A stretch of DNA of 64,000 nucleotides from Vibrio artabrorum (lineage in GTDB: Bacteria; Pseudomonadota; Gammaproteobacteria; Enterobacterales; Vibrionaceae). Below, piece after piece: positions 1-64,000 of the stretch (position 1 is the first letter of the stretch; the number at the start of each line of letters is the position of its first letter). The notes under the pieces were generated by a model, which was not told the origin of the DNA, did not search any database, and worked only from the letters and a program-made list of their open reading frames with translations. The DNA lies in the NCBI RefSeq assembly GCF_024347295.1, contig NZ_AP025459.1, positions 1,240,001 through 1,304,000 of the forward strand, given 5' to 3'. The translations under genes were made by a program, and so were the position numbers.

Positions 1-1
1 G

Positions 2-151
2 ATTGCAGGCTCGTTAAATAACGGCGTATTTGTTTCCAACTTTACGGCTCCAGTCAATCAAGACTCACTACTGGTCGAAATTTGGTTTTACGATGGTCAA
101 CCACCACTGCAACGGGTGGTATCAAGCCGTGATTCTCAGATCATTTGGTAA
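2..151 (+). CDS. C-terminal fragment of an unknown protein
   Basis: An open frame enters from the left edge and ends at a TAA after 49 visible codons; the last residues are DSQIIW. The start is outside the window. The segment is rich in aromatic and beta-prone residues, but I do not recognise a family. A hairpin terminator follows about 55 bases downstream, which supports this as a real gene end. Confidence 0.6.
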   Translation: MAGSLNNGVFVSNFTAPVNQDSLLVEIWFYDGQPPLQRVVSSRDSQIIW

Positions 152-205
152 AACATAGAGACATTGGGGTAATCGATAAATTCAACACTGGATCGGTATC
201 AATAG

Positions 206-232
206 AAAGTGAGCTGAAAGGCTCACTTTTTT
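206..232 (+). terminator. Intrinsic terminator
   Basis: A 9-bp stem (AAAGTGAGC / GCTCACTTT) with a six-base loop runs into TTTTTT. It closes the partial gene at the left edge. Confidence 0.75.
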
Positions 233-335
233 GTATTCATCGAATATAAGTGGAGTTAATTTTTCTGATTGATTTCATTCACTTTGACGCCAATCTGACT
301 TATCTTTTAAAAATAACTTTCAAATACTTACTCTC

Positions 336-650
336 ATGAGACAATTAAAAATAGGTCTATTTATCCTAATGTGTGGTGTGGGTGTGTTATTGGCTCTGAC
401 CTATTTCCCACTAACATCAGAGACAGGGCAACGCATTCAAGCCAAAGTAATGTCGAACACCCTCACTCAATCGCTAGACGGACACCGGCGCTATCTCACG
501 GTTCAAACTCAAGACAATCAAATATTTCGCGTTTCCATTGCTCCAACCACTGACTGCCCTATTGATTCTGTCGTTGCGCTTGATACCTTAAACAATCATA
601 TAACCGGACAAAGCAGCTATCAGTTCATTCACTGTCGAGCTGCACCGTAG
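336..650 (+). CDS. Small membrane-anchored or exported protein, unknown
   Basis: This frame encodes 104 residues. Residues 5-25 form one hydrophobic segment after a short basic start (MRQLKIG), so it is either a signal anchor or an uncleaved signal peptide; about 80 polar residues follow outside the membrane. There is no clear ribosome site, and I recognise no family. It lies 62 bases before the sulfurtransferase on the same strand and may be transcribed with it. Two cysteines (in DCPID and HCRAAP) could form a disulfide if the tail is periplasmic. Confidence 0.55.
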   Translation: MRQLKIGLFILMCGVGVLLALTYFPLTSETGQRIQAKVMSNTLTQSLDGHRRYLTVQTQDNQIFRVSIAPTTDCPIDSVVALDTLNNHITGQSSYQFIHCRAAP

Positions 651-712
651 CCATTGCTCAAACCGTTGTATTCGCTAAAACAATCAACAATCGTATTCGT
701 CAAACATCAATT

Positions 713-1576
713 ATGGATCAAACAATAATGAATCAGCCGCTTATCTCACCAGAACAACTTCAACAACGTTTGCTAGAAAAAGACGACCTCATCATTCTCG
801 ATGCCAGTATCGAGTTTCAGATTCCGAGCGAGCCAGAAAAGATCAAAGGACAAATGATTCCTGGGGCGATGCGTTTTGACTACGATAAAGACTTTTGTAA
901 CAAACACACCCTGCTTCCTCACATGTTCCCGACCGAAAAACACTTCAACAAACGCGCACAAGAAATGGGGATCAATCAAGAGAGTACCATTGTCGTTTAC
1001 GATAACTCAGGAACCTTTGCTTCCCCTCGTGCATGGTGGATGTTTATGGCGATGGGGCATAACAACGTATATGTCTTAGATGGCGGTTTACCCGCTTGGA
1101 TCGAAGCCGGCTACTCGACAGATACTGACTACAAAGCACAAGAAAAAGCGGGCAATTTTGAAGGTCATATTCAAAGCCGCTATTTTGTCAATGCTCAACA
1201 GATCGAACGTTATTCAACGGACAAGAGCGCAAACATTGTCGATGCTCGTTCTCAAGCTCGCTTCGATTCAGAAGTTCCAGAACCACGTGAAGGCTTACGC
1301 AGTGGACATATTCCAAACTCCCTTTGTCTACCCTTTAAACAAGTACTCGATAACGGCCAGCTCAAACCTCAAGATGAGCTTATCAATATCTTTTCAACGT
1401 TAACATTAACCCCTTCTCTACCTATGTTTTTTAGCTGTGGCTCTGGAGTAACAGCCTGCATCATATTATTGGCGGCTAAACTCGCTGGCTATACTGGTGA
1501 AATGGGCGTTTACGATGGTTCATGGACGGAATGGGGGGCTAACGACAAACTGCCTATCGCCGTGACTCACAAGTAA
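713..1576 (+). CDS. sseA: 3-mercaptopyruvate sulfurtransferase (two-domain rhodanese)
   Basis: The protein has 287 residues, the usual length for the SseA/TST family. It has an N-terminal rhodanese domain (about 20-135) and a C-terminal catalytic one (about 165-280). The active-site loop is C242-GSGVTA, the form typical of mercaptopyruvate sulfurtransferases rather than thiosulfate rhodaneses. Family knowledge: it moves sulfur from 3-mercaptopyruvate to a thiol acceptor or cyanide in the cytoplasm. A second ATG six codons in (MNQPLI) is an alternative start. The GRVTA-like loop confirms class but not substrate preference, so a general rhodanese remains possible. Confidence 0.85.
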   Translation: MDQTIMNQPLISPEQLQQRLLEKDDLIILDASIEFQIPSEPEKIKGQMIPGAMRFDYDKDFCNKHTLLPHMFPTEKHFNKRAQEMGINQESTIVVYDNSGTFASPRAWWMFMAMGHNNVYVLDGGLPAWIEAGYSTDTDYKAQEKAGNFEGHIQSRYFVNAQQIERYSTDKSANIVDARSQARFDSEVPEPREGLRSGHIPNSLCLPFKQVLDNGQLKPQDELINIFSTLTLTPSLPMFFSCGSGVTACIILLAAKLAGYTGEMGVYDGSWTEWGANDKLPIAVTHK

Positions 1577-1960
1577 TTCAACTTCGCTTACTGCTACAGT
1601 TAGAATATAATGCGCACGCATAAGGCATTTCAATTTCTTAGGTGGTTTAAACTCGCAAAAATTAAACACTTTGCTACCAAGTTAACGCTATCTTCATTTG
1701 AATCGAGAACTAAATTAACGTTGTTGCGTCATTATGCGACAATCTTTTTCAGCTCTAAACCGTCAGGAAGCATCGGTTAATCGTTCTCTGTATTTTTTAA
1801 ATGTTCAGGTTTCACGCAAGCATCTCATTCAGTCGTGGTAGCACGATTGAATCACCGAAACTTTGATCATGATTATTTTCAACCAACATGAATCATGCTG
1901 ACAAACTGTTACTTTGTCACTTGTACTCAGCTAAAAATCGTTACCAATAAAAGGCATCTC
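1577..1960. promoter_or_regulatory. Gene-free leader with an 11-bp inverted repeat
   Basis: No gene is supported here. A perfect TATAAT lies at 1606-1611 but has a poor -35. At 1827-1837 and 1842-1852 there is an inverted repeat (ATTCAGTCGTG / CACGATTGAAT, one mismatch, 4-base loop), about 110 bases before the GGDEF/EAL start. It could be an operator or leader hairpin; no poly-T follows, so it is not a terminator. Confidence 0.35.
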
Positions 1961-4264
1961 ATGGCTCTATTTAAGAAAAATATCTGGTCGCTGTACGCTC
2001 TTATCGTACTGCTTACCCTGATACTTTTCGCCGTGTTGGGCGTCACCAAATGGCAATCAAATAGAAATGAATTCACGGAGCAACAACACCTTCAAGTCGA
2101 GTTATTTTCAAGCTCTGTCAACTCACTATTAACAAGCCAAGAAGCCTTACTTGAAGTGGTAGGAAACCATCTCGCACAGCAGTCGGACTTTACCCGTACG
2201 GCTTCTTTTCAAATTCGCCCAATTCTGGATAAATTGCTTGATACCCACCCGGCTATTGCCGCGTTTAGCTTACTCAATACTCAAGGTAATTACCTCGCGG
2301 TCAGCTCTAACCTGCAACTCTCTGGTCAGAAGAACCTACTTCAAGACAAAGCCACTAAGGATTCATTTTTAGAGGCTATAGCGAGTGAAAAAATGGTGTT
2401 AGGTCGAACTTACTATCAAAAGTCTCTAGATAGCCTTGTCATCCCATTGAGAAAATCCATTTCTATTGATGGGCAGAGCATTGATGCGGTCATGACAGCG
2501 GATTTACGTTTAGACAGTACGATTGTCTTTGAAAATAATGCGCATACTGGCCGTTTTAATACGCTCACCTTACTTCGCTTCGATAACTACCGTCAGTTCG
2601 TTTCCAGTGATATCGACTCTCTCGATGCCTACTTAGAACCTGAGGGAGCGGACTTGATGAAACACATCACTCAGAGCTTTGTGCAACAAGTCGGGACCGA
2701 TGTAAATGAAGCTAAAACAAGCAAAGAGACCTATTCTTTCATCATCAATGATGAAAAATATCACGCGTTAGTCAGTGTTAAATACATACCAGACTACAAA
2801 CTTTGGGTCATCGGCCAAACCGACCTCACTCATGTGAATAGCCTCTTCTTTACAGAGTTTGGTATTCTCTTTATTGCCTTTGTTGTCTTACAAGTCAGTT
2901 TCTACACCTTGGTTAAATCCATCGCCAAAAACGAACAGCGCACACGAAAAAAACTCATTTATCAAGCAAATCACGACCCATTAACCTCCCTGCCAAATCG
3001 TTTATACATGCGTAGAAATATTGATAAGTGGGTTAAAAATGAGTCAGAGCCGTTCTCATTGTTGTTCATCGATATCGATAATTTCAAATGTGTCAATGAT
3101 ACTCACGGACATGACTTCGGGGACAAAGTACTGAAACAGATCGCTTTACGTTTAATGAGATTTCGTTCTCGCATGAGTTTAGTGGTGCGAGAATCTAGCG
3201 ATAAATTTTTGTTCCTAACACCAGTCACGAATGAGTCGGAAATTAAACGCCTCGCAGGACGAATAATTCAAGTGCTGTCTCAACCCTATGAGGTTCAACA
3301 CGCTCAATTTTCGTTGGGTTGTAGTATTGGTATTGCTCGTTTCCCTGAACACGGAAAAGATTTAGATAGCCTACTTCGCTCTGCCGATATTTCCATGTAC
3401 AAAGCGAAACAACAGCAAAACTCCTACAGTATGTTTACTGCGGCGATGCAAGACGCTCACCTTTATAAAGTTAAAGTCGAACAAAGACTGCGTCTTGCTA
3501 TTGAAAAACAAACACTATTCATGGTTTTTCAGCCTCTGGTTCGCACTGACAAAAGCGTTCATGGGGTTGAGGCTCTCGTTCGCTGGATTGATGAAGAGCT
3601 CGGTTTTGTTCCACCCGATGTCTTTGTACCTGTCGCTGAAAGCACTGGATTAATGCAAAAGCTGGGGGCTTTTATTATTGAATCCAGTATTATGCAGATC
3701 GCCCATTTACACAGAACCACCGAACAAAAGATTGGGCTGTCGATCAACATATCAGTTCGTCAATTTTCGCATCAATCCTTCTCTGATCACTTGCTGGCAA
3801 CGCTCGAAAAGTATCAGCTATCTCCGAGCTGTTTAACGCTAGAAATTACGGAGAGCTTGTTCATTGAAGACGTGACTGTCGTTAAGCCTATTTTCGAAGC
3901 TCTTAAGGCAAACGATATTAAAATCTCTTTAGATGACTTCGGTACGGGCTACTCTTCATTAAGCATGTTGAAAGCACTGCCTATCGACGAACTTAAGATT
4001 GATAAGAGCTTTATTGAGAACATCGCGGTGGATCAACAGTCACTCACTATGGTGCAAAACATTATTGCGATTGGTAAAAACTTTGGCATGGTGGTTTTAG
4101 CGGAAGGCGTAGAATCAAACGAACACTTCTCGATTCTAAAGGCCTGTGACTGCGACTTGATGCAAGGCTACTACTTCTCTCGTCCTATCCCTTACGATGA
4201 GCTATGTCACTATCTGGCGACAACTCAAGTAAAAAAAACAGAGCTGCCTCTCGCACCGGTTTAA
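1961..4264 (+). CDS. Membrane GGDEF/EAL protein, likely c-di-GMP phosphodiesterase
   Basis: I chose the ATG at 1961 (767 aa, MALFKKN) because AAAAGG sits 7 bases before it; an upstream ATG at 1895 adds 22 residues with no ribosome site. The order is TM1 (about 7-28), an extracytoplasmic sensor region of about 265 residues resembling a Cache domain, TM2 (296-318), GGDEF, then EAL. The GGDEF signature is replaced by SSDKF (412-416), so diguanylate cyclase activity is unlikely. The EAL domain keeps EALVRW (537-), EITESLF, LDDFGTGYSS, IDKSFI and VLAEGVE, the residues needed for metal binding and hydrolysis. I infer an active c-di-GMP phosphodiesterase controlled by an external signal, with the broken GGDEF perhaps binding GTP as a regulator. 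Confidence 0.85.
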   Translation: MALFKKNIWSLYALIVLLTLILFAVLGVTKWQSNRNEFTEQQHLQVELFSSSVNSLLTSQEALLEVVGNHLAQQSDFTRTASFQIRPILDKLLDTHPAIAAFSLLNTQGNYLAVSSNLQLSGQKNLLQDKATKDSFLEAIASEKMVLGRTYYQKSLDSLVIPLRKSISIDGQSIDAVMTADLRLDSTIVFENNAHTGRFNTLTLLRFDNYRQFVSSDIDSLDAYLEPEGADLMKHITQSFVQQVGTDVNEAKTSKETYSFIINDEKYHALVSVKYIPDYKLWVIGQTDLTHVNSLFFTEFGILFIAFVVLQVSFYTLVKSIAKNEQRTRKKLIYQANHDPLTSLPNRLYMRRNIDKWVKNESEPFSLLFIDIDNFKCVNDTHGHDFGDKVLKQIALRLMRFRSRMSLVVRESSDKFLFLTPVTNESEIKRLAGRIIQVLSQPYEVQHAQFSLGCSIGIARFPEHGKDLDSLLRSADISMYKAKQQQNSYSMFTAAMQDAHLYKVKVEQRLRLAIEKQTLFMVFQPLVRTDKSVHGVEALVRWIDEELGFVPPDVFVPVAESTGLMQKLGAFIIESSIMQIAHLHRTTEQKIGLSINISVRQFSHQSFSDHLLATLEKYQLSPSCLTLEITESLFIEDVTVVKPIFEALKANDIKISLDDFGTGYSSLSMLKALPIDELKIDKSFIENIAVDQQSLTMVQNIIAIGKNFGMVVLAEGVESNEHFSILKACDCDLMQGYYFSRPIPYDELCHYLATTQVKKTELPLAPV

Positions 4265-4303
4265 GCGTTTGTGGGCTTGGCATCACATAATGGTACACAC
4301 TAA

Positions 4304-4328
4304 AATGGGATCCTAACTGGATCCCTTT
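4304..4328. terminator. Bidirectional terminator hairpin
   Basis: The GGGATCC / GGATCCC stem with a 5-base loop is flanked by A and T runs. It lies between two converging genes. Confidence 0.6.
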
Positions 4329-4350
4329 CTATCGTAATACCGCTCATACC

Positions 4351-5355
4351 TTAACGATTGCCTTCTAACTCAACGTGTTTCATTTGCTCATCTAAGTTTA
4401 GCACCGTCAAAGCGTTACTTACGCTGGTTGCAATCACGTCGACCACGCCGGTTCTTAGTGCACCTAGCAAAGCAAGGGGTTTACTGTTCTCTGCTGCGAT
4501 AGCGATGACCTCAGCGATTGGGCGAAACTCTTCCAAGGCCAAACCAATTACACGGTCACTCATTACTGTGTTTGCGGTTTTGCCGTGAACATCAAAAAAG
4601 TCATAACCCGCAAAGTCACCGACGACACCTTGTAATAAACGAGATTGAACGACCTCCCCGGCGGTAAACCAGCCTAAGTCGACCATATAGCTATTTTCAC
4701 TCATATCACCAATACCCACTAAAGCGACATCGGCCTTACGAGCAAGATCGAGCGTTTGCTTCACAGTACTGTTTTCCATGAATGCGGTTTTTTGCGCTTT
4801 ATTCTCTGCATAAGCGGGCGCATACAAGGTTTCGGATGAACCGCCATACTTCTTGGCTAACTGTCTGCATATATGATCCGCGTTAAACTTCCCTCCCCTT
4901 GGGTGAATACCACCGATGCCACAGACGAATTTACAATCACGTGGCGTAATGACACCAGTATGATGAGCAACAGACGACACGTTTCGGCCTTGTCCAACTG
5001 TGACCACCATACCATTTCTCAGTGTGCTCGTTAGATAGTTCGACACCAAGCCTGCCACCTGCAAGCGTTGCTTTTCTTCAGTTGGTTGATCTAATGCCAC
5101 AAGCGCACGCTTCACACCAAAACGCTCAATCAAACGTTGTTCGATCTTGGCGCTGAATACAGGATGATATTTTACCGTGATGTCAACAATTCCTTCATCA
5201 CGGGCTTGTCTGAGCATTCGACCAACCTTTGCACGAGAGATAGAGAACTTTTTAGAGATCTCTTCTTGAGTCGCACCATCTTGATAATAAGCAACCGCGA
5301 TTTCCGTTAGGAGATCAGTGTTTTGTTCGGAAACATCTTGGATATTGTTACTCAT
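4351..5355 (-). CDS. SorC/DeoR-family sugar-responsive transcription regulator
   Basis: The protein has 334 residues. A helix-turn-helix at about 28-50 (EEISKKFSISRAKVGRML) is followed by a long C-terminal sugar-phosphate binding domain with the SorC-type segments VGQGRNVSSVAHH and VGIGDMSENSY. It is divergent from transaldolase with a 458-bp gap between the start codons, which suggests that it controls tal/tkt and probably itself. Family knowledge: SorC regulators respond to phosphorylated sugars. Which sugar is not visible; a pentose-phosphate-pathway intermediate is the natural guess. Confidence 0.85.
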   Translation of the reverse strand: MSNNIQDVSEQNTDLLTEIAVAYYQDGATQEEISKKFSISRAKVGRMLRQARDEGIVDITVKYHPVFSAKIEQRLIERFGVKRALVALDQPTEEKQRLQVAGLVSNYLTSTLRNGMVVTVGQGRNVSSVAHHTGVITPRDCKFVCGIGGIHPRGGKFNADHICRQLAKKYGGSSETLYAPAYAENKAQKTAFMENSTVKQTLDLARKADVALVGIGDMSENSYMVDLGWFTAGEVVQSRLLQGVVGDFAGYDFFDVHGKTANTVMSDRVIGLALEEFRPIAEVIAIAAENSKPLALLGALRTGVVDVIATSVSNALTVLNLDEQMKHVELEGNR

Positions 5356-5442
5356 CTACCACCCACCCTATATTTAACAATTACTTTACCTACTTGGAGA
5401 ACAAATGTCCGATGCCTAAGCAAGTGATACGCAAGTTTACTC

Positions 5443-5477
5443 CTGAGCATATGTAACATCAAGGATCATTTGCTCAG
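5443..5477. promoter_or_regulatory. Inverted repeat in the regulator/tal intergenic region
   Basis: CTGAGCATATG (5443-5453) and CATTTGCTCAG (5467-5477) are inverted copies with one mismatch, about 90 bases upstream of the SorC regulator start. It is a candidate operator or autoregulatory site. Confidence 0.35.
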
Positions 5478-5660
5478 CTTGATAACCTTGATTTTACTGT
5501 TGATTAATTCGCCTCACTTTACGTACTAAACGTTTGCTCGCATAGGGCATGATTACTAGAGCGAAATATATTTGACTGAAGTCACCATACCGCACTATTT
5601 ACCGTTGACTTTGATGCTAGATAGGATAAATATGGCTACATCATTTACTCATCGAGCGAT

Positions 5661-5682
5661 CAAATGTTCTGTGCAAATGTTC
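5661..5682. promoter_or_regulatory. Direct-repeat candidate operator upstream of tal
   Basis: CAAATGTTC occurs at 5661-5669 and 5674-5682, 13 bases apart. A close match, CAAATGTCC, is at 5402-5410 near the regulator start. Placement fits SorC-family operators controlling both divergent genes. This is inference from repetition and position only. Confidence 0.4.
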
Positions 5683-5813
5683 GTTCGGAGAAAAATTTAA
5701 ATTAATATAAGTTTGGTTCACTGGTACAACCATTGAGAACTTCATTAATTCGCTTGCAAATGCCCACACCTCTCCCATTAATGAGGTGTTATGCGATACA
5801 TAGGATGATCAAA

Positions 5814-6764
5814 ATGAGCAATAAATTAGAGCAACTTCGTAAACTAACAACTGTTGTCGCTGACACTGGCGATATCGAAGCGATCAGCAAGTACACTCCG
5901 GAAGATGCAACAACTAACCCATCTCTAATTCTTAAAGCTGCTCAAATTGCTGAGTACGCACCTCTAATCGATGCTTCTATCGAATACGCTAAAGCGCAAA
6001 GCGACGACAAAGCACAGCAAGTTCAAGACACTTGCGACATGCTTAATGTGAACATCGGTAAAGAAATCCTGAAAGTTGTACCGGGCCGTATCTCTACTGA
6101 AGTCGATGCTCGTCTTTCTTACGACATGGAAGGCAGCGTGGCTAAAGCGCGTCAACTGATCAAAATGTACAACGACGCTGGCATCACTAACGACCGCATC
6201 CTTATCAAACTGGCTTCTACTTGGGAAGGCATCCGTGCTGCTGAAATTCTAGAGAAAGAAGGCATCAACTGTAACCTAACGCTTCTATTCTCTTTCGCTC
6301 AAGCTCGTGCTTGTGCTGAAGCTGGCGTATTCCTAATCTCTCCTTTCGTTGGTCGCATCATGGACTGGTACAAAGCGAAAGAAGGTCGTGATTTCGAAGC
6401 TTCAGAAGATCCAGGTGTAATTTCTGTTTCAGACATCTACAACTACTACAAAGACCACGGTTACAAGACTGTTGTTATGGGCGCAAGCTTCCGTAACATC
6501 GGCGAGATCCTTGAACTTGCTGGTTGTGACCGTCTAACTATCGCTCCTCAACTTCTCGCAGACCTAGAAGCCGCAGAAGGCGAAGTCGTAGAGAAGCTGA
6601 TCGACTCTAACGGTACCAAAGAGCGCCCTGCTGCGATGACTCACGCTGAGTTCCTTTGGGACCACAACCAAGATGCAATGGCTGTTGAGAAACTGGCTGA
6701 AGGCATCCGCAACTTCGCCATTGACCAAGGCAAACTAGAAGACATGATCGCAGCTAAGCTGTAA
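5814..6764 (+). CDS. tal: Transaldolase
   Basis: The protein has 316 residues from the ATG at 5814, matching the E. coli TalB length; an upstream in-frame ATG at 5733 would add 27 unlikely residues, and AGGA precedes 5814. It converts sedoheptulose 7-phosphate and glyceraldehyde 3-phosphate to erythrose 4-phosphate and fructose 6-phosphate in the cytoplasm. The Schiff-base lysine is K132 (in RILIKLAST), and TTNPSL near residue 33 is the phosphate-site signature. A strong terminator separates it from transketolase, so tkt may depend on read-through or its own promoter. Confidence 0.97.
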
Positions 6765-6780
6765 TCACTACCTAATAAAT

Positions 6781-6808
6781 AAGAGGAACGAATTTCGTTC
6801 CTCTTTTA
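6781..6808 (+). terminator. Intrinsic terminator after tal
   Basis: An 11-bp stem (AAGAGGAACGA / TCGTTCCTCTT) ends in TTTT. It lies between tal and tkt and would limit co-transcription. Confidence 0.75.
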
Positions 6809-6854
6809 CATCTATCCACGAATTTTTAATTTCGAATCAATTTTGGAAGCAATT

Positions 6855-8849
6855 ATGAACCGCAAACATTTAGCTAACGCTATTCGTGCTCTAAGCATGG
6901 ACGGTGTACAACAAGCAAACTCTGGTCACCCAGGCGCACCAATGGGCATGGCTGACATCGCTGAAGTACTTTGGCGCTCTCACCTAAACCACAACCCGTC
7001 AAACCCAGAGTGGGCTGACCGCGACCGTTTTATCCTGTCTAACGGCCACGGCTCTATGCTAATTTACTCTCTGCTTCACCTATCAGGTTATGAGCTTTCG
7101 ATTGAAGATCTTAAGAACTTCCGTCAACTGCACTCTAAGACTCCAGGTCACCCAGAGTACGGTTACGCACCGGGTATCGAGACAACGACAGGTCCTCTAG
7201 GTCAAGGCATCACCAACGCTGTTGGTATGGCAATGGCTGAGAAAGCGCTTGCGGCACAGTTCAACAAAGAAGGCCACGACATCGTAGACCACTACACTTA
7301 TACATTCATGGGTGATGGTTGTCTGATGGAAGGTATCTCTCACGAAGCCTGTTCTCTAGCCGGTACGCTAGGCCTTGGTAAGCTGGTTGCTTTCTGGGAT
7401 GACAACGGCATCTCTATCGATGGCGAAGTAGAAGGTTGGTTCTCTGACGATACACCTAAGCGTTTTGAAGCTTACGGCTGGCACGTAATTCCAGCAGTTG
7501 ATGGTCACGATGCTGACGCTATCAACGCGGCTATTGAAGCTGCGAAAGCGGATCCTCGCCCGACTCTAATCTGTACTAAAACAGTAATTGGCTTTGGTTC
7601 TCCAAACAAAGCAGGTACGCACGACTGTCACGGTGCACCATTAGGCGCTGACGAAATCGCAGCAACTCGTAAGCAACTAGGTTGGGAGCACGGTCCTTTT
7701 GAAATTCCGTCGGAAGTTTACTCAGAGTGGGATGCGAAAGAAGCAGGCGCAGCTAAGGAAGCAGCGTGGAACGAGAAACTTGCAGCTTATGAAGCAGCAT
7801 ACCCAGAGCTGGCAGCAGAATTCAAACGTCGCGTAAACGGTGATCTTCCTGCGCAGTGGGAAGAGAAAGCAAACGCAATCATTGCTGATCTTCAAGCTAA
7901 CCCAGCAAACATCGCTTCACGTAAAGCTTCTCAAAATGCACTAGAAGCGTTCGGTGCTATGCTACCGGAATTCATGGGCGGCTCTGCTGACCTTGCACCT
8001 TCTAACCTGACTATGTGGTCGGGTTCTAAGTCGCTTGAAGCAACTGACTTCTCTGGTAACTACATCCACTACGGTGTACGTGAATTCGGTATGACAGCGA
8101 TCATGAACGGTATCGCTCTGCACGGTGGTTTCGTACCTTACGGCGCAACGTTCCTAATGTTCATGGAATACGCACGTAACGCAATGCGTATGGCGGCTCT
8201 GATGAAAGTTCAGAACATCCAAGTTTACACTCACGATTCTATCGGCCTAGGCGAAGATGGTCCGACACACCAACCGGTGGAGCAGATCGCGTCTCTACGT
8301 TTGACTCCAAACATGAGCACATGGCGCCCATGTGACCAAGTTGAGTCTGCCGTGGCTTGGAAACTGGCAATCGAACGTAAAGAGGGTCCTTCTGCACTTA
8401 TCTTCTCTCGTCAAAACCTTGCACAACAAGATCGTGACGCTGAGCAAGTGGCTAACATCGCTAAGGGTGGTTACATCCTGAAAGATTGTGCTGGTAAGCC
8501 AGAGCTAATCATCATTGCAACGGGTTCTGAAGTTGAGCTTGCGGTTGATGCCGCTGCACAACTCACCGCTGAAGGTAAAGCAGTACGCGTAGTCTCTATG
8601 CCTGCCACTGATGCGTTCGACAAGCAAGACGCACAGTACCGTGAATCTGTACTTCCATCAGACGTTACAGCGCGTATTGCTGTTGAAGCGGGCATCGCTG
8701 ACTTCTGGTACAAGTACGTGGGTTTCGGTGGCAAGATCATCGGTATGACAACGTTCGGCGAATCTGCACCAGCAGGCGAACTGTTCAAGATGTTTGGCTT
8801 CACGACTGAAAATGTTGTCAATACAGCGAAAGAGCTTTTAGCGAAATAG
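6855..8849 (+). CDS. tkt: Transketolase
   Basis: The protein has 664 residues from the ATG at 6855, preceded by GGAAG five bases upstream; an in-frame TTG at 6843 only lengthens it by four. It shows the thiamine-diphosphate motif MGDGCLMEG followed by WDDN, the catalytic-domain segment [12 protein letters not shown], and a C-terminal domain. It transfers two-carbon ketol units in the non-oxidative pentose phosphate pathway, together with the adjacent transaldolase. Codon use is that of a highly expressed core gene, in contrast to the array that begins just downstream. Confidence 0.97.
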
Positions 8850-8931
8850 TGATGAACTTAGGGCATATTAAAATCCCTGAATAAACATGCTAGTACCGTT
8901 CATATAAGATAACTTGAACAGTCTATTAATA

Positions 8932-8966
8932 AAAAATCTCCATTAACGTTGTTGATGGGGATTTTT
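8932..8966 (+). terminator. Intrinsic terminator after tkt
   Basis: A 12-bp A-rich stem with one wobble closes into TTTTT. It marks the end of conserved chromosome just before the cassette array. Confidence 0.7.
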
Positions 8967-9074
8967 ACTAAATGCAATCGCGAGAGGGAGAACTATGTGG
9001 GATAAACAGCGCCAAAATTAAGTGATTGACGCTATACAGTTTGCTAGAGTTAGTTACTCGCTACGAAGTAATCA

Positions 9075-9266
9075 TTATTTAACTCTTTTGATACCAATTA
9101 TAATTGCCACTATACCGCCAACCATTCCTAACCATGCCTCGATTGGTGAATGACCACTGAATGCACGTGTCAATTGAGATTCAGCAGAATCGTAAATATT
9201 GTATCCCCAAAATGCTAGAAAAATACCTGCAATGATAAGTACAATCCCGATAAGCTTATTGTTCAT
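9075..9266 (-). CDS. DUF3185-like small membrane protein
   Basis: The protein has 63 residues with two membrane helices (about 5-24 and 44-60) and the family-like pattern GIVL...GIFLAFWGYN...GGIVAIIIG. It is the outermost gene of the array; no attC can be seen on its left, so it is either the last, decayed cassette or a chromosomal gene at the array border. Function of the family is unknown. Confidence 0.65.
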   Translation of the reverse strand: MNNKLIGIVLIIAGIFLAFWGYNIYDSAESQLTRAFSGHSPIEAWLGMVGGIVAIIIGIKRVK

Positions 9267-9299
9267 TTCTACTCCAAAACACTAATTAAACTCGACACA

Positions 9300-9420
9300 T
9301 AACCCCTGCATAACTCGTTGACTACTACACAGATTAAGTCCAAAGTTACCAGTTAATATGAGAAAATCCAAAGATAATCTGCAATGACGAATTTATTAAT
9401 CGTATTAATGTATGGGTTAT
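9300..9420 (-). repeat. Decayed attC site
   Basis: It aligns with the intact site at 55604-55722 (TAACgCCTGCATAAC...GTATTAATG), but both core boxes are changed (TAACCCC and GGGTTAT). It is the most distal recognisable attC. Confidence 0.5.
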
Positions 9421-9511
9421 ATCCTACTAAATGAGTGAGTTTAATTTAACGGTAATGAGTCCTACTTTGTCCGTGTTGCTCTTCAAGGCGTGATTCTTGA
9501 GTAATTTAGTT

Positions 9512-9868
9512 TTATTGTTCACAGATCTCCACAGCTTTAACTGCAGAGTTCTCCCCCAGATTTAACGATTCAGTATAGACTGTCACCTGACTTCCCTTCG
9601 AAATCTGTTCTATATCAGCCAAGTGAACCAATACGCCATCCAGATATTGTGTGACTTCATAACCTGAGGGTAACGTTCGCGAGTTTACAATCGGGCTGTA
9701 AAGGAAGTAATCTACATTCTCCCATTTTTCGGTAATGCAGCCCGCTAAAACAGAGGCCTCTCTCATACTCGTCGACTCGAAAACAGGGGCTGAATTACGA
9801 AGTTTTTGAGGTGTTGTGGCACATGCATTGAGTAATACAGCAATACTTATAGCGATTAAGAATTTCAT
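9512..9868 (-). CDS. Small lipoprotein, unknown function
   Basis: The protein has 118 residues from the ATG at 9868, which has GAGGTG just upstream; a GTG two codons earlier is the alternative. A lipoprotein signal peptide ends at LLNAC, so the cysteine at about 16 would be lipidated and the protein placed in the inner or outer membrane. The mature part has two more cysteines. The family is not recognised. Confidence 0.65.
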   Translation of the reverse strand: MKFLIAISIAVLLNACATTPQKLRNSAPVFESTSMREASVLAGCITEKWENVDYFLYSPIVNSRTLPSGYEVTQYLDGVLVHLADIEQISKGSQVTVYTESLNLGENSAVKAVEICEQ

Positions 9869-9885
9869 TCGCACCTCATAACAAC

Positions 9886-10003
9886 TAACGCTCTATTAAA
9901 TAGTGAGCAACGCCACCCTACTGAAAGCTTGCTACCTTGCTCACAAAATCCAACCAAACCAAAAACGTCGAACGTTAGCGAGTCTGTCTTGAAAACTTTA
10001 TCC
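9886..10003 (-). repeat. attC site, partly decayed
   Basis: The left core TAACGC and the internal AGTGAGCAACGCC arm are intact. The right core, normally TTTGTTA, reads CTTTAT and overlaps the stop codon of the next gene. Confidence 0.6.
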
Positions 10004-10387
10004 GGTAATAGCTCGCTTAACTGCATTGACTTGTTTTTCAAATATCGTTTTTGACTCTGGTTTACTGGAACCTGCAACAGAAACCCATTGCAAACCCGTT
10101 TCATCAATATGCTCAAACTCGACCTGAAGCTCATACTTTTTAATAGTGAATATAGTGAACACTACGCCTAAAATGAAGGCTATCGGTGCTATAACAATCC
10201 CAAAACCTTCGGGACAGATAACCCATACAACGCTTGATACAATAGCCCCCATTAAAAACAGCTTTAAAGCATGATCCTTCACAGTATTCAATTTAACTCT
10301 CGCGTTTTTTATTTTAGATAAAGGAAATTCATCGCGCTTGTATCGAAAGGCTGTATTTCCAATTTCAAAATCATCCATTGATATCAT
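9998..10387 (-). CDS. Membrane protein, DUF6232-like
   Basis: The start at 10387 (129 aa, MISMDDFE) is chosen because GGAGGG lies five bases upstream. A short PH-like beta segment (about 1-35, FPLSKIKNARV) is followed by two membrane helices (about 43-60 and 63-84), then a polar tail. This layout resembles DUF6232-type membrane proteins, but the match is by eye. It is a distal-array cassette gene. Confidence 0.55.
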   Translation of the reverse strand: MISMDDFEIGNTAFRYKRDEFPLSKIKNARVKLNTVKDHALKLFLMGAIVSSVVWVICPEGFGIVIAPIAFILGVVFTIFTIKKYELQVEFEHIDETGLQWVSVAGSSKPESKTIFEKQVNAVKRAITG

Positions 10388-10701
10388 TTTCCCTCCATTC
10401 CCCAATAACGGCATAATTAAGTGAACTACGATGCAATTATACTGAACATTAATGCCTTAAAACGAGAAACATTCGGCAAACGGAGATTACCGATCATCGT
10501 AAATAGGATTAATTCAATCATTACGACGCAGCTCTCATCGCACATTATACCGAACATGCTCACCTCAAACTGACCCAGCTATATAGCAAAAACTCGCGTT
10601 ATGAGTGGCTTAGTTTGTGACCTTAAATTCAATGCCAAGAGACCATTCGATGTCGGATAAATAGAGCCTCAAAAATTAATCATTGCCGCCGTAGTCTTTT
10701 G
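10388..10701. repeat. Decayed cassette debris with attC fragments
   Basis: No gene is visible. Fragments resembling attC arms occur at about 10411-10515 (AATTAAGTGAACTACG, GATCATCGTAAATAGG) and 10589-10711 (GCGTTATGAGTGGC, AATGCCAAG, CTTTTGTTAGTTA). These look like one or two eroded sites whose genes are gone. Confidence 0.4.
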
Positions 10702-11319
10702 TTAGTTACGGACGACTTGTTTGGCTAATTTTCTCAATAAGTTAAGATTTAATGGATCTTTGTAAACTTGCTCAAAAAGACGGTAAACGGCTTCATCATG
10801 CGTCTGTAAATAATTAAAACTCTTCTTGGATCCCAAAAACCACATGCCACGAACCTCAAAATATAACTCCAATAATTCGTATTGAAGCCAAGTTCGACGA
10901 TAATTTCCGTCTAAATTACCATCACTTGCTCGCTCAAGCATTTTAGTCACCCACTCTTGAATATGTACTCTATTTACGTCAGACATTGGTTCCTTACCGC
11001 CGGCAAGCTTTTGCTTAACTCTGGTAAGGTAGCTCTCGCCTAAACCGCGAGCATCATGGATGACTTTCCCGTCTCCAAACCTTAACGATGCCTCTGGAAT
11101 GGTATCAAGAAATGCAGTGGGATAAATCCACACATCAAGAAATGTACCGTGAAACAATCTCGCATCTTTATGTTCTTCCGGATTGTCCCAAATACAGGCA
11201 ATATCGATATCACTTGTCTCTGTTGCTTCATTTCGAGCATAAGAACCGTAAAGGATAATCGTATGGGGAGCATATTTTTCTTTCAGTTCTTCTACTACTA
11301 ACTCTAAAATATCGTTCAT
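10702..11319 (-). CDS. Nucleotidyltransferase-domain protein (Pol beta superfamily, MNT-like)
   Basis: The protein has 205 residues from the ATG at 11319, with GGAGG five bases upstream; the longer frame only translates attC sequence. The nucleotidyltransferase signature is G25-S26 ... D37-x-D39 (YGSYARNEATETSDIDI) with a later acidic strand (FLDVWIY). The C-terminal half is helical. Relatives act as aminoglycoside nucleotidyltransferases or as MNT antitoxins beside HEPN toxins; no HEPN gene is adjacent, so a solitary enzyme is more likely. Confidence 0.75.
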   Translation of the reverse strand: MNDILELVVEELKEKYAPHTIILYGSYARNEATETSDIDIACIWDNPEEHKDARLFHGTFLDVWIYPTAFLDTIPEASLRFGDGKVIHDARGLGESYLTRVKQKLAGGKEPMSDVNRVHIQEWVTKMLERASDGNLDGNYRRTWLQYELLELYFEVRGMWFLGSKKSFNYLQTHDEAVYRLFEQVYKDPLNLNLLRKLAKQVVRN

Positions 11320-11335
11320 TTTACCTCCAAGCCCA

Positions 11336-11434
11336 TTACGCCCTGTAACGGTATGAGCAACGCTCGCCCCCAACACATCATCGACACTTAAGCTGAAATG
11401 CCAAGCATTGGCAATCAACCTCAAACACGGATTA
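11336..11434 (-). repeat. attC site, decayed
   Basis: TTACGCCCTGTAACGGTATGAG on the left and GCCAAGCATTGGCAATCA inside keep the attC pattern. The right core has degenerated to GGATTAAA. Confidence 0.5.
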
Positions 11435-11542
11435 AATACCTTGCACTAAGCTCAATTTACTCTATTCTGAGCATACTTTTTGTTTCGTCATCTATGGATT
11501 ATTAGTATTTGGCTTAGCTTTGCTATCTAACCAAGAACCATT

Positions 11543-12211
11543 ATGACAACCAAACTTCGCATTTGTTACCAAACAATTGTCATTGGAAACAATGATATAC
11601 ATTTATGCACTTTACGAGATAAACAACAGTTTAGCGACCCTAAAAACACGGCAAAAAACTTAGGCATTTCTTCTGCTTCATGGCCGATTTTCGGGGTGGT
11701 TTGGCCATCCAGTTTAGTTCTAGCCCACCACGTACTTAACTTAGACACTCATAGCAAACGAATTCTTGAAGTCGGTTGCGGCATTGGGCTATCAAGCTTA
11801 CTTCTAAATGAGCAAATGGCAAATATCACTGCCACTGATTATCATCCCGAAGTAAAAACCTTCCTAGACAGAAATACTCAACTGAATAATCGAAAAAAAA
11901 TTGCTTTCGAACGTGTCGACTGGGCAGATACGAACTGTCAGCTCGGCCTTTTTGACTTAATTATTGGTAGCGACCTTTTATATGAGGACCAACACATCTC
12001 ATTGTTAGCTCAGTTCATTCAAAACCATGCTAATCAGACATGCGATATTATTCTTGTTGACCCAGACCGAGGACGTAAAAATAAACTGAGCTCGAAAATG
12101 AGTGAATTTGGATTTACGAGTGATCACATCAGACCTGACAATACTGATTATCTAGAACAAAAATTTAAAGGCCATATACTGAGGTTTTCACGCAAATCTG
12201 AAAGCATTTAA
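11543..12211 (+). CDS. Class I SAM-dependent methyltransferase (METTL21/Methyltransf_16-like)
   Basis: The protein has 222 residues. Motif I is ILEVGCGIGLSS (about 74-85), followed by an acidic loop ATDYHPEV and the post-motif DLIIGSDLLYE; the D-x-x-Y form is typical of METTL21-type protein lysine methyltransferases. A W-P-x-x-x-x-L segment before motif I also fits. The gene reads against the array, so it probably has its own promoter. The stop codon TAA forms the left edge of the following attC. Confidence 0.8.
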   Translation: MTTKLRICYQTIVIGNNDIHLCTLRDKQQFSDPKNTAKNLGISSASWPIFGVVWPSSLVLAHHVLNLDTHSKRILEVGCGIGLSSLLLNEQMANITATDYHPEVKTFLDRNTQLNNRKKIAFERVDWADTNCQLGLFDLIIGSDLLYEDQHISLLAQFIQNHANQTCDIILVDPDRGRKNKLSSKMSEFGFTSDHIRPDNTDYLEQKFKGHILRFSRKSESI

Positions 12212-12319
12212 TGCCGGCATAACACGTTTTTTCTACCATGCAGCTCAAGATCAAAATGACCACTTAATGCAGTAACTAGAATGCCAAATGTAGCCAATCG
12301 TGTTGATGCATTTGTTTTA
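12209..12319 (-). repeat. attC site, mildly decayed
   Basis: Related to the 55604 site (ACACG...CTACCATGCAG, TCGTGTTGATGCATTTG). The left core is TAATG and the right core TTGTTTTA. Confidence 0.6.
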
Positions 12320-12327
12320 GCGTGTAC

Positions 12328-12864
12328 TTAATTTTGAACTGGTGCTGCAAAAAGAGTATCAATATACGCGTTAACAGGCTCAGGCAATAAGTCTTGTGGA
12401 TGATCGCCACCCAATGTTGCAAGCCCGCTTGAGCCATCAATAATCACCGAGCTTAGTTCAACATTATGTTTAATATCCCAAGTCACAATTTTCACTTTAA
12501 CTTTATCAGCTTTACCCGACCATTCCGTTGCTCGATCTTCCCAATGCATAATTGTTGGGTAAAACAAATAATCTGAACCATTGCTTTCAGCAAGCTTAAT
12601 CGATTCTTTCAATGAGCCAGCGTCGTTAGCAACCGTGACATCGTTCATTTTAGTCAGTAAGCCCGACTTAATAACATTACTTAATAATGCTCCAGAACCT
12701 TTATAGTCTTTCTCGCCATAACGTCCATCCTCTGATAATGCGACATAAACAGATGAACTTGCTGATATTTTATTAACTACTTCGGTATTAGACATATTTA
12801 AATGATGAGAGTCAGCACAACCCGCTAGAGTAGCAATCAAACCTAGAACCAATAATTTTTTCAC
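12328..12864 (-). CDS. DUF4823-like lipoprotein
   Basis: The GTG at 12864 is taken as start (178 aa) because AAGGA precedes it by nine bases. The signal peptide VKKLLVLGLIATLAGC has a clear lipobox, giving a lipidated cysteine near residue 16. The rest resembles DUF4823 envelope proteins (segments GSDYLFYPTIMHWEDR and VKIVTWDI). Function is unknown. Confidence 0.75.
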   Translation of the reverse strand: MKKLLVLGLIATLAGCADSHHLNMSNTEVVNKISASSSVYVALSEDGRYGEKDYKGSGALLSNVIKSGLLTKMNDVTVANDAGSLKESIKLAESNGSDYLFYPTIMHWEDRATEWSGKADKVKVKIVTWDIKHNVELSSVIIDGSSGLATLGGDHPQDLLPEPVNAYIDTLFAAPVQN

Positions 12865-12900
12865 GATAGTATCCTTATAAGCATTAGGTCTAAATATTAC

Positions 12901-13002
12901 CACATAATACAGCCGCCTAAAAAACGATATAAAACTTTGTTAAATAAGTTATTTTTAATCCTGCTGATTCAAAATGCCAAGCGTTTGTGACCACATAATT
13001 AA
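12901..13002 (-). repeat. Possible attC remnant
   Basis: Only scattered pieces remain: AATGCCAAGCGTTTGTGA in the middle of what would be the right arm, and CACATAA on the left. Position fits the missing attC of the zinc-ribbon gene to the right. Confidence 0.35.
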
Positions 13003-13251
13003 CTAATTCCAACCGTTAGGCATACCTTCATTGCTATCATGCTCCGCATTACAGACCTTACACCTGAAATAGCTAACCTGCGATTCTGATTTACTTGAGC
13101 CCAATAGAACACCAAAAACGATATTGAGAATTCGAGACTTGGTACTATTTTTTACTCGCTGCAGTGCTTCGACTTCAGATGCACTTAGTCTTCTATGACC
13201 AGTCTTCTGGTTACAGTTTCCACAATGTAGAAGCATTTCATCCTTAGACAT
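13003..13251 (-). CDS. Small two-CxxC zinc-ribbon protein
   Basis: The protein has 82 residues with an AAGAGG ribosome site. C10-x2-C13 and C64-x2-C67 could bind one zinc ion; between them is a basic stretch then a hydrophobic helix (about 40-52). The same architecture recurs in genes at 14739, 28228 and, in altered form, 44556. Role unknown. Confidence 0.65.
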   Translation of the reverse strand: MSKDEMLLHCGNCNQKTGHRRLSASEVEALQRVKNSTKSRILNIVFGVLLGSSKSESQVSYFRCKVCNAEHDSNEGMPNGWN

Positions 13252-13289
13252 TTACCTCTTCCTTTATCACGAACTTTGAACCTGTGTGC

Positions 13290-13406
13290 TAACGCCGCAT
13301 TAAGTGGTGAAACGTCTAGCACCAGACCTAAACCATTGTGCTATAACACTAAATCGATTGAAGTGAGGGCACCAAGCATTGTGAATCACCTTTAAAGTTC
13401 TTGTTA
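13290..13406 (-). repeat. attC site
   Basis: TAACGCCGCATTAAG ... TTCTTGTTA. It carries CGCCGCATTAA, an exact complement of the guide-like segment in the IS1111 elements. Confidence 0.8.
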
Positions 13407-13421
13407 TAAGCGTCCTTCATG

Positions 13422-13904
13422 TTACCACGTTCTATCTAAATCTTGTGCGTATAAAGAAATAGCTCGCTGATACTCTTTAATGGCATCACTGTTCGTGGTC
13501 GATACTAAAAGCTCGAGTAACAAAGATGTTGCTTCTTTATGGCGTCCCAAGTTGTAGAGACACATGGCATAGAAAGGCTGAACTTCAATACAACTCGGGT
13601 ACTCGCTTAGAGTTTGCTCGAAATAGCTTGACGCCTCCGAATACATGCCGAGACTTCGATAGGTGCTCGCTAATCCAAACAAAGCATCAAACCTTTCTAC
13701 CGAAGGTAATAGGCCTGAAAGAGATGACAGATAATGAGCAACCGCTTCTTGCTCTTTACCCTCATTGTCGTACGACCAAGCAATTTGCAAGTGAGCCTTA
13801 GCAGAATAAGTCTCATCGTCCAATAGCGTTTTTAGCAAAGCTCTCGACTCTTGATACTTAGCCTCTTTTCGAAATTCAATTGCTTGTTTGATGATACTTT
13901 CCAT
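13422..13904 (-). CDS. Tetratricopeptide-repeat protein
   Basis: The protein has 160 residues and about four TPR-like helical pairs (YQESRALLKTLL, AHLQIAWSYDNEGKEQEAVAHY, ALFGLASTYRSLGMYSEASSYFE, YAMCLYNLGRHKEATSLL). It has no signal peptide, so it should be cytoplasmic. TPR proteins bind other proteins; no partner is evident in neighbouring cassettes. Confidence 0.8.
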   Translation of the reverse strand: MESIIKQAIEFRKEAKYQESRALLKTLLDDETYSAKAHLQIAWSYDNEGKEQEAVAHYLSSLSGLLPSVERFDALFGLASTYRSLGMYSEASSYFEQTLSEYPSCIEVQPFYAMCLYNLGRHKEATSLLLELLVSTTNSDAIKEYQRAISLYAQDLDRTW

Positions 13905-13922
13905 AATTTTCCCCGAAGCTTA

Positions 13923-14041
13923 TAACGCCAAATTAAGGCGTGAGGCACGCAATACCGATGCCACAACATATCACCTTAATCACGAAGATTAACGCACAGT
14001 AAAAATACAACACGTTGCGAATCAACCCTAAAGGCTTGTTA
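13923..14041 (-). repeat. attC site
   Basis: TAACGCCAAATTAAG ... GGCTTGTTA. Its right core overlaps the stop codon of the next gene. Confidence 0.75.
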
Positions 14042-14560
14042 GTTGCGTTCTAACCACTCCGAGCGCAACACCCCATATTTGACTGAATCATAATACTCGC
14101 CATTGTAATAACGAACTTTTCGCAGCCTAGCTTCTTGCTGAAAACCCAATTTCAAAGCCAATGACATCATTCGAAGATTACCTGACCAAGTAGTAAAACC
14201 AACCCTTTCAATTTCCTTACTTTCGAACAGATACGACACCCATATCGGAATCGCTAAAGCAGCAATGCCTTTACCCCAATACTCTTTATCGTAAATAATA
14301 ACACCAGCTTCAAGCCAACGAGTTTCTTCACATTCCCAGTAACAACTGACCATTCCCACTGGAATATCATCAACTGTGATCAATTGCGAATCTAAGCCCA
14401 ATAAAAGACGCTGAAATGAAGAGTTTTTAAACTGCTCTAAGGATGGATGAGAGTATGGAAAATAAGGCCCATTGAACTTAGTCCATTCGTCATTTGAGAT
14501 AACCAAAGCGTGGATAGAATCCAACTCATTTTCTCTTGCAGGTCTAATACTTACTTTCAT
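14039..14560 (-). CDS. GNAT N-acetyltransferase
   Basis: The protein has 173 residues, RimJ/RimL-like. The acetyl-CoA loop is YWGKGIAALAI (about 94-104), followed by NLRMMSLALKLGFQQEARLRK, the usual C-terminal part. Substrate unknown; relatives acetylate protein N-termini or small amines. Confidence 0.8.
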   Translation of the reverse strand: MKVSIRPARENELDSIHALVISNDEWTKFNGPYFPYSHPSLEQFKNSSFQRLLLGLDSQLITVDDIPVGMVSCYWECEETRWLEAGVIIYDKEYWGKGIAALAIPIWVSYLFESKEIERVGFTTWSGNLRMMSLALKLGFQQEARLRKVRYYNGEYYDSVKYGVLRSEWLERN

Positions 14561-14595
14561 TTCTTACACGAAACCCCTTGGTTCTTTGTCGCAAA

Positions 14596-14717
14596 TTAGC
14601 ACCAAAATAAAGTGTGAGCAACATTGCCACCGACCTAAAGCATGGTGCCATAAACACTAAATTTAACGTAGAAGCAAAAATGCCTAGCGTTGAGAATCCG
14701 TCTCAAATTGATTGTTC
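14596..14717 (-). repeat. attC site, decayed
   Basis: TTAGCACC replaces TAACGCC on the left, and ATTGTTC replaces the right core. The internal AGTGTGAGCAAC and GCCTAGCGTTGAGAATCCG arms remain. Confidence 0.6.
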
Positions 14718-14738
14718 GCTCTCTGTATGTCGCATAAG

Positions 14739-14981
14739 CTATTGAAACTCTTGACCATGATTTTCTATGGTTGCTTTACCACAAATTGTACAAACAACAT
14801 ACCTGTCAGTTAACTCTAGAGAAGCACCTCCAGGTAAAGAAGCAGCGGGACCACTAAAAAAACCATCTAAAAATGCTTTGAACTGTTCTTTTTTTGACTT
14901 ACCGTATTTCGATGGTTTTTGCTTCATAACTTCTTTGTGTTCAGTATCCTTCCCACATTTTTCACAAAACCTAGTGTTCAT
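14739..14981 (-). CDS. Small two-CxxC zinc-ribbon protein
   Basis: The protein has 80 residues from the ATG at 14981, which has GGAGG five bases upstream; the longer frame lacks support. C6-x2-C9 and C64-x2-C67 frame a lysine-rich stretch (PSKYGKSKKEQFK) and a helix with a GPAASLPGG turn. The layout matches the gene at 13003, with the second pair at the same residue numbers. Possibly nucleic-acid or protein binding. Confidence 0.7.
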   Translation of the reverse strand: MNTRFCEKCGKDTEHKEVMKQKPSKYGKSKKEQFKAFLDGFFSGPAASLPGGASLELTDRYVVCTICGKATIENHGQEFQ

Positions 14982-15061
14982 AATTCCTCCTGAATCGATT
15001 GCTATAAAGAACGTCAAATCCACCACGATTTTTGACTTTGTGATGAAGCTCATAAGAGAGC

Positions 15062-15180
15062 TAGCGCCCTGTTAAGGTGTGAGCAACGTAATACGATAGC
15101 TCACGCATTGTGACATAACCACTAAACAGATTTGAAGTGAAGGCGCCAAACGTTGTGAATCACTCTTAAATTTATTGTTA
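15062..15180 (-). repeat. attC site
   Basis: The left core is TAGCGCC rather than TAACGCC; the right core TTATTGTTA is intact. Confidence 0.7.
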
Positions 15181-15188
15181 TGTGCGTG

Positions 15189-15602
15189 CTAATGGGTTGC
15201 GCTGTTTAGTTGTAATAAGTCCCACTTAGTTCCATATAAATCTTGGAACACCACAACGGTGCCGTACTCTTCTACTCGCGGAGCTTCGAGGAATACCACA
15301 CCATTTGATTTCATTAATTCATAGTCTCGCCAGAAATCGTTGGTTCGTAGAAACAAAAATACTCGACCACCAGTTTGGTTACCTACTGCTTTAGATTGTT
15401 CCTCGGTGCTCGCTTGAGCCAAAAGAAGATTTGTACCATTGGAATTTGGAGGGGAAACCTGAACCCAGCGCTTACCACCGCCTAAGTCGGTGTCTTCAAC
15501 TAATGTGAATTGAAGTTTTTGCGTATAAAACTCGATAGCATCATCGTAATTCTCGACGACTAGAGCTACATTACCGATTTGCTGCTGAACGGGCTTAGAC
15601 AT
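15189..15602 (-). CDS. VOC-family (glyoxalase/bleomycin-resistance fold) protein
   Basis: The protein has 137 residues from the ATG at 15602. Two beta-alpha-beta-beta-beta halves are visible: IGNVALVVENYDDAIEFYTQ at the start, and GGRVFLFLRTNDFWRDY ... FQDLYGTKWDLLQL at the end. The final glutamate metal ligand of glyoxalases is replaced (WDLLQL), so substrate and metal use are uncertain. Resembles YraH/PhnB-like extradiol-fold proteins often found in cassettes. Confidence 0.8.
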   Translation of the reverse strand: MSKPVQQQIGNVALVVENYDDAIEFYTQKLQFTLVEDTDLGGGKRWVQVSPPNSNGTNLLLAQASTEEQSKAVGNQTGGRVFLFLRTNDFWRDYELMKSNGVVFLEAPRVEEYGTVVVFQDLYGTKWDLLQLNSATH

Positions 15603-15667
15603 AGTGGTTCCCAATTATCTCAAAACACTGATTCTACACTACTTTGTCGATTTTCCGATAAAGCACA

Positions 15668-15787
15668 TAACGCGCAATTAACGTGTAAAGCACGCGACCA
15701 CAAAACTCAATTTGAACACCGTCAACACGGAACTAGACCCAAACCAAAATTGCCGGGTATGCTGAATCACTGTTGAATGGTTTGTTA
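15668..15787 (-). repeat. attC site
   Basis: TAACGCGCAATTAACG ... ATGGTTTGTTA, with the CACGCGACC arm variant shared with 61037. Confidence 0.75.
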
Positions 15788-16150
15788 TATGCCAGACTTC
15801 AAGTACACGCCTTCCTGACGGAATTGTGCTCGTAAATCTAACATTTGTACATTCGTTGATATCATCGAAAACAGATTACCAATGGCTACGGCAAACATTA
15901 AGCCTGCTGCATATCCATTCCATAGCCCAAGAGCTCCTTGAGAGAGCATGTTAAATGCCAGACAAAAGAAGATGATACTGGAAATAAACATTCTTAATTC
16001 CCCACAACTAAATTTGTAGGTGTTATTCGTATAGTCATACTTAATTTGAACTCTTGAACTGAGGCCACCAAGTTTTATATACATGGTACTTTCACTGCTT
16101 TCATAAGCAATGTCATTGAGATCTAGTACTTTTTCTATTCGTTTCAACAT
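15785..16150 (-). CDS. Membrane protein, unknown
   Basis: The protein has 121 residues with two hydrophobic helices (about 55-70 and 79-97) between a polar N-terminal half and a short charged tail. The stop codon lies in the attC right core. No family recognised, no clear ribosome site. Confidence 0.55.
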   Translation of the reverse strand: MLKRIEKVLDLNDIAYESSESTMYIKLGGLSSRVQIKYDYTNNTYKFSCGELRMFISSIIFFCLAFNMLSQGALGLWNGYAAGLMFAVAIGNLFSMISTNVQMLDLRAQFRQEGVYLKSGI

Positions 16151-16331
16151 AACTTTAAGCTCTCTAAAAATTGATTACTTTGAGGTTATTCCTCATAGCA
16201 TTCTATTTCATAAGATATTTGAAATTTCTCAGCCCAAGTCACGTATAAAGCAGGCTCATAACGAATGACATGGATTCCCCCTACCGAGGATCTGCCACAC
16301 TTATGTGGTACTTAAATGCATCGGAGGCACC

Positions 16332-17357
16332 ATGTCTGATTATTCTTATTTCTGCGGTATCGACCTAGCTAAAAACCACTTCAGTCTTCATGCCGTAGAC
16401 CAAAATGGTAAGGTCATACTTCATAAGTCGGTAACTCGCTCTAAACTACTGACTACAATAGCAAATATGCCACTCATGCGTATAGGCGTTGAAGCGTGTG
16501 GTGGTGCACATTATTGGGCAAGAACACTCCATAAAATTGGGCACGACGCCCGCATTATGGCCGTTAAATACGTAATTCCTTATCGAACTAAAGGAAAGAA
16601 CGACCTTAATGATGCTGTTGCCATATGCGAAGCTGTTCAGCGTCCATCAACTCGCTTTGTACCCGTAAAATCCCCCGAGCAACAAGCCATCTTATCGGTA
16701 CATAGAATGAGAGAGCATTGGGTTCGTGAACGCACCGCGCTTATGAATCGCATGCGCGCCCTACTCTCTGAGTTCGGGTTAATCATTCCTGTTGGCCGCT
16801 CTTCATTGCTGAAACACGTTCCCTTAATCCTTGAAGATGCAGAAAATGAACTGCCACATCTCGCAAGAACGGTGATTGCCGATGCTTATCACCACCTTGG
16901 AGAGTTGAATCAACGTATCGCCGATACAGAGCAAGTCTTTGACTCTTTTGCTAAGGTCAGCGCTAATGTTCAACGAGTGATGAAAGTTCGAGGTATTGGA
17001 CCGCAAACCGCTACTGCGATACTTGCTTCGATAGGCAATGGTCCTCAATTTGATAAAAGCCGTGATTTCTCTGCTTGGCTAGGACTCGTACCAAAGCAAT
17101 ATTCGACGGGAGGAAAGCCTCGCTTAGGTCGGATAACCAAACACGGCGACAAATACTTGCGAACACTATTAGTTCACGGGGCAAGGACAGTCATTGCTAA
17201 CCTTGGCGACAAGCAAGATAAGCTAAGTCAGTGGTGTCGAGGCGTTCTAGAACGAAGAGGAATGAACCGAGCGATAGTGGCACTTGCCGCGACGAACGCA
17301 CGAATTATATGGTCGCTTTTACACAATCAAACCGAATATGAAAACTATGCTGCTTAA
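16332..17357 (+). CDS. IS1111-type DEDD transposase
   Basis: The protein has 341 residues from the ATG at 16332, which has GGAGG five bases upstream. The N-terminal RuvC-like domain starts FCGIDLAKNHF with the first catalytic Asp; KGKNDLNDA carries the later acidic pair. The C-terminal Transposase_20 part has VRGIGPQTATAI and FSAWLGLVPKQYSTGG with the catalytic serine region. It differs from the second copy by only a few residues. Confidence 0.93.
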   Translation: MSDYSYFCGIDLAKNHFSLHAVDQNGKVILHKSVTRSKLLTTIANMPLMRIGVEACGGAHYWARTLHKIGHDARIMAVKYVIPYRTKGKNDLNDAVAICEAVQRPSTRFVPVKSPEQQAILSVHRMREHWVRERTALMNRMRALLSEFGLIIPVGRSSLLKHVPLILEDAENELPHLARTVIADAYHHLGELNQRIADTEQVFDSFAKVSANVQRVMKVRGIGPQTATAILASIGNGPQFDKSRDFSAWLGLVPKQYSTGGKPRLGRITKHGDKYLRTLLVHGARTVIANLGDKQDKLSQWCRGVLERRGMNRAIVALAATNARIIWSLLHNQTEYENYAA

Positions 17358-17607
17358 GTAGAAACCTAAGCAGCATAAAGAGTTAAACCCACCGGATCAT
17401 TGCAGACGCTAATGATGGAGATAGGTTAAGACCACTTGCGGAGAGCCTGTTAATGCGGCGGACACACTAGATGTCATCTAACGAATAAGGCATCGCAGTC
17501 GCGCAAGTCATCAGGGCCACGACGTATGCGAATCGTCGATAAGTAGGCCGAATGTAGAGCGACAGTCCAAAACCCATCAACATAAGTTTAGCGGATGTTT
17601 GACAACC
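17358..17607 (+). ncRNA. Putative seekRNA/bridge-RNA region of IS1111 copy 1
   Basis: This 250-bp non-coding stretch follows the transposase, where IS1111 elements encode their guide RNA. TTAATGCGGCG at 17450-17460 is the reverse complement of the attC segment CGCCGCATTAA; against the occupied target (CGCCGCGTTAA) it pairs with one G-U wobble. TAACGAAT at 17479-17486 equals the left junction at 16259-16266. RNA boundaries are not determined. Confidence 0.6.
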
Positions 17608-17738
17608 GGGGGAATCCATGTAGCCGCGTTAAGTAGTGAGCAACGCCAACCACCTAACCTAAACCATTACGCCATAAACACTAAGCCCAACCTTGAACTG
17701 AGAACGCCAAGCGTTGGGAATCTGCCTTAAACGCCTTG

Positions 17739-18257
17739 TTATGAAACAATATTTTCGTAATTGTATATATGGTCTGCGTACAATTTTCCACCAATTTGAT
17801 AAGCTTCCGGCACGACCTTGGTTAGAGAAAACCCAGCCTTGGTCAGAACTTTCTCTGAGCCAATATTACCTTCCGTGACTATTGCGCCGAAGGAACGAAT
17901 TCCTTGCTCTTCAGATGCCCATGAAATCAACGCTTTTAACGATTCAGTACCAAAGCCTCGACCGTGATATTTAGGTAGAATCAGATAACCCACTTCTGCA
18001 CTACCATCGGCGATACGGAAACCAGTAACACCTATTTTCTCACCAGTTTCAGTCAGAGTCATCGTCAAGCACAACCAGTGCTCAGAACTGTTACTCCAAA
18101 CAGGTAGCCTTGACTCAAAACTTTCCCTAATTGCTTCAGGTGATGGTTCATCGAAGCATAAGCTTATTACTTCTGGATCTTGATTTAGAGACTGAAATAA
18201 ATCCCAGTCATCAGCCGTAATTTGAACCATTTCTAATCTATCTGTTTGTATATTCAA
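17739..18257 (-). CDS. GNAT N-acetyltransferase (RimJ/RimL-like)
   Basis: The protein has 172 residues starting at a TTG (18257) with AAGGAGAG eight bases upstream. It opens with TDRLEMVQITADDWDLF, has YHGRGFGTESL as the acetyl-CoA loop (about 96-106), and ends in a GSEKVLTKAGF motif. Its attC is split by the IS1111 element, so the cassette probably cannot be excised normally. Confidence 0.82.
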   Translation of the reverse strand: MNIQTDRLEMVQITADDWDLFQSLNQDPEVISLCFDEPSPEAIRESFESRLPVWSNSSEHWLCLTMTLTETGEKIGVTGFRIADGSAEVGYLILPKYHGRGFGTESLKALISWASEEQGIRSFGAIVTEGNIGSEKVLTKAGFSLTKVVPEAYQIGGKLYADHIYNYENIVS

Positions 18258-18279
18258 TTGCTAAACTCTCCTTGTTTCA

Positions 18280-18747
18280 TAACGCTTTGCTAAGTGGCTG
18301 GCAAAGCACCTAACCAGAAGCAACGCACCTTAATCATTGAACTCATTGGAACTGAAAATGCCAAGCGTTGCCAGTCCATTTAAGCAATTTGTTATGAAAA
18401 GGCGCTAAACCGCGCCACTTAACTCAATGCCAACGCCCTAGCCTCTGAAATAAGCGCCGACTGCTGGCCCACAATGATTACCTGAAAGTCACTCCAAGCA
18501 AACGCAAAAAGTGAGGAAACAAAGAAGTGCCGAACGATAAACTCACGGTGAAGATAATTGCCACAACTCGATCTAGTTTTAGAGCATAAAGTCACATGGC
18601 ATATTATTCTTTCGACATATCCCAATAGGCTTAAAAGCAAAGGAAACAGCAAGATTTAAGCCTAAGAGGATTTTAATTAGATGGTAGAAAAGCACAGCCT
18701 TTGAAGAACAAAACCACCTACAAAAAGATACGTTAACAGCAGCTTCA
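18280..18747 (-). repeat. 468-bp gene-poor cassette, family C, copy 1
   Basis: It holds a 115-bp attC (18280-18394) and a 353-bp body. Immediately right of the attC is a GGCGC / GCGCC hairpin that, read on the cassette strand, is followed by TTTT like a weak terminator. The only frame (18419-18652, 77 aa, hydrophobic start MLFPLLLSLL) has no good ribosome site and is broken in copies 3 and 5. The body ends are inverted repeats (TTATGAA / TTCATAA). Confidence 0.75.
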
Positions 18748-18838
18748 TAACGCCGCATTAAGGTGTGAGCGGCGCTTGGCTATACTTGAGCGAAGCGAAA
18801 CTGCCAAGCGTTGCGAATCACTCTTAAATGCTTTGTTA
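18748..18838 (-). repeat. attC site, short 91-bp type
   Basis: TAACGCCGCATTAAGGTGTGAGCGGCGCTTGG ... GCTTTGTTA. Near-identical sites are at 39960, 51772 and 54531, next to unrelated genes. Confidence 0.8.
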
Positions 18839-18840
18839 GG

Positions 18841-19269
18841 CTACTGTGCCGAGAGTTTAGTTTCCACACATTCCATTTTCGGTTCAGGAGCTCTCTTACC
18901 GGACTCAGAGTCAAAAAAAACAAGGTCTAGACTCGCTTCACCAAGCATCATTTTTTCAGCTTGTTCTAAAGCAGCAAAATAACCGGGAGGTGAGCCAAAT
19001 TCATACTCCCCGCTTCGAAAGGTATCGATTCGTAGAGATGAGCGCAATTTTCGAAACGCTTCAGGTGTTTTTTGAAATGTAGCAACAACGCCCTTAAAAC
19101 CTTTTTCTAATTCTGAGTCAGAAAAATAGCCTGTTACATTACAAAAGCTACGATCCAAAGCGCAATTAACTTTAAAGACATTTGCTTCATCTTTTAATTG
19201 CATCGAACAAAACCCAGCCTGAGCCCCAAAAGAAAATAGAATAAATGCGACAGATAAATATTTTTTCAC
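18841..19269 (-). CDS. Exported protein, unknown
   Basis: The protein has 142 residues starting at GTG (19269) with AAAGGAGG four bases upstream. A Sec signal peptide MKKYLSVAFILFSFGAQA probably is cleaved after AQA. The mature part has four cysteines (C21, C36, C43 and one near the C-terminus), suggesting disulfides in the periplasm. No family recognised. Confidence 0.65.
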   Translation of the reverse strand: MKKYLSVAFILFSFGAQAGFCSMQLKDEANVFKVNCALDRSFCNVTGYFSDSELEKGFKGVVATFQKTPEAFRKLRSSLRIDTFRSGEYEFGSPPGYFAALEQAEKMMLGEASLDLVFFDSESGKRAPEPKMECVETKLSAQ

Positions 19270-19287
19270 TTTGCCTCCTTTGTAGCC

Positions 19288-19407
19288 TAACGCTAAGCTA
19301 AGTGGCTAACAAACCTACCACCTAACCCAATTTGAGCACCTTAATCACAAAACTAAACCGAACCGAAAATGCCAAGCGTTTGTTAGTCCGTCTTAAGCGC
19401 TTTGTTA
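19288..19407 (-). repeat. attC site of the A/B-family type
   Basis: Same attC sequence type as the gene-less cassettes (TAACGCTAAGCTAAGTGGC), here attached to a VOC gene. Confidence 0.85.
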
Positions 19408-19418
19408 TGTGAATTTTA

Positions 19419-19826
19419 TCAGCGTACATCCTGACAAAAACGAAACAAGTAACCATCAGGGGTTTGAGCTATAAATTGCTTTTGAGTTACCACCGAATCT
19501 CCGCACTGATAAGACTTAGATTCCAGAGGCAAATATATCGAATCCAATGATTGCTCACGTACACGAGCATAAATGCGCTCAATATCCGCGACATCCCATT
19601 GAAAGTTAACCCCTCTACCTAAAGGTGCTTCAAATTTACCAGGAACCCACTTGCGACTATTACCATCAATTCCCTCCAGCATGATATCTACGCCGTCGAG
19701 AGTTAAGTAAGCAAACTTTTCGTCAATACGTTCATACTTTAGAGCAAAGCCTAACACATTGATAAAGTAAGATTTACTAACATCCATATCGAAGCAATAT
19801 AATTCTGGCACTACTCGTAATGTCAT
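19419..19826 (-). CDS. VOC-family protein, bleomycin-resistance-like (copy 1)
   Basis: The protein has 135 residues from the ATG at 19826, with AGGGA upstream; the longer frame translates attC. Features are VPELYCFDMDVSKSYFINVLGF at the start, GVDIMLEGI, and GYLFRFCQD at the end. Bleomycin-binding relatives share this short two-module fold, but the ligand is unknown. An apparently identical gene is at 38417, a recent cassette duplication. Confidence 0.82.
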   Translation of the reverse strand: MTLRVVPELYCFDMDVSKSYFINVLGFALKYERIDEKFAYLTLDGVDIMLEGIDGNSRKWVPGKFEAPLGRGVNFQWDVADIERIYARVREQSLDSIYLPLESKSYQCGDSVVTQKQFIAQTPDGYLFRFCQDVR

Positions 19827-19842
19827 AATTTCCCTATTCACA

Positions 19843-19962
19843 TAACGCCCTGTTAAGGTGTGAGCAACGCAACACCAGAGCCGCCGCATACCACCTTAAA
19901 AACTAAACGCAACGCATGGTAAAAATGCCAAGCGTTGCGAATCACTCTTAAACAGATTGTTA
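19843..19962 (-). repeat. attC site
   Basis: TAACGCCCTGTTAAGG ... AACAGATTGTTA. Confidence 0.85.
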
Positions 19963-19967
19963 GGCAT

Positions 19968-20315
19968 TTACACGCTATAGCTATAATGTTGGGACGTTTC
20001 GTAATCATATATTGATACTGAGCCGCCATTTACTGTGCCGCTATAGTGATTGCCCGAGTCATAGTCATACCCACTAAACTGGCTACCATTCATGTTCAGT
20101 TGTATATGCGCACCATTTCCGTAATCATAAAGGCTGTTAGCACTTCCTGTAATATGACAACCACGATCATAGTCATAAACATTTACGGTACTTTCAGTTA
20201 CTGTGCCACTGACACTTATGTGTCTTGATTGGGAATAATCATAAACTGAACTCGCAGTTCTGCCATGAAGTAAGCCAGTGATATACGCTATACATGCCCT
20301 AGTGTTACTGTTCAT
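19968..20315 (-). CDS. Five-fold YDY-x4-H repeat protein, unknown
   Basis: The protein has 115 residues with an AGGAGG ribosome site. YDY starts at residues 25, 47, 63, 83 and 103, each followed by histidine exactly seven positions on (32, 54, 70, 90, 110). Repeats are 16-22 residues, full of S, T, G and beta-prone residues (SGTVT, TGSAN, SGTVN), suggesting a small beta-solenoid or stacked sheet. The aligned Tyr, Asp and His could form a ladder able to bind metal or ligand. No signal peptide is evident. I do not recognise the family. Confidence 0.65.
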
Positions 20316-20331
20316 ATATCCTCCTGATGCC

Positions 20332-20432
20332 TAACGCCGCAATAACACGTGCGAACGCCTTAATTACCAAACCAATTATACTTCAAACCACAAACGCCGA
20401 GTGTAATTAGCATCGTGTTGATTGCTTTGTTA
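20332..20432 (-). repeat. attC site, short type
   Basis: TAACGCCGCAATAACACGTGCG ... TTGCTTTGTTA, related to the site at 34990. Confidence 0.8.
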
Positions 20433-20933
20433 TACGAATTGCTCAACAGATAGAGTGACTAACTTCTCATCATTATAAATGACTACTGAAACATCAATTT
20501 CCATGCCTAATTTTTCTAGGATTTTAATTGAGGGGATATTATCTTTTACTGCCACACCATATATCTTCTTATGATTGCCCAACCCAAATGTAAACCTCAA
20601 AACAGCGTTAGCAGCTTCATATGCATAACCCTTTCCTTGAGCGTTTTTCATAAAGCCATATCGAATATCACTACATTCAACATTTGGCGAGGTTTCTACA
20701 CCAACATAGCCGAGCTTAACCTCTGGATTAACTTTTGAATAAACAATAAAAGAGCCAAAACCCAGCTTCCAGTGTTCAATTCTTTTAGCTACATGCTGAA
20801 AGATTTCATCATCATTATAAGGTGCAGATTTTGGAAGATATTGGCTCATCAATGGGCAAGACATGATTTGCTTATAGATATCAATATCCTCAATCATTAC
20901 TGGTTTTAGTATTAGCCGTTCTGTCTCGATCAT
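20430..20933 (-). CDS. GNAT N-acetyltransferase (RimJ/RimL-like)
   Basis: The protein has 167 residues from the ATG at 20933, with AAGGTGG eight bases upstream; the longer frame translates attC. It opens IETERLILKPVMIEDID, has AQGKGYAYEAAN as the acetyl-CoA loop and NIPSIKILEKLGM as the C-terminal motif. Confidence 0.83.
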   Translation of the reverse strand: MIETERLILKPVMIEDIDIYKQIMSCPLMSQYLPKSAPYNDDEIFQHVAKRIEHWKLGFGSFIVYSKVNPEVKLGYVGVETSPNVECSDIRYGFMKNAQGKGYAYEAANAVLRFTFGLGNHKKIYGVAVKDNIPSIKILEKLGMEIDVSVVIYNDEKLVTLSVEQFV

Positions 20934-20955
20934 CCTTGTATCCACCTTATTCGTA

Positions 20956-21077
20956 TAACGCCCAATTAAGGGGTGAGCAACGCTACCCCCCAACCTAAAG
21001 CATTGTGCCATAAACACTAAACTTGAAGTAGAAGCAAAAATGCCAAGCGTTGGGAATCCCTCTTAAATTGTTTGTTA
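20956..21077 (-). repeat. attC site
   Basis: TAACGCCCAATTAAGGGGTGAG ... ATTGTTTGTTA. Confidence 0.85.
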
Positions 21078-21758
21078 GGCTACTGACTCCGGCTTTACTA
21101 GCCTAAAATCGATCGAAAATGGTAGGTCGGCGGGAACCCAACTGTTATTGCTGAACTCAAATGTACGCAAGTTGCAACTTGAAGTCATTCCGTTCTCAAA
21201 GTAGTTGTATGAGTCTATCGTGTGTAGGTTTACTGTTTCGTTTTCAACAGAGTATTTAGGCTCAATAGCACACAGTTCAATATTAAATTGAATCCTAAGA
21301 TCATAAAGAGCGATTAGCGTATTAATACAATGTTCAAGATCCTGTAGAATACAGAACTCCCTACCACCTTCGTCACGAAGTTGAGGAGCGTAAAAGTAGT
21401 CATATACCTTGCTATCGGTGTACACATAGGCACACAGAGGGATGACTAAATCAAATTCGGAGTAGTTCTGATTGCTCACACGTCCGTGCTTTTCCTTGAT
21501 TCCAAAGCTCAAGACACGGTGAAAAGCTCCGTCGTCTTTGTTTAGCACATTACGCTTTGTTATGCCATGCTCTGTTGAAAACTCCGGCTGTTCAAACACA
21601 TGCAATACTTTTGCGCACACCCGTCCCAGCTTTTCTTGTAGTAGTGAATACTGGTCATCATTGTATACAGGAAGGGATTTCTTACCTACAAGATGAAATA
21701 TCTCGTTTATGGGATGAATAACATTCCAAATAAAATATCTTACTTTATTATCTAGCAC
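21075..21758 (-). CDS. Hypothetical protein
   Basis: The protein has 227 residues starting at GTG (21758) with CAGGAG six bases upstream. It is soluble, rich in Tyr, Phe and acidic residues, with no transmembrane segment or recognised motif. The good ribosome site and full-length frame support a real gene. Confidence 0.6.
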   Translation of the reverse strand: MLDNKVRYFIWNVIHPINEIFHLVGKKSLPVYNDDQYSLLQEKLGRVCAKVLHVFEQPEFSTEHGITKRNVLNKDDGAFHRVLSFGIKEKHGRVSNQNYSEFDLVIPLCAYVYTDSKVYDYFYAPQLRDEGGREFCILQDLEHCINTLIALYDLRIQFNIELCAIEPKYSVENETVNLHTIDSYNYFENGMTSSCNLRTFEFSNNSWVPADLPFSIDFRLVKPESVA

Positions 21759-21775
21759 AGTTTTCTCCTGTAGCC

Positions 21776-21895
21776 TAACGCCCTGTTAAGGTGTGAGCAA
21801 CGCAATACCGAAGCCACCGCATACCACCTTAAACACTAAAAACAACGCATGGTAAAAATGCCACGCGTTGCGAATCACTCTTAAACAGTTTGTTA
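21776..21895 (-). repeat. attC site
   Basis: TAACGCCCTGTTAAGGTGTGAG ... ACAGTTTGTTA. Confidence 0.85.
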
Positions 21896-21898
21896 TAT

Positions 21899-22423
21899 TT
21901 ATGCTGCCGACTTACTTTCCTTTACCGTTTTCTTTGGATGTATGGACTCAACCTCACTAGCTTCATTCTCAAATGAACCTTTGTCGAAGTTATCCTTAAA
22001 CTGTTTAGGGAACCACTTTGTCAGCATAAAGCGCAGATAAAAAAGTATTGCCAAAGAAACTGCGAATAGGAAAACAGCAATTGAGTCATAAAGCATACTG
22101 TCTGTTTTAGCTGAATTTTCGTCAGACATCACCAACAATGCAGTTCCTGCAATACCGAGAATCAATGGATCGACTGCTTCATCAGGACCAGGGGTGAACA
22201 ACATATAAGCTAGCTCAATTGCAGCTGAAACCATTACAGCCTGACTAACTAGGGCTAAGATGCTCGTCGAAAGAACATATTTGATAATTTGGTATTCTTC
22301 TATGGAACCTGTCGGCAAACCAATAAATGACCAAGCCTTAGTCATCAGAAACAGAAATATATACGCCCCAACACAATACTGCAGACCCGATTTAAACTTT
22401 TCGACCACTTTTTCTAATGACAT
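21899..22423 (-). CDS. Membrane protein, unknown
   Basis: The protein has 174 residues with four predicted helices (about 14-34, 50-72, 84-99 and 112-131) and a lysine-rich soluble tail (about 137-174). No family recognised. Confidence 0.6.
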   Translation of the reverse strand: MSLEKVVEKFKSGLQYCVGAYIFLFLMTKAWSFIGLPTGSIEEYQIIKYVLSTSILALVSQAVMVSAAIELAYMLFTPGPDEAVDPLILGIAGTALLVMSDENSAKTDSMLYDSIAVFLFAVSLAILFYLRFMLTKWFPKQFKDNFDKGSFENEASEVESIHPKKTVKESKSAA

Positions 22424-22449
22424 TTAGTACCAACTTACTCCAATAAATA

Positions 22450-22569
22450 TAACGCTGCGTTAAGTGGTGAACAACGCTACCACTCACCTAAAGCATTGTG
22501 CCGTAAACACTTAAGCACAAGCAAATTGAAAATGCCAAGCGTTGTGAATCCGCCTTAAACGCTTTGTTA
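22450..22569 (-). repeat. attC site
   Basis: TAACGCTGCGTTAAGTGG ... CGCTTTGTTA. Its own gene has been truncated by the IS3 element to the right. Confidence 0.8.
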
Positions 22570-22681
22570 TGACTATGGTATCTCAAATCACCACCAAGCA
22601 AGTCAAACACTGTCTTTAACAAGGAATTTTAGCAACGTCTTTAGTTTCATTTTATGTCACCATTGTTGCTGTCTTTCCGCC
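22570..22681 (-). pseudogene. 3-prime remnant of a cassette gene cut by IS3
   Basis: Between the attC and the IS is 112 bp of unique sequence. One minus-strand frame enters from the IS and stops after about ten codons (ending ATMVT). It cannot be assigned to a family. Confidence 0.4.
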
Positions 22682-22711
22682 TGATCTGCTCCAGTCAGAC
22701 TGGACACCGCA

Positions 22712-23563
22712 TTAAGCGACATATTGTTTTTCAAAGTTAACTGGGCTTAGATACCCAAGAGCACTGTGCCTTCTTGTTCGATTATAATCAACTTCGATAT
22801 ATTCAAAAAGCGCTTGGCGCATCTCTTCTCGCGTCATTATCGGCTCGTATTGGATGGCTTCTACTTTCATTGTGTGGAAAAAGCTTTCAACACAGGCGTT
22901 ATCCCAGCAATTTCCCTTCCTACTCATACTTTGTTTTAAATTATGAGCTGCGATTAAGTCTCGGTAGTCTTTTGAGCAATATTGGCTGCCTCTATCACTA
23001 TGGATAATCATTCCTTCTGGCATGCCTCTGCGGAACAAAGCCATTGATAGCGCATCACAGACAAGAGTTGCGGTCATTCTTGTACTCATTGACCAACCAA
23101 CGACTTGCCGTGAATACAGGTCGATAATAACAGCTAAATACATCCAGCCTTCGCTAGTCGCGAGATAGGTGATATCTCCAGCCCATTTTTGATTTGGGGC
23201 TGTCGCATTAAAGTCTTGGTCAAGCAAGTTCGGGGCAACGGGAAGCCTATGCTTACTGTCTGTCGTGCTTTTGAACTTACGGGCGGCCTTCGCAACGAGT
23301 CCCTGACGCTTCATGCTCGCGGCGATGGTTTTTACATCGTGCTTATTACCATTTTCTTCAAGTTCTTTTTGAATACGCCTTGCACCATCACGTTCCTTTT
23401 TATCATCAAAGACTTCGCGAACTTTGATATCAAGTTGCTTGCGGTGCTCGTTTCGTTGAGTGACTTTATTGCGATTATCAATCCAGTAATAAAACCCACT
23501 TCGAGAAATCCCAAACACCTTAGCCATACGGACAATCCTATATTGCATAAGGTGTTTGAGCAT
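22712..23563 (-). CDS. IS3-family OrfB, DDE integrase-type transposase
   Basis: The first ATG gives 283 residues. Catalytic residues are in WAGDITYL (D), IHSDRGSQY (D) and WDNACVESFF (E). The frame is open upstream in -1 relative to OrfA, and the slippery heptamer A AAA AAG at 23611-23617 (minus strand) near the end of orfA indicates an OrfAB fusion made by -1 frameshifting. Confidence 0.9.
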   Translation of the reverse strand: MLKHLMQYRIVRMAKVFGISRSGFYYWIDNRNKVTQRNEHRKQLDIKVREVFDDKKERDGARRIQKELEENGNKHDVKTIAASMKRQGLVAKAARKFKSTTDSKHRLPVAPNLLDQDFNATAPNQKWAGDITYLATSEGWMYLAVIIDLYSRQVVGWSMSTRMTATLVCDALSMALFRRGMPEGMIIHSDRGSQYCSKDYRDLIAAHNLKQSMSRKGNCWDNACVESFFHTMKVEAIQYEPIMTREEMRQALFEYIEVDYNRTRRHSALGYLSPVNFEKQYVA

Positions 23564-23577
23564 AAACTCATAGCAAT

Positions 23578-23862
23578 CTACTTTAGATTTTTCGCGAAGT
23601 AGGTGGCGGCCTTTTTTACGATATCTAGCTCTTCAGCTTGCTCTGCCAATAATCGTTTGAGTTTGGCATTTTCGGTGACGAGCTCTCTTTCTCTATCACT
23701 GACTTTCGCGTCTTTTTTGACGGCTTTACGCCATCCATAGATCTGGGATTCATATAACGATAGCTGCCGTGCAGCCGCAGCGACCCCCACTTTCTCTGCT
23801 AACTTAAGTGCTTCAGCTTTAAATTCAGGAGTATGTTTGATTCGTGTTTTCTTAGTTGTCAT
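23578..23862 (-). CDS. IS3-family OrfA, helix-turn-helix protein
   Basis: The protein has 94 residues. The HTH (EFKAEALKLAEKVGVAAAARQLSL region) binds the IS ends, and a C-terminal leucine-zipper-like helix (ENAKLKRLLAEQAEELDI) dimerises. Confidence 0.9.
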   Translation of the reverse strand: MTTKKTRIKHTPEFKAEALKLAEKVGVAAAARQLSLYESQIYGWRKAVKKDAKVSDRERELVTENAKLKRLLAEQAEELDIVKKAATYFAKNLK

Positions 23863-23924
23863 TGTTCACCTCGTTAGTGATTGTACTCACTTAACTCAGT
23901 GTCCAAAACTTTTGGTGCGGATCA

Positions 23925-23968
23925 ATATGACCTAAGTCTCCTGGTTCTAATGTATTGCTAATTATCAT
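23925..23968 (-). pseudogene. 5-prime remnant of a GNAT gene cut by IS3
   Basis: The first 14 codons (ATG at 23968, MIISNTLEPGDLGH) and the upstream region match the start of the intact GNAT gene at 45512-45985. The rest of the gene is missing, not just interrupted, since the sequence across the IS is unrelated. Confidence 0.8.
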
Positions 23969-24002
23969 TACTGCTCCCTCGCGATGATTTTGACTGTATT
24001 TA

Positions 24003-24518
24003 TAACGCTAAGCTAAGTGGCTAACAAACCTGCCACCTAACCCAATTTGAGCACCTTAATCACAAAACTAAACCGAACTGAAAATGCCGAGCGTTTGTTA
24101 GTCCGTCTTAAGCGTTTTGTTAGTTTGCTACCGCGATAAACCAAAGGTTTAGCGCCAAGGTGCTGAATTGACAACCAAACTACTGGCTTTAAACGAAGAT
24201 GTAAAATTGAAAACTACGAATATCAAATTCATACAACAAAACGGGCTTGGCTAAGAAGACTTTCATAGATGCCGACAACCACAAATGCAATTTTCAATGC
24301 TCACACTTAACTTTCAAAACCAAAGAAGCAGCGCGCAAGAACATTGAGAAATGAATCTTACTAACACGAAAGAAATGAATAACACAGAAGCTAATTAACT
24401 GAAAAACAGGCTACGTGAGATGCCTATTTCGATGAAAAGTCTTTGGGAGATAACAGGTGTATAGCTAGAACGCAAAACCCAGCTTTTAGACCAAAACGCT
24501 TTTCTGCCCCTTGCAAAC
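24003..24518 (-). repeat. Gene-less cassette, A/B family copy 1 (type A, 516 bp)
   Basis: This is the reference entry for a 28-copy family. It has an attC (24003-24122), then a hairpin GCGATAAACC-loop-GGTTTAGCGC, a proximal segment (here pA, CTACGAATATCAAATTC), CTTGGCTAAGAAG, a distal segment (here dA, GACTTTCATAG), and a shared end CTGCCC(T)TTGCAAACTAA. Body ends are inverted repeats (TTAGTTTGC / GCAAACTAA). No frame over 60 codons with a ribosome site exists on the cassette strand. Confidence 0.85.
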
Positions 24519-25066
24519 TAACGCTAAGCTAAGTGGCTAACAAACCTACCACCCAACCCAATTTGAACACCTTAATCACAAAACCAAACCGAACCAAAAA
24601 TGCCAAGCGTTTGTTAGTCCGTCTTAAGCGTTTTGTTAGTTTGCTACCGCGATAAACCCAAGGTTTAGCGCCAAGGTGCTGAATTGACCATCAAACTACT
24701 GGCTTTAAACGCAGATGTAAAACTGAAAACGACAGAACTCAAAACCAACCAACAAAACGAGCTTGGCTAAGAAGCGACATGCGCCAGACAACCACAGTTT
24801 GAAGGATTAGAGCTGACAAAGGATTCGTTCGATGAACTTAACAGCCAAGTGCGACAAAGCCAGTTAAGAACAACTTAGCCGCAACGAAAAAGAAGCCGCG
24901 CAAAAGAACGTAGCGAAAAAGTTAGAACCCGTAAACGACTAACCCACAACAAACACTTCCAACATAGTGCCACCGGAAAGTTCGTGAGATTAGAAAACGA
25001 ACAGGTGTATAGCTAGAACGCAAAACCCAGCTTTTAGACCAAAACGCTTTTCTGCCCTTTGCAAAC
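24519..25066 (-). repeat. A/B family copy 2 (type B, pB-dB, 548 bp)
   Basis: Proximal segment pB (CGACAGAACTCAAAACC) and distal segment dB (CGACATGCGCCAGACAACC). Hairpin loop CAA. Confidence 0.85.
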
Positions 25067-25583
25067 TAACGCTAAAGCTAAGTGGCTAACAAACCTGCCA
25101 CCCAACCCAATTTGAGCACCTTAATCACAAAACTAAACCGAACCAAAAATGCCGAGCGTTTGTTAGTCCGTCTTAAGCGTTTTGTTAGTTTGCTACCGCG
25201 ATAAACCCAAGGTTTAGCGCCAAGGTGCTGAATTGACTACCAAACTACTGGCTTTGAACGGAGATGTAAAATTGAAAACTACGAATATCAAATTCACACA
25301 ACAAAACGGGCTTGGCTAAGAAGACTTTCATAGATGCCGACAACCGCAAATGCAATTTTCAATGCTCACACTTAACTTTCAAAACCAAAGAAGCAGCGCG
25401 CAAGAACATTGAGAAATGAATCTTACTAACACGAAAGAAATGAGTAACACGGAAGCCAATTAGCCGAAAAACGGGCTACGCGAGATACCTATTTCGATGA
25501 AAAGTCTTTGGGAAATAACAGGTGTATAGCTAGAACGAAGAACCCAGCTTTTAGACCAAAACGCTTTTCTGCCCTTTGCAAAC
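25067..25583 (-). repeat. A/B family copy 3 (type A, pA-dA, 517 bp)
   Basis: The attC has an extra A (GCTAAAGCTAAG), as in copies 15 and 25. Confidence 0.85.
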
Positions 25584-26099
25584 TAACGCTAAGCTAAGTG
25601 GCTAACAAACCTGCCACCTAACCCAATTTGAACGCCTTAATCACAAAACCAAACCAAACTGAAAATGCCGAGCGTTTGTTAGTCCGTCTTAAGCGTTTTG
25701 TTAGTTTGCCACCGCGACAAACCAAAGGTTTAGCGCCAAGGTGCTGAATTGACTACCAAACTACTGGCTTTGAACGGAGATGTAAAATTGAAAACTACGA
25801 ATATCAAATTCACACAACAAAACGGGCTTGGCTAAGAAGACTTTCATAGATGCCGACAACCGCAAATGCAATTTTCAATGCTCACACTTAACTTTCAAAA
25901 CCAAAGAAGCAGCGCGCAAGAACATTGAGAAATGAATCTTACTAACACGAAAGAAATGAGTAACACGGAAGCCAATTAACCGAAAAACGGGCTACGCGAG
26001 ATGCCTATTTCGATGAAAAGTCTTTGGGAAATAACAGGTGTATAGCTAGAACGAAGAACCCAGCTTTTAGACCAAAACGCTTTTCTGCCCTTTGCAAAC
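25584..26099 (-). repeat. A/B family copy 4 (type A, pA-dA, 516 bp)
   Basis: Has TTGCCACCGCGACAAACC next to the attC, a variant shared with copies 17, 22 and 26. It ends a run of four family copies in tandem. Confidence 0.85.
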
Positions 26100-26221
26100 T
26101 AACGCCGCATTAAGGTGTGAGCAACGCTACCACAAAACTTAACCAGACCACCGTAAACACTAAACCCAACGATGGAATGAAAAATGCCATGCGTTGGGAA
26201 TCACTCTTAAATGCTTTGTTA
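26100..26221 (-). repeat. attC site
   Basis: TAACGCCGCATTAAGGTGTGAG ... ATGCTTTGTTA, near-identical to 31969 and 59794. Confidence 0.85.
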
Positions 26222-26229
26222 GCAATATC

Positions 26230-27030
26230 TTACTCGCTGTCTGCGATATCACCAGCATTAAAATTAGATGTATCTTCGGTAGAGATCTGCCACGTAGGTT
26301 CTACTGGCATCGATGGTGGTGGCGGTGGTGCTTTTGGAGCTTCATTTTTTTCGTCAGACATAATGACCTCATCTGTTGTTAGTTCTGGAATTGTAGATTT
26401 TTGAAATAGTGCACTAGATAGAACTGAGATTTCCTTTGCAACATTTTTATCTTGAATAAGGGTGTTTTTCCGAGGTGAGGAAACATCTAAATCAGCGACT
26501 ACAAAAACAGCTGAAAGTAGACCTAAGGGTACAATAGATTTAATCAACCATTCAATTGAACACTTTATTGCAATTCTTCTAGATTCATTTATAGCTGAAT
26601 TATGATCAATACATTGAGTAAGCAGGCGTATCGTAAACCTATCAGTGTGCTTGTCGGGATCTGGTGTAAGTTCTTTTGTACCATATGTTTCATTGTATTT
26701 AGCAATTTCGTCAACACGTTCGTGAAGCTTAGTGTTGTACTCTAGTACTTCGGTCGCCTTAGAAAAATTTCGATACTCAGCCCCAACAAAAGCAATTTTT
26801 GTATACTTCATTGAAAGAATAATCAAGATTAAGAAGATTAACCCAAACACATAGAATGAACCAATTGCATATAGATTAGAGTCGTAATCCATCATCCGCA
26901 CCATATATGCAAACATAGCTAGAAAAGTAATATAGACCCCTAAGTTAATCTGGACTCTAGGAATCATTTGTTCTCGAACTTGCTGTTCATGAAAGTATAT
27001 GCCTTTCAATACATTATATGTTTCTTTCAT
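26230..27030 (-). CDS. Three-helix membrane protein, unknown
   Basis: The protein has 266 residues with GGAG before the ATG. Two helices (about 29-46 and 54-74) are followed by a charged cytoplasmic or periplasmic region, a third helix (about 163-181) and an acidic tail with a run of five prolines (near 234). The two-helix plus coiled region recalls SLATT-like membrane effectors, but that is only a resemblance. Confidence 0.6.
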   Translation of the reverse strand: MKETYNVLKGIYFHEQQVREQMIPRVQINLGVYITFLAMFAYMVRMMDYDSNLYAIGSFYVFGLIFLILIILSMKYTKIAFVGAEYRNFSKATEVLEYNTKLHERVDEIAKYNETYGTKELTPDPDKHTDRFTIRLLTQCIDHNSAINESRRIAIKCSIEWLIKSIVPLGLLSAVFVVADLDVSSPRKNTLIQDKNVAKEISVLSSALFQKSTIPELTTDEVIMSDEKNEAPKAPPPPPSMPVEPTWQISTEDTSNFNAGDIADSE

Positions 27031-27061
27031 CTATCTCCACCGAATGGGTGACTAGTATTGC

Positions 27062-27578
27062 TAACGCTAAGCTAAGTGGCTAACAAACCTGCCACCTAAC
27101 CCAATTTGAGCACCTTAATCACAAAACTAAACCAAACTGAAAATGCCGAGCGTTTGTTAGTCCGTCTTAAGCGTTTTGTTAGTTTGCTACCGCGATAAAC
27201 CAAAGGTTTAGCGCCAAGGTGCTGAATTGACTACCAAACTACTGGCTTTGAACGGAGATGTAAAATTGAAAACTACGAATATCAAATTCACACAACAAAA
27301 CGGGCTTGGCTAAGAAGACTTTCATAGATGCCGACAACCGCAAATGCAATTTTCAATGCTCACACTTAACTTTCAAAACCAAAGAAGCAGCGCGCAAGAA
27401 CATTAAGAAATGAATCTTACTAACACGAAAGAAATGAGTAACACAGAAGCTAATTAACCGAAAAACAGGCTACGCGAGATGCCTATTTCGATGAAAAAGT
27501 CTTTGGGAAATAACAGGTGTATAGCTAGAACGAAGAACCCAGCTTTTAGACCAAAACGCTTTTCTGCCCTTTGCAAAC
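27062..27578 (-). repeat. A/B family copy 5 (type A, pA-dA, 517 bp)
   Basis: One extra A in GATGAAAAAGTC accounts for the length. Confidence 0.85.
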
Positions 27579-28094
27579 TAACGCTAAGCTAAGTGGCTAA
27601 CAAACTTACCACCTAACCCAATTTGAGCACCTTAATCACAAAACTAAACCGAACTGAAAATGCCGAGCGTTTGTTAGTCCGTCTTAAGCGTTTTGTTAGT
27701 TTGCTACCGCGATAAACCCAAGGTTTAGCGCCAAGGTGCTGAATTGACAACCAAACTACTGGCTTTGAACGCAGATGTAAAATTGAAAACGACAGAACTC
27801 AAAACCAACCAACAAAACGAGCTTGGCTAAGAAGACTTTCATAGATGCCGACAACCACAAATGCAATTTTCAATGCTCACACTTAACTTTCAAAACCAAA
27901 GAAGCAGCGCGCAAGAACATTGAGAAATGAATCTTACTAACACGAAAGAAATGAGTAACACGGAAGCCAATTAACCGAAAAACGGGCTACGCGAGATGCC
28001 TATTTCGATGAAAAGTCTTTGGGAAATAACAGGTGTATAGCTAGAACGAAGAACCCAGCTTTTAGACCAAAACGCTTTTCTGCCCTTTGCAAAC
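27579..28094 (-). repeat. A/B family copy 6 (recombinant pB-dA, 516 bp)
   Basis: B-type proximal segment followed by A-type distal segment; the switch falls in the shared CTTGGCTAAGAAG. Confidence 0.85.
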
Positions 28095-28215
28095 TAACGC
28101 CGCATTAAGGGGTGAACAACGCCACCACCTAACCTAACCCATTGTGCCGTAAACACTAAAACCGATTCAAACTAAAATTGCCAAGCGTTGTGAATCCCTC
28201 TTGAATGCTTTGTTA
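28095..28215 (-). repeat. attC site
   Basis: TAACGCCGCATTAAGGGGTGAAC ... ATGCTTTGTTA. Confidence 0.85.
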
Positions 28216-28227
28216 GCCTTTTTGTTT

Positions 28228-28470
28228 TCAATGCTTCTCTACTTTGCCGCATTTGTCACAACGGTATAGTTTTTCTTTAGCAATATAGTAAGAAGAGCCG
28301 ACTAAACTTCGCCAAAAAACTTCGAAAGAGAAGCCAAGCGCCCGGATAAATGAAAACGCACTTGGCTTCTCTTTACTTTGTTCATCATCGTTAAATGTTG
28401 AAATCAAAGTATGAGGAGTTAATGCATTACAAGATGAACAGTTTAATGGGTATTTTTGGTACTTATTCAT
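28228..28470 (-). CDS. Small two-CxxC zinc-ribbon protein
   Basis: The start at 28470 (80 aa, MNKYQK) is chosen because AGAGG lies eight bases upstream. C11-x2-C14 and C71-x2-C74 frame an amphipathic or hydrophobic middle (SFIRALGFSFEVFW). It shares length and layout with the genes at 13003 and 14739, though sequence identity is low. Confidence 0.68.
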   Translation of the reverse strand: MNKYQKYPLNCSSCNALTPHTLISTFNDDEQSKEKPSAFSFIRALGFSFEVFWRSLVGSSYYIAKEKLYRCDKCGKVEKH

Positions 28471-28512
28471 GTGCATTTCCTCTATTTGATTCCACATGCT
28501 TGGAAAGAAGGC

Positions 28513-28632
28513 TAACGCCCTGTTAAGGTGTGAGCAACGCAATACAAAAGCCTCCGCAAACCACCTTAAACACTAAGCACAACGCATAGTAAAAATGCCA
28601 CGCGTTGCGAATCACTCTTAAACAGTTTGTTA
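28513..28632 (-). repeat. attC site
   Basis: TAACGCCCTGTTAAGGTGTGAG ... ACAGTTTGTTA. Confidence 0.85.
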
Positions 28633-29403
28633 TGTGTGTTGTTTTTTCAATGACCCTGGCGATTTTTCCCCTAACTTCTCAGCTATACCCGTAACATCAA
28701 CACCTTCATAATCCAACTTTTTAACTATGCGGCTTCTTACACTTTTTAAATATTCAAGAAGATGCAATACATGTGAAGTATTTACCTTAATTTTACCATT
28801 TACATCGATTTCCTGAAGGACAACAGCGCGACCGGCTTCAATTAACGAATCTAGAGTTTTGTCTTTTTGTTTGCTCTCTTTAACACAAACAATTCCCAGA
28901 GCAATATGGTTTTCATCGATATCGAAGACTTCATGAGGTAACTTGCCTACCAACATATTAAGATCTCCGCCTTCTTGAACAAACTTCAACACCTCGGGTT
29001 TTAACTGGCGATAACCTTCTACATTTTTCTCGACCCAGTCCAGTGTATCCTTCATATTTTTTCCAACAGAGCTATAGGCTGACCTCTTAATTTCAATAAC
29101 TCCATGCACACTCTGTTGCGGAACTAACGCAAAGCCTGCAGTATCAAATATCGCAGGTAAAGGTGTAGGACTCCAAATCATAAGATCCAACTGCTTTAAC
29201 TTCTCTCCTACTTGAGCTGTACCGATAAGACTTCCTGTAGAGCATATATGTGGTGTCATAAAATTTCGAATTAGCTCAGTCACCGCAGATTCTGCATATG
29301 CACCAATAACAGCTGGATTGCTAGTAAACTTTATAATTTCATTATTAGCGGTAAGCGAATTTACCAGCTGTTCAGTATATGTTTTCCAAAAATAATCGCT
29401 CAT
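28630..29403 (-). CDS. DUF6602-like protein with PD-(D/E)XK-type motif
   Basis: The protein has 257 residues. QLDLMIWSP (D73) followed by VHGVIEIKRS (E104-x-K106) fits a PD-(D/E)XK nuclease core as in DUF6602 proteins. No partner gene lies in the cassette. A solitary nuclease-fold protein in a mobile cassette suggests phage or plasmid defence, which is inference. Confidence 0.65.
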   Translation of the reverse strand: MSDYFWKTYTEQLVNSLTANNEIIKFTSNPAVIGAYAESAVTELIRNFMTPHICSTGSLIGTAQVGEKLKQLDLMIWSPTPLPAIFDTAGFALVPQQSVHGVIEIKRSAYSSVGKNMKDTLDWVEKNVEGYRQLKPEVLKFVQEGGDLNMLVGKLPHEVFDIDENHIALGIVCVKESKQKDKTLDSLIEAGRAVVLQEIDVNGKIKVNTSHVLHLLEYLKSVRSRIVKKLDYEGVDVTGIAEKLGEKSPGSLKKQHT

Positions 29404-29421
29404 TTTAAACCTCGAAACACA

Positions 29422-29541
29422 TAACGCCCGCTTAAGGGGCAGCCAACGCTACTACCAACTTACCGCATAACACCGTAATCACAAAAACCAACGCATAGTA
29501 AAAATGCCGCGCGTTGGCTGTCCCTCTTGAAGCGTTTGTTA
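29422..29541 (-). repeat. attC site
   Basis: TAACGCCCGCTTAAGGGGCAGCC ... AGCGTTTGTTA. Confidence 0.85.
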
Positions 29542-29546
29542 TGCGT

Positions 29547-29822
29547 TTACTCAAAGATTTCATAGTAACGTTCAACATTTACCGTCACTTTGCCCCAGTT
29601 AGAAGCCTTAACTCTTTTTTGATGGCGCTCGAAAGCAGCTTTATCAGTGAACTCTTCATAAACGTCAAAACGAAGAGGATTCTCTGAATTTTCAGTGACG
29701 CTAAACGTAATACAACCAATCTCTTCTAGAGTAAGACGCTTATGGTTCACCAACTCATTTTTTACCAATTCAAGATCCGATTCAGGAACTAAAATAAAAC
29801 CTTTTAATGTTACTTTTGACAT
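29547..29822 (-). CDS. ABM-family monooxygenase-like protein (YgiN-like)
   Basis: The protein has 91 residues with GAGGG before the start. The ferredoxin-like layout VTLKGFILVPESDLELVKNE ... FDVYEEFTDKAAFERHQ is typical of antibiotic-biosynthesis-monooxygenase (quinol monooxygenase-like) proteins. Substrate unknown. Confidence 0.8.
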   Translation of the reverse strand: MSKVTLKGFILVPESDLELVKNELVNHKRLTLEEIGCITFSVTENSENPLRFDVYEEFTDKAAFERHQKRVKASNWGKVTVNVERYYEIFE

Positions 29823-29840
29823 GAATTCCCTCGTGACGCA

Positions 29841-30356
29841 TAACGCTAAGCTAAGTGGCTAACAAACTTACCACTCACCTCAATTTGAGCACCTTAATCA
29901 CAAAACTAAACCGAACCGAAAATGCCGAGCGTTTGTTAGTCCGTCTTAAGCGTTTTGTTAGTTTGCTACCGCGATAAACCCAAGGTTTAGCGCCAAGGTG
30001 CTGAATTGACAACCAAACTACTGGCTTTGAATGCAGATGTAAAATTGAAAACTACGAATATCAAATTCACACAACAAAACGAGCTTGGCTAAGAAGACTT
30101 TCATAGATGCCGACAACCGCAAATGCAATTTTCAATGCTCACACTTAACTTTCAAAACCAAAGAAGCAGCGCGCAAGAACATTGAGAAATGAATCTTACT
30201 AACACGAAAGAAATGAGTAACACGGAAGCCAATTAACCGAAAAACGGGCTACGCGAGATGCCTATTTCGCTGAAAAGTCTTTGGGAAATAACAGGTGTAT
30301 AGCTAAAACGCAGAACCAAGCTTTTAGACCAAAACGCTTTTCTGCCCTTTGCAAAC
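29841..30356 (-). repeat. A/B family copy 7 (type A, pA-dA, 516 bp)
   Basis: Its attC has CTTACCACTCACCTC, shared with copy 13. Confidence 0.85.
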
Positions 30357-30905
30357 TAACGCTAAGCTAAGTGGCTAACAAACCTGCCACCCCACCCAAT
30401 TTGAACACCTTAATCACACAACTAAACCGAATCAAAAATGCCAAGCGTTTGTTAGTCCGTCTTAAGCGCTTTGTTAGTTTGCCACCGCGATAAAGCCAAA
30501 GGTTTAGCGCCAAGGTGCTGAATTAACTATAAAACTACTTGTTTTGAACGCAGATGTAAAATTGAAAACGACAGAACTCAAAACCAACCAACAAAACGAG
30601 CTTGGCTAAGAAGCGACATGCGCGAGACAACCACAGTTTGAAGGATTAGAGCTGGCAAAGGATTCGTCCGATGAACTTAACAGCCAAGTACGACAAAACC
30701 TGTTGAGAGCAACTTAGCCCCCACAAAAAAGAAGCCGCGCCAAAGAACGTAGCGAAAAAGTTAGAACCAGTAAACGACTAACCCACCACAAACACTGCAC
30801 ACACAGTGCCCCCGGAAAGTTCGTGAGATTAGAAAACGAACAGGTGTATAGCTAGAACGCAAAAACCAGCTTTTAGACCAAAACGCTTTTCTGCCCTTTG
30901 CAAAC
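30357..30905 (-). repeat. A/B family copy 8 (type B, pB-dB, 549 bp)
   Basis: Hairpin flank reads GCGATAAAGCCAAAGG. Distal segment closely matches copies 18 and 23 (GCGAGACAACCACAG). Confidence 0.85.
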
Positions 30906-31452
30906 TAACGCTAAGCTAAGTGGCTAACAAACTTACCACCCAACCCAATTTGAGCACCTTAATCACTAAACTAAACCGAACCGAAAATGCCGAGCGTTTG
31001 TTAGTCCGTCTTAAGCGTTTTGTTAGTTTGCTACCGCGATAAACCAAAGGTTTAGCGCCAAGGTGCTGAATTGACGACCAAACTACTGGCTTTAAACGAA
31101 GATGTAAAATTGAAAACTACGAATCTCAAACCCACACGCCAAACGTCCTTGGCTAAGAAGCGACATGCGCCAGACAACTACGGTTTGAAGGACAATAACT
31201 GGCAAAGGATTCGTTCGATGAACTTAACAGCCAAGTGCGACAAAGCCAGTTGAGAGCAACTTAGCCGCAACAAAAAAGAAACCACACCAAATAACGTGGC
31301 GAAAAAATTAGAGCCCGTAAACGACTAACCCACCACAAACACTGCACACATAGTGCCACCGGAAAGTTCATGAAATTAGAAAACGAACAGGTGTATAGCT
31401 AGAACGCAAAACCCAGCTTTTAAACCAAAACGCTTTTCTGCCCTTTGCAAAC
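30906..31452 (-). repeat. A/B family copy 9 (recombinant pA-dB, 547 bp)
   Basis: A diverged pA segment (CTACGAATCTCAAACCC) joins a dB segment. A 60-codon plus-strand frame at 31071 is present only because of local changes and has no ribosome site. Confidence 0.8.
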
Positions 31453-31968
31453 TAACGCTAAGCTAAGTGGCTAACAAACCTACCACCCAACCCAATTTGA
31501 ACACCTTAATCACAAAACCAAACCGAACCAAAAATGCCAAGCGTTTGTTAGTCCGTCTTAAGCGTTTTGTTAGTTTGCTACCGCGATAAACCCAAGGTTT
31601 AGCGCCAAGGTGCTGAATTGACAACCAAACTACTGGCTTTGAACGCAGATGTAAAATTGAAAACTACGAATATCAAATTCACACAACAAAACGAGCTTGG
31701 CTAAGAAGACTTTCATAGATGCCGACAACCGCAAATGCAATTTTCAATGCTCACACTTAACTTTCAAAACCAAAGAAGCAGCGCGCAAGAACATTGAGAA
31801 ATGAACCTTACTAACACGGAAGAAATGAGTAACACAGAAGCTAATTAACCGAAAAACAGGCTACGCGAGATGCCTATTTCGATGAAAAGTCTTTGGGAAA
31901 TAACAGGTGTATAGCTAGAACGAAGAACCCAGCTTTTAGACCAAAACGCTTTTCTGCCCTTTGCAAAC
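31453..31968 (-). repeat. A/B family copy 10 (type A, pA-dA, 516 bp)
   Basis: Ends a second run of four family copies in tandem (29841-31968). Confidence 0.85.
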
Positions 31969-32090
31969 TAACGCCGCATTAAGGTGTGAGCAACGCTACC
32001 ACGAAACTAAACCATACCACCGTAAACACAAAACCCAACGATGGAATGAAAAATGCCAAGCGTTGGGAATCACTCTTAAATGCTTTGTTA
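31969..32090 (-). repeat. attC site
   Basis: TAACGCCGCATTAAGGTGTGAG ... ATGCTTTGTTA. Confidence 0.85.
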
Positions 32091-32774
32091 TAAGGTTTGT
32101 TCACTTGAATACATTTCTGCCCACAACGTTTTCACCGTTAACAAAGTTCCAACTGCATTAAATAGTTGTAAAGCTTCAAGCTTATTCGAGCTTATACGCC
32201 CACGACCATGCATAACCCAATGTCGGTTTAAGTCATTAGGAACGCCACCCGAAAATGCTGAAGGTTTAAACAGATTTCTGACATATTCTTTGATAGAAAG
32301 CATCTTAAGAGTATCTATTCCTGCATAGTGATTACTTTCAATACCGTTCTTAATTGGATCTTGATAATGGGTTTTATTAACATCGAAATTATATATTTTA
32401 ATAGACAATAAACCTTCAAATATTACTAAAAGTGCAGGAATACAAATCACATATTTCCCTGCAAGGTAACAGCTAATGCATTCATGCATTAGGTCTTTCC
32501 ATTGCTCAGGGCAATCATCAAGTATGTCCTCAAGGAGACTTTCGGCATTTTGGTTATAGTTATTTTCCCAAGACTCTATTAGTAGGTTTTGATCGCTTTT
32601 CAATGGTTCAAAACTAGTAATACCCAACCAATTTATAAATGCAGGAATCGTCCAACCTTGTCTTGCCAAGTCAGCAACAGGCTCGCTCAACTCTGAGATA
32701 AGCCAATCATTGTATTTTTTAGAGAAATCGACAATATCAATATTCTTTAGGAACTCTATGATAGTTTTCGACAT
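32088..32774 (-). CDS. HEPN-like protein with R-x4-H motif
   Basis: The protein has 228 residues from the ATG at 32774; the longer frame translates attC. It is mostly helical. NRHWVMHGRG carries R184-x4-H189 with the N-R...HG context seen in HEPN ribonuclease domains and Abi-type proteins. No antitoxin or nucleotidyltransferase sits beside it. I infer a possible RNase effector; the fold assignment is by motif only. Confidence 0.55.
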   Translation of the reverse strand: MSKTIIEFLKNIDIVDFSKKYNDWLISELSEPVADLARQGWTIPAFINWLGITSFEPLKSDQNLLIESWENNYNQNAESLLEDILDDCPEQWKDLMHECISCYLAGKYVICIPALLVIFEGLLSIKIYNFDVNKTHYQDPIKNGIESNHYAGIDTLKMLSIKEYVRNLFKPSAFSGGVPNDLNRHWVMHGRGRISSNKLEALQLFNAVGTLLTVKTLWAEMYSSEQTL

Positions 32775-32787
32775 AATCTGAACCTTA

Positions 32788-32907
32788 TAACGCCTTGTTA
32801 AGGGGTGAGCAACGCAATACCGAAGTTGTCGCATACCACCTTAATCACTTAAAACAACGCATAGTAAAAATGCCACGTGTTGCGAATCCCACTTGAACAA
32901 TTTGTTA
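32788..32907 (-). repeat. attC site
   Basis: TAACGCCTTGTTAAGGGG ... ACAATTTGTTA. Confidence 0.85.
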
Positions 32908-33381
32908 TGCGTGTTGTTCCAGTGATTTTGTCATTGGAATACAATCCAGACTAATACCTCTTGGTGAATGGTAAGTAGATACTTTATCCCCCATAAATCC
33001 AAAAGAGCGATAGAAAGGTGCAGCATTTAAAGTGGACTCTAATTTTAGCAAGCACAAACCATTTTCTTTGGCCAAGATTTCTAAAAAATTGAGCATTTTT
33101 TTGGCCGCACCGACTCCAAAGTATTCAGGCGCTACAAAAATAGCGTCTACCATACCTGTTTCGATATTAAGCTTACCACTACCAATTACTTGACCATCAG
33201 TTTCAGAAACGTAAAAAGTATTAATTACATCTTGAACAAAGCCATCAGAAACTCCACCATGCGTCCACAAGGAGAGCTGTTCTTTCGTATAATGGGCTGC
33301 ACATTTGTCTAAAATAGCGCGTCTTCTTAATTCATAAATTATGTGAACATCAGCTTCAGTAGCTTTTCTAACTACGATCAA
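32905..33381 (-). CDS. GNAT N-acetyltransferase
   Basis: The protein has 158 residues starting at TTG (33381) with GGAGGAG five bases upstream. YFGVGAAKKMLNFLE is the acetyl-CoA loop and APFYRSFGFM the C-terminal motif; the N-terminal RKATEADVHIIYELRRRAI is typical of the family. Confidence 0.83.
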   Translation of the reverse strand: MIVVRKATEADVHIIYELRRRAILDKCAAHYTKEQLSLWTHGGVSDGFVQDVINTFYVSETDGQVIGSGKLNIETGMVDAIFVAPEYFGVGAAKKMLNFLEILAKENGLCLLKLESTLNAAPFYRSFGFMGDKVSTYHSPRGISLDCIPMTKSLEQHA

Positions 33382-33406
33382 AATAACTCCTCCGGTGTTT
33401 TACGCA

Positions 33407-33922
33407 TAACGCTAAGCTAAGTGGCTAACAAACCTACCACCTAACCCAATTTGAGCACCTTAATCACGCAGCCAAACCGAATCAAAAATGCCGAGCGTTT
33501 GTTAGTCCGTCTTAAGCGTTTTGTTAGTTTGCTACCGCGACAAACCCAAAGTTTAGCGCCAAGGTGCTGAATTGACTACCAAACTACTGGCTTTGAACGC
33601 AGATGTAAAATTGAAAACTACGAATATCAAATTCACACAACAAAACGGGCTTGGCTAAGAAGACTTTCATAGATGCCGACAACCGCAAATGCAATTTTCA
33701 ATGCTCACACTTAACTTTCAAAACCAAAGAAGCAGCGCGCAAGAACATTGAGAAATGAACCTTACTAACACGGAAGAAATGAGTAACACAGAAGCTAATT
33801 AACCGAAAAACGGGCTACGCGAGATGCCTATTTCGCTGAAAAGTCTTTGGGAAATAACAGGTGTATAGCTAGAACGAAGAACCCAGCTTTTAGACCAAAA
33901 CGCTTTTCTGCCCTTTGCAAAC
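33407..33922 (-). repeat. A/B family copy 11 (type A, pA-dA, 516 bp)
   Basis: Hairpin arm altered (GCGACAAACCCAAAGTTTAGCGC), shortening the stem. Confidence 0.85.
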
Positions 33923-34044
33923 TAACGCCGCGTTAAGTGGTGAGCAACGCCTACCACCATACCTAAACCATTGTGACATAAACACTTAACCAAAAATAAG
34001 CCGAAAATGCCGAGCGTTGGGAATCCGTCTTAAACGCTTTGTTA
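33923..34044 (-). repeat. attC site
   Basis: TAACGCCGCGTTAAGTGGTGAG ... CGCTTTGTTA, the type occupied by IS1111 copy 1. Confidence 0.85.
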
Positions 34045-34194
34045 TAAGCGTAGCCACGTTGCGCTCCGTATGTTGATTCACGTACGTAAACATACCAAAC
34101 CCACAGAAATACTGATACATGTCGGTAGACACAGTTGCATATTGTTGTAGTATCATACCCATACTAAAACCAAGCTTAAAGAGCGAGAGCGCAG

Positions 34195-34944
34195 ATGCAA
34201 CTTTCCGTTATTCCAAACACCCTCGAAGATTTTAACTTACACGAGTTGACTACAATTCAACTCGGAGATGAGTTTTATTTTATTGCAGATGAAGTAACCG
34301 CTGCTCTTGACTACGCCGATAGAAAAGCACCAATCGATAAGTTAGATGCGGAAGACAAAATGCTGTCTCCTCATCCGATTGGAGGGCACATGTATGTCCT
34401 CATCAGTGAAGCCGCACTTTACGAACTAGTTTTCGCGAGTAAGAAACCAAACGCGAAAAAGTTCCAACGCTGGGTAACTAGAGAAGTTCTACCCGAGATT
34501 CGAAAGACGGGTCACTACGGAAAGGTAAAACTACCCGGTTTTGTAAACCGATTTAACTTGAACTATGGACGCGTTTCGAGAGGCTACTTTTCAGTAGTTA
34601 GTGAGTTATTCATTCGTCTATACGGTTCATTAGAAATGTTAGGCTATGAAATTCCAGACCAAGCTCAAGATGGCAAAGACATTCGACCAGATGTCAGCGT
34701 TGGTAGGCTATTTTCCAGTTACCTAACAGATAACCACCCTGAGCATGCTGATAGTTACCAAATGTATAGCCACCTATTTGGCAATGGGCACACTCGTGAT
34801 GCTCGCGAGTATCCAAACGAACTATTACCGTTATTTATTAAGTTTGTTGATGAAGTTTGGATACCAAGTAAGGCAAAAGACTACTTTAAAGGACGAGACC
34901 CAGTAGCTCTTGAATACTTGCCTAAACTAATTGAAGTACACTAA
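34195..34944 (+). CDS. BRO-N domain protein (phage antirepressor-like)
   Basis: The protein has 249 residues. The BRO-N domain covers about 15-120: FYFIADEVTAALDYADR, then ISEAALYELVFASKKPNAKKFQRW and VTREVLPEIRKTGHY. The C-terminal half is unique. It reads against the array and has a 150-bp leader containing an ACGTACGT palindrome, so it probably has its own promoter, and its own terminator follows. Phage antirepressors with this domain block repressors; why one sits in an integron cassette is unknown. Confidence 0.85.
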   Translation: MQLSVIPNTLEDFNLHELTTIQLGDEFYFIADEVTAALDYADRKAPIDKLDAEDKMLSPHPIGGHMYVLISEAALYELVFASKKPNAKKFQRWVTREVLPEIRKTGHYGKVKLPGFVNRFNLNYGRVSRGYFSVVSELFIRLYGSLEMLGYEIPDQAQDGKDIRPDVSVGRLFSSYLTDNHPEHADSYQMYSHLFGNGHTRDAREYPNELLPLFIKFVDEVWIPSKAKDYFKGRDPVALEYLPKLIEVH

Positions 34945-34953
34945 ACAGTGCAG

Positions 34954-34980
34954 AAGAGGTCGAAAGACCTCTTTTTTTTT
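34954..34980 (+). terminator. Intrinsic terminator of the BRO-N gene
   Basis: AAGAGGTC-GAAA-GACCTCTT followed by a T run; nine or more T. Confidence 0.9.
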
Positions 34981-34989
34981 GAGAGCTTA

Positions 34990-35090
34990 TAACGCCGCAA
35001 TAACACGTGCGAAAGACCGACTTACAAAACAAATTATACTCCAAACCGCGAATGCCGAATGTAAATAGCATCGTGTTGATTGCTTTGTTA
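34990..35090 (-). repeat. attC site, short type
   Basis: TAACGCCGCAATAACACGTGCG ... TTGCTTTGTTA, like 20332. Confidence 0.8.
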
Positions 35091-35552
35091 TACGAGCCTT
35101 GCTTTCGCTCCAATTAACTTGGTAAAGAACTGATTTACCAAGCTTTGCTGTAAATTGAGTTTAATTAGGCTGGCTCAATTAAGCGAGCAAAATATCCAAT
35201 CAACAGCAATAACTGTGAAACGAAGCAATCCCTTTTTCTTACACCATTTGTACGATTTGGTTTCAGCCAGTTTGGAGCAGATAAACCAAATATCCCAACA
35301 ACAATTGGGATTGAAAATGTTGAGGGAAAAACACTGATGCAGACTAAAATGAGGCATAACCAAAGAACAATTGAAGCGTAAACTAGCCGCTGAAACACCT
35401 GAATTTAGGGCAATAATAGTTCAATGCCGAACCTGATGAAACGAACACCAAAAGGCAACAAAGAAAAAGGAAAACCACCCTACTTTCACACCTAAAAAAC
35501 TAATGGTTCAATCGCTGAACTGAACCAAAAAACTGCATTCTCAGAGTTCGTA
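35091..35552 (-). repeat. Gene-less or gene-poor single-copy cassette body
   Basis: A perfect 9-bp hairpin CTTGGTAAA / TTTACCAAG lies about 35 bases right of the attC, comparable in position to hairpins of the multicopy gene-less families. A 77-codon hydrophobic frame (35165-35398, GTG start, two possible helices) lacks a usable ribosome site, so I do not call it a gene. Confidence 0.5.
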
Positions 35553-36068
35553 TAACGCTAAGCTAAGTGGCTAACAAACCTGCCACCTAACCCAATTTGA
35601 GCACCTTAATCACAAAACTAAACCAAACTGAAAATGCCGAGCGTTTGTTAGTCCGTCTTAAGCGTTTTGTTAGTTTGCTACCGCGATAAACCAAAGGTTT
35701 AGCGCCAAGGTGCTGAATTGACTACCAAACTACTGGCTTTGAACGGAGATGTAAAATTGAAAACTACGAATATCAAATTCACACAACAAAACGAGCTTGG
35801 CTAAGAAGACTTTCATAGATGCCGACAACCGCAAATGCAATTTTCAATGCTCACACTTAACTTTCAAAACCAAAGAAGCAGCGCGCAAGAACATTGAGAA
35901 ATGAATCTTACTAACACGAAAGAAATGAGTAACACAGAAGCTAATTAACCGAAAAACAGGCTACGCGAGATGCCTATTTCGATGAAAAGTCTTTGGGAAA
36001 TAACAGGTGTATAGCTAGAACGAAGAACCAAGCTTTTAGACCAAAACGCTTTTCTGCCCTTTGCAAAC
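35553..36068 (-). repeat. A/B family copy 12 (type A, pA-dA, 516 bp)
   Basis: Close to copy 5 in sequence through the attC and body. Confidence 0.85.
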
Positions 36069-36189
36069 TAACGCCCGGCTAAGGGGTTGACAACGCTCCG
36101 CCGGACTCAAAAAACACACTGTAAACACTGGGCTTCAATTTTGTACTAAAGTCGCCAAGCGTTGGCAATCCCTCTTGAGCCGTTTGTTA
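36069..36189 (-). repeat. attC site
   Basis: TAACGCCCGGCTAAGGGG ... GCCGTTTGTTA, with unusual GC-rich internal arms. Confidence 0.85.
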
Positions 36190-36249
36190 GTTGCCCTCGT
36201 TCGACTCTAGTGCTAACATTTGTACACACGTAAACTTAGGGAGCTACTC

Positions 36250-36534
36250 ATGGACACTAGAATTCAATTTCGTGTTGATGACGAAATTAAACGTTTAGCC
36301 CAACAAATGGCTGAGAGCCAAGGTCGCACACTCAGCGATGCTTGCCGTGAACTTACTGAACAAATGGCTGAGCAACAAAGAAAAACATTATCTCATGACG
36401 CTTGGTTAACTGAACAAATAAACCTAGCATTTGAGAAGTTTGACTCAGGAAAATCTTCATTTGTTGAACATAACTCTGCTAAAGCACGGATGGCTGAACG
36501 AAAGGCCAAAATTCGTAATCGAGGCCAGCAATGA
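36250..36534 (+). CDS. RelB/DinJ-type antitoxin
   Basis: The protein has 94 residues from the ATG at 36250 with AGGGAG seven bases upstream. The N-terminal ribbon-helix-helix MDTRIQFRVDDEIKRLAQQMAES matches RelB/DinJ antitoxins; the C-terminal part is acidic then basic and should bind the toxin. It overlaps the next gene by ATGA, and the pair reads against the array from its own promoter. Likely autorepressed with the toxin. Confidence 0.85.
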   Translation: MDTRIQFRVDDEIKRLAQQMAESQGRTLSDACRELTEQMAEQQRKTLSHDAWLTEQINLAFEKFDSGKSSFVEHNSAKARMAERKAKIRNRGQQ

Positions 36535-36809
36535 TTTTATGGGAAGAAGAATCGCTAAATGATCGTGAGAAGATCTTTGAGTTTCTTTATGACTTTAACC
36601 CTGATGCGGCTGAAAAAACTGATGAAATTATTGAGGCTAAAGTAGAAAACTTACTCGAACAACCATTGATGGGTGTTCAACGGGATGGAATTCGAGGACG
36701 ATTACTCATTATTCCCGAAATCTCAATGATCGTTTCGTACTGGGTAGAAGGTTCAATTATTCGCATAATGCGAGTTCTACACCAGAAGCAGAAATTCCCT
36801 ACCGATTGA
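36531..36809 (+). CDS. RelE/ParE-superfamily toxin
   Basis: The protein has 92 residues. ILWEEESLNDREKIFEFLYD, the middle NLLEQPLMGVQRDGIRGRLLII, and the end IIRIMRVLHQKQKFP follow the RelE/ParE pattern. The sequence does not decide between mRNA cleavage (RelE) and gyrase inhibition (ParE). Cassette TA pairs are thought to stabilise large arrays. Confidence 0.87.
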   Translation: MILWEEESLNDREKIFEFLYDFNPDAAEKTDEIIEAKVENLLEQPLMGVQRDGIRGRLLIIPEISMIVSYWVEGSIIRIMRVLHQKQKFPTD

Positions 36810-36827
36810 TTGTAATCGGTGGGCAAC

Positions 36828-36950
36828 TAACGCCCAATTAAGGGGTGAACAACGCCTCCACCCAAACCTAAAGCATTGTGCCATAAACACTAAATTTGAA
36901 GTAGAAGCAAAAATGCCAAGCGTTGTGAATCCCTCTTAAATTGCTTGTTA
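36828..36950 (-). repeat. attC site
   Basis: TAACGCCCAATTAAGGGGTGAAC ... ATTGCTTGTTA, near-identical to 56870 and 61702. Confidence 0.85.
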
Positions 36951-37703
36951 TGCAAAAATATTACCACCAAAGACAGAGTGGAATTTTTGAGAAATACTTT
37001 GGCTGTGCTGAGAGATTTCATCGATCAAATCTCGATAATAATTTGATTGATATTGAAACTCTTCACCAAGCGTCGCAGTTTTTCGCTTGAACTCTTCAAT
37101 GTCAAATACGCCACTAGGTTCTGAGTCGTGAGCAAACTTATCACTACTTAGCATCGCCATAACCATCCCAAACATCTCGTATTGAGAACACAATGCATCA
37201 TATTCTTTTCGTTGAGCTTTTGAAAGCTGCTCAACATGCCGAGAGCGTCTAGAGTTAATTGGTTCAATGTACTGAAAAAATGTATCAATGGCTTCAAATA
37301 TTTTTGGGCAAAAATATTTTATATACCAAAGTTTAAAATATCTTTGTTGAAACTCAGCGTAAGTAAAGGCAACTATATTTGTATTGTTTATGTAGCTAAG
37401 CGCACCTTCTTGAAACCCCTCCTTAGAAACTAAAATTCCAATATGACCACCAGTTTCCTGTAGAACTGTTGTGAATGAGTGAACTACATGCTGAGCTACG
37501 GGCTTACCCCAGTTTTTGCACTCTATAATGTACTTTATTTGCTCTACGCTATTTCGATCAACTCCATAGACATCAATTTCCACACTTCCCCGAGGCGTTT
37601 TGATTTTTTTCTCAAGTTCAGCACTAATACCTACTTCATTGAGGATTTTGCAAACTCCAATCTGCAAGTCTTTCCAATTACTTGGTTTTGGGTCTTCGAT
37701 CAT
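36948..37703 (-). CDS. Mrr-type restriction endonuclease-like protein
   Basis: The protein has 251 residues. GSVEIDVYG (E42, D44) then IIECKNW (E61-x-K63) form the PD-(D/E)XK core of the Mrr_cat family. The C-terminal 120 residues are helical and have no recognised DNA-binding motif. No methyltransferase is linked, so a type IV-like or signal-activated nuclease is more likely than a classical R-M enzyme. Confidence 0.8.
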   Translation of the reverse strand: MIEDPKPSNWKDLQIGVCKILNEVGISAELEKKIKTPRGSVEIDVYGVDRNSVEQIKYIIECKNWGKPVAQHVVHSFTTVLQETGGHIGILVSKEGFQEGALSYINNTNIVAFTYAEFQQRYFKLWYIKYFCPKIFEAIDTFFQYIEPINSRRSRHVEQLSKAQRKEYDALCSQYEMFGMVMAMLSSDKFAHDSEPSGVFDIEEFKRKTATLGEEFQYQSNYYRDLIDEISQHSQSISQKFHSVFGGNIFA

Positions 37704-37722
37704 AACGAAATCCTATTTTGCA

Positions 37723-37844
37723 TAACGCCCAATTAAGGGGTGAGCAACGCTAGCACCCAACCTAAAGCATTGTACCGTAACCACTAGATTTGAAGTAGAA
37801 GCAAAAATGCCAAGCGTTGGGAATCCCTCTTAAATTGTTTGTTA
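37723..37844 (-). repeat. attC site
   Basis: TAACGCCCAATTAAGGGGTGAG ... ATTGTTTGTTA. Confidence 0.85.
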
Positions 37845-38267
37845 GGTTTGTGCCTCGAAGCTCATTAGGTGATAACTTTCATGCCCTTTTTCGACTGTCT
37901 CTTGGATTGTGAATCCTTGAGAAATGTAAAAGTCGGTAGCATTGGCATTTTTAACAAGACTTTTGAGACTCAAGCTATTGCTTACTTTTTTTGCATGGTT
38001 CAATAATTTTAAACCGACACCTCGTTTAAGGTGTTGTGGACTAACAAACAGATGATGAATGAAGTTTTCAGAACTCCAAATGGAGATAAAACCAACAACT
38101 ATGCCCTGCTCTACAGCAACCCAAATTTCTTCACCATCAGTATCTTTAGCAAAGTCTGTCAGACAATATGCAGTTGTATCAATGAAAGAAAAAGTAGTGA
38201 CTCTGGATTCCAAGTAAATCCTTGCTGTAGCTTCATAATGATGAGGTTGAAACCTGATAATTTCCAT
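37842..38267 (-). CDS. GNAT N-acetyltransferase
   Basis: The protein has 141 residues. LFVSPQHLKRGVGLKLLNHA is the acetyl-CoA-binding segment, and ATDFYISQGFTI the C-terminal motif. No strong ribosome site is visible. Confidence 0.8.
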   Translation of the reverse strand: MEIIRFQPHHYEATARIYLESRVTTFSFIDTTAYCLTDFAKDTDGEEIWVAVEQGIVVGFISIWSSENFIHHLFVSPQHLKRGVGLKLLNHAKKVSNSLSLKSLVKNANATDFYISQGFTIQETVEKGHESYHLMSFEAQT

Positions 38268-38285
38268 GAACTTGCCTTAAAAACC

Positions 38286-38405
38286 TAACGCTTTGCTAAG
38301 TGGCTAACAAACCTACCACCTAACCCAATTTGAGCACCTTAATCACAAAACTAAACCGAACCGAAAATGCCAAGCGTTTGTTAGTCCGTCTTAAGCGCTT
38401 TGTTA
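38286..38405 (-). repeat. attC site of the A/B-family type
   Basis: Matches 19288 except for a CTTTGC start instead of CTAAGC. Confidence 0.85.
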
Positions 38406-38416
38406 TGTGAATTTTA

Positions 38417-38824
38417 TCAGCGTACATCCTGACAAAAACGAAACAAGTAACCATCAGGGGTTTGAGCTATAAATTGCTTTTGAGTTACCACCGAATCTCC
38501 GCACTGATAAGACTTAGATTCCAGAGGCAAATATATCGAATCCAATGATTGCTCACGTACACGAGCATAAATGCGCTCAATATCCGCGACATCCCATTGA
38601 AAGTTAACCCCTCTACCTAAAGGTGCTTCAAATTTACCAGGAACCCACTTGCGACTATTACCATCAATTCCCTCCAGCATGATATCTACGCCGTCGAGAG
38701 TTAAGTAAGCAAACTTTTCGTCAATACGTTCATACTTTAGAGCAAAGCCTAACACATTGATAAAGTAAGATTTACTAACATCCATATCGAAGCAATATAA
38801 TTCTGGCACTACTCGTAATGTCAT
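38417..38824 (-). CDS. VOC-family protein, bleomycin-resistance-like (copy 2)
   Basis: The 135 residues are the same as at 19419-19826, and the flanking cassette sequence to both attC tags is also the same. This is a recent duplication within one array, 19 kb apart. Confidence 0.82.
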   Translation of the reverse strand: MTLRVVPELYCFDMDVSKSYFINVLGFALKYERIDEKFAYLTLDGVDIMLEGIDGNSRKWVPGKFEAPLGRGVNFQWDVADIERIYARVREQSLDSIYLPLESKSYQCGDSVVTQKQFIAQTPDGYLFRFCQDVR

Positions 38825-38840
38825 AATTTCCCTATTCACA

Positions 38841-38962
38841 TAACGCCGCGTTAAGTAGTGAGCAACGCCACCACGAAACCTAACCATACCATCTTAAACA
38901 CAAAACCTAACGATGGAATGAAAAATGCCAAGCGTTGGGAATCTGTCTTAAACGCCTTGTTA
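38841..38962 (-). repeat. attC site
   Basis: TAACGCCGCGTTAAGTAGTGAG ... CGCCTTGTTA. Confidence 0.85.
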
Positions 38963-39040
38963 TATTTATCTCAAGCCTCCCTAGGGAATTAAAAGGCACA
39001 TTGTTATACTGAACGCCCTGTTGGAATGCAGATTTTTCAC

Positions 39041-39937
39041 ATGAATAGATTGATTACGTTGACTGAAGAACGCCTAACTAAAGCCAAAACACCCAAAGGG
39101 GGGTATAGCAAAGCCCAATTACAAGTGCTTGGCGTAAACTGGCCCCCAACTGGCGGGTGGAAGAAACGTTTGATTGGAAAGAAAGTTACGCTATATCGAT
39201 TTATCGAATTTGTAAGGGCAAGCAGAAACAAGAGTTACCTTAACGAAATTGAAACGCTACTCCCAACATTGGTTCCGCCTGTTGACTACCTTGAACGGAA
39301 TAAATCGGTAGCTAAAACTCAAATTACGCATAAGAAGAATCTAAGTAAGAAAGAGTTAAAACGTGAGCGCACAGCTGAAAAGAAAGCAAACCTAGCGCTC
39401 GAACGAGAATCTAAAATCCGAACCTATGGCATACAATTATGCATAAACGCTTTATTCGAAAAGGCAGATAAGACACTACACTACGTTGAGAAGCAATTTC
39501 TACATTCTTTGTCGCAGCAAAATGGTAGTTTAATTCCAAGTAGTGAAGTTTCACGTCTTTATCGAACTATGAAAAAACATGGCTTAGTACTGACTAGAGC
39601 CAATAGCGGAAACATCACACTATCTGGTTTCACGATGGCGAGTAAGATACAGCGAGCTCAATTGCTTTACGTTATTAGGCAAAGCGGGACGAACTATTGC
39701 AAAATAGGTATAAGCAAAGACCCTAAGAAACGTCTGCGTGACATGCAAACCTCTAGCCCAACAAAGCTGAAACTATCACTAGTCTTCGAAACGAAGAAGA
39801 ACGCCATCAAGTTGGAAAAGAGTTTACATAAAGCATTTCACAAACAGCGCGCAAACGGCGAGTGGTTTCTAGACATTTCGGACGAGAAAGTCATTGAAAC
39901 TATCGCAGATAGAGGAACTGTGAAAAAAGTTTTATAA
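39041..39937 (+). CDS. GIY-YIG (T5orf172/MUG113-like) protein
   Basis: The protein has 298 residues from the ATG at 39041 (MNRLITL); an ATG five codons earlier is possible. The N-terminus ITLTEERLTKAKTP...GGYSKAQLQVLGV is a conserved leader seen in related proteins. The C-terminal domain (about 200-290) has LYVIRQSGTNYCKIGISKDPKKRLRDMQTSSP and ANGEWFLDI, the T5orf172 form of the GIY-YIG nuclease fold. It reads against the array; a TATACT at 39005-39010 may be its -10. Confidence 0.82.
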   Translation: MNRLITLTEERLTKAKTPKGGYSKAQLQVLGVNWPPTGGWKKRLIGKKVTLYRFIEFVRASRNKSYLNEIETLLPTLVPPVDYLERNKSVAKTQITHKKNLSKKELKRERTAEKKANLALERESKIRTYGIQLCINALFEKADKTLHYVEKQFLHSLSQQNGSLIPSSEVSRLYRTMKKHGLVLTRANSGNITLSGFTMASKIQRAQLLYVIRQSGTNYCKIGISKDPKKRLRDMQTSSPTKLKLSLVFETKKNAIKLEKSLHKAFHKQRANGEWFLDISDEKVIETIADRGTVKKVL

Positions 39938-39959
39938 ACCTGAAACCATGCGAGAAATA

Positions 39960-40050
39960 TAACGCCGCATTAAGGTGTGAGCGGCGCTTGGCTATACTTG
40001 AGCGAAGCGAAACTGCCAAGCGTTGCGAATCACTCTTAAATGCTTTGTTA
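39960..40050 (-). repeat. attC site, short 91-bp type
   Basis: Same as 18748 over its whole length; here it serves a truncated helicase-like gene. Confidence 0.85.
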
Positions 40051-40064
40051 GTTGCCTGGCCCCA

Positions 40065-40355
40065 TTACTTTAAGATAGAAAGGCATCTATTCAATACAGG
40101 CTTATTAGCTATTATAACTAATTTCAAGCGCTTTCTAGTTCGTGTGATATTTTGAAATAGCATTTTAACAGAGTTATAGTATGTTCTTGATTGGTATATC
40201 AGCATACCGTTAGCATCGTATGTAAAAAATTCGTCAATAACAACTGCTACATTATCAAACTCTTGACCGATAACTGTATGGGAGGTTTTACTTGCGACAT
40301 TAGCATACGATTGGTGGTGTTCTGCGTTGTACTGCGATGGTGTCAACTTCAAAAC
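40065..40355 (-). pseudogene. C-terminal remnant of a helicase-like (DUF2075/UvrD-type) gene cut by IS3
   Basis: About 95 codons remain before the stop. SHTVIGQEFDNVAVVID and MLFQNITRTRKRLKLVIIAN resemble the last motifs of superfamily 1 helicases (V and VI, with the arginine finger region TRTRKRL). The frame runs open into the IS end; the ATPase part is missing. Confidence 0.7.
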
Positions 40356-40417
40356 TGATCCGCACCAAAAGTTTTGGACACTGAGTTAAGTGAGTACAAT
40401 CACTAACGAGGTGAACA

Positions 40418-40702
40418 ATGACAACTAAGAAAATACGAATCAAACATGCTCCTGAATTTAAAGCTGAAGCACTTAAGTTAGCAGAGAAAGTGGGGGTCGC
40501 TGCGGCTGCACGGCAGCTATCGTTATATGAATCCCAGATCTATGGATGGCGTAAAGCCGTCAAAAAAGACGCGAAAGTCAGTGATAGAGAAAGAGAGCTC
40601 GCCACCGAAAATGCCAAACTCAAACGATTATTGGCAGAGCAAGCTGAAGAGCTAGATATCGTAAAAAAGGCCGCCACCTACTTCGCGAAAAATCTAAAGT
40701 AG
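40418..40702 (+). CDS. IS3-family OrfA, helix-turn-helix protein
   Basis: The protein has 94 residues and differs from copy 1 by a few substitutions (KIRIKHAPEF, ELATENA). The A AAA AAG slip site is at 40663-40669. Confidence 0.9.
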   Translation: MTTKKIRIKHAPEFKAEALKLAEKVGVAAAARQLSLYESQIYGWRKAVKKDAKVSDRERELATENAKLKRLLAEQAEELDIVKKAATYFAKNLK

Positions 40703-40716
40703 ATTGCTATGAGTTT

Positions 40717-41568
40717 ATGCTCAAACACCTTATGCAATATAGGATTGTCCGTATGGCTAAGGTGTTTGGGGTTTCTCGAAGTGGGTTTTATTACTGGATT
40801 GATAATCGCAATAAAGTCACTCAACGAAACGAGCACCGCAAGCAACTTGATATCAAAGTTCGCGAAGTCTTTGATGATAAAAAGGAACGTGATGGTGCAA
40901 GGCGTATTCAAAAAGAACTTGAAGAAAATGGTAATAAGCACGATGTAAAAACCATCGCCGCGAGCATGAAGCGTCAGGGACTCGTTGCGAAGGCCGCCCG
41001 TAAGTTCAAAAGCACGACAGACAGTAAGCATAGGCTTCCCGTTGCCCCGAACTTGCTTGACCAAGACTTTAATGCGACAGCCCCAAATCAAAAATGGGCT
41101 GGAGATATCACCTATCTCGCGACTAGCGAAGGCTGGATGTATTTAGCTGTTATTATCGACCTGTATTCACGGCAAGTCGTTGGTTGGTCAATGAGTACAA
41201 GAATGACCGCAACTCTTGTCTGTGATGCGCTATCAATGGCTTTGTTCCGCAGAGGCATGCCAGAAGGAATGATTATCCATAGTGATAGAGGCAGCCAATA
41301 TTGCTCAAAAGACTACCGAGACTTAATCGCAGCTCATAATTTAAAACAAAGTATGAGTAGGAAGGGAAATTGCTGGGATAACGCCTGTGTTGAAAGCTTT
41401 TTCCACACAATGAAAGTAGAAGCCATCCAATACGAGCCGATAATGACGCGAGAAGAGATGCGCCAAGCGCTTTTTGAATATATCGAAGTTGATTATAATC
41501 GAACAAGAAGGCACAGTGCTCTTGGGTATCTAAGCCCAGTTAACTTTGAAAAACAATATGTCGCTTAA
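40717..41568 (+). CDS. IS3-family OrfB, DDE transposase
   Basis: The protein has 283 residues with one visible substitution relative to copy 1 (FGVSRSGF for FGISRSGF). The frame is open upstream through the slip site in -1 relative to OrfA, as expected for OrfAB production. Confidence 0.9.
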   Translation: MLKHLMQYRIVRMAKVFGVSRSGFYYWIDNRNKVTQRNEHRKQLDIKVREVFDDKKERDGARRIQKELEENGNKHDVKTIAASMKRQGLVAKAARKFKSTTDSKHRLPVAPNLLDQDFNATAPNQKWAGDITYLATSEGWMYLAVIIDLYSRQVVGWSMSTRMTATLVCDALSMALFRRGMPEGMIIHSDRGSQYCSKDYRDLIAAHNLKQSMSRKGNCWDNACVESFFHTMKVEAIQYEPIMTREEMRQALFEYIEVDYNRTRRHSALGYLSPVNFEKQYVA

Positions 41569-41598
41569 TGCGGTGTCCAGTCTGACTGGAGCAGATCA

Positions 41599-41679
41599 AT
41601 CCTCTCTACAACATGGGTTTGAACAAAATCCACCACACAGACTCCACAACATTTTTATGTCTTTTGTACTTATTGCCAA
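41599..41679 (-). pseudogene. 5-prime remnant of a cassette gene cut by IS3
   Basis: A TTG start (41679) with AAAGGAG six bases upstream opens 27 codons (MAISTKDIKMLWSLCGGFCSN...) that run into the IS. The start resembles proteins beginning RDRKLLWGR...GRCSFP, some with HNH nuclease domains. It is unrelated to the helicase remnant on the other side. Confidence 0.6.
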
Positions 41680-41707
41680 AATAAACTCCTTTTTACATTG
41701 AAACACT

Positions 41708-42175
41708 TAACGCTTTGCTAAGTGGCTGGCAAAGCACTCAACCAGAAGCAACGCACCTTAATCATTAAACTCATTGGAACTGAAAATGCCAAGCGTTGCC
41801 AGTCCATTTAAGCAATTTGTTATGAAAAGGCGCTAAACCGTGCCACTTAACTCAATGCCAACGCCCTAGCCTCTGAAATAAGCGCCGACTGCTGGCCCAC
41901 AATGATTACCTGAAAGTCACTCCAAGCAAACGCAAAAAGTGAGGAAACAAAGAAGTGCCGAACGATAAACTCACGGTGAAGATAATTGCCACAACTCGAT
42001 CTAGTTTTAGAGCATAAAGTCACATGGCATATTATTCTTTCGACATATCCCAATAGGCTTAAAAGCAAAGGAAACAGCAAGATTTAAGCCTAAGAGGATT
42101 TTAATTAGATGGTAGAAAAGCACAGCCTTTGAAGAACAAAACCACCTACAAAAAGATACGTTAACAGCAGCTTCA
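41708..42175 (-). repeat. 468-bp gene-poor cassette, family C, copy 2
   Basis: Hairpin reads GGCGC / GTGCC, keeping pairing by a wobble. The 77-codon frame is intact here. Confidence 0.8.
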
Positions 42176-42295
42176 TAACGCCCTGTTAAGGGGTGAGCAA
42201 CGCAATACCGAAGCCGCCGCATACCACCTTAAACACTAAAGCCAACGCATAGTGAGAATGCCACGCGTTGCGAATCCCTCTTGAACAGTTTGTTA
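42176..42295 (-). repeat. attC site
   Basis: TAACGCCCTGTTAAGGGG ... ACAGTTTGTTA. Confidence 0.85.
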
Positions 42296-42754
42296 TAAGC
42301 ACATTTTTGCGTAAACAACTGTACTATCTAACTCGCCAGATGGTAAGCGTCTTGCGTTGGCTAAATGAGCTTCAAGCTTGTAGCCACAACGCTTGGCTAC
42401 TAACTGACTCCTGAGATTTGAACCAGCCATTTTTATTTCGACTCGTTGAGCCGACTTATTGATAAAAGCAAATTGCTCTACCAACCCAATAGCTTCACTC
42501 ACATAGCCCAAACCAGTTTTTGATGTTTTCAACCAATAGCCAATCTCAAAGTAAGGCACACTCTTGTCTCTGACAATAAAACCAATTGCACCTACAAACA
42601 TTCCAGTTTCTTTTTCGATGATATTGAACCAGAACTCATCTGAAACCCAAGGCAAAAATTGAGAAAGTTCACGCCTAGATTCATCTATCACTTGATACAT
42701 TGCATCTGCATATTTTAATGATGGTGGAACCAATTCTAGCCTTTCACTTTCCAT
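42293..42754 (-). CDS. GNAT N-acetyltransferase (RimJ/RimL-like), internally shortened
   Basis: The protein has 153 residues from the ATG at 42754 with AGGAG five bases upstream. It opens SERLELVPPSLKYADAMYQ and has TSKTGLGYVSEAIGLVEQF and NLRSQLVAKRCGYKLEA. After ELSQFLPWVSDE the usual 20-30 residue helix before the beta strand is missing (it goes straight to FWFNIIEKE), which may be an in-frame deletion that impairs function. Confidence 0.78.
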   Translation of the reverse strand: MESERLELVPPSLKYADAMYQVIDESRRELSQFLPWVSDEFWFNIIEKETGMFVGAIGFIVRDKSVPYFEIGYWLKTSKTGLGYVSEAIGLVEQFAFINKSAQRVEIKMAGSNLRSQLVAKRCGYKLEAHLANARRLPSGELDSTVVYAKMCL

Positions 42755-42782
42755 CTGGACTCCTGTTGATTGCACGTGCTTA

Positions 42783-43298
42783 TAACGCTAAGCTAAGTGG
42801 CTAACAAACTTACCACTCACCTCAATTTGAGCACCTTAATCACAAAACTAAACCGAACCGAAAATGCCGAGCGTTTGTTAGTCCGTCTTAAGCGTTTTGT
42901 TAGTTTGCTACCGCGATAAACCCAAGGTTTAGCGCCAAGGTGCTGAATTGACAACCAAACTACTGGCTTTGAATGCAGATGTAAAATTGAAAACTACGAA
43001 TATCAAATTCACACAACAAAACGGGCTTGGCTAAGAAGACTTTCATAGATGCCGATAACCGCAAATGCAATTTTCAATGCTCACACTTAACTTTCAAAAC
43101 CAAAGAAGCAGCGCGCAAGAACATTGAGAAATGAATCTTACTAACACGGAAGAAATGAGTAACACGGAAGCCAATTAACCGAAAAACGGGCTACGCGAGA
43201 TACCTATTTCGATGAAAAGTCTTTGGGAAATAACAGGTGTATAGCTAGAACGCAGAACCCAGCTTTTAGACCAAAACGCTTTTCTGCCCTTTGCAAAC
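42783..43298 (-). repeat. A/B family copy 13 (type A, pA-dA, 516 bp)
   Basis: Has GCCGATAACCGC in place of GCCGACAACCGC. Confidence 0.85.
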
Positions 43299-43846
43299 TA
43301 ACGCTAAGCTAAGTGGCTAACAAACTTACCACCTAACCCAATTTGAACGCCTTAATCACAAAACCAAACCAAACTGAAAATGCCGAGCGTTTGTTAGTCC
43401 GTCTTAAGCGTTTTGTTAGTTTGCTACCGCGACAAATCCAAGGTTTAGCGCCAAGGTGCTGAATTGACCACCAAACTACTGGCTTTGAACGCAGATGTAA
43501 AATTGAAAACGACAGAACTCAAAACCAACCAACAAAACGGGCTTGGCTAAGAAGCGACATGCGCCGACCAACTACGGTTTGAAGGACTAGAACTGGCAAA
43601 GGATTCGTTCGATGAACTAAACAGCCAAGTGCGACAAAACCTGTTGAGAGCAATTTAGCCGCAACAAAAAAGAAACCACACCAAATAACGTGGCGAAACA
43701 GTTAGAACCCGTAAACGACTAACCCACCACAAACACTTCCCACATAGTGCCACCGGAAAGTTCGTGAGATTAGAAAACGAACAGGTGTATAGCTAGAACG
43801 CAAAACCCAGCTTTTAGACCAAAACGCTTTTCTGCCCTTTGCAAAC
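43299..43846 (-). repeat. A/B family copy 14 (type B, pB-dB, 548 bp)
   Basis: Distal segment reads CGCCGACCAACTACGG, intermediate between copies 9 and 20. Confidence 0.85.
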
Positions 43847-43965
43847 TAACGCCCAATTAAGTAGTGAGCAACGCTACCACGTAGCTAAACCATTGTGCCG
43901 TAAACACTAAAGCTGATTCAAACTGAAAATGCCGAGCGTTGCGAATCTGCTTGAATTGCTTGTTA
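43847..43965 (-). repeat. attC site
   Basis: TAACGCCCAATTAAGTAGTGAG ... ATTGCTTGTTA. Confidence 0.85.
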
Positions 43966-44439
43966 TGACTCAATTCTTGATAGACGTTCTTCGACTTCTT
44001 CTTCATCAAACTCTTCGATTGCAAAGATTCCTTTCAGGCACTTCATACTGCCCAATAAGACAAATATTCCAGCTACCGAACCGAATAAGGAAAAGTAAGA
44101 TATTAGACAAAATGTAGCAACAATTGATAACCAAACGCCTATACCCGCTACAAAGTTCAAACGTGACCGGAAAAGTACACGGTAAAGTGTTTTTGGGTAT
44201 GCCTTGTAATTGACGATGGTCATCAGCGTAAACAGTGAAGCCCCCAAAGATAATGCATATGAGAAAATCGACACTCTGATCCAATTCGACTGAAATAATT
44301 CCAAATTCGAGCTCGCGCTCAATAAAGCCAGAAAAAACGCAAAACACCCAGCACATATAGCTGAATAACACCAAACCATATAGTTTAGATGTTCGATTGA
44401 GTAGAACTTCTTATCTGAGTTTTTCCTGTAAATATACAT
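43963..44439 (-). CDS. Four-helix membrane protein, unknown
   Basis: The protein has 158 residues with GAGG upstream. Helices lie at about 20-42, 54-76, 94-115 and 118-134; the tail is strongly acidic (EEFDEEEVEERL). No family recognised. Confidence 0.6.
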   Translation of the reverse strand: MYIYRKNSDKKFYSIEHLNYMVWCYSAICAGCFAFFLALLSASSNLELFQSNWIRVSIFSYALSLGASLFTLMTIVNYKAYPKTLYRVLFRSRLNFVAGIGVWLSIVATFCLISYFSLFGSVAGIFVLLGSMKCLKGIFAIEEFDEEEVEERLSRIES

Positions 44440-44466
44440 TTAGTACCTCGAACTCTCTCTGAGTCA

Positions 44467-44558
44467 TAACGCCCACTTAAACGGACGGAAATAGTTGGCT
44501 AAAATTGTGAGGAACGAACAATAGCCAGCTGTTGACGTTCCGTTTAAAGTGCTTGTTA
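44467..44558 (-). repeat. attC site, short unusual type
   Basis: TAACGCCCACTTAAACGGACGG ... AAAGTGCTTGTTA, 92 bp; arms ACGGACGG and GACGTTCCGT are unlike other sites here. Confidence 0.75.
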
Positions 44559-44849
44559 TAAGGCACTTTCGTCAATTATTTTGAACTGCTTCGATACTGA
44601 AAGTGCCAGTATGACTGCCAAAATTAGTATTATTATTACTCGTATACTCATTGAAGGAACCAACGATTCAAGTAAAGTGAAACTCAACGCTGATGAACCG
44701 CCAACAAACATACCTAAAAACGTTCGTCTTTGTGTCCATCCGATCAGAGCTGAACATTGTGTACAGCGATACCTTGTCCTGTTTGCACTAAATAAAAACC
44801 AACTAAGTGCAATCTTCTGCTGACAATTAGGGCACTCTCGATGCTTCAT
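44556..44849 (-). CDS. Zinc-ribbon membrane protein
   Basis: The protein has 97 residues. C6-x2-C9 and C29-x2-C32 form a compact N-terminal zinc ribbon (RECPNCQQK, YRCTQCSAL), followed by two membrane helices (about 44-64 and 69-86). The layout of a cytoplasmic zinc ribbon tethered to the membrane is common but the role is unknown. Confidence 0.7.
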   Translation of the reverse strand: MKHRECPNCQQKIALSWFLFSANRTRYRCTQCSALIGWTQRRTFLGMFVGGSSALSFTLLESLVPSMSIRVIIILILAVILALSVSKQFKIIDESAL

Positions 44850-44874
44850 ACTAAATCAAACTCCATGTGACTTA

Positions 44875-45391
44875 TAACGCTAAAGCTAAGTGGCTAACAA
44901 ACCTGCCACCCACCTCAATTTGAACACCTTAATCACACAACTAAACCGAACCAAAAATGCCAAGCGTTTGTTAGTCCGTCTTAAGCGTTTTGTTAGTTTG
45001 CTACCGCGATAAACCCAAGGTTTAGCGCCAAGGTGCTGAATTGACCACCAAACTACTGGCTTTGAACGCAGATGTAAAATTGAAAACGACAGAACTCAAA
45101 ACCAACCAACAAAACGAGCTTGGCTAAGAAGACTTTCATAGATGCCGACAACCGCAAATGCAATTTTCAATGCTCACACTTAACTTTCAAAACCAAAGAA
45201 GCAGCGCGCAAGAACATTGAGAAATGAATCTTACTAACACGAAAGAAATGAGTAACACGGAAGCCAATTAACCAAAAAACGGGCTACGCGAGATGCCTAT
45301 TTCGCAGAAAAGTCTTTGGGAAATAACAGGTGTATAGCTAGAACGCAGAACCAAGCTTTTAGACCAAAACGCTTTTCTGCCCTTTGCAAAC
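44875..45391 (-). repeat. A/B family copy 15 (recombinant pB-dA, 517 bp)
   Basis: attC carries the extra A (GCTAAAGCTAAG). Confidence 0.85.
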
Positions 45392-45514
45392 TAACGCCCA
45401 ATTAAGGGGTGAACAACGCCTTCACCCAAACCTAAAGCATTGTGCCATAAACACTTAATTTGAAGTAGAACCAAAAATGCCAAGCGTTGGGAATCCCTCT
45501 TAAATTGCTCGTTA
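45392..45514 (-). repeat. attC site
   Basis: TAACGCCCAATTAAGGGGTGAAC ... ATTGCTCGTTA; right core has one change. Confidence 0.85.
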
Positions 45515-45985
45515 TAAATATTTTTCGTAGCACTGTTCAAGCTGAACTTGCCCCCAAAGTTCGCACTCTTTCTCATGGATTAATTGAAATCCATTTTTGA
45601 TATAGAGTGACTTTGAAACAGCTAAACCTGCAACTGTCCAAAGGACTACTTTGGAATAGTTTTCCTCAAGACAAAAGCTAAGTGCCTGCTTAATTAGAGT
45701 TTTTCCTAAACCTTTTCCGCGAGCCTTTGGATCTACTGAGAACCACCGAAGTTGAGCTTCAGTATTTGAGTTTTCACAAATACAAATCGTGCCGACCAAT
45801 TCACCATCCATACGGGCCAACCAAATCTTCTCTCGTTTACCATTACGTTTTGCAAACTGAGCTAGAGGCTCTGCAACGTATGCTTCAAAGGTAAAGTCAT
45901 AGCCATACTCTTTCGAGTAAAGTAAGCCATGCTGCTTAACGATATGACCTAAGTCTCCTGGTTCTAATGTATTGCTAATTATCAT
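45512..45985 (-). CDS. GNAT N-acetyltransferase
   Basis: The protein has 157 residues from the ATG at 45985, with GGGAGC upstream; the longer frame translates attC. RWFSVDPKARGKGLGKTLI is the acetyl-CoA segment, and LYIKNGFQLIHEKE the C-terminal one. The first 14 codons plus leader recur as a remnant beside IS3 copy 1. Similar to GNAT domains fused to MarR regulators, without the MarR part. Confidence 0.83.
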   Translation of the reverse strand: MIISNTLEPGDLGHIVKQHGLLYSKEYGYDFTFEAYVAEPLAQFAKRNGKREKIWLARMDGELVGTICICENSNTEAQLRWFSVDPKARGKGLGKTLIKQALSFCLEENYSKVVLWTVAGLAVSKSLYIKNGFQLIHEKECELWGQVQLEQCYEKYL

Positions 45986-46019
45986 TACTGCTCCCTCGCG
46001 ATGATTTTGACTGTATTTA

Positions 46020-46487
46020 TAACGCTTTGCTAAGTGGCTGGCAAAGCACCTAACCAGAAGCAACGCACCTTAATCATTGAACTCATTGGAACTGAAAATG
46101 CCAAGCGTTGCCAGTCCATTTAAGCAATTTGTTATGAAAAAGCGCTAAACCGCGCCACTTAACTCAATGCCAACGCCCTAGCCTCTGAAATAAGCGCCGA
46201 CTGCTGACCCACAATGATTACCTGAAAGTCACTTCAAGCGAACGCAAAAAGTGAGGTTGCAATGAAGTGCCGAACGATAAACTCACTGTGAAGATAATTG
46301 CCACAACTCGATCTAGTTTTAGAGCACAAAGCCTATTGGCATATTATTCTTTCGACATATCCCAATAGGCTTAAAAGCAAAGGAAACAGCAAGATTTAAG
46401 CCTAAGAAGATTTTAATTAGATGGTAGAAAAGCACAGCCTTTGATGAACAAAACTACCTACAAAAAGATACGTTAACAGCAGCTTCA
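46020..46487 (-). repeat. 468-bp gene-poor cassette, family C, copy 3
   Basis: The 77-codon frame is interrupted by TGG to TGA. Uniquely among the complete copies it has a perfect 11-bp inverted repeat AAGCCTATTGG (46329-46339) / CCAATAGGCTT (46362-46372). Confidence 0.8.
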
Positions 46488-47004
46488 TAACGCTAAGCTA
46501 AGTGGCTAACAAACTTACCACCCAACCCAATTTGAACACCTTAATCACACAACTAAACCGAACCAAAAATGCCAAGCGTTTGTTAGTCCGTCTTAAGTGT
46601 TTTGTTAGTTTGCTACCGCGATAAACCCAAGGTTTAGCGCCAAGGTGCTGAATTGACAACCAAACTACTGGCTTTGAACGCAGATGTAAAATTGAAAACT
46701 ACGAATATCAAATTCACACAACAAAACGGGCTTGGCTAAGAAGACTTTCATAGATGCCGACAACCGCAAATGCAATTTTCAATGCTCACACTTAACTTTC
46801 AAAACCAAAGAAGCAGCGCGCAAGAACATTGAGAAATGAACCTTACTAACACGGAAGAAATGAGTAACACAGAAGCTAATTAACCGAAAAACAGGCTACG
46901 CGAGATGCCTATTTCGATGAAAAGTCTTTGGGAAATAACAGGTGAATAGCTAGAACGCAGAACAAGGCTTTTAGACCACAAACGCTTTTCTGCCCTTTGC
47001 AAAC
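46488..47004 (-). repeat. A/B family copy 16 (type A, pA-dA, 517 bp)
   Basis: Has AGGTGAATAGCTAG and ACCACAAACGC changes near its right end. Confidence 0.85.
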
Positions 47005-47552
47005 TAACGCTAAGCTAAGTGGCTAACAAACCTGCCACCTAACCCAATTTGAACGCCTTAATCACAAAACCAAACCAAACTGAAAATGCCGAGCGTTTGT
47101 TAGTCCGTCTTAAGCGTTTTGTTAGTTTGCCACCGCGACAAACCAAAGGTTTAGCGCCAAGGTGCTGAATTGACTACCAAACTACTGGCTTTGAACGGAG
47201 ATGTAAAATTGAAAACTACGAATATCAAATTCATACAACAAAACGGGCTTGGCTAAGAAGCGACATGCGCCAGACAACTACGGTTTGAAGGACAATAACT
47301 GACAAAGGATTTGTTCGATGAACTTAACAGCCAAGTGCGACAAAGCCAGTTAAGAACAACTTAGCCGCAACGAAAAAGAAGCCGCGCAAAAGAACGTAGC
47401 GAAAAAATTAGAACCCGTAAACGACTAACCCACAACAAACACTTCCCACATAGTGCCACCGGAAAGTTCGTGAGATTAGAAAACGAACAGGTGTATAGCT
47501 AGAACGCAAAACCCAGCTTTTAGACCAAAACGCTTTTCTGCCCTTTGCAAAC
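47005..47552 (-). repeat. A/B family copy 17 (recombinant pA-dB, 548 bp)
   Basis: pA segment joined to dB; the switch again lies in CTTGGCTAAGAAG. Confidence 0.85.
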
Positions 47553-48100
47553 TAACGCTAAGCTAAGTGGCTAACAAACCTACCAGCCACCTCAATTTGA
47601 ACACCTTAATCACAAAACCAAACCGAACCAAAAATGCCAAGCGTTTGTTAGTCCGTCTTAAGCGTTTTGTTAGTTTGCTACCGCGACAAACCAAAGGTTT
47701 AGCGCCAAGGTGCTGAATTGACTACTAAACTACTGGCTTTGAACGTAGATGTAAAATTGAAAACGACAGAACTCAAAACCAACCAACAAAACGAGCTTGG
47801 CTAAGAAGCGACATGCGCGAGACAACCACAGTTTGAAGGATTAGAGCTGGCAAAGGATTCGTCCGATGAACTTAACAGCCAAGTACGACAAAACCTGTTG
47901 AGAGCAACTTAGCCCCCACAAAAAAGAAGCCGCGCCAAAGAACGTAGCGAAAAAGTTAGAACCAGTAAACGACTAACCCACCACAAACACTGCACACACA
48001 GTGCCACCGGAAAGTTCGTGAGATTAGAAAACGAATAGGTGTATAGCTAGAACGCAAAACCCAGCTTTTAGACCAACACGCTTTTCTGCCCTTTGCAAAC
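47553..48100 (-). repeat. A/B family copy 18 (type B, pB-dB, 548 bp)
   Basis: Near-identical distal half to copies 8 and 23. Confidence 0.85.
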
Positions 48101-48220
48101 TAACGCCCAATTAAGGTGTGAGTAACGCAACACCGAAGCTACAGTATTGCACCCTAAACACATGACTCAACGCATAGTAAAACCGCCAAGCGTTACGAAT
48201 CACTCTTAAATTGTTTGTTA
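48101..48220 (-). repeat. attC site
   Basis: TAACGCCCAATTAAGGTGTGAGTAACGC ... ATTGTTTGTTA. It differs clearly from the attC (56870) of the other copy of the same gene. Confidence 0.85.
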
Positions 48221-48230
48221 GGTGCGTAGC

Positions 48231-48610
48231 TTATTCTTGTACAACCTTTACCCATTTTGAGCGCCATTCTTGTGCTTCCATAGGATCAGGCCAGAATTCT
48301 TTTTGCTTGATGATCAAACCGTTTTCAACGGTATGAAAAGTAATAGCACGGGCTTTTTGAACACTATCTGTAATCGAAACATCAGTTACGACCGTTGCTC
48401 CGTCACAAACTACCGAATGAACTTCAAACTCCCAAACACCATTTGCGGGGTAATAGGAATTAATAGCTGTGAAATTTTCTCTACCCAATGTAAGTTCATT
48501 TGATTGAGGCCAAAAGCCTTCGAAATTAGGACTAAGCCACTCACTCGCTTTGGCAAGTCATTAGTTTTCATTGCATCCCAAAAAGCTAGGACAACTTCCT
48601 TTGAATTCAT
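48231..48610 (-). pseudogene. Frameshifted NTF2/SnoaL-like gene
   Basis: It matches the intact gene at 57003-57383 except for loss of one A near 48555 (GGCAAGTC for GGCAAAGTC), about 18 codons after the ATG at 48610. The ribosome site GGAGG is intact. The frame breaks into two pieces, so the product is lost unless restarted. Confidence 0.88.
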
Positions 48611-48627
48611 TATTTCCTCCAAGCACC

Positions 48628-49175
48628 TAACGCTAAGCTAAGTGGCTAACAAACCTACCCCCCAACCCAATTTGAGCACCTTAATCACAAAACTAAACCG
48701 AACTGAAAATGCCGAGCGTTTGTTAGTCCGTCTTAAGCGTTTTGTTAGTTTGCTACCGCGATAAACCCAAGGTTTAACGCCAAGGTGCTGAATTGACTAC
48801 CAAACTACTGGCTTTGAACGGAGATGTAAAATTGAAAACTACGAATATCAAATTCATACAACAAAACGGGCTTGGCTAAGAAGCGACATGCGCCAGACAA
48901 CCACAGTTTGAAGGATTAGAGCTGACAAAGGATTCGTTCGATGAACTTAACAGCCAAGTGCGACAAAGCCAGTTAAGAACAACTTAGCCGCAACGAAAAA
49001 GAAGCCGCGCAAAAGAACGTAGCGAAAAAGTTAGAACCCGTAAACGACTAACCCACAACAAACACTTCCCACATAGTGCCACCGGAAAGTTCGTGAGATT
49101 AGAAAACGAACAGGTGTATAGCTAGAACGCAAAACCCAGCTTTTAGACCAAAACGCTTTTCTGCCCTTTGCAAAC
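48628..49175 (-). repeat. A/B family copy 19 (recombinant pA-dB, 548 bp)
   Basis: Distal half nearly equals copy 2, while the proximal half is of A type; hairpin flank reads GGTTTAACGCC. Confidence 0.85.
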
Positions 49176-49297
49176 TAACGCCGCGTTAAGTGGTGAGCAA
49201 CGCAAACCACCCTACCTAAACCATTGTGCCGTAAACACTAAATTCAAGGCAAACCGAAAATGCCAAGCGTTGGGAATCCGTCTTAAACGCTTTGTTA
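49176..49297 (-). repeat. attC site
   Basis: TAACGCCGCGTTAAGTGG ... CGCTTTGTTA. Confidence 0.85.
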
Positions 49298-49310
49298 TAT
49301 GTAAATATGA

Positions 49311-49673
49311 CTATTGTTCATCACTTTGTATAATTGGTGCGTAACCTTTGAACTTAATGATACGTTTAGTTACTTTTCGCCCTTCCCCACCTAGACCGGC
49401 GGATATGCTAGAGCCATCAGTTGTAACACCCAAGTTTCCCTTACCGCTATTATCGTAATACTCTTCTATTTCAACTTCCTCTGCCGAATCTATACGCCGT
49501 GCAATAGCTAACTCTTGTTCAACCTTAGCACCGGATAATAGTATGCGAGATTCGATCTCAGCTTTCGTTGCTTCTTCGCTCAACTCGATAGATGTTTTTG
49601 AACTGGAGTCGTAGGAATAGCTTTCAACGAGCTTCTTTACTGCCAGCGAAATTAGATCTGTTGTAAATAACAT
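49311..49673 (-). CDS. Hypothetical protein
   Basis: The protein has 120 residues: a helical, acidic N-terminal part (LSEEATKAEIESRI), a glycine/serine-rich turn region (SGKGNLGVTTDGSSISAG) and a basic C-terminal strand (RKVTKRIIKFKGY). No recognised family and no clear ribosome site. Confidence 0.5.
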   Translation of the reverse strand: MLFTTDLISLAVKKLVESYSYDSSSKTSIELSEEATKAEIESRILLSGAKVEQELAIARRIDSAEEVEIEEYYDNSGKGNLGVTTDGSSISAGLGGEGRKVTKRIIKFKGYAPIIQSDEQ

Positions 49674-49721
49674 ATTTTAGATTCTCTACTTATTTAATAT
49701 GACGAAACTGAGCTTTACATA

Positions 49722-50270
49722 TAACGCTAAGCTAAGTGGCTAACAAACCTGCCACCTAACCCAATTTGAGCACCTTAATCACGCAGCCAAACCGAACCAA
49801 AAATGCCGAGCGTTTGTTAGTCCGTCTTAAGCGTTTTGTTAGTTTGCTACCGCGATAAACCCAAGGTTTAGCGCCAAGGTGCTGAATTGACGACCAAACT
49901 ACTGGCTTTGAACGCAGATGTAAAATTGAAAACGACAGAACTCAAAACCAACCAACAAAACGAGCTTGGCTAAGAAGCGACATGCGCCGACCAACCACGG
50001 TTTGAGATATTTCTACTGACAAAGGATTCGTTCGCTGAACTTTAACACCCAAGTGCGACAAAGCCAGTTAAGCTCAACTTAGCCACAACGAAAAAGAAAC
50101 CGCGCCACAGAACGTAGCGAAAAAGTTAGAACCCGTAAACGACTAACCCACCACAAACACTGCTCACATAGTGCCACCGGAAAGTTCGTGAGATTAGAAA
50201 ATGAACAGGTGTATAGCTAGAACGCAAAACCCAGCTTTTAGACCAAAACGCTTTTCTGCCCTTTGCAAAC
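49722..50270 (-). repeat. A/B family copy 20 (type B, pB-dB, diverged, 549 bp)
   Basis: Most diverged dB segment (GTTTGAGATATTTCTACTGAC, CGCTGAACTTTAACACCC). Confidence 0.82.
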
Positions 50271-50787
50271 TAACGCTAAGCTAAGTGGCTAACAAACCTG
50301 CCACCCAACCCAATTTGAACACCTTAATCACACAACTAAACCGAACCAAAAATGCCAAGCGTTTGTTAGTCCGTCTTAAGCGTTTTGTTAGTTTGCTACC
50401 GCGATAAACCCAAGGTTTAGCGCCAAGGTGCTGAATTGACAACCAAACTACTGGCTTTGAACGCAGATGTAAAATTGAAAACGACAGAACTCAAAACCAA
50501 CCAACAAAACGAGCTTGGCTAAGAAGACTTTCATAGATGCCGACAACCGCAAATGCAATTTTCAATGCTCACACTTAACTTTCAAAACCAAAGAAGCAGC
50601 GCGCAAGAACATTAAGAAATGAATCTTACTAACACGAAAGAAATGAGTAACACGGAAGCCAATTAACCGGAAAACAGGCTACGCGAGATGCCTATTTCGA
50701 TGAAAAATCTTTGGGAAATAACAGGTGTATAGCTAGAACGAAGAACCAAGCTTTTAGACCAAAAATGCTTTTCTACCCTTTGCAAAC
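50271..50787 (-). repeat. A/B family copy 21 (recombinant pB-dA, 517 bp)
   Basis: Right end altered (AAAAATGCTTTTCTACCC). Confidence 0.85.
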
Positions 50788-51255
50788 TAACGCTTTGCTA
50801 AGTGGCTGGCAAAGCACTCAACCAGAAGCAACGCACCTTAATCATTAAACTCATTGGAACTGAAAATGCCAAGCGTTGCCAGTCCATTTAAGCAATTTGT
50901 TATGAAAAGGCGCTAAACCGTGCCACTTAACTCAATGCCAACGCCCTAGCCTCTGAAATAAGCGCCGACTGCTGGCCCACAATGATTACCTGAAAGTCAC
51001 TCCAAGCAAACGCAAAAAGTGAGGAAACAAAGAAGTGCCGAACGATAAACTCACGGTGAAGATAATTGCCACAACTCGATCTAGTTTTAGAGCATAAAGT
51101 CACATGGCATATTATTCTTTCGACATATCCCAATAGGCTTAAAAGCAAAGGAAACAGCAAGATTTAAGCCTAAGAGGATTTTAATTAGATGGTAGAAAAG
51201 CACAGCCTTTGAAGAACAAAACCACCTACAAAAAGATACGTTAACAGCAGCTTCA
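50788..51255 (-). repeat. 468-bp gene-poor cassette, family C, copy 4
   Basis: Close match to copy 2 (41708), including the wobble hairpin; the 77-codon frame is intact. Confidence 0.8.
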
Positions 51256-51771
51256 TAACGCTAAGCTAAGTGGCTAACAAACCTGCCACCTAACCCAATT
51301 TGAACGCCTTAATCACAAAACCAAACCAAACTGAAAATGCCGAGCGTTTGTTAGTCCGTCTTAAGCGTTTTGTTAGTTTGCCACCGCGACAAACCAAAGG
51401 TTTAGCACCAAGGTGCTGAATTGACTACCAAACTACTGGCTTTGAACGGAGATGTAAAATTGAAAACGACGAATATCAAATTCATACAACAAAACGGGCT
51501 TGGCTAAGAAGACTTTCATAGATGCCGACAACCGCAAATGCAATTTTCAATGCTCACACTTAACTTTCAAAACCAAAGAAGCAGCGCGCAAGAACATTGA
51601 GAAATGAATCTTACTAACACGAAAGAAATGAGTAACACGGAAGCCAATTAGCCGAAAAACGGGCTACGCGAGATACCTATTTCGATGAAAAGTCTTTGGG
51701 AAATAACAGGTGTATAGCTAGAACGAAGAACCCAGCTTTTAGACCAAAACGCTTTTCTGCCCTTTGCAAAC
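51256..51771 (-). repeat. A/B family copy 22 (type A, pA-dA, 516 bp)
   Basis: pA segment begins CGACGAATATC, a possible small conversion from pB. Confidence 0.85.
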
Positions 51772-51862
51772 TAACGCCGCATTAAGGTGTGAGCGGCGCT
51801 TGGCTATACTTGAGCGAAGCGAAACTGCCAAGCGTTGCGAATCACTCTTAAATGCTTTGTTA
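51772..51862 (-). repeat. attC site, short 91-bp type
   Basis: Same as 18748 and 39960. Confidence 0.85.
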
Positions 51863-51876
51863 TACGCGTGCTGACA

Positions 51877-52305
51877 CTACAACGGAACCTTCATAACCTT
51901 ATGATTTAGCTCACTTTCAATATCAACCGCTAACCAGCCTAAAGACTCGTACAGCGGTGGTACATTGGTGTAAGCATACAAGTTACTTTGAACTGTTGCT
52001 GATACTTGGCTAACACCTCGGTTAATCAGTTCACTAGCAATACCTTGACCACGCCACTCCGGTAAAACATAAACAGCATTAAACCAAATAACTTCTGAGT
52101 CACCATGAGGTTCTTTGAAGCGCGAATATGAGAGACCACCAATAACTTGATTATCTCTGAGAGCAACAATCACCGGTGGGAGGTTACTTTCGGGTTTATA
52201 GGTATTTACGAACAGAAAATCAGACCATTCAGTTTGAAACAACTTTTCTAGAGCAACCCAATACTCACTATTTTCATCGCAATTTCTGAATACTACCTTG
52301 TTCAT
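51877..52305 (-). CDS. GNAT N-acetyltransferase
   Basis: The protein has 142 residues. WFNAVYVLPEWRGQGIASELINRG is the acetyl-CoA segment, and YTNVPPLYESLGWLAVD the end. The N-terminus FRNCDENSEYWVALEKLF is typical of small amine acetyltransferases. Confidence 0.82.
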   Translation of the reverse strand: MNKVVFRNCDENSEYWVALEKLFQTEWSDFLFVNTYKPESNLPPVIVALRDNQVIGGLSYSRFKEPHGDSEVIWFNAVYVLPEWRGQGIASELINRGVSQVSATVQSNLYAYTNVPPLYESLGWLAVDIESELNHKVMKVPL

Positions 52306-52330
52306 ATTGGATTATTTCCTCAAAAGCGTA

Positions 52331-52878
52331 TAACGCTAAGCTAAGTGGCTAACAAACCTGCCACCCAACCCAATTTGAACACCTTAATCACAAAACTAAA
52401 CCGAACCGAAAATGCCGGGCGTTTGTTAGTCCGTCTTAAGCGTTTTGTTAGTTTGCTACCGCGACAAACCCAAGGTTTAGCGCCAAGGTGCTGAATTGAC
52501 GACCAAACTACTGGCTTTGAACGTAGATATAAAATTGAAAACGACAGAACTCAAAACCAACCAACAAAACGAGCTTGGCTAAGAAGCGACATGCGCGAGA
52601 CAACCACAGTTTGAAGGATTAGAGCTGGCAAAGGATTCGTCCGATGAACTTAACAGCCAAGTACGACAAAACCTGTTGAGAGCAACTTAGCCCCCACAAA
52701 AAAGAAGCCGCGCCAAAGAACGTAGCGAAAAAGTTAGAACCAGTAAACGACTAACCCACCACAAACACTGCACACACAGTGCCACCGGAAAGTTCGTTAG
52801 ATTAGAAAACGAACAGGTGTATAGCTAGAACGAAGAACCGAGCTTTTAGACCAAAACGCTTTTCTGCCCGTTGCAAAC
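52331..52878 (-). repeat. A/B family copy 23 (type B, pB-dB, 548 bp)
   Basis: Has GTAGATATAAAATTG and CTGCCCGTTGC changes. Confidence 0.85.
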
Positions 52879-53394
52879 TAACGCTAAGCTAAGTGGCTAA
52901 CAAACTTACCACCTAACCCAATTTGAGCACCTTAATCACAAAACTAAACCGAACTGAAAATGCCGAGCGTTTGTTAGTCCGTCTTAAGCGTTTTGTTAGT
53001 TTGCTACCGCGATAAACCCAAGATTTAGCGCCAAGGTGCTGAATTGACGACCAAACTACTGGCTTTGAACGCAGATGTAAAATTGAAAACTACGAATATC
53101 AAATTCACACAACAAAACGGGATTAGCTAAGAAGACTTTCATAGATGCCGACAACCGCAAATGCAATTTTCAATGCTCACACTTAACTTTCAAAACCAAA
53201 GAAGCAGCGCGCAAGAACATTGAGAAATGAACCTTACTAACACAGAAGAAATGAGTAACACGGAAGCCAATTAAGTGAAAAACGGGCTACGCGAGATGCC
53301 TATTTCGATGAAAAGTCTTTGGGAAATAACAGGTGTATAGCTAGAACGCAAAACCCAGTTTTTAGACCAAAACGCTTTTCTGCCCTTTGCAAAC
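52879..53394 (-). repeat. A/B family copy 24 (type A, pA-dA, 516 bp)
   Basis: Hairpin arm changed to AAGATTTAGCGC; GGGATTAGCTAAGAAG replaces GGGCTTGGCTAAGAAG. Confidence 0.85.
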
Positions 53395-53485
53395 TAACGC
53401 TGCGTTAAGGTGTGACAAGCGCTTGCCATACTGTGAGCGAAGCGAAACCGGCAAGCGTTTGGAATCACTCTTAAACGCTTTGTTA
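53395..53485 (-). repeat. attC site, short 91-bp type variant
   Basis: TAACGCTGCGTTAAGGTGTGACAAGCGCTTGCC ... CGCTTTGTTA; paired arms differ together from the 18748 type. Confidence 0.8.
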
Positions 53486-53953
53486 TGCGATTTTTGCGCA
53501 CATTATGTATTGAGGACCCGCTAGACCACCCAAATACTGTTCAAAACAGTTTTCAAAACCACCTTTTTCGTAACACACTTTTGCTCCTGGATTTTTGCAA
53601 TTAACTGTCAGGTAAATCCAATTGAACGCTGAGTAGTGGGCTTTTAAGTAGGGAAAGAGAGCTTTGACCGCCTTCGTGCCTAACCCTTTACCTTGCTGAC
53701 TAGTGTCGATAGCAAAAGCTCTTAATCCTAGCCCATCTGGCGGACAAAACTCATAGTTAGAAGAATAATCAACATCCAATTTGAAGAAACCGACTACTGA
53801 ACCGTTGTTTTTTATGACATGTAAATGAGTTGTCTCACTTGCACTTGATATGAATTCATCAGCTGTACCAGCAAACTTAACTTGTTCATCAGCTAAACGA
53901 ATAAGCTTAATTGCCCCAATATTTGATTCGTTAATCTTCTCTATTTCTACCAT
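53483..53953 (-). CDS. GNAT N-acetyltransferase
   Basis: The protein has 156 residues. LRAFAIDTSQQGKGLGTKAVKAL is the acetyl-CoA segment, then AKVCYEKGGFENCFE. GGAAG precedes the ATG. Confidence 0.83.
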   Translation of the reverse strand: MVEIEKINESNIGAIKLIRLADEQVKFAGTADEFISSASETTHLHVIKNNGSVVGFFKLDVDYSSNYEFCPPDGLGLRAFAIDTSQQGKGLGTKAVKALFPYLKAHYSAFNWIYLTVNCKNPGAKVCYEKGGFENCFEQYLGGLAGPQYIMCAKIA

Positions 53954-53978
53954 TTTGCTTCCATACTATTGAATCGCA

Positions 53979-54100
53979 TAACGCCGCGTTAAGTGGTGAA
54001 CAACGCCAACCACCAAACCTACCCCTTTGTACCTTAAACACTTAAGTTGACTTGAACCAAAACCGCCAAGCGTTGTGAATCCGCCTTAAACGCCTTGTTA
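53979..54100 (-). repeat. attC site
   Basis: TAACGCCGCGTTAAGTGGTGAAC ... CGCCTTGTTA. Confidence 0.85.
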
Positions 54101-54530
54101 GGCGAAGTTTTCCACCAATGTTTAAGTTGTTTTTAAAGCAGAGTACCCGAAACCAAATAAGCAACCAAACACCCACTGACTTTTTGTGATTCAAGAACCA
54201 GAAAAGCCACTATGTTTCAGCCGAAATTTCGACAACCACGAAATGCTGACCTTCAACAACAATGCAGGTTTTGAACCCGAAAATGCCAAAGCGACAAACT
54301 AGCAGCGAAATCGAAAGCCTCAATTGACTTGCCCTTGCCACATTTTGAGCAAGTCAAACTCACCACTATCCAACACTGAAAACCAATGAGGCAACCCACG
54401 AATTTTGGCATGTTTTACGGTTGGAGAGGTTCAATAATTTGAGCCGACAATACCAAATTGCCGACTTAGATAAACGAATGGTCAAAGATAACCAAGAAGA
54501 TGAGAATAAAGAACTTTCCTGCCCATCGCC
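54101..54530 (-). repeat. Single-copy gene-less cassette body
   Basis: No frame over 60 codons with a ribosome site is contained in this 430-bp body. Short pairings such as ACTTGC / GCAAGT are present. Its content is not related to the multicopy families. Confidence 0.5.
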
Positions 54531-54621
54531 TAACGCCGCATTAAGGTGTGAGCGGCGCTTGGCTATACTTGAGCGAAGCGAAAACGCCAAGCGTTGCGAA
54601 TCACTCTTAAATGCTTTGTTA
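54531..54621 (-). repeat. attC site, short 91-bp type
   Basis: As 18748 with AAAACGCC for AAACTGCC. Confidence 0.85.
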
Positions 54622-55083
54622 ACTGTATTTTTCCATGACGAAGTTTCTTAGTTTTTGACCACGAACCTCCATTTCTTGAGTTTGAACTACTTTAAACCCA
54701 AAATATTCATAAAATGGTCTGGCTGTAATACTTACTTCAGAATACAGACGCCTAATTCCACGTTGTTCTGCCATGCTAAGCACATGAGACATGAGTGCTT
54801 TGCCCACGCCCTGACCTTGATATTCATGATGACAAAAGAAGTGGTCAATTAACCCATTTGGTTGTAAATCAGTATAACCAACAATAGTGTTATCTACCTC
54901 AGCAACAAATGGTGACAAACCAGATATTCGCGTTTTCCAAACTGATAAATCAAGGCACTCTGGAGCCCATGCCTCTACTTGCTCTTGAGAGTAATCACGA
55001 ATATTCACGTTACGAATCGTGTAAAAGTGAATACCCCAGAGTGCTTGAGCATCCGATTCAACGTACTCTCGAATTGTAATCAT
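54619..55083 (-). CDS. GNAT N-acetyltransferase
   Basis: The protein has 154 residues. IDHFFCHHEYQGQGVGKALMSHV is the acetyl-CoA segment and ARPFYEYFGFKVV the end; it resembles the PhnO/YafP-like branch. GGAGG lies upstream. Confidence 0.84.
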   Translation of the reverse strand: MITIREYVESDAQALWGIHFYTIRNVNIRDYSQEQVEAWAPECLDLSVWKTRISGLSPFVAEVDNTIVGYTDLQPNGLIDHFFCHHEYQGQGVGKALMSHVLSMAEQRGIRRLYSEVSITARPFYEYFGFKVVQTQEMEVRGQKLRNFVMEKYS

Positions 55084-55105
55084 GCCACTGCCTCCGTAAT
55101 ACAGT

Positions 55106-55225
55106 TAACGCCGCATTAAGGTGTGAACAACGCGACCACCAAACTTAACCATACCACCTTAAACACTGAAGCCAACGCATAGTAAAAATGCCACGCGTTG
55201 CGAATCACTCTTAAACAGTTTGTTA
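55106..55225 (-). repeat. attC site
   Basis: TAACGCCGCATTAAGGTGTGAAC ... ACAGTTTGTTA; left and right halves resemble two different attC types. Confidence 0.85.
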
Positions 55226-55233
55226 GCAGTGTT

Positions 55234-55584
55234 TTAACGTCTTACCGCTGTTACTGTGACTTCAATAAGTACGTCACCTTCTAACGCAACACCTAGGCAC
55301 GCTCGTTGAGGCCAGTGTTCTGGAGTTTCACCCAGCCACTCGCACCAAACTTTATCCATTTTAGGTTTATCTGGCATATTGGCGATAAACACCTGCGCAC
55401 TTACTATTTGAGTTTTATCAGAACCCAATTCTTCGAGGTTTTGTTCTATCGTTTCTAGCGTCAGTTTAGTTTGGCCAACTATATCCAGAGAAGTGTCTGA
55501 TGATGTTGCTACCGTCCATACCAAGTCTTTATATGCTGATGATTTATTTCGACCTTGATAGACACCCCGCTTCCTTTCAATCAT
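55234..55584 (-). CDS. RidA/YjgF-family protein
   Basis: The protein has 116 residues with AAGGAGA upstream. The order LVWTVATSSDTS, QTKLTLETIEQNLEELGSDKTQIVSAQVFI and WPQRACLGVALEGDVLIEVTVTA follows the RidA fold, with the arginine (in QRAC) and glutamate (in LIEVTV) that bind imine substrates in RidA. A role in imine/enamine hydrolysis is plausible. Confidence 0.83.
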   Translation of the reverse strand: MIERKRGVYQGRNKSSAYKDLVWTVATSSDTSLDIVGQTKLTLETIEQNLEELGSDKTQIVSAQVFIANMPDKPKMDKVWCEWLGETPEHWPQRACLGVALEGDVLIEVTVTAVRR

Positions 55585-55603
55585 TTTGTTCTCCTTGAAC
55601 TGC

Positions 55604-55722
55604 TAACGCCTGCATAACACGTTTGCTACCATGCAGATTAAGCCTAAATTTACCACTTAACACGGTAAAACCAAAGAAACCTAGAACGCCGAATGTAGCA
55701 AATCGTGTTGATGCATTTGTTA
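55604..55722 (-). repeat. attC site
   Basis: TAACGCCTGCATAACACG ... GATGCATTTGTTA; intact form of the decayed sites at 9300 and 12209. Confidence 0.85.
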
Positions 55723-55730
55723 AATGTAAT

Positions 55731-56327
55731 TTACGCCATACCTACGTATCCTGGTGTTGATTGAATACGATAACACCAATTTTGAATTGCTGGATATTGA
55801 GTCAAATCGAAACCACCTTCATCTGCAACATGACTATAAGCATAAAGAGAAATATCAGCAATTGTCATTTCATCACCAACTAGATACCTAGTTTTACTCA
55901 ATTGGCTTTCCATTAATTGTAGAGCTTTATGACCACCCTCTTGAAGTGAAACATATTCAGCTTTTCTTTCTTTTGGCATACCTAAATATTTTTGAATAAA
56001 ACGAGCTACAGCAATGAATGGCTCATGACTGTATTGTTCGAAGAATAACCATTCATATACCTTTGCTTTTAAGTACGTATCTTTTGGTAGAAATGCTGTA
56101 TTTTCAGAAAAGTACCCTAAAATTGCATTTGATTCGCACAGATAACGCCCATCATCTAATTCAACCGCAGGAATTTTTCCATTCGGGTATTTAGATAGAA
56201 ATTCAGTTGTTTTTGTTTCACCATCTAAAATGTTCACATGAATCCACTCATGCTTAATATTTAAAAACGATAGTAACATCTTAACTTTTAAACAGTTTCC
56301 TGATTGTAGGTCACCATATACTTTCAT
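55731..56327 (-). CDS. Glutathione S-transferase
   Basis: The protein has 198 residues, normal length. The thioredoxin-like N-domain has YGDLQSGNCLKVKMLLSF with a catalytic Ser/Cys region at 9-11, NGKIPAVELDDG with the cis-proline, and the ESNAI glutathione-binding signature; the C-domain has LVGDEMTIADISLYAY. Closest to the beta/theta-like bacterial GSTs. Likely conjugates or reduces electrophiles. Confidence 0.9.
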   Translation of the reverse strand: MKVYGDLQSGNCLKVKMLLSFLNIKHEWIHVNILDGETKTTEFLSKYPNGKIPAVELDDGRYLCESNAILGYFSENTAFLPKDTYLKAKVYEWLFFEQYSHEPFIAVARFIQKYLGMPKERKAEYVSLQEGGHKALQLMESQLSKTRYLVGDEMTIADISLYAYSHVADEGGFDLTQYPAIQNWCYRIQSTPGYVGMA

Positions 56328-56352
56328 TTACGCCCTCCTTGACGATTACATT

Positions 56353-56869
56353 TAACGCTAAAGCTAAGTGGCTAACAAACCTGCCACCCAACCCAATTTG
56401 AGCACCTTAATCACAAAACTAAACCGAACCAAAAATGCCGAGCGTTTGTTAGTCCGTCTTAAGCGTTTTGTTAGTTTGCTACCGCGATAAACCCAAGGTT
56501 TAGCGTCAAGGTGCTGAATTGACAACCAAACTACTGGCTTTGAACGCAGATGTAAAATTGAAAACGACAGAACTCAAAACCAACCAACAAAACGAGCTTG
56601 GCTAAGAAGACTTTCATAGATGCCGACAACAGCAAATGCAATTTTCAATGCTCACACTTAACTTTCAAAACCAAAGAAGCAGCGCGCAAGAACATTGAGA
56701 AATGAATCTTACTAACACGAAAGAAATGAATAACACAGAAGCTAATTAACTGAAAAACAGGCTACGTGAGATGCCTATTTCGATGAAAAGTCTTTGGGAA
56801 ATAACAGGTGTATAGCTAGAACGCAGAACCAAGCTTTTAGACCAAAACGCTTTTCTGCCCTTTGCAAAC
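56353..56869 (-). repeat. A/B family copy 25 (recombinant pB-dA, 517 bp)
   Basis: Its dA segment shares ATTAACTGAAAAACAGGC and GCTACGTGAG only with copy 1. Confidence 0.85.
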
Positions 56870-56992
56870 TAACGCCCAATTAAGGGGTGAACAACGCCTC
56901 CACCCAAACCTAAAGCATTGTGCCATAGCCACTAAATTTGAAGTAGAAGCAAAAATGCCAAGCGTTGTGAATCCCTCTTAAATTGCTTGTTA
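56870..56992 (-). repeat. attC site
   Basis: TAACGCCCAATTAAGGGGTGAAC ... ATTGCTTGTTA. Confidence 0.85.
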
Positions 56993-57002
56993 GGTGCGTA
57001 GC

Positions 57003-57383
57003 TTATTCTTGTACAACCTTTACCCATTTTGAGCGCCATTCTTGTGCTTCCATAGGATCAGGCCAGAATTCTTTTTGCTTGATGATCAAACCGTTTTCAA
57101 CGGTATGAAAAGTAATAGCACGGGCTTTTTGAACACTATCTGTAATCGAAACATCAGTTACGACCGTTGCTCCGTCACAAACTACCGAATGAACTTCAAA
57201 CTCCCAAACACCATTTGCGGGGTAATAGGAATTAATAGCTGTGAAATTTTCTCTACCCAATGTAAGTTCATTTGATTGAGGCCAAAAGCCTTCGAAATTA
57301 GGACTAAGCCACTCACTCGCTTTGGCAAAGTCATTAGTTTTCATTGCATCCCAAAAAGCTAGGACAACTTCCTTTGAATTCAT
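57003..57383 (-). CDS. NTF2/SnoaL-like protein
   Basis: The protein has 126 residues from the ATG at 57383 with GGAGG upstream. EVVLAFWDAMKTNDFAKASEWLSPNF and the beta segments WEFEVHSVVCDGATVVTDVS, ARAITFHTVENGLIIKQKEFW fit the NTF2-like cone fold of small ligand-binding or isomerase proteins. Ligand unknown. A frameshifted copy lies at 48231 with a different attC. Confidence 0.82.
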   Translation of the reverse strand: MNSKEVVLAFWDAMKTNDFAKASEWLSPNFEGFWPQSNELTLGRENFTAINSYYPANGVWEFEVHSVVCDGATVVTDVSITDSVQKARAITFHTVENGLIIKQKEFWPDPMEAQEWRSKWVKVVQE

Positions 57384-57473
57384 TATTTCCTCCAAGCACC
57401 TAACGAATGACATGGATTCCCCCTACCGAGGATATGCCACACTTATGTGGTACTTAATTGCACCGGAGGCACT

Positions 57474-58499
57474 ATGTCTGATTATTCTTATTTCTGCGGT
57501 ATCGACCTAGCTAAAAACCACTTCAGTCTTCATGCCGTAGACCAAAATGGTAAGGTCATACTTCATAAGTCGGTAACTCGCTCTAAACTACTGACTACAA
57601 TAGCAAATATGCCACTCATGCGTATAGGCGTTGAAGCGTGTGGTGGTGCACATTATTGGGCAAGAACACTCAATAAACTTGGGCACGACGCCCGCATTAT
57701 GGCCGTTAAATACGTAATTCCTTATCGAACTAAAGGAAAGAACGACCTTAATGATGCTGTTGCCATATGCGAAGCTGTTCAGCGTCCATCAACTCGCTTT
57801 GTACCCGTAAAATCCCCCGAGCAACAAGCCATCTTATCGGTACATAGAATGAGAGAGCATTGGGTTCGTGAACGCACCGCCCTTATGAATCGCATGCGCG
57901 CCCTACTCTCTGAGTTCGGGTTAATCATTCCTGTTGGCCGCTCTTCATTAATGAAACACGTTCCCTTAATCCTTGAAGATGCAGAAAATGAACTGCCACA
58001 TCTCGCAAGAACGGTGATTGCCGATGCTTATCACCACCTTGGAGAGTTGAATCAACGTATCGCCGATACTGAACAAGTCTTCGAGTCTTTTGCTAAGGTC
58101 AGCGCTAATGTTCAACGAGTGATGAAGGTTCGTGGCATTGGACCGCAAACCGCTACTGCGATACTTGCTTCGATAGGCAATGGTTCTCAATTTGATAAAA
58201 GCCGTGATTTCTCTGCTTGGCTAGGACTCGTACCAAAGCAATATTCGACGGGAGGAAAGCCTCGCTTAGGTCGGATAACCAAACACGGCGACAAATACTT
58301 GCGAACACTATTAGTTCACGGGGCAAGGACAGTCATTGCTAACCTTGGCGACAAGCAAGATAAGCTAAGTCAGTGGTGTCGAGGCGTTCTAGAACGAAGA
58401 GGAATGAACCGAGCGATAGTGGCACTTGCCGCGAAGAACGCACGAATTATATGGTCGCTTTTACACAATCAAACCGAATATGAAAACTATGCTGCTTAA
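57474..58499 (+). CDS. IS1111-type DEDD transposase
   Basis: The protein has 341 residues and differs from copy 1 at a handful of positions (for example NKLGHDA, SSLMKHV, VFESFAK), so the two copies have not just arisen from one another in the last step. Confidence 0.93.
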   Translation: MSDYSYFCGIDLAKNHFSLHAVDQNGKVILHKSVTRSKLLTTIANMPLMRIGVEACGGAHYWARTLNKLGHDARIMAVKYVIPYRTKGKNDLNDAVAICEAVQRPSTRFVPVKSPEQQAILSVHRMREHWVRERTALMNRMRALLSEFGLIIPVGRSSLMKHVPLILEDAENELPHLARTVIADAYHHLGELNQRIADTEQVFESFAKVSANVQRVMKVRGIGPQTATAILASIGNGSQFDKSRDFSAWLGLVPKQYSTGGKPRLGRITKHGDKYLRTLLVHGARTVIANLGDKQDKLSQWCRGVLERRGMNRAIVALAAKNARIIWSLLHNQTEYENYAA

Positions 58500-58749
58500 G
58501 TAGAAACTTAAGCAGCATAAAGAGTTAAAACCACCGGGTCATTGCAGACGCTAATGATGGAGATAGGTTAAGACCACTTGCGGAGAGCCTGTTAATGCGG
58601 CGGACACACTAGATGTCATCTAACGAATAAGGCACCGCAGTCGCGCAAGTCATCAGGGCCACGACGTATGCGAATCGTCGATAAGTAGGCCGAATGTAGA
58701 GCGGCAGTCCAAAACCCATCAACATAAGTTTAGCGGATGTTTGACAACC
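58500..58749 (+). ncRNA. Putative seekRNA/bridge-RNA region of IS1111 copy 2
   Basis: TTAATGCGGCG is at 58592-58602; it pairs with this copy's target CGCCGTGTTAA with two wobbles and no mismatch. TAACGAAT at 58621-58628 equals the left junction at 57401-57408. Surrounding changes relative to copy 1 spare both segments. Confidence 0.6.
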
Positions 58750-58881
58750 GGGGGAATCCATGTAGCCGTGTTAAGTGGTGAGCAACGCCCACCGAACTCA
58801 AGACAACATACCATAATCACCACACTAAAACTTGAAGCCAGAACTCGCAAGCGTTGGGAATCCGTCTTTAACACTTTGTTA

Positions 58882-59277
58882 GTTTGCCAACACGATGAAG
58901 CCAAAGTTTAGCGACAAGATGCTGAATTAATTACAAAACTACTGGCTTTGAACACCGAAATAAAATCGAAGACTACGAAACTCAGATTGAGCCACAAAAC
59001 GAACTTGGCAAAGGAGACTTTCGCAGAACTTAACGACCACAAGTACCGTACTTCAATATTCAAATTCAAGCGGAAACACCAAAGAAACAGAGCCAAAGAA
59101 CTTTGAGAAATGAACCTTACTGACACGAAAGAAATGAATAACACGGTAGCTAATTAACCGTGAAACTGGCTACGTGCGATGAGAGTTTCGATGACAAGTA
59201 TTTGGGAACTACTAGGTGAATAGCAAGAACGTAGAACTAAGCTTTAGACCAAAAATGCTTTTCTGCCCTTTGCAAAC
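58882..59277 (-). repeat. Diverged member of the A/B gene-less cassette family
   Basis: Aligns along its length with type A bodies (TTTAGCGACAAGATGCTGAATTAA, CTACTGGCTTTGAAC, GGAGACTTTCGCAG, AGGTGAATAGCAAGAAC, same right end) but with many substitutions and a different attC. The reference hairpin is weakened (GATGAAGCCAAAGTTTAGCGA). Confidence 0.75.
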
Positions 59278-59793
59278 TAACGCTAAGCTAAGTGGCTAAC
59301 AAACCTGCCACCTAACCCAATTTGAACGCCTTAATCACAAAACCAAACCAAACTGAAAATGCCGAGCGTTTGTTAGTCCGTCTTAAGCGTTTTGTTAGTT
59401 TGCCACCGCGACAAACCAAAGGTTTAGCGCCAAGGTGCTGAATTGACTACCAAACTACTGGCTTTGAACGGAGATGTAAAATTGAAAACTACGAATATCA
59501 AATTCACACAACAAAACGGGCTTGGCTAAGAAGACTTTCATAGATGCCGACAACCGCAAATGCAATTTTCAATGCTCACACTTAACTTTCAAAACCAAAG
59601 AAGCAGCGCGCAAGAACATTGAGAAATGAACCTTACTAACACGGAAGAAATGAGTAACACAGAAGCTAATTAACCGAAAAACAGGCTACGCGAGATGCCT
59701 ATTTCGATGAAAAGTCTTTGGGAAATAACAGGTGTATAGCTAGAACGAAGAACCAAGCTTTTAGACCAAAACGCTTTTCTGCCCTTTGCAAAC
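59278..59793 (-). repeat. A/B family copy 26 (type A, pA-dA, 516 bp)
   Basis: Directly follows the diverged member, so old and recent forms are neighbours. Confidence 0.85.
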
Positions 59794-59915
59794 TAACGCC
59801 GCATTAAGGTGTGAGCAACGCTACCACGAAACCCAACCATACCACCGTAAACACTGAGCCCAACGATGGAATGAAAAATGCCAAGCGTTGGGAATCACTC
59901 TTAAATGCTTTGTTA
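59794..59915 (-). repeat. attC site
   Basis: TAACGCCGCATTAAGGTGTGAG ... ATGCTTTGTTA. Confidence 0.85.
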
Positions 59916-59918
59916 GAA

Positions 59919-60500
59919 CTATTCACGCACAAAGCTTGCAACTAGCTTGGTTATCTTACCTTTAGTGTAATCAAGCCCAGCTTCTGCAAATGTATCCAAA
60001 GACATTTTTTTAAATGACGGCTCTATATCCCTTAATTTTCGTATTGCATCGGGATCAAATGCTAGCAACTCTCGTACAAGCCTTGCAGCCTCAATATATG
60101 AATCTAGATTGGTAAACTTGGAATAATCTGTTATTCCATAGTTGGCTGATAGGTAATTTTCTGAATACATAGTTGCTAACCCCTCCTCTATTACTGGAGC
60201 CCCTCTTGCACCACTCGGAGCAAGAAGATGTACAACTTCATGTGCAAGCTGATAATGAGCTAATACTTCATCATTAATAGCATTTGTATTTAGTTGAATA
60301 GCTATATTGCCACAATTGCCAGGAAACCAATTTTGAGGTCCATTTTCTTCAAATTCTAGCCCTACAAATGTCCATGACTTATCACGTTCACCATACAAAG
60401 CCTCAACTTCAGTTAACATACTCCCCAAACGACTAGCTAAAGTCCATGTGTAACCATCTTTGCTTGGTAATTCTTGAGTTATAAAATGTTTTTTGAGCAC
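59919..60500 (-). CDS. HExxH zinc-metallopeptidase-like protein
   Basis: The protein has 193 residues starting at GTG (60500) with AAAGGAGA upstream. LAHEVVHLL gives H87-E88-x-x-H91, and the later VIEEGLATMYSE supplies a likely third ligand (E105 or E106), a gluzincin-like arrangement. There is no signal peptide, so it should act inside the cell. Its target is unknown; solitary metallopeptidases occur in phage-defence loci. Confidence 0.72.
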   Translation of the reverse strand: MLKKHFITQELPSKDGYTWTLASRLGSMLTEVEALYGERDKSWTFVGLEFEENGPQNWFPGNCGNIAIQLNTNAINDEVLAHYQLAHEVVHLLAPSGARGAPVIEEGLATMYSENYLSANYGITDYSKFTNLDSYIEAARLVRELLAFDPDAIRKLRDIEPSFKKMSLDTFAEAGLDYTKGKITKLVASFVRE

Positions 60501-60520
60501 TCAAAATCTCCTTTTAGTTC

Positions 60521-61036
60521 TAACGCTAAGCTCAGTGGCTAACAAACCTACCACCTAACCCAATTTGAACACCTTAATCACTAAACTAAACCGAACCGAA
60601 AATGCCGAGCGTTTGTTAGTCCGTCTTAAGCGTTTTGTTAGTTTGCTACCGCGATAAACCAAAGGTTTAGCGCCAAGGTGCTGAATTGACTAACAAACTA
60701 CTGGCTTTGAACGGAGATGTAAAATTGAAAACTACGAATATCAAATTCATACAACAAAACGGGCTTGGCTAAGAAGACTTTCATAGATGCCGACAACCGC
60801 AAATGCAATTTTCAATGCTCACACTTAACTTTCAAAACCAAAGAAGCAGCGCGCAAGAAAATTGAGAAATGAATCTTACTAACACGAAAGAAATGAGTAA
60901 CACGGAAGTCAATTAACCGAAAAACGGGCTACGCGAGATGCCTATTTCGCTGAAAAGTCTTTGGGAAATAACAGGTGTATAGCTAGAACGCAGAACCAAG
61001 CTTTTAGACCAAAACGCTTTTCTGCCCTTTGCAAAC
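60521..61036 (-). repeat. A/B family copy 27 (type A, pA-dA, 516 bp)
   Basis: attC starts GCTAAGCTCAGTGGC, one change. Confidence 0.85.
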
Positions 61037-61156
61037 TAACGCCCAATTAAGGTGTGAAGCACGCGACCCCAACACTCAATTTGACCACCATAAACACTGA
61101 GTTCAACTCAAACCAAAAATGCCAAGCGTGCTGAATCACTCTTAAATTGTTTGTTA
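61037..61156 (-). repeat. attC site
   Basis: TAACGCCCAATTAAGGTGTGAAGCACGCG ... ATTGTTTGTTA. Confidence 0.85.
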
Positions 61157-61684
61157 TAGCTCTGCTATTTTTTGCGCCATGAGCTCTCTAAATAATTTTG
61201 TTTGTGCTTCAAAGTTTTCTTGAGCTGTATAGAATTTCTTTAAATCTGCACGCTTGAATTCACCACCAGGTTTGCAATATGCGAGTGCCTTGCCGCGCTC
61301 TTCAAAAACAAAGTTGTATTCTATTTCAAGATCAGGAAAGTATAGCTGCATGAGAGTTTGAAATCGTTGTTGGTCACCCTTTTCTTGAAGACGATTTTTC
61401 TGCGAAAGTTCCATCGCCTCTTCAGCTGAATATTCACCCTTATACACAGGTATATAAATTAAATATAGCCCCGAAACATCAAGCTCCCATTTCTGAAAAA
61501 GAGTGTGCATTTCCTCAAGCTTTTCTCTCTTAAGTACTCGTTCTTGAAGCATTACTTTATTTCGAAAATCAGCCTTTGCTCGTCTCTCCTGAGCAAGATT
61601 TGTAATGTAAACACCTAACAATGCAGCTGCTGCAGTCACGATAGGCATCAAATCTGATGCTTTAAATGCCAACTCTTGTTCCAA
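61154..61684 (-). CDS. Single-helix membrane protein with long charged region, unknown
   Basis: I take the TTG at 61684 as start (176 aa) because CAGGAG precedes it by six bases. One membrane helix (about 12-30, LMPIVTAAAALLGVYI) is followed by a mostly helical, charged cytoplasmic part (QERRAKADFRNKV ... REKLEEMHTLFQKW), perhaps coiled coil. No family recognised. Confidence 0.6.
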   Translation of the reverse strand: MEQELAFKASDLMPIVTAAAALLGVYITNLAQERRAKADFRNKVMLQERVLKREKLEEMHTLFQKWELDVSGLYLIYIPVYKGEYSAEEAMELSQKNRLQEKGDQQRFQTLMQLYFPDLEIEYNFVFEERGKALAYCKPGGEFKRADLKKFYTAQENFEAQTKLFRELMAQKIAEL

Positions 61685-61701
61685 TTTTATCTCCTGAGCT
61701 A

Positions 61702-61824
61702 TAACGCCCAATTAAGGGGTGAACAACGCCTCCACCCAAACCTAAAGCATTGTGCCATATACACTAAATTTGAAGTAGAAGCAAAAATGCCAAGCGTTGA
61801 GAATCCCTCTTAAATTGCTTGTTA
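61702..61824 (-). repeat. attC site
   Basis: TAACGCCCAATTAAGGGGTGAAC ... ATTGCTTGTTA. Confidence 0.85.
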
Positions 61825-61890
61825 TATTTCAGTACGCTATAGGTGATTTAGGCTATACGTACCTACTAATTCGTTCTTTTCACTGGAGTT

Positions 61891-62007
61891 TCACCAGATC
61901 ATCAGTAAGTTAAACTTAAAAGAGCGGTGGTTCTCCCAAAACATGGCAACACATTTTGAAAGTTGCTTAAATTTACTACTAATTTTGTTGATAATTTTCA
62001 TACCCAT
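61891..62007 (-). CDS. Possible 38-residue basic small protein
   Basis: The ATG at 62007 follows a very strong ribosome site (AAGGAGGGAG). The product MGMKIINKISSKFKQ... is basic and amphipathic. The site is better than that of most cassette genes here, but the product is too short to assign. Confidence 0.4.
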   Translation of the reverse strand: MGMKIINKISSKFKQLSKCVAMFWENHRSFKFNLLMIW

Positions 62008-62029
62008 AAGCTCTCCCTCCTTAGTCTGA

Positions 62030-62182
62030 CTAGTTAAAAACCCCACAATTTCCGCTAAGAGAAACTGCACCATAAAAACAGGTGGATTTGACGCAAAGTA
62101 AATCGAGGCTGCCATCATCAGTCTCAGGAGACCACCACTGAGAGACGCATTCACGTTTCGGCTTTCGACTTAGTTTTAGCAT
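62030..62182 (-). CDS. Possible 50-residue cysteine-containing small protein
   Basis: The ATG at 62182 opens MLKLSRKPKRECVSQWW and ends 22 bases before the next small frame. Four cysteines lie in 50 residues. It has no ribosome site, so support is weak. Confidence 0.3.
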   Translation of the reverse strand: MLKLSRKPKRECVSQWWSPETDDGSLDLLCVKSTCFYGAVSLSGNCGVFN

Positions 62183-62209
62183 TATAACGTATTGAACTGA
62201 AAAGAAATA

Positions 62210-62329
62210 TAACGCCAAATTAAGGTGTGAACAACGCTAACACCTTACCTAACGCATTGTGCCATAAACACTAAACTTGCTTGAAGTGAGAGCGCCGAGC
62301 GTTGTGAATCACTCTTAAATTTATTGTTA
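62210..62329 (-). repeat. attC site
   Basis: TAACGCCAAATTAAGGTGTGAAC ... ATTTATTGTTA. Confidence 0.85.
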
Positions 62330-62339
62330 AGCGTATTCT

Positions 62340-63206
62340 TTAACTGTGCTGCAATTCATATGTTTCTTGATCAATTTTGGTCGCTACATACTCTCGATGG
62401 CACGAAACTAATTTTTGGGGCAACGGGTTAGTTGCTAAAGGATTATGAATAACGATCCAGTCGTTACCATCAGTCACGCGGTTACAGCAATCGGAGCAAG
62501 AAAACAAGATTGCGCTTATACCAGCATATTTAGGTTGAAGAAAATAATCGATTGACACATCAGCACCTTTTGCTTTTTTGACGGCAGCTTTGAAATTAAA
62601 GCCACTATCCACAACACCACCAGTTTTTCTGTCAAATGTTACAAACTGACCACCTATAGGAAAAACGCTGCGAATTATTCTAGGTGGGTCAAAGTCAGCT
62701 CTTGCACTGGGCAGTTGGCAACCATTGATAGCTATAACGTAAGGTTCGGTTTTAGATATAATTCCCTTTCCAACATACTCATTGTATTTTCGGAATTTCT
62801 CTTCTATTGCGGATGTGTAACGTAATACAATCTGTTCGTCAGGAACGTCTTGTGCAATACCGGGCACTATTTCAGGAACCTTATCAGCTCCTTTTCCCGG
62901 CTGAGGTGCAATTGCCTCAAACCATATATTTCCATCAACGCTGCCAACGCAAACATCAGGCCCCGGTTTAGGGCAAGACACACCATGACCTTGCTCTATT
63001 AAACCTACAGTTAGGTCCATTTCCCAAAATCGTGCATCAAAATCTATAGCAAGCTGCTCAACAAAATGTAAGTCGCTTAATGGTTCGAATTTTAACCACA
63101 AAAACTCGGTCAATTCCCTACCGAAGAGCTCCATACGATGCTTACCATCACGGATATTTCTATATGCTGGATCTTCTATTTTTATATTGGTCCGAAATAC
63201 GCTCAT
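62340..63206 (-). CDS. Hypothetical protein with a nuclease-like PD...E motif
   Basis: The protein has 288 residues. PGPDVCVG (D84) followed by IWFEAIAP (E97) resembles the first two parts of a PD-(D/E)XK core, but the lysine position is not conserved (E-A-I). The C-terminal part has CSDCC and other cysteines (ILFSCSDCCNRV). No family recognised; the motif may be a relic. Confidence 0.5.
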   Translation of the reverse strand: MSVFRTNIKIEDPAYRNIRDGKHRMELFGRELTEFLWLKFEPLSDLHFVEQLAIDFDARFWEMDLTVGLIEQGHGVSCPKPGPDVCVGSVDGNIWFEAIAPQPGKGADKVPEIVPGIAQDVPDEQIVLRYTSAIEEKFRKYNEYVGKGIISKTEPYVIAINGCQLPSARADFDPPRIIRSVFPIGGQFVTFDRKTGGVVDSGFNFKAAVKKAKGADVSIDYFLQPKYAGISAILFSCSDCCNRVTDGNDWIVIHNPLATNPLPQKLVSCHREYVATKIDQETYELQHS

Positions 63207-63222
63207 TTACACTCCATACGCT

Positions 63223-63738
63223 TAACGCTAAGCTAAGTGGCTAACAAACTTACCACCCACCTCAATCTGAGCACCTTAATCACGCAGCCAAACCGAACTG
63301 AAAATGCCAAGCGTTTGTTAGTCCGTCTTAAGCGTTTTGTTAGTTTGCTACCGCGATAAACCAAAGGTTTAGCGCCAAGGTGCTGAATTGACTACCAAAC
63401 TACTGGCTTTGAACGGAGATGTAAAATTGAAAACTACGAATATCAAATTCACACAACAAAACGGGCTTGGCTAAGAAGACTTTCATAGATGCCGACAACC
63501 GCAAATGCAATTTTCAATGCCCACACTTAACTTTCAAAACCAAAGAAGCAGCGCGCAAGAACATTGAGAAATGAACCTTACTAACACGGAAGAAATGAGT
63601 AACACGGAAGCTAATTAACCGAGAAACGGGCTACGCGAGATGCCTATTTCGATGAAAAATCTTTGGGAAATAACAGGTGTATAGCTAGAACGAAGAACCA
63701 AGCTTTTAGACCAAAATGCTTTTCTGCCCTTTGCAAAC
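63223..63738 (-). repeat. A/B family copy 28 (type A, pA-dA, 516 bp)
   Basis: attC has CACCTCAATCTGAGC and GCAGCCAAACC variants; body has GCCCACACTTAAC. Confidence 0.85.
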
Positions 63739-64000
63739 TAACGCTTTGCTAAGTGGCTGGCAAAGCACTCAACCAGAAGCAACGCACTTTAATCATTAAA
63801 CTCATTGGAACTGAAAATGCCAAGCGTTGCCAGTCCATTTAAGCAATTTGTTATGAAAAGGCGCTAAACCGTGCCACATAACTCAATGCCAACGCCCTAG
63901 CCTCTGAAATAAGCGCCGACTGCTGACACACAATGATTACCTGAAAGTCACTTCAAGCGAACGCAAAAAGTGAGGTTGCAAAGAAGAGCCGAACGATAAA
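63739..64000 (-). repeat. 468-bp gene-poor cassette, family C, copy 5 (cut by window edge)
   Basis: attC at 63739-63853. Like copy 3 it carries the CACTTCAAGCGAACG variant, which puts a stop in the 77-codon frame. Confidence 0.78.

Follow-up and report, generated by a model that had tools for sequence, protein, structure and literature searches.

Two IS1111-family elements in the 64,000-nucleotide stretch of Vibrio artabrorum DNA analyzed here (the window) very probably carry, downstream of the transposase gene, a seekRNA- or bridge RNA-type guide that is aimed at integron attC sites and tolerates their variation through wobble pairing, a reading drawn from DNA sequence. An attC-aimed RNA guide, as put forward in the original prediction from the window alone, is supported by the covariation of guides with their targets, by covarying stems that leave the guides in loop strands, and by the lineage-specific choice of attC sites. 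The matches, the covariation, and the site choice are direct observations, and the comparative evidence from 124 insertions is what is new here.

Two intact IS1111 elements occupy attC sites

The window is part of a chromosomal integron array (genome of 4.44 Mb in two contigs), with an integron integrase encoded outside the window (L299:14130-15098; TIGR02249, 457.6 bits). Both element copies (Table 1) encode full-length, DEDD/IS110-type transposases that match NCBIfam NF033542, named "IS110 family RNA-guided transposase." The IS1111 family is defined by a DEDD transposase of 330 to 350 residues with a GL-P----S(T)G motif (PMC11187229); in the translation of copy 1, we read by eye residues D20, E63, D100, and D103 and the TG variant of this motif, GLVPKQYSTG. 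The subterminal inverted repeats match at 12 of 12 bases inside 7-nt left and 3-nt right extensions, and the noncoding region 3′ of the transposase gene is 265 nt long (17358-17622) vs 42 nt 5′ of the listed ORF. A 3-nt right extension is likewise found in the IS1111-attC group. A further trait of the IS1111 family is a circular intermediate with a junction promoter; near the right end, TTGACA may form such a promoter with TAGAAT, a sequence that would arise only once the right and left ends join in a circle.

Table 1 Features of the two IS1111 elements, their guides, and their targets, numbered from the first base of the window
Feature	Position	Strand	Evidence or remark
IS1111-family element copy 1, 1,360 bp, intact	16263..17622	+	ends; 12-bp subterminal inverted repeats, 7- and 3-nt extensions
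IS1111-family element copy 2, 1,360 bp, intact	57405..58764	+	1337/1360 positions same as copy 1
Transposase ORF copy 1, 350 aa as listed	16305..17357	+	Pfam DEDD_Tnp_IS110 and Transposase_20; NCBIfam NF033542
Transposase ORF copy 2	57447..58499	+	same Pfam and NCBIfam evidence
Left subterminal inverted repeat ATGGATTCCCCC	16270..16281 (copy 1); 57412-57423 (copy 2)	+	sequence
Right subterminal inverted repeat GGGGGAATCCAT	17608..17619 (copy 1); 58750-58761 (copy 2)	+	sequence
Target 1 right half GCCGCGTTAA, attC L box side	17623..17632	+	left half TAAC 16259-16262
Target 2 right half GCCGTGTTAA	58765..58774	+	left half TAAC 57401-57404
Predicted seekRNA-type structure	17436..17498	+	comparative fold; stems by covariation
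Predicted stem P1	17436-17441 with 17493-17498	+	covariation
Predicted stem P2	17445-17448 with 17488-17491	+	covariation
Predicted inner hairpin	17461-17475	+	covariation
T guide TTAATGCGGCG, copy 1	17450..17460	+	pairs with top strand right of insertion point
T guide, copy 2	58592..58602	+	sequence
B guide TCTAACGAAT, copy 1	17477..17486	+	TAAC = left target flank; GAAT = element left end
B guide, copy 2	58619..58628	+	sequence
Putative right donor guide GTCAT	17507..17511	+	pairs with left end GAATGAC
Putative left donor guide ATGTAGA	17552..17558	+	right end ATGTA plus left end GA (circle junction)
TTGACA	17599..17604	+	16-nt spacer to TAGAAT; sequence

Both window copies read TAAC|GAATGACATGGATTCCCCC ... 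GGGGGAATCCATGTA|GCCG, and the junctions read in each bear out the predicted insertion of both at one shared attC point, TAAC|GCCG. The two have this fixed attC point and orientation in common, and the third complete genomic copy (C1:699645) lies off attC at CAACAAC|GCCGTATAAATG, also read CAACAAC|GCCGTATAAA, with no visible attC. We take the insertion point to lie one base from the integron integrase cut, and an element lodged between the R and L boxes would be expected to block the site for the integrase. Experimental evidence on the effects of IS1111 insertion on integrons is described as limited (PMC11616780).

The T guide had been noted as the exact complement of the left core of ten other attC sites. 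Its reverse complement, CGCCGCATTAA, does recur at 10 further window positions, each on the + strand, vs an expectation of 0.00 from 100 shuffles; attC status holds for nine of the ten by a rough test, passed by 9 sites beginning GCCGCATTAA in the own array (the window plus 54 kb around). Nine perfectly guide-matching attC sites of this array stay empty. Full pairing of the T guide with the two occupied targets, CGCCGCGTTAA and CGCCGTGTTAA, was confirmed by hand when rU:dG and rG:dT are counted as pairs. The second predicted segment, TAACGAAT, starts 18 bases past the guide (at 17479) and matches each left junction over 8 nt, but its description as a target match stands only in part, since the empty target contributes no more than TAAC and one ambiguous G.

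Guides and targets covary among relatives

The window transposase was searched in 247 Vibrionaceae genomes, of which 66 (own included) gave a match at E ≤ 1e-100, and in 369 class-level genomes, of which 15 (own included) did so at E ≤ 1e-85; a second-lineage transposase was searched in 329 family genomes (26 at E ≤ 1e-120). The loci used comprise 100 stretches, which are a part of the places listed, and loci delivered by the searches; 77 named loci were taken from GTDB contigs. With the RNA and the right end required, 127 distinct insertions remained, of which 112 have both flanks; deduplication used 25 bases of each flank, and shared ancestry between genomes is possible. We used 124 of these (L199 has no anchor, and one rearranged row each was dropped for L006 and L040), which by T guide comprise 85 insertions with the window guide, 7 with a variant of it altered at the first base, 17 with TTTAATTGGG, and 15 with other guides. 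None of the plasmid matches listed (two sets of 60 rows, each out of at least 5000 records) is labeled ISKpn4, ISPst6, or ISPa25, and a search of viral contigs for a relative of the transposase found none. A fragment and two rearranged copies were also seen: a 5′ element fragment at ATATAAC|GAATGAC that ends within the transposase gene (L004, G000:C2:976994), and, at L006 and L040 (both G100), an element right end that continues into an internal transposase-gene piece of another copy, a partial tandem rearrangement.

Pairing was scored over the nine target positions on the right side of the insertion point; real and shuffled pairs were each given the better of two registers. The 55 unique pairs, which represent 15 guides, contain 369 Watson–Crick pairs vs 315 ± 6.7 when guides are shuffled (maximum 336 in 2000 trials) and 79 mismatches vs 120.6 ± 5.7 (minimum 102). 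The comparison of guides with insertion sites across related elements, proposed together with the original prediction, has thereby been made, and guide and target covary over the 124 insertions. Among the 15 rows with rarer guides, 9 have 8 to 9 of 9 pairs (L105, L112, L113, L115, L117, L236, L246, L248, and L251). Clear cases of natural retargeting are guide TTGTGCTCAG with site GCTGAGCACA (L112 and L248), guide ATTAGCTTGG with site GCCAAGCTAA (L115), guide TTTAGCAAGA with site GCCTTGCTAA (L246), and guide ATATGCAGGC with site GCCTGCATAA (L105). The remaining 6 fit more poorly, with 6 (L104, L107), 4 (L172, L197, L241), or, a mild case, 7 (L179) Watson–Crick pairs of 9.

Site choice and the role of wobble pairing

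The arrays amount to a natural experiment, as two guides face mixed attC sets, side by side in 8 genomes, which makes it possible to deduce the rules of pairing, among them wobble, from genomes. Site choice was counted for exact guides only (85 and 17 insertions), leaving out the 7 first-base-changed and 15 other rows, in tests that take insertions as independent and that shared descent may weaken. The window guide is found at GCCCAATTAA sites in 0 of 85 insertions and guide TTTAATTGGG in 10 of 17 (p = 9e-10); for GCCGC sites the counts are 43 of 85 and 0 of 17 (p = 6e-5). Within the 8 both-guide genomes, out of 10 genomes tabulated by hand, and with L113 (one base different) counted with the second guide, GCCCAA sites hold 0 of 14 window-guide vs 6 of 9 second-guide insertions (p = 8e-4).

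The background for wobble consists of 108 predicted attC sites, 50 of them from the own array; the attC detector and its stricter form are rough, the reversed sequence giving 23 hits vs 99 at the cut-off used. Against GCCCTGTTAA, the window guide forms 6 Watson–Crick pairs, 2 wobble pairs, and 1 mismatch, and this variant is used 16 times with 8 occurrences in the background; against GCCCAATTAA, it forms 7 Watson–Crick pairs and 2 mismatches, and this variant is used 0 times with 18 occurrences. The difference in use, 16:0 vs 8:18, is significant (p = 4.5e-6) and is so for the own array as sole background (7 and 10 sites; p = 3e-4). One wobble (GCCGCGTTAA) compared with a perfect match gives 25:16 uses on a background of 12:11 (p = 0.6). 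Wobble therefore acts as pairing, since GCCCTGTTAA is used and GCCCAATTAA is not, and a single wobble comes at no detectable cost; the proposed tolerance of attC variation by wobble gains its support from the same contrast. If wobble is accepted as pairing, no more than one mismatch remains in 72 of 85 insertions vs 41 of 92 GC-starting background sites, and 4 of 85 main-guide insertions still have three or more. The own three copies by themselves would not reveal this.

It is unlikely that wobble has no role, variant attC sites being hit because they are common or mismatches at +4 to +6 being ignored. A mismatch at +4 is indeed common, at 36 of 85 main-guide insertions, yet GCCCAATTAA, whose mismatches fall at +4 and +5 as placed by hand, is the more frequent variant in the background and is passed over by the main guide, but the guide with which it can pair does use it.

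A predicted, covarying RNA structure places the guides in loop strands

RNAalifold applied to 39 RNA segments gives an outer stem, a second stem, and an inner hairpin in a shorter form, with 8 of 12 pairs changing on both sides. In our version of the structure, drawn from the same sequences on which its covariation was scored, 11 of 15 pairs have changes on both sides (39 sequences) and 89.9% of cells pair vs 79.5% when shuffled; sliding the structure by 1 to 3 columns leaves 0 to 5 pairs with changes on both sides. Of five structure measures, one does not exceed the shuffles: 18 further pair types were counted, a value that 476 of 500 shuffles attain. The T and B guides lie on the two loop strands between the second stem and the hairpin, and RNAalifold adds two T–B guide pairs that are never changed on both sides. 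That the guide segments would fall in loops rather than stems is thus borne out by the covarying stems; single-sequence minimum-energy folds of the window sequence do not recover this structure, and their stability does not exceed that of shuffles (z of −0.70 and +0.41), and an Rfam scan of 16200-17700 returned nothing up to E 1. The match to the top strand (17450-17460) precedes that to the bottom strand (17477-17486), which is the order of a seekRNA. A seekRNA is further defined by a length of 70 to 100 nt, by co-purification with the transposase, and by being required for movement.

Contacts of the transposase protein might instead read the folded attC or the R box, with the RNA likeness a relic or coincidence. 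Left flanks nearly all end in AAC, mostly TAAC, regardless of the T guide, attC sites are hairpins, and ISKpn4 and ISPa11 have been reported at points of potentially folded targets (PMC11187229). However, main-guide elements off attC, such as the C1 copy, keep AAC|GCC and partial guide pairing, and lineages pick different attC L boxes as their guides predict, so that this explanation is already disfavored and, in our estimate, very improbable. Least credible of all is that the 11-nt match is a captured piece of attC with no guiding function: although the T guide exactly complements an attC type common in this array, 85 insertions retain it, flanked by covarying stems, and 9 of the 15 rows with other guides show a good fit between the guide and its own, different site.

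Proposed mechanism and donor segments

For the RNA-guided mechanism, we infer transcription of the RNA, its complex with the protein, and the order of events. The noncoding region 3′ of the transposase gene would encode a seekRNA- or bridge-type RNA that sits in the DEDD transposase, with two guide strands facing each other across one internal loop. The 5′ strand, TTAATGCGG, would pair with the variable attC L box just right of the insertion point, and the 3′ strand, TAAC, with the opposite DNA strand within the near-invariant R box to its left; G–U pairs would let one guide serve several attC variants. Directly 3′ of TAAC, GAAT copies the left end of the element and may aid strand exchange, and two further RNA segments match the joined ends of the circular form. 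In IS621, handshake guides pair with noncognate DNA after strand exchange (PMC11208158), an analogy which suggests that the GAAT part works in a similar way.

These segments were compared between lineages using 8 of the 16 class-level loci L212-L227, leaving out L215-L218, L221, L224, L226, and L227 (ends not found, unread, or copies of L225); L129, L130, and L223 have no B window. In 11 hand-picked lineages, the B segment matches the left flank at 49 of 55 bases (19.4 when shuffled) and the element left end at 34 of 44 (26.8 when shuffled; P = 0.0025), and TAACGAAT is therefore half target and half element; the B guide of L212 misfits, with 3 of 5 and 0 of 4. Both putative donor guides covary with the ends over 14 lineages picked by eye, ATGTAGA at 90 of 98 positions vs 71.8 shuffled (P = 5e-5) and GTCAT at 74 of 98 vs 61.9 (P = 2e-4); the P values for donor guides and B segment are optimistic because the strings were chosen by eye.

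Relation to known RNA-guided elements

seekRNAs have been demonstrated for ISKpn4 and ISPst6 and predicted for ISPa25, all of them aimed at attC (Siddiquee et al. 2024, PMC11187229), and an rG:dT pair is tolerated in the natural target of IS621 (Durrant et al. 2024, PMC11208160). The window elements accordingly belong to an already published mechanism, since attC-directed seekRNAs and rG:dT tolerance are both on record. With the IS1111-attC group (ISKpn4, ISPst6, and ISPa25), as described there, they share the downstream noncoding region and attC target, the T match 5′ of the B match, and subterminal inverted repeats with a 7-nt left extension (PMC11187229). They differ from it in their Vibrio host and long chromosomal array, and the likeness to ISKpn4 and ISPst6 is one of general layout and type of target.

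ISEc11 and ISXne4 represent one natural redirection, in which close relatives have changed guides at a matching, different target (PMC11187229); here, in contrast, there are several retargetings, among attC L-box types and to attI. Target and donor guides are also features of the IS621 bridge RNA (PMC11208160, PMC11208158), but the RNA lies 3′ of the gene here, the guide order is reversed, and the donor segments fall outside the target loop. A further comparison for guide order is offered by the IS110-family element ISEc21 (PMC11187229), and a multiloop has been noted in many IS1111 elements (PMC11208160). Among the titles and abstract openings matched in the open-licence literature, none reports these Vibrio guides or an attI-directed guide; Tetu and Holmes 2008 and Post and Hall 2009 may describe Vibrio members.

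Other targets, a second lineage, and attI

On balance, we favor, with some reserve, a broader view of the Vibrionaceae IS1111 elements as RNA-guided integron parasites that have been re-aimed among attC L-box types, to a second attC point, and to attI. If so, guide turnover would track attC and attI diversity, with wobble widening the range of each guide. An attC partner was detected for at least 49 of 85 main-guide rows, a lower bound as the classifier missed obvious attC sites, with 4 weak and 32 without; by eye, at least 7 of 85 lack a recognizable attC (L002, L024, L052, L056, L140, L174, and L198).

The L188-type lineage, ≈43% identical, is found in 19 of 329 genomes at E ≤ 1e-120 and targets attC 12 nt further in, at TTAAGG|TGTGAGC; of its 19 distinct insertions, 14 lie in sequence that fits a simple attC pattern. 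By eye, its RNA has the matching segments GTGCTCAC or ATGCTCAC, and TAAGGTGAT. Both lineages are present together at two attC sites: that of G108 was found from either element (L061 and L434), and the other is in G217 (L078). The loci of this second IS1111 lineage at the other attC point are L188, L423-L442, L266, and L268.

Three insertions (L117, L236, and L251) have CTATAAAGC guides at GCTTTATAGACGGA, and in L251 an integron integrase gene (TIGR02249, 452.3 bits) begins 216 nt beyond the insertion. The uninterrupted sequence, AACGCTTTATAGACGGA, is present at 23 places, which are spread over 19 of 227 genomes; 6 of the 23 places have a same-orientation integrase gene 215 to 221 nt downstream (the L451 integrase matched over half its length only), and at those 6 AACGCTTTATAGACGGA is therefore an attI boundary. 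The uninterrupted site at L455 has an integrase 97.8% identical to that of L251 and is 93.9% alike over 230 nt. The L251 guide, TCTATAAAGC, forms 10 of 10 pairs with the attI site and reaches 5 of 10 on either of two common attC types. The attI case consists of one junction plus sequence, since the L251 left end is off the contig and the L117 and L236 flanks (up to 1.25 kb) hold no integrase; the attI-directed guide suggests that the entry site of the integron can also be a target. As for the other 17 copies of AACGCTTTATAGACGGA, 15 have neither an integrase match in the stretch nor shared attI-like downstream sequence and are possible orphan attI sites (L444, L446, L448-L450, L452-L454, L456, L458-L462, and L464); L457 and L465 also have no integrase match in the stretch and do share the attI-like downstream sequence.

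Finally, the window contains + strand genes at 34195-34944 and 39026-39937, most array ORFs lying opposite, which encode a Bro-N protein and a MUG113/T5orf172 protein; the latter is presumably GIY-YIG-like.
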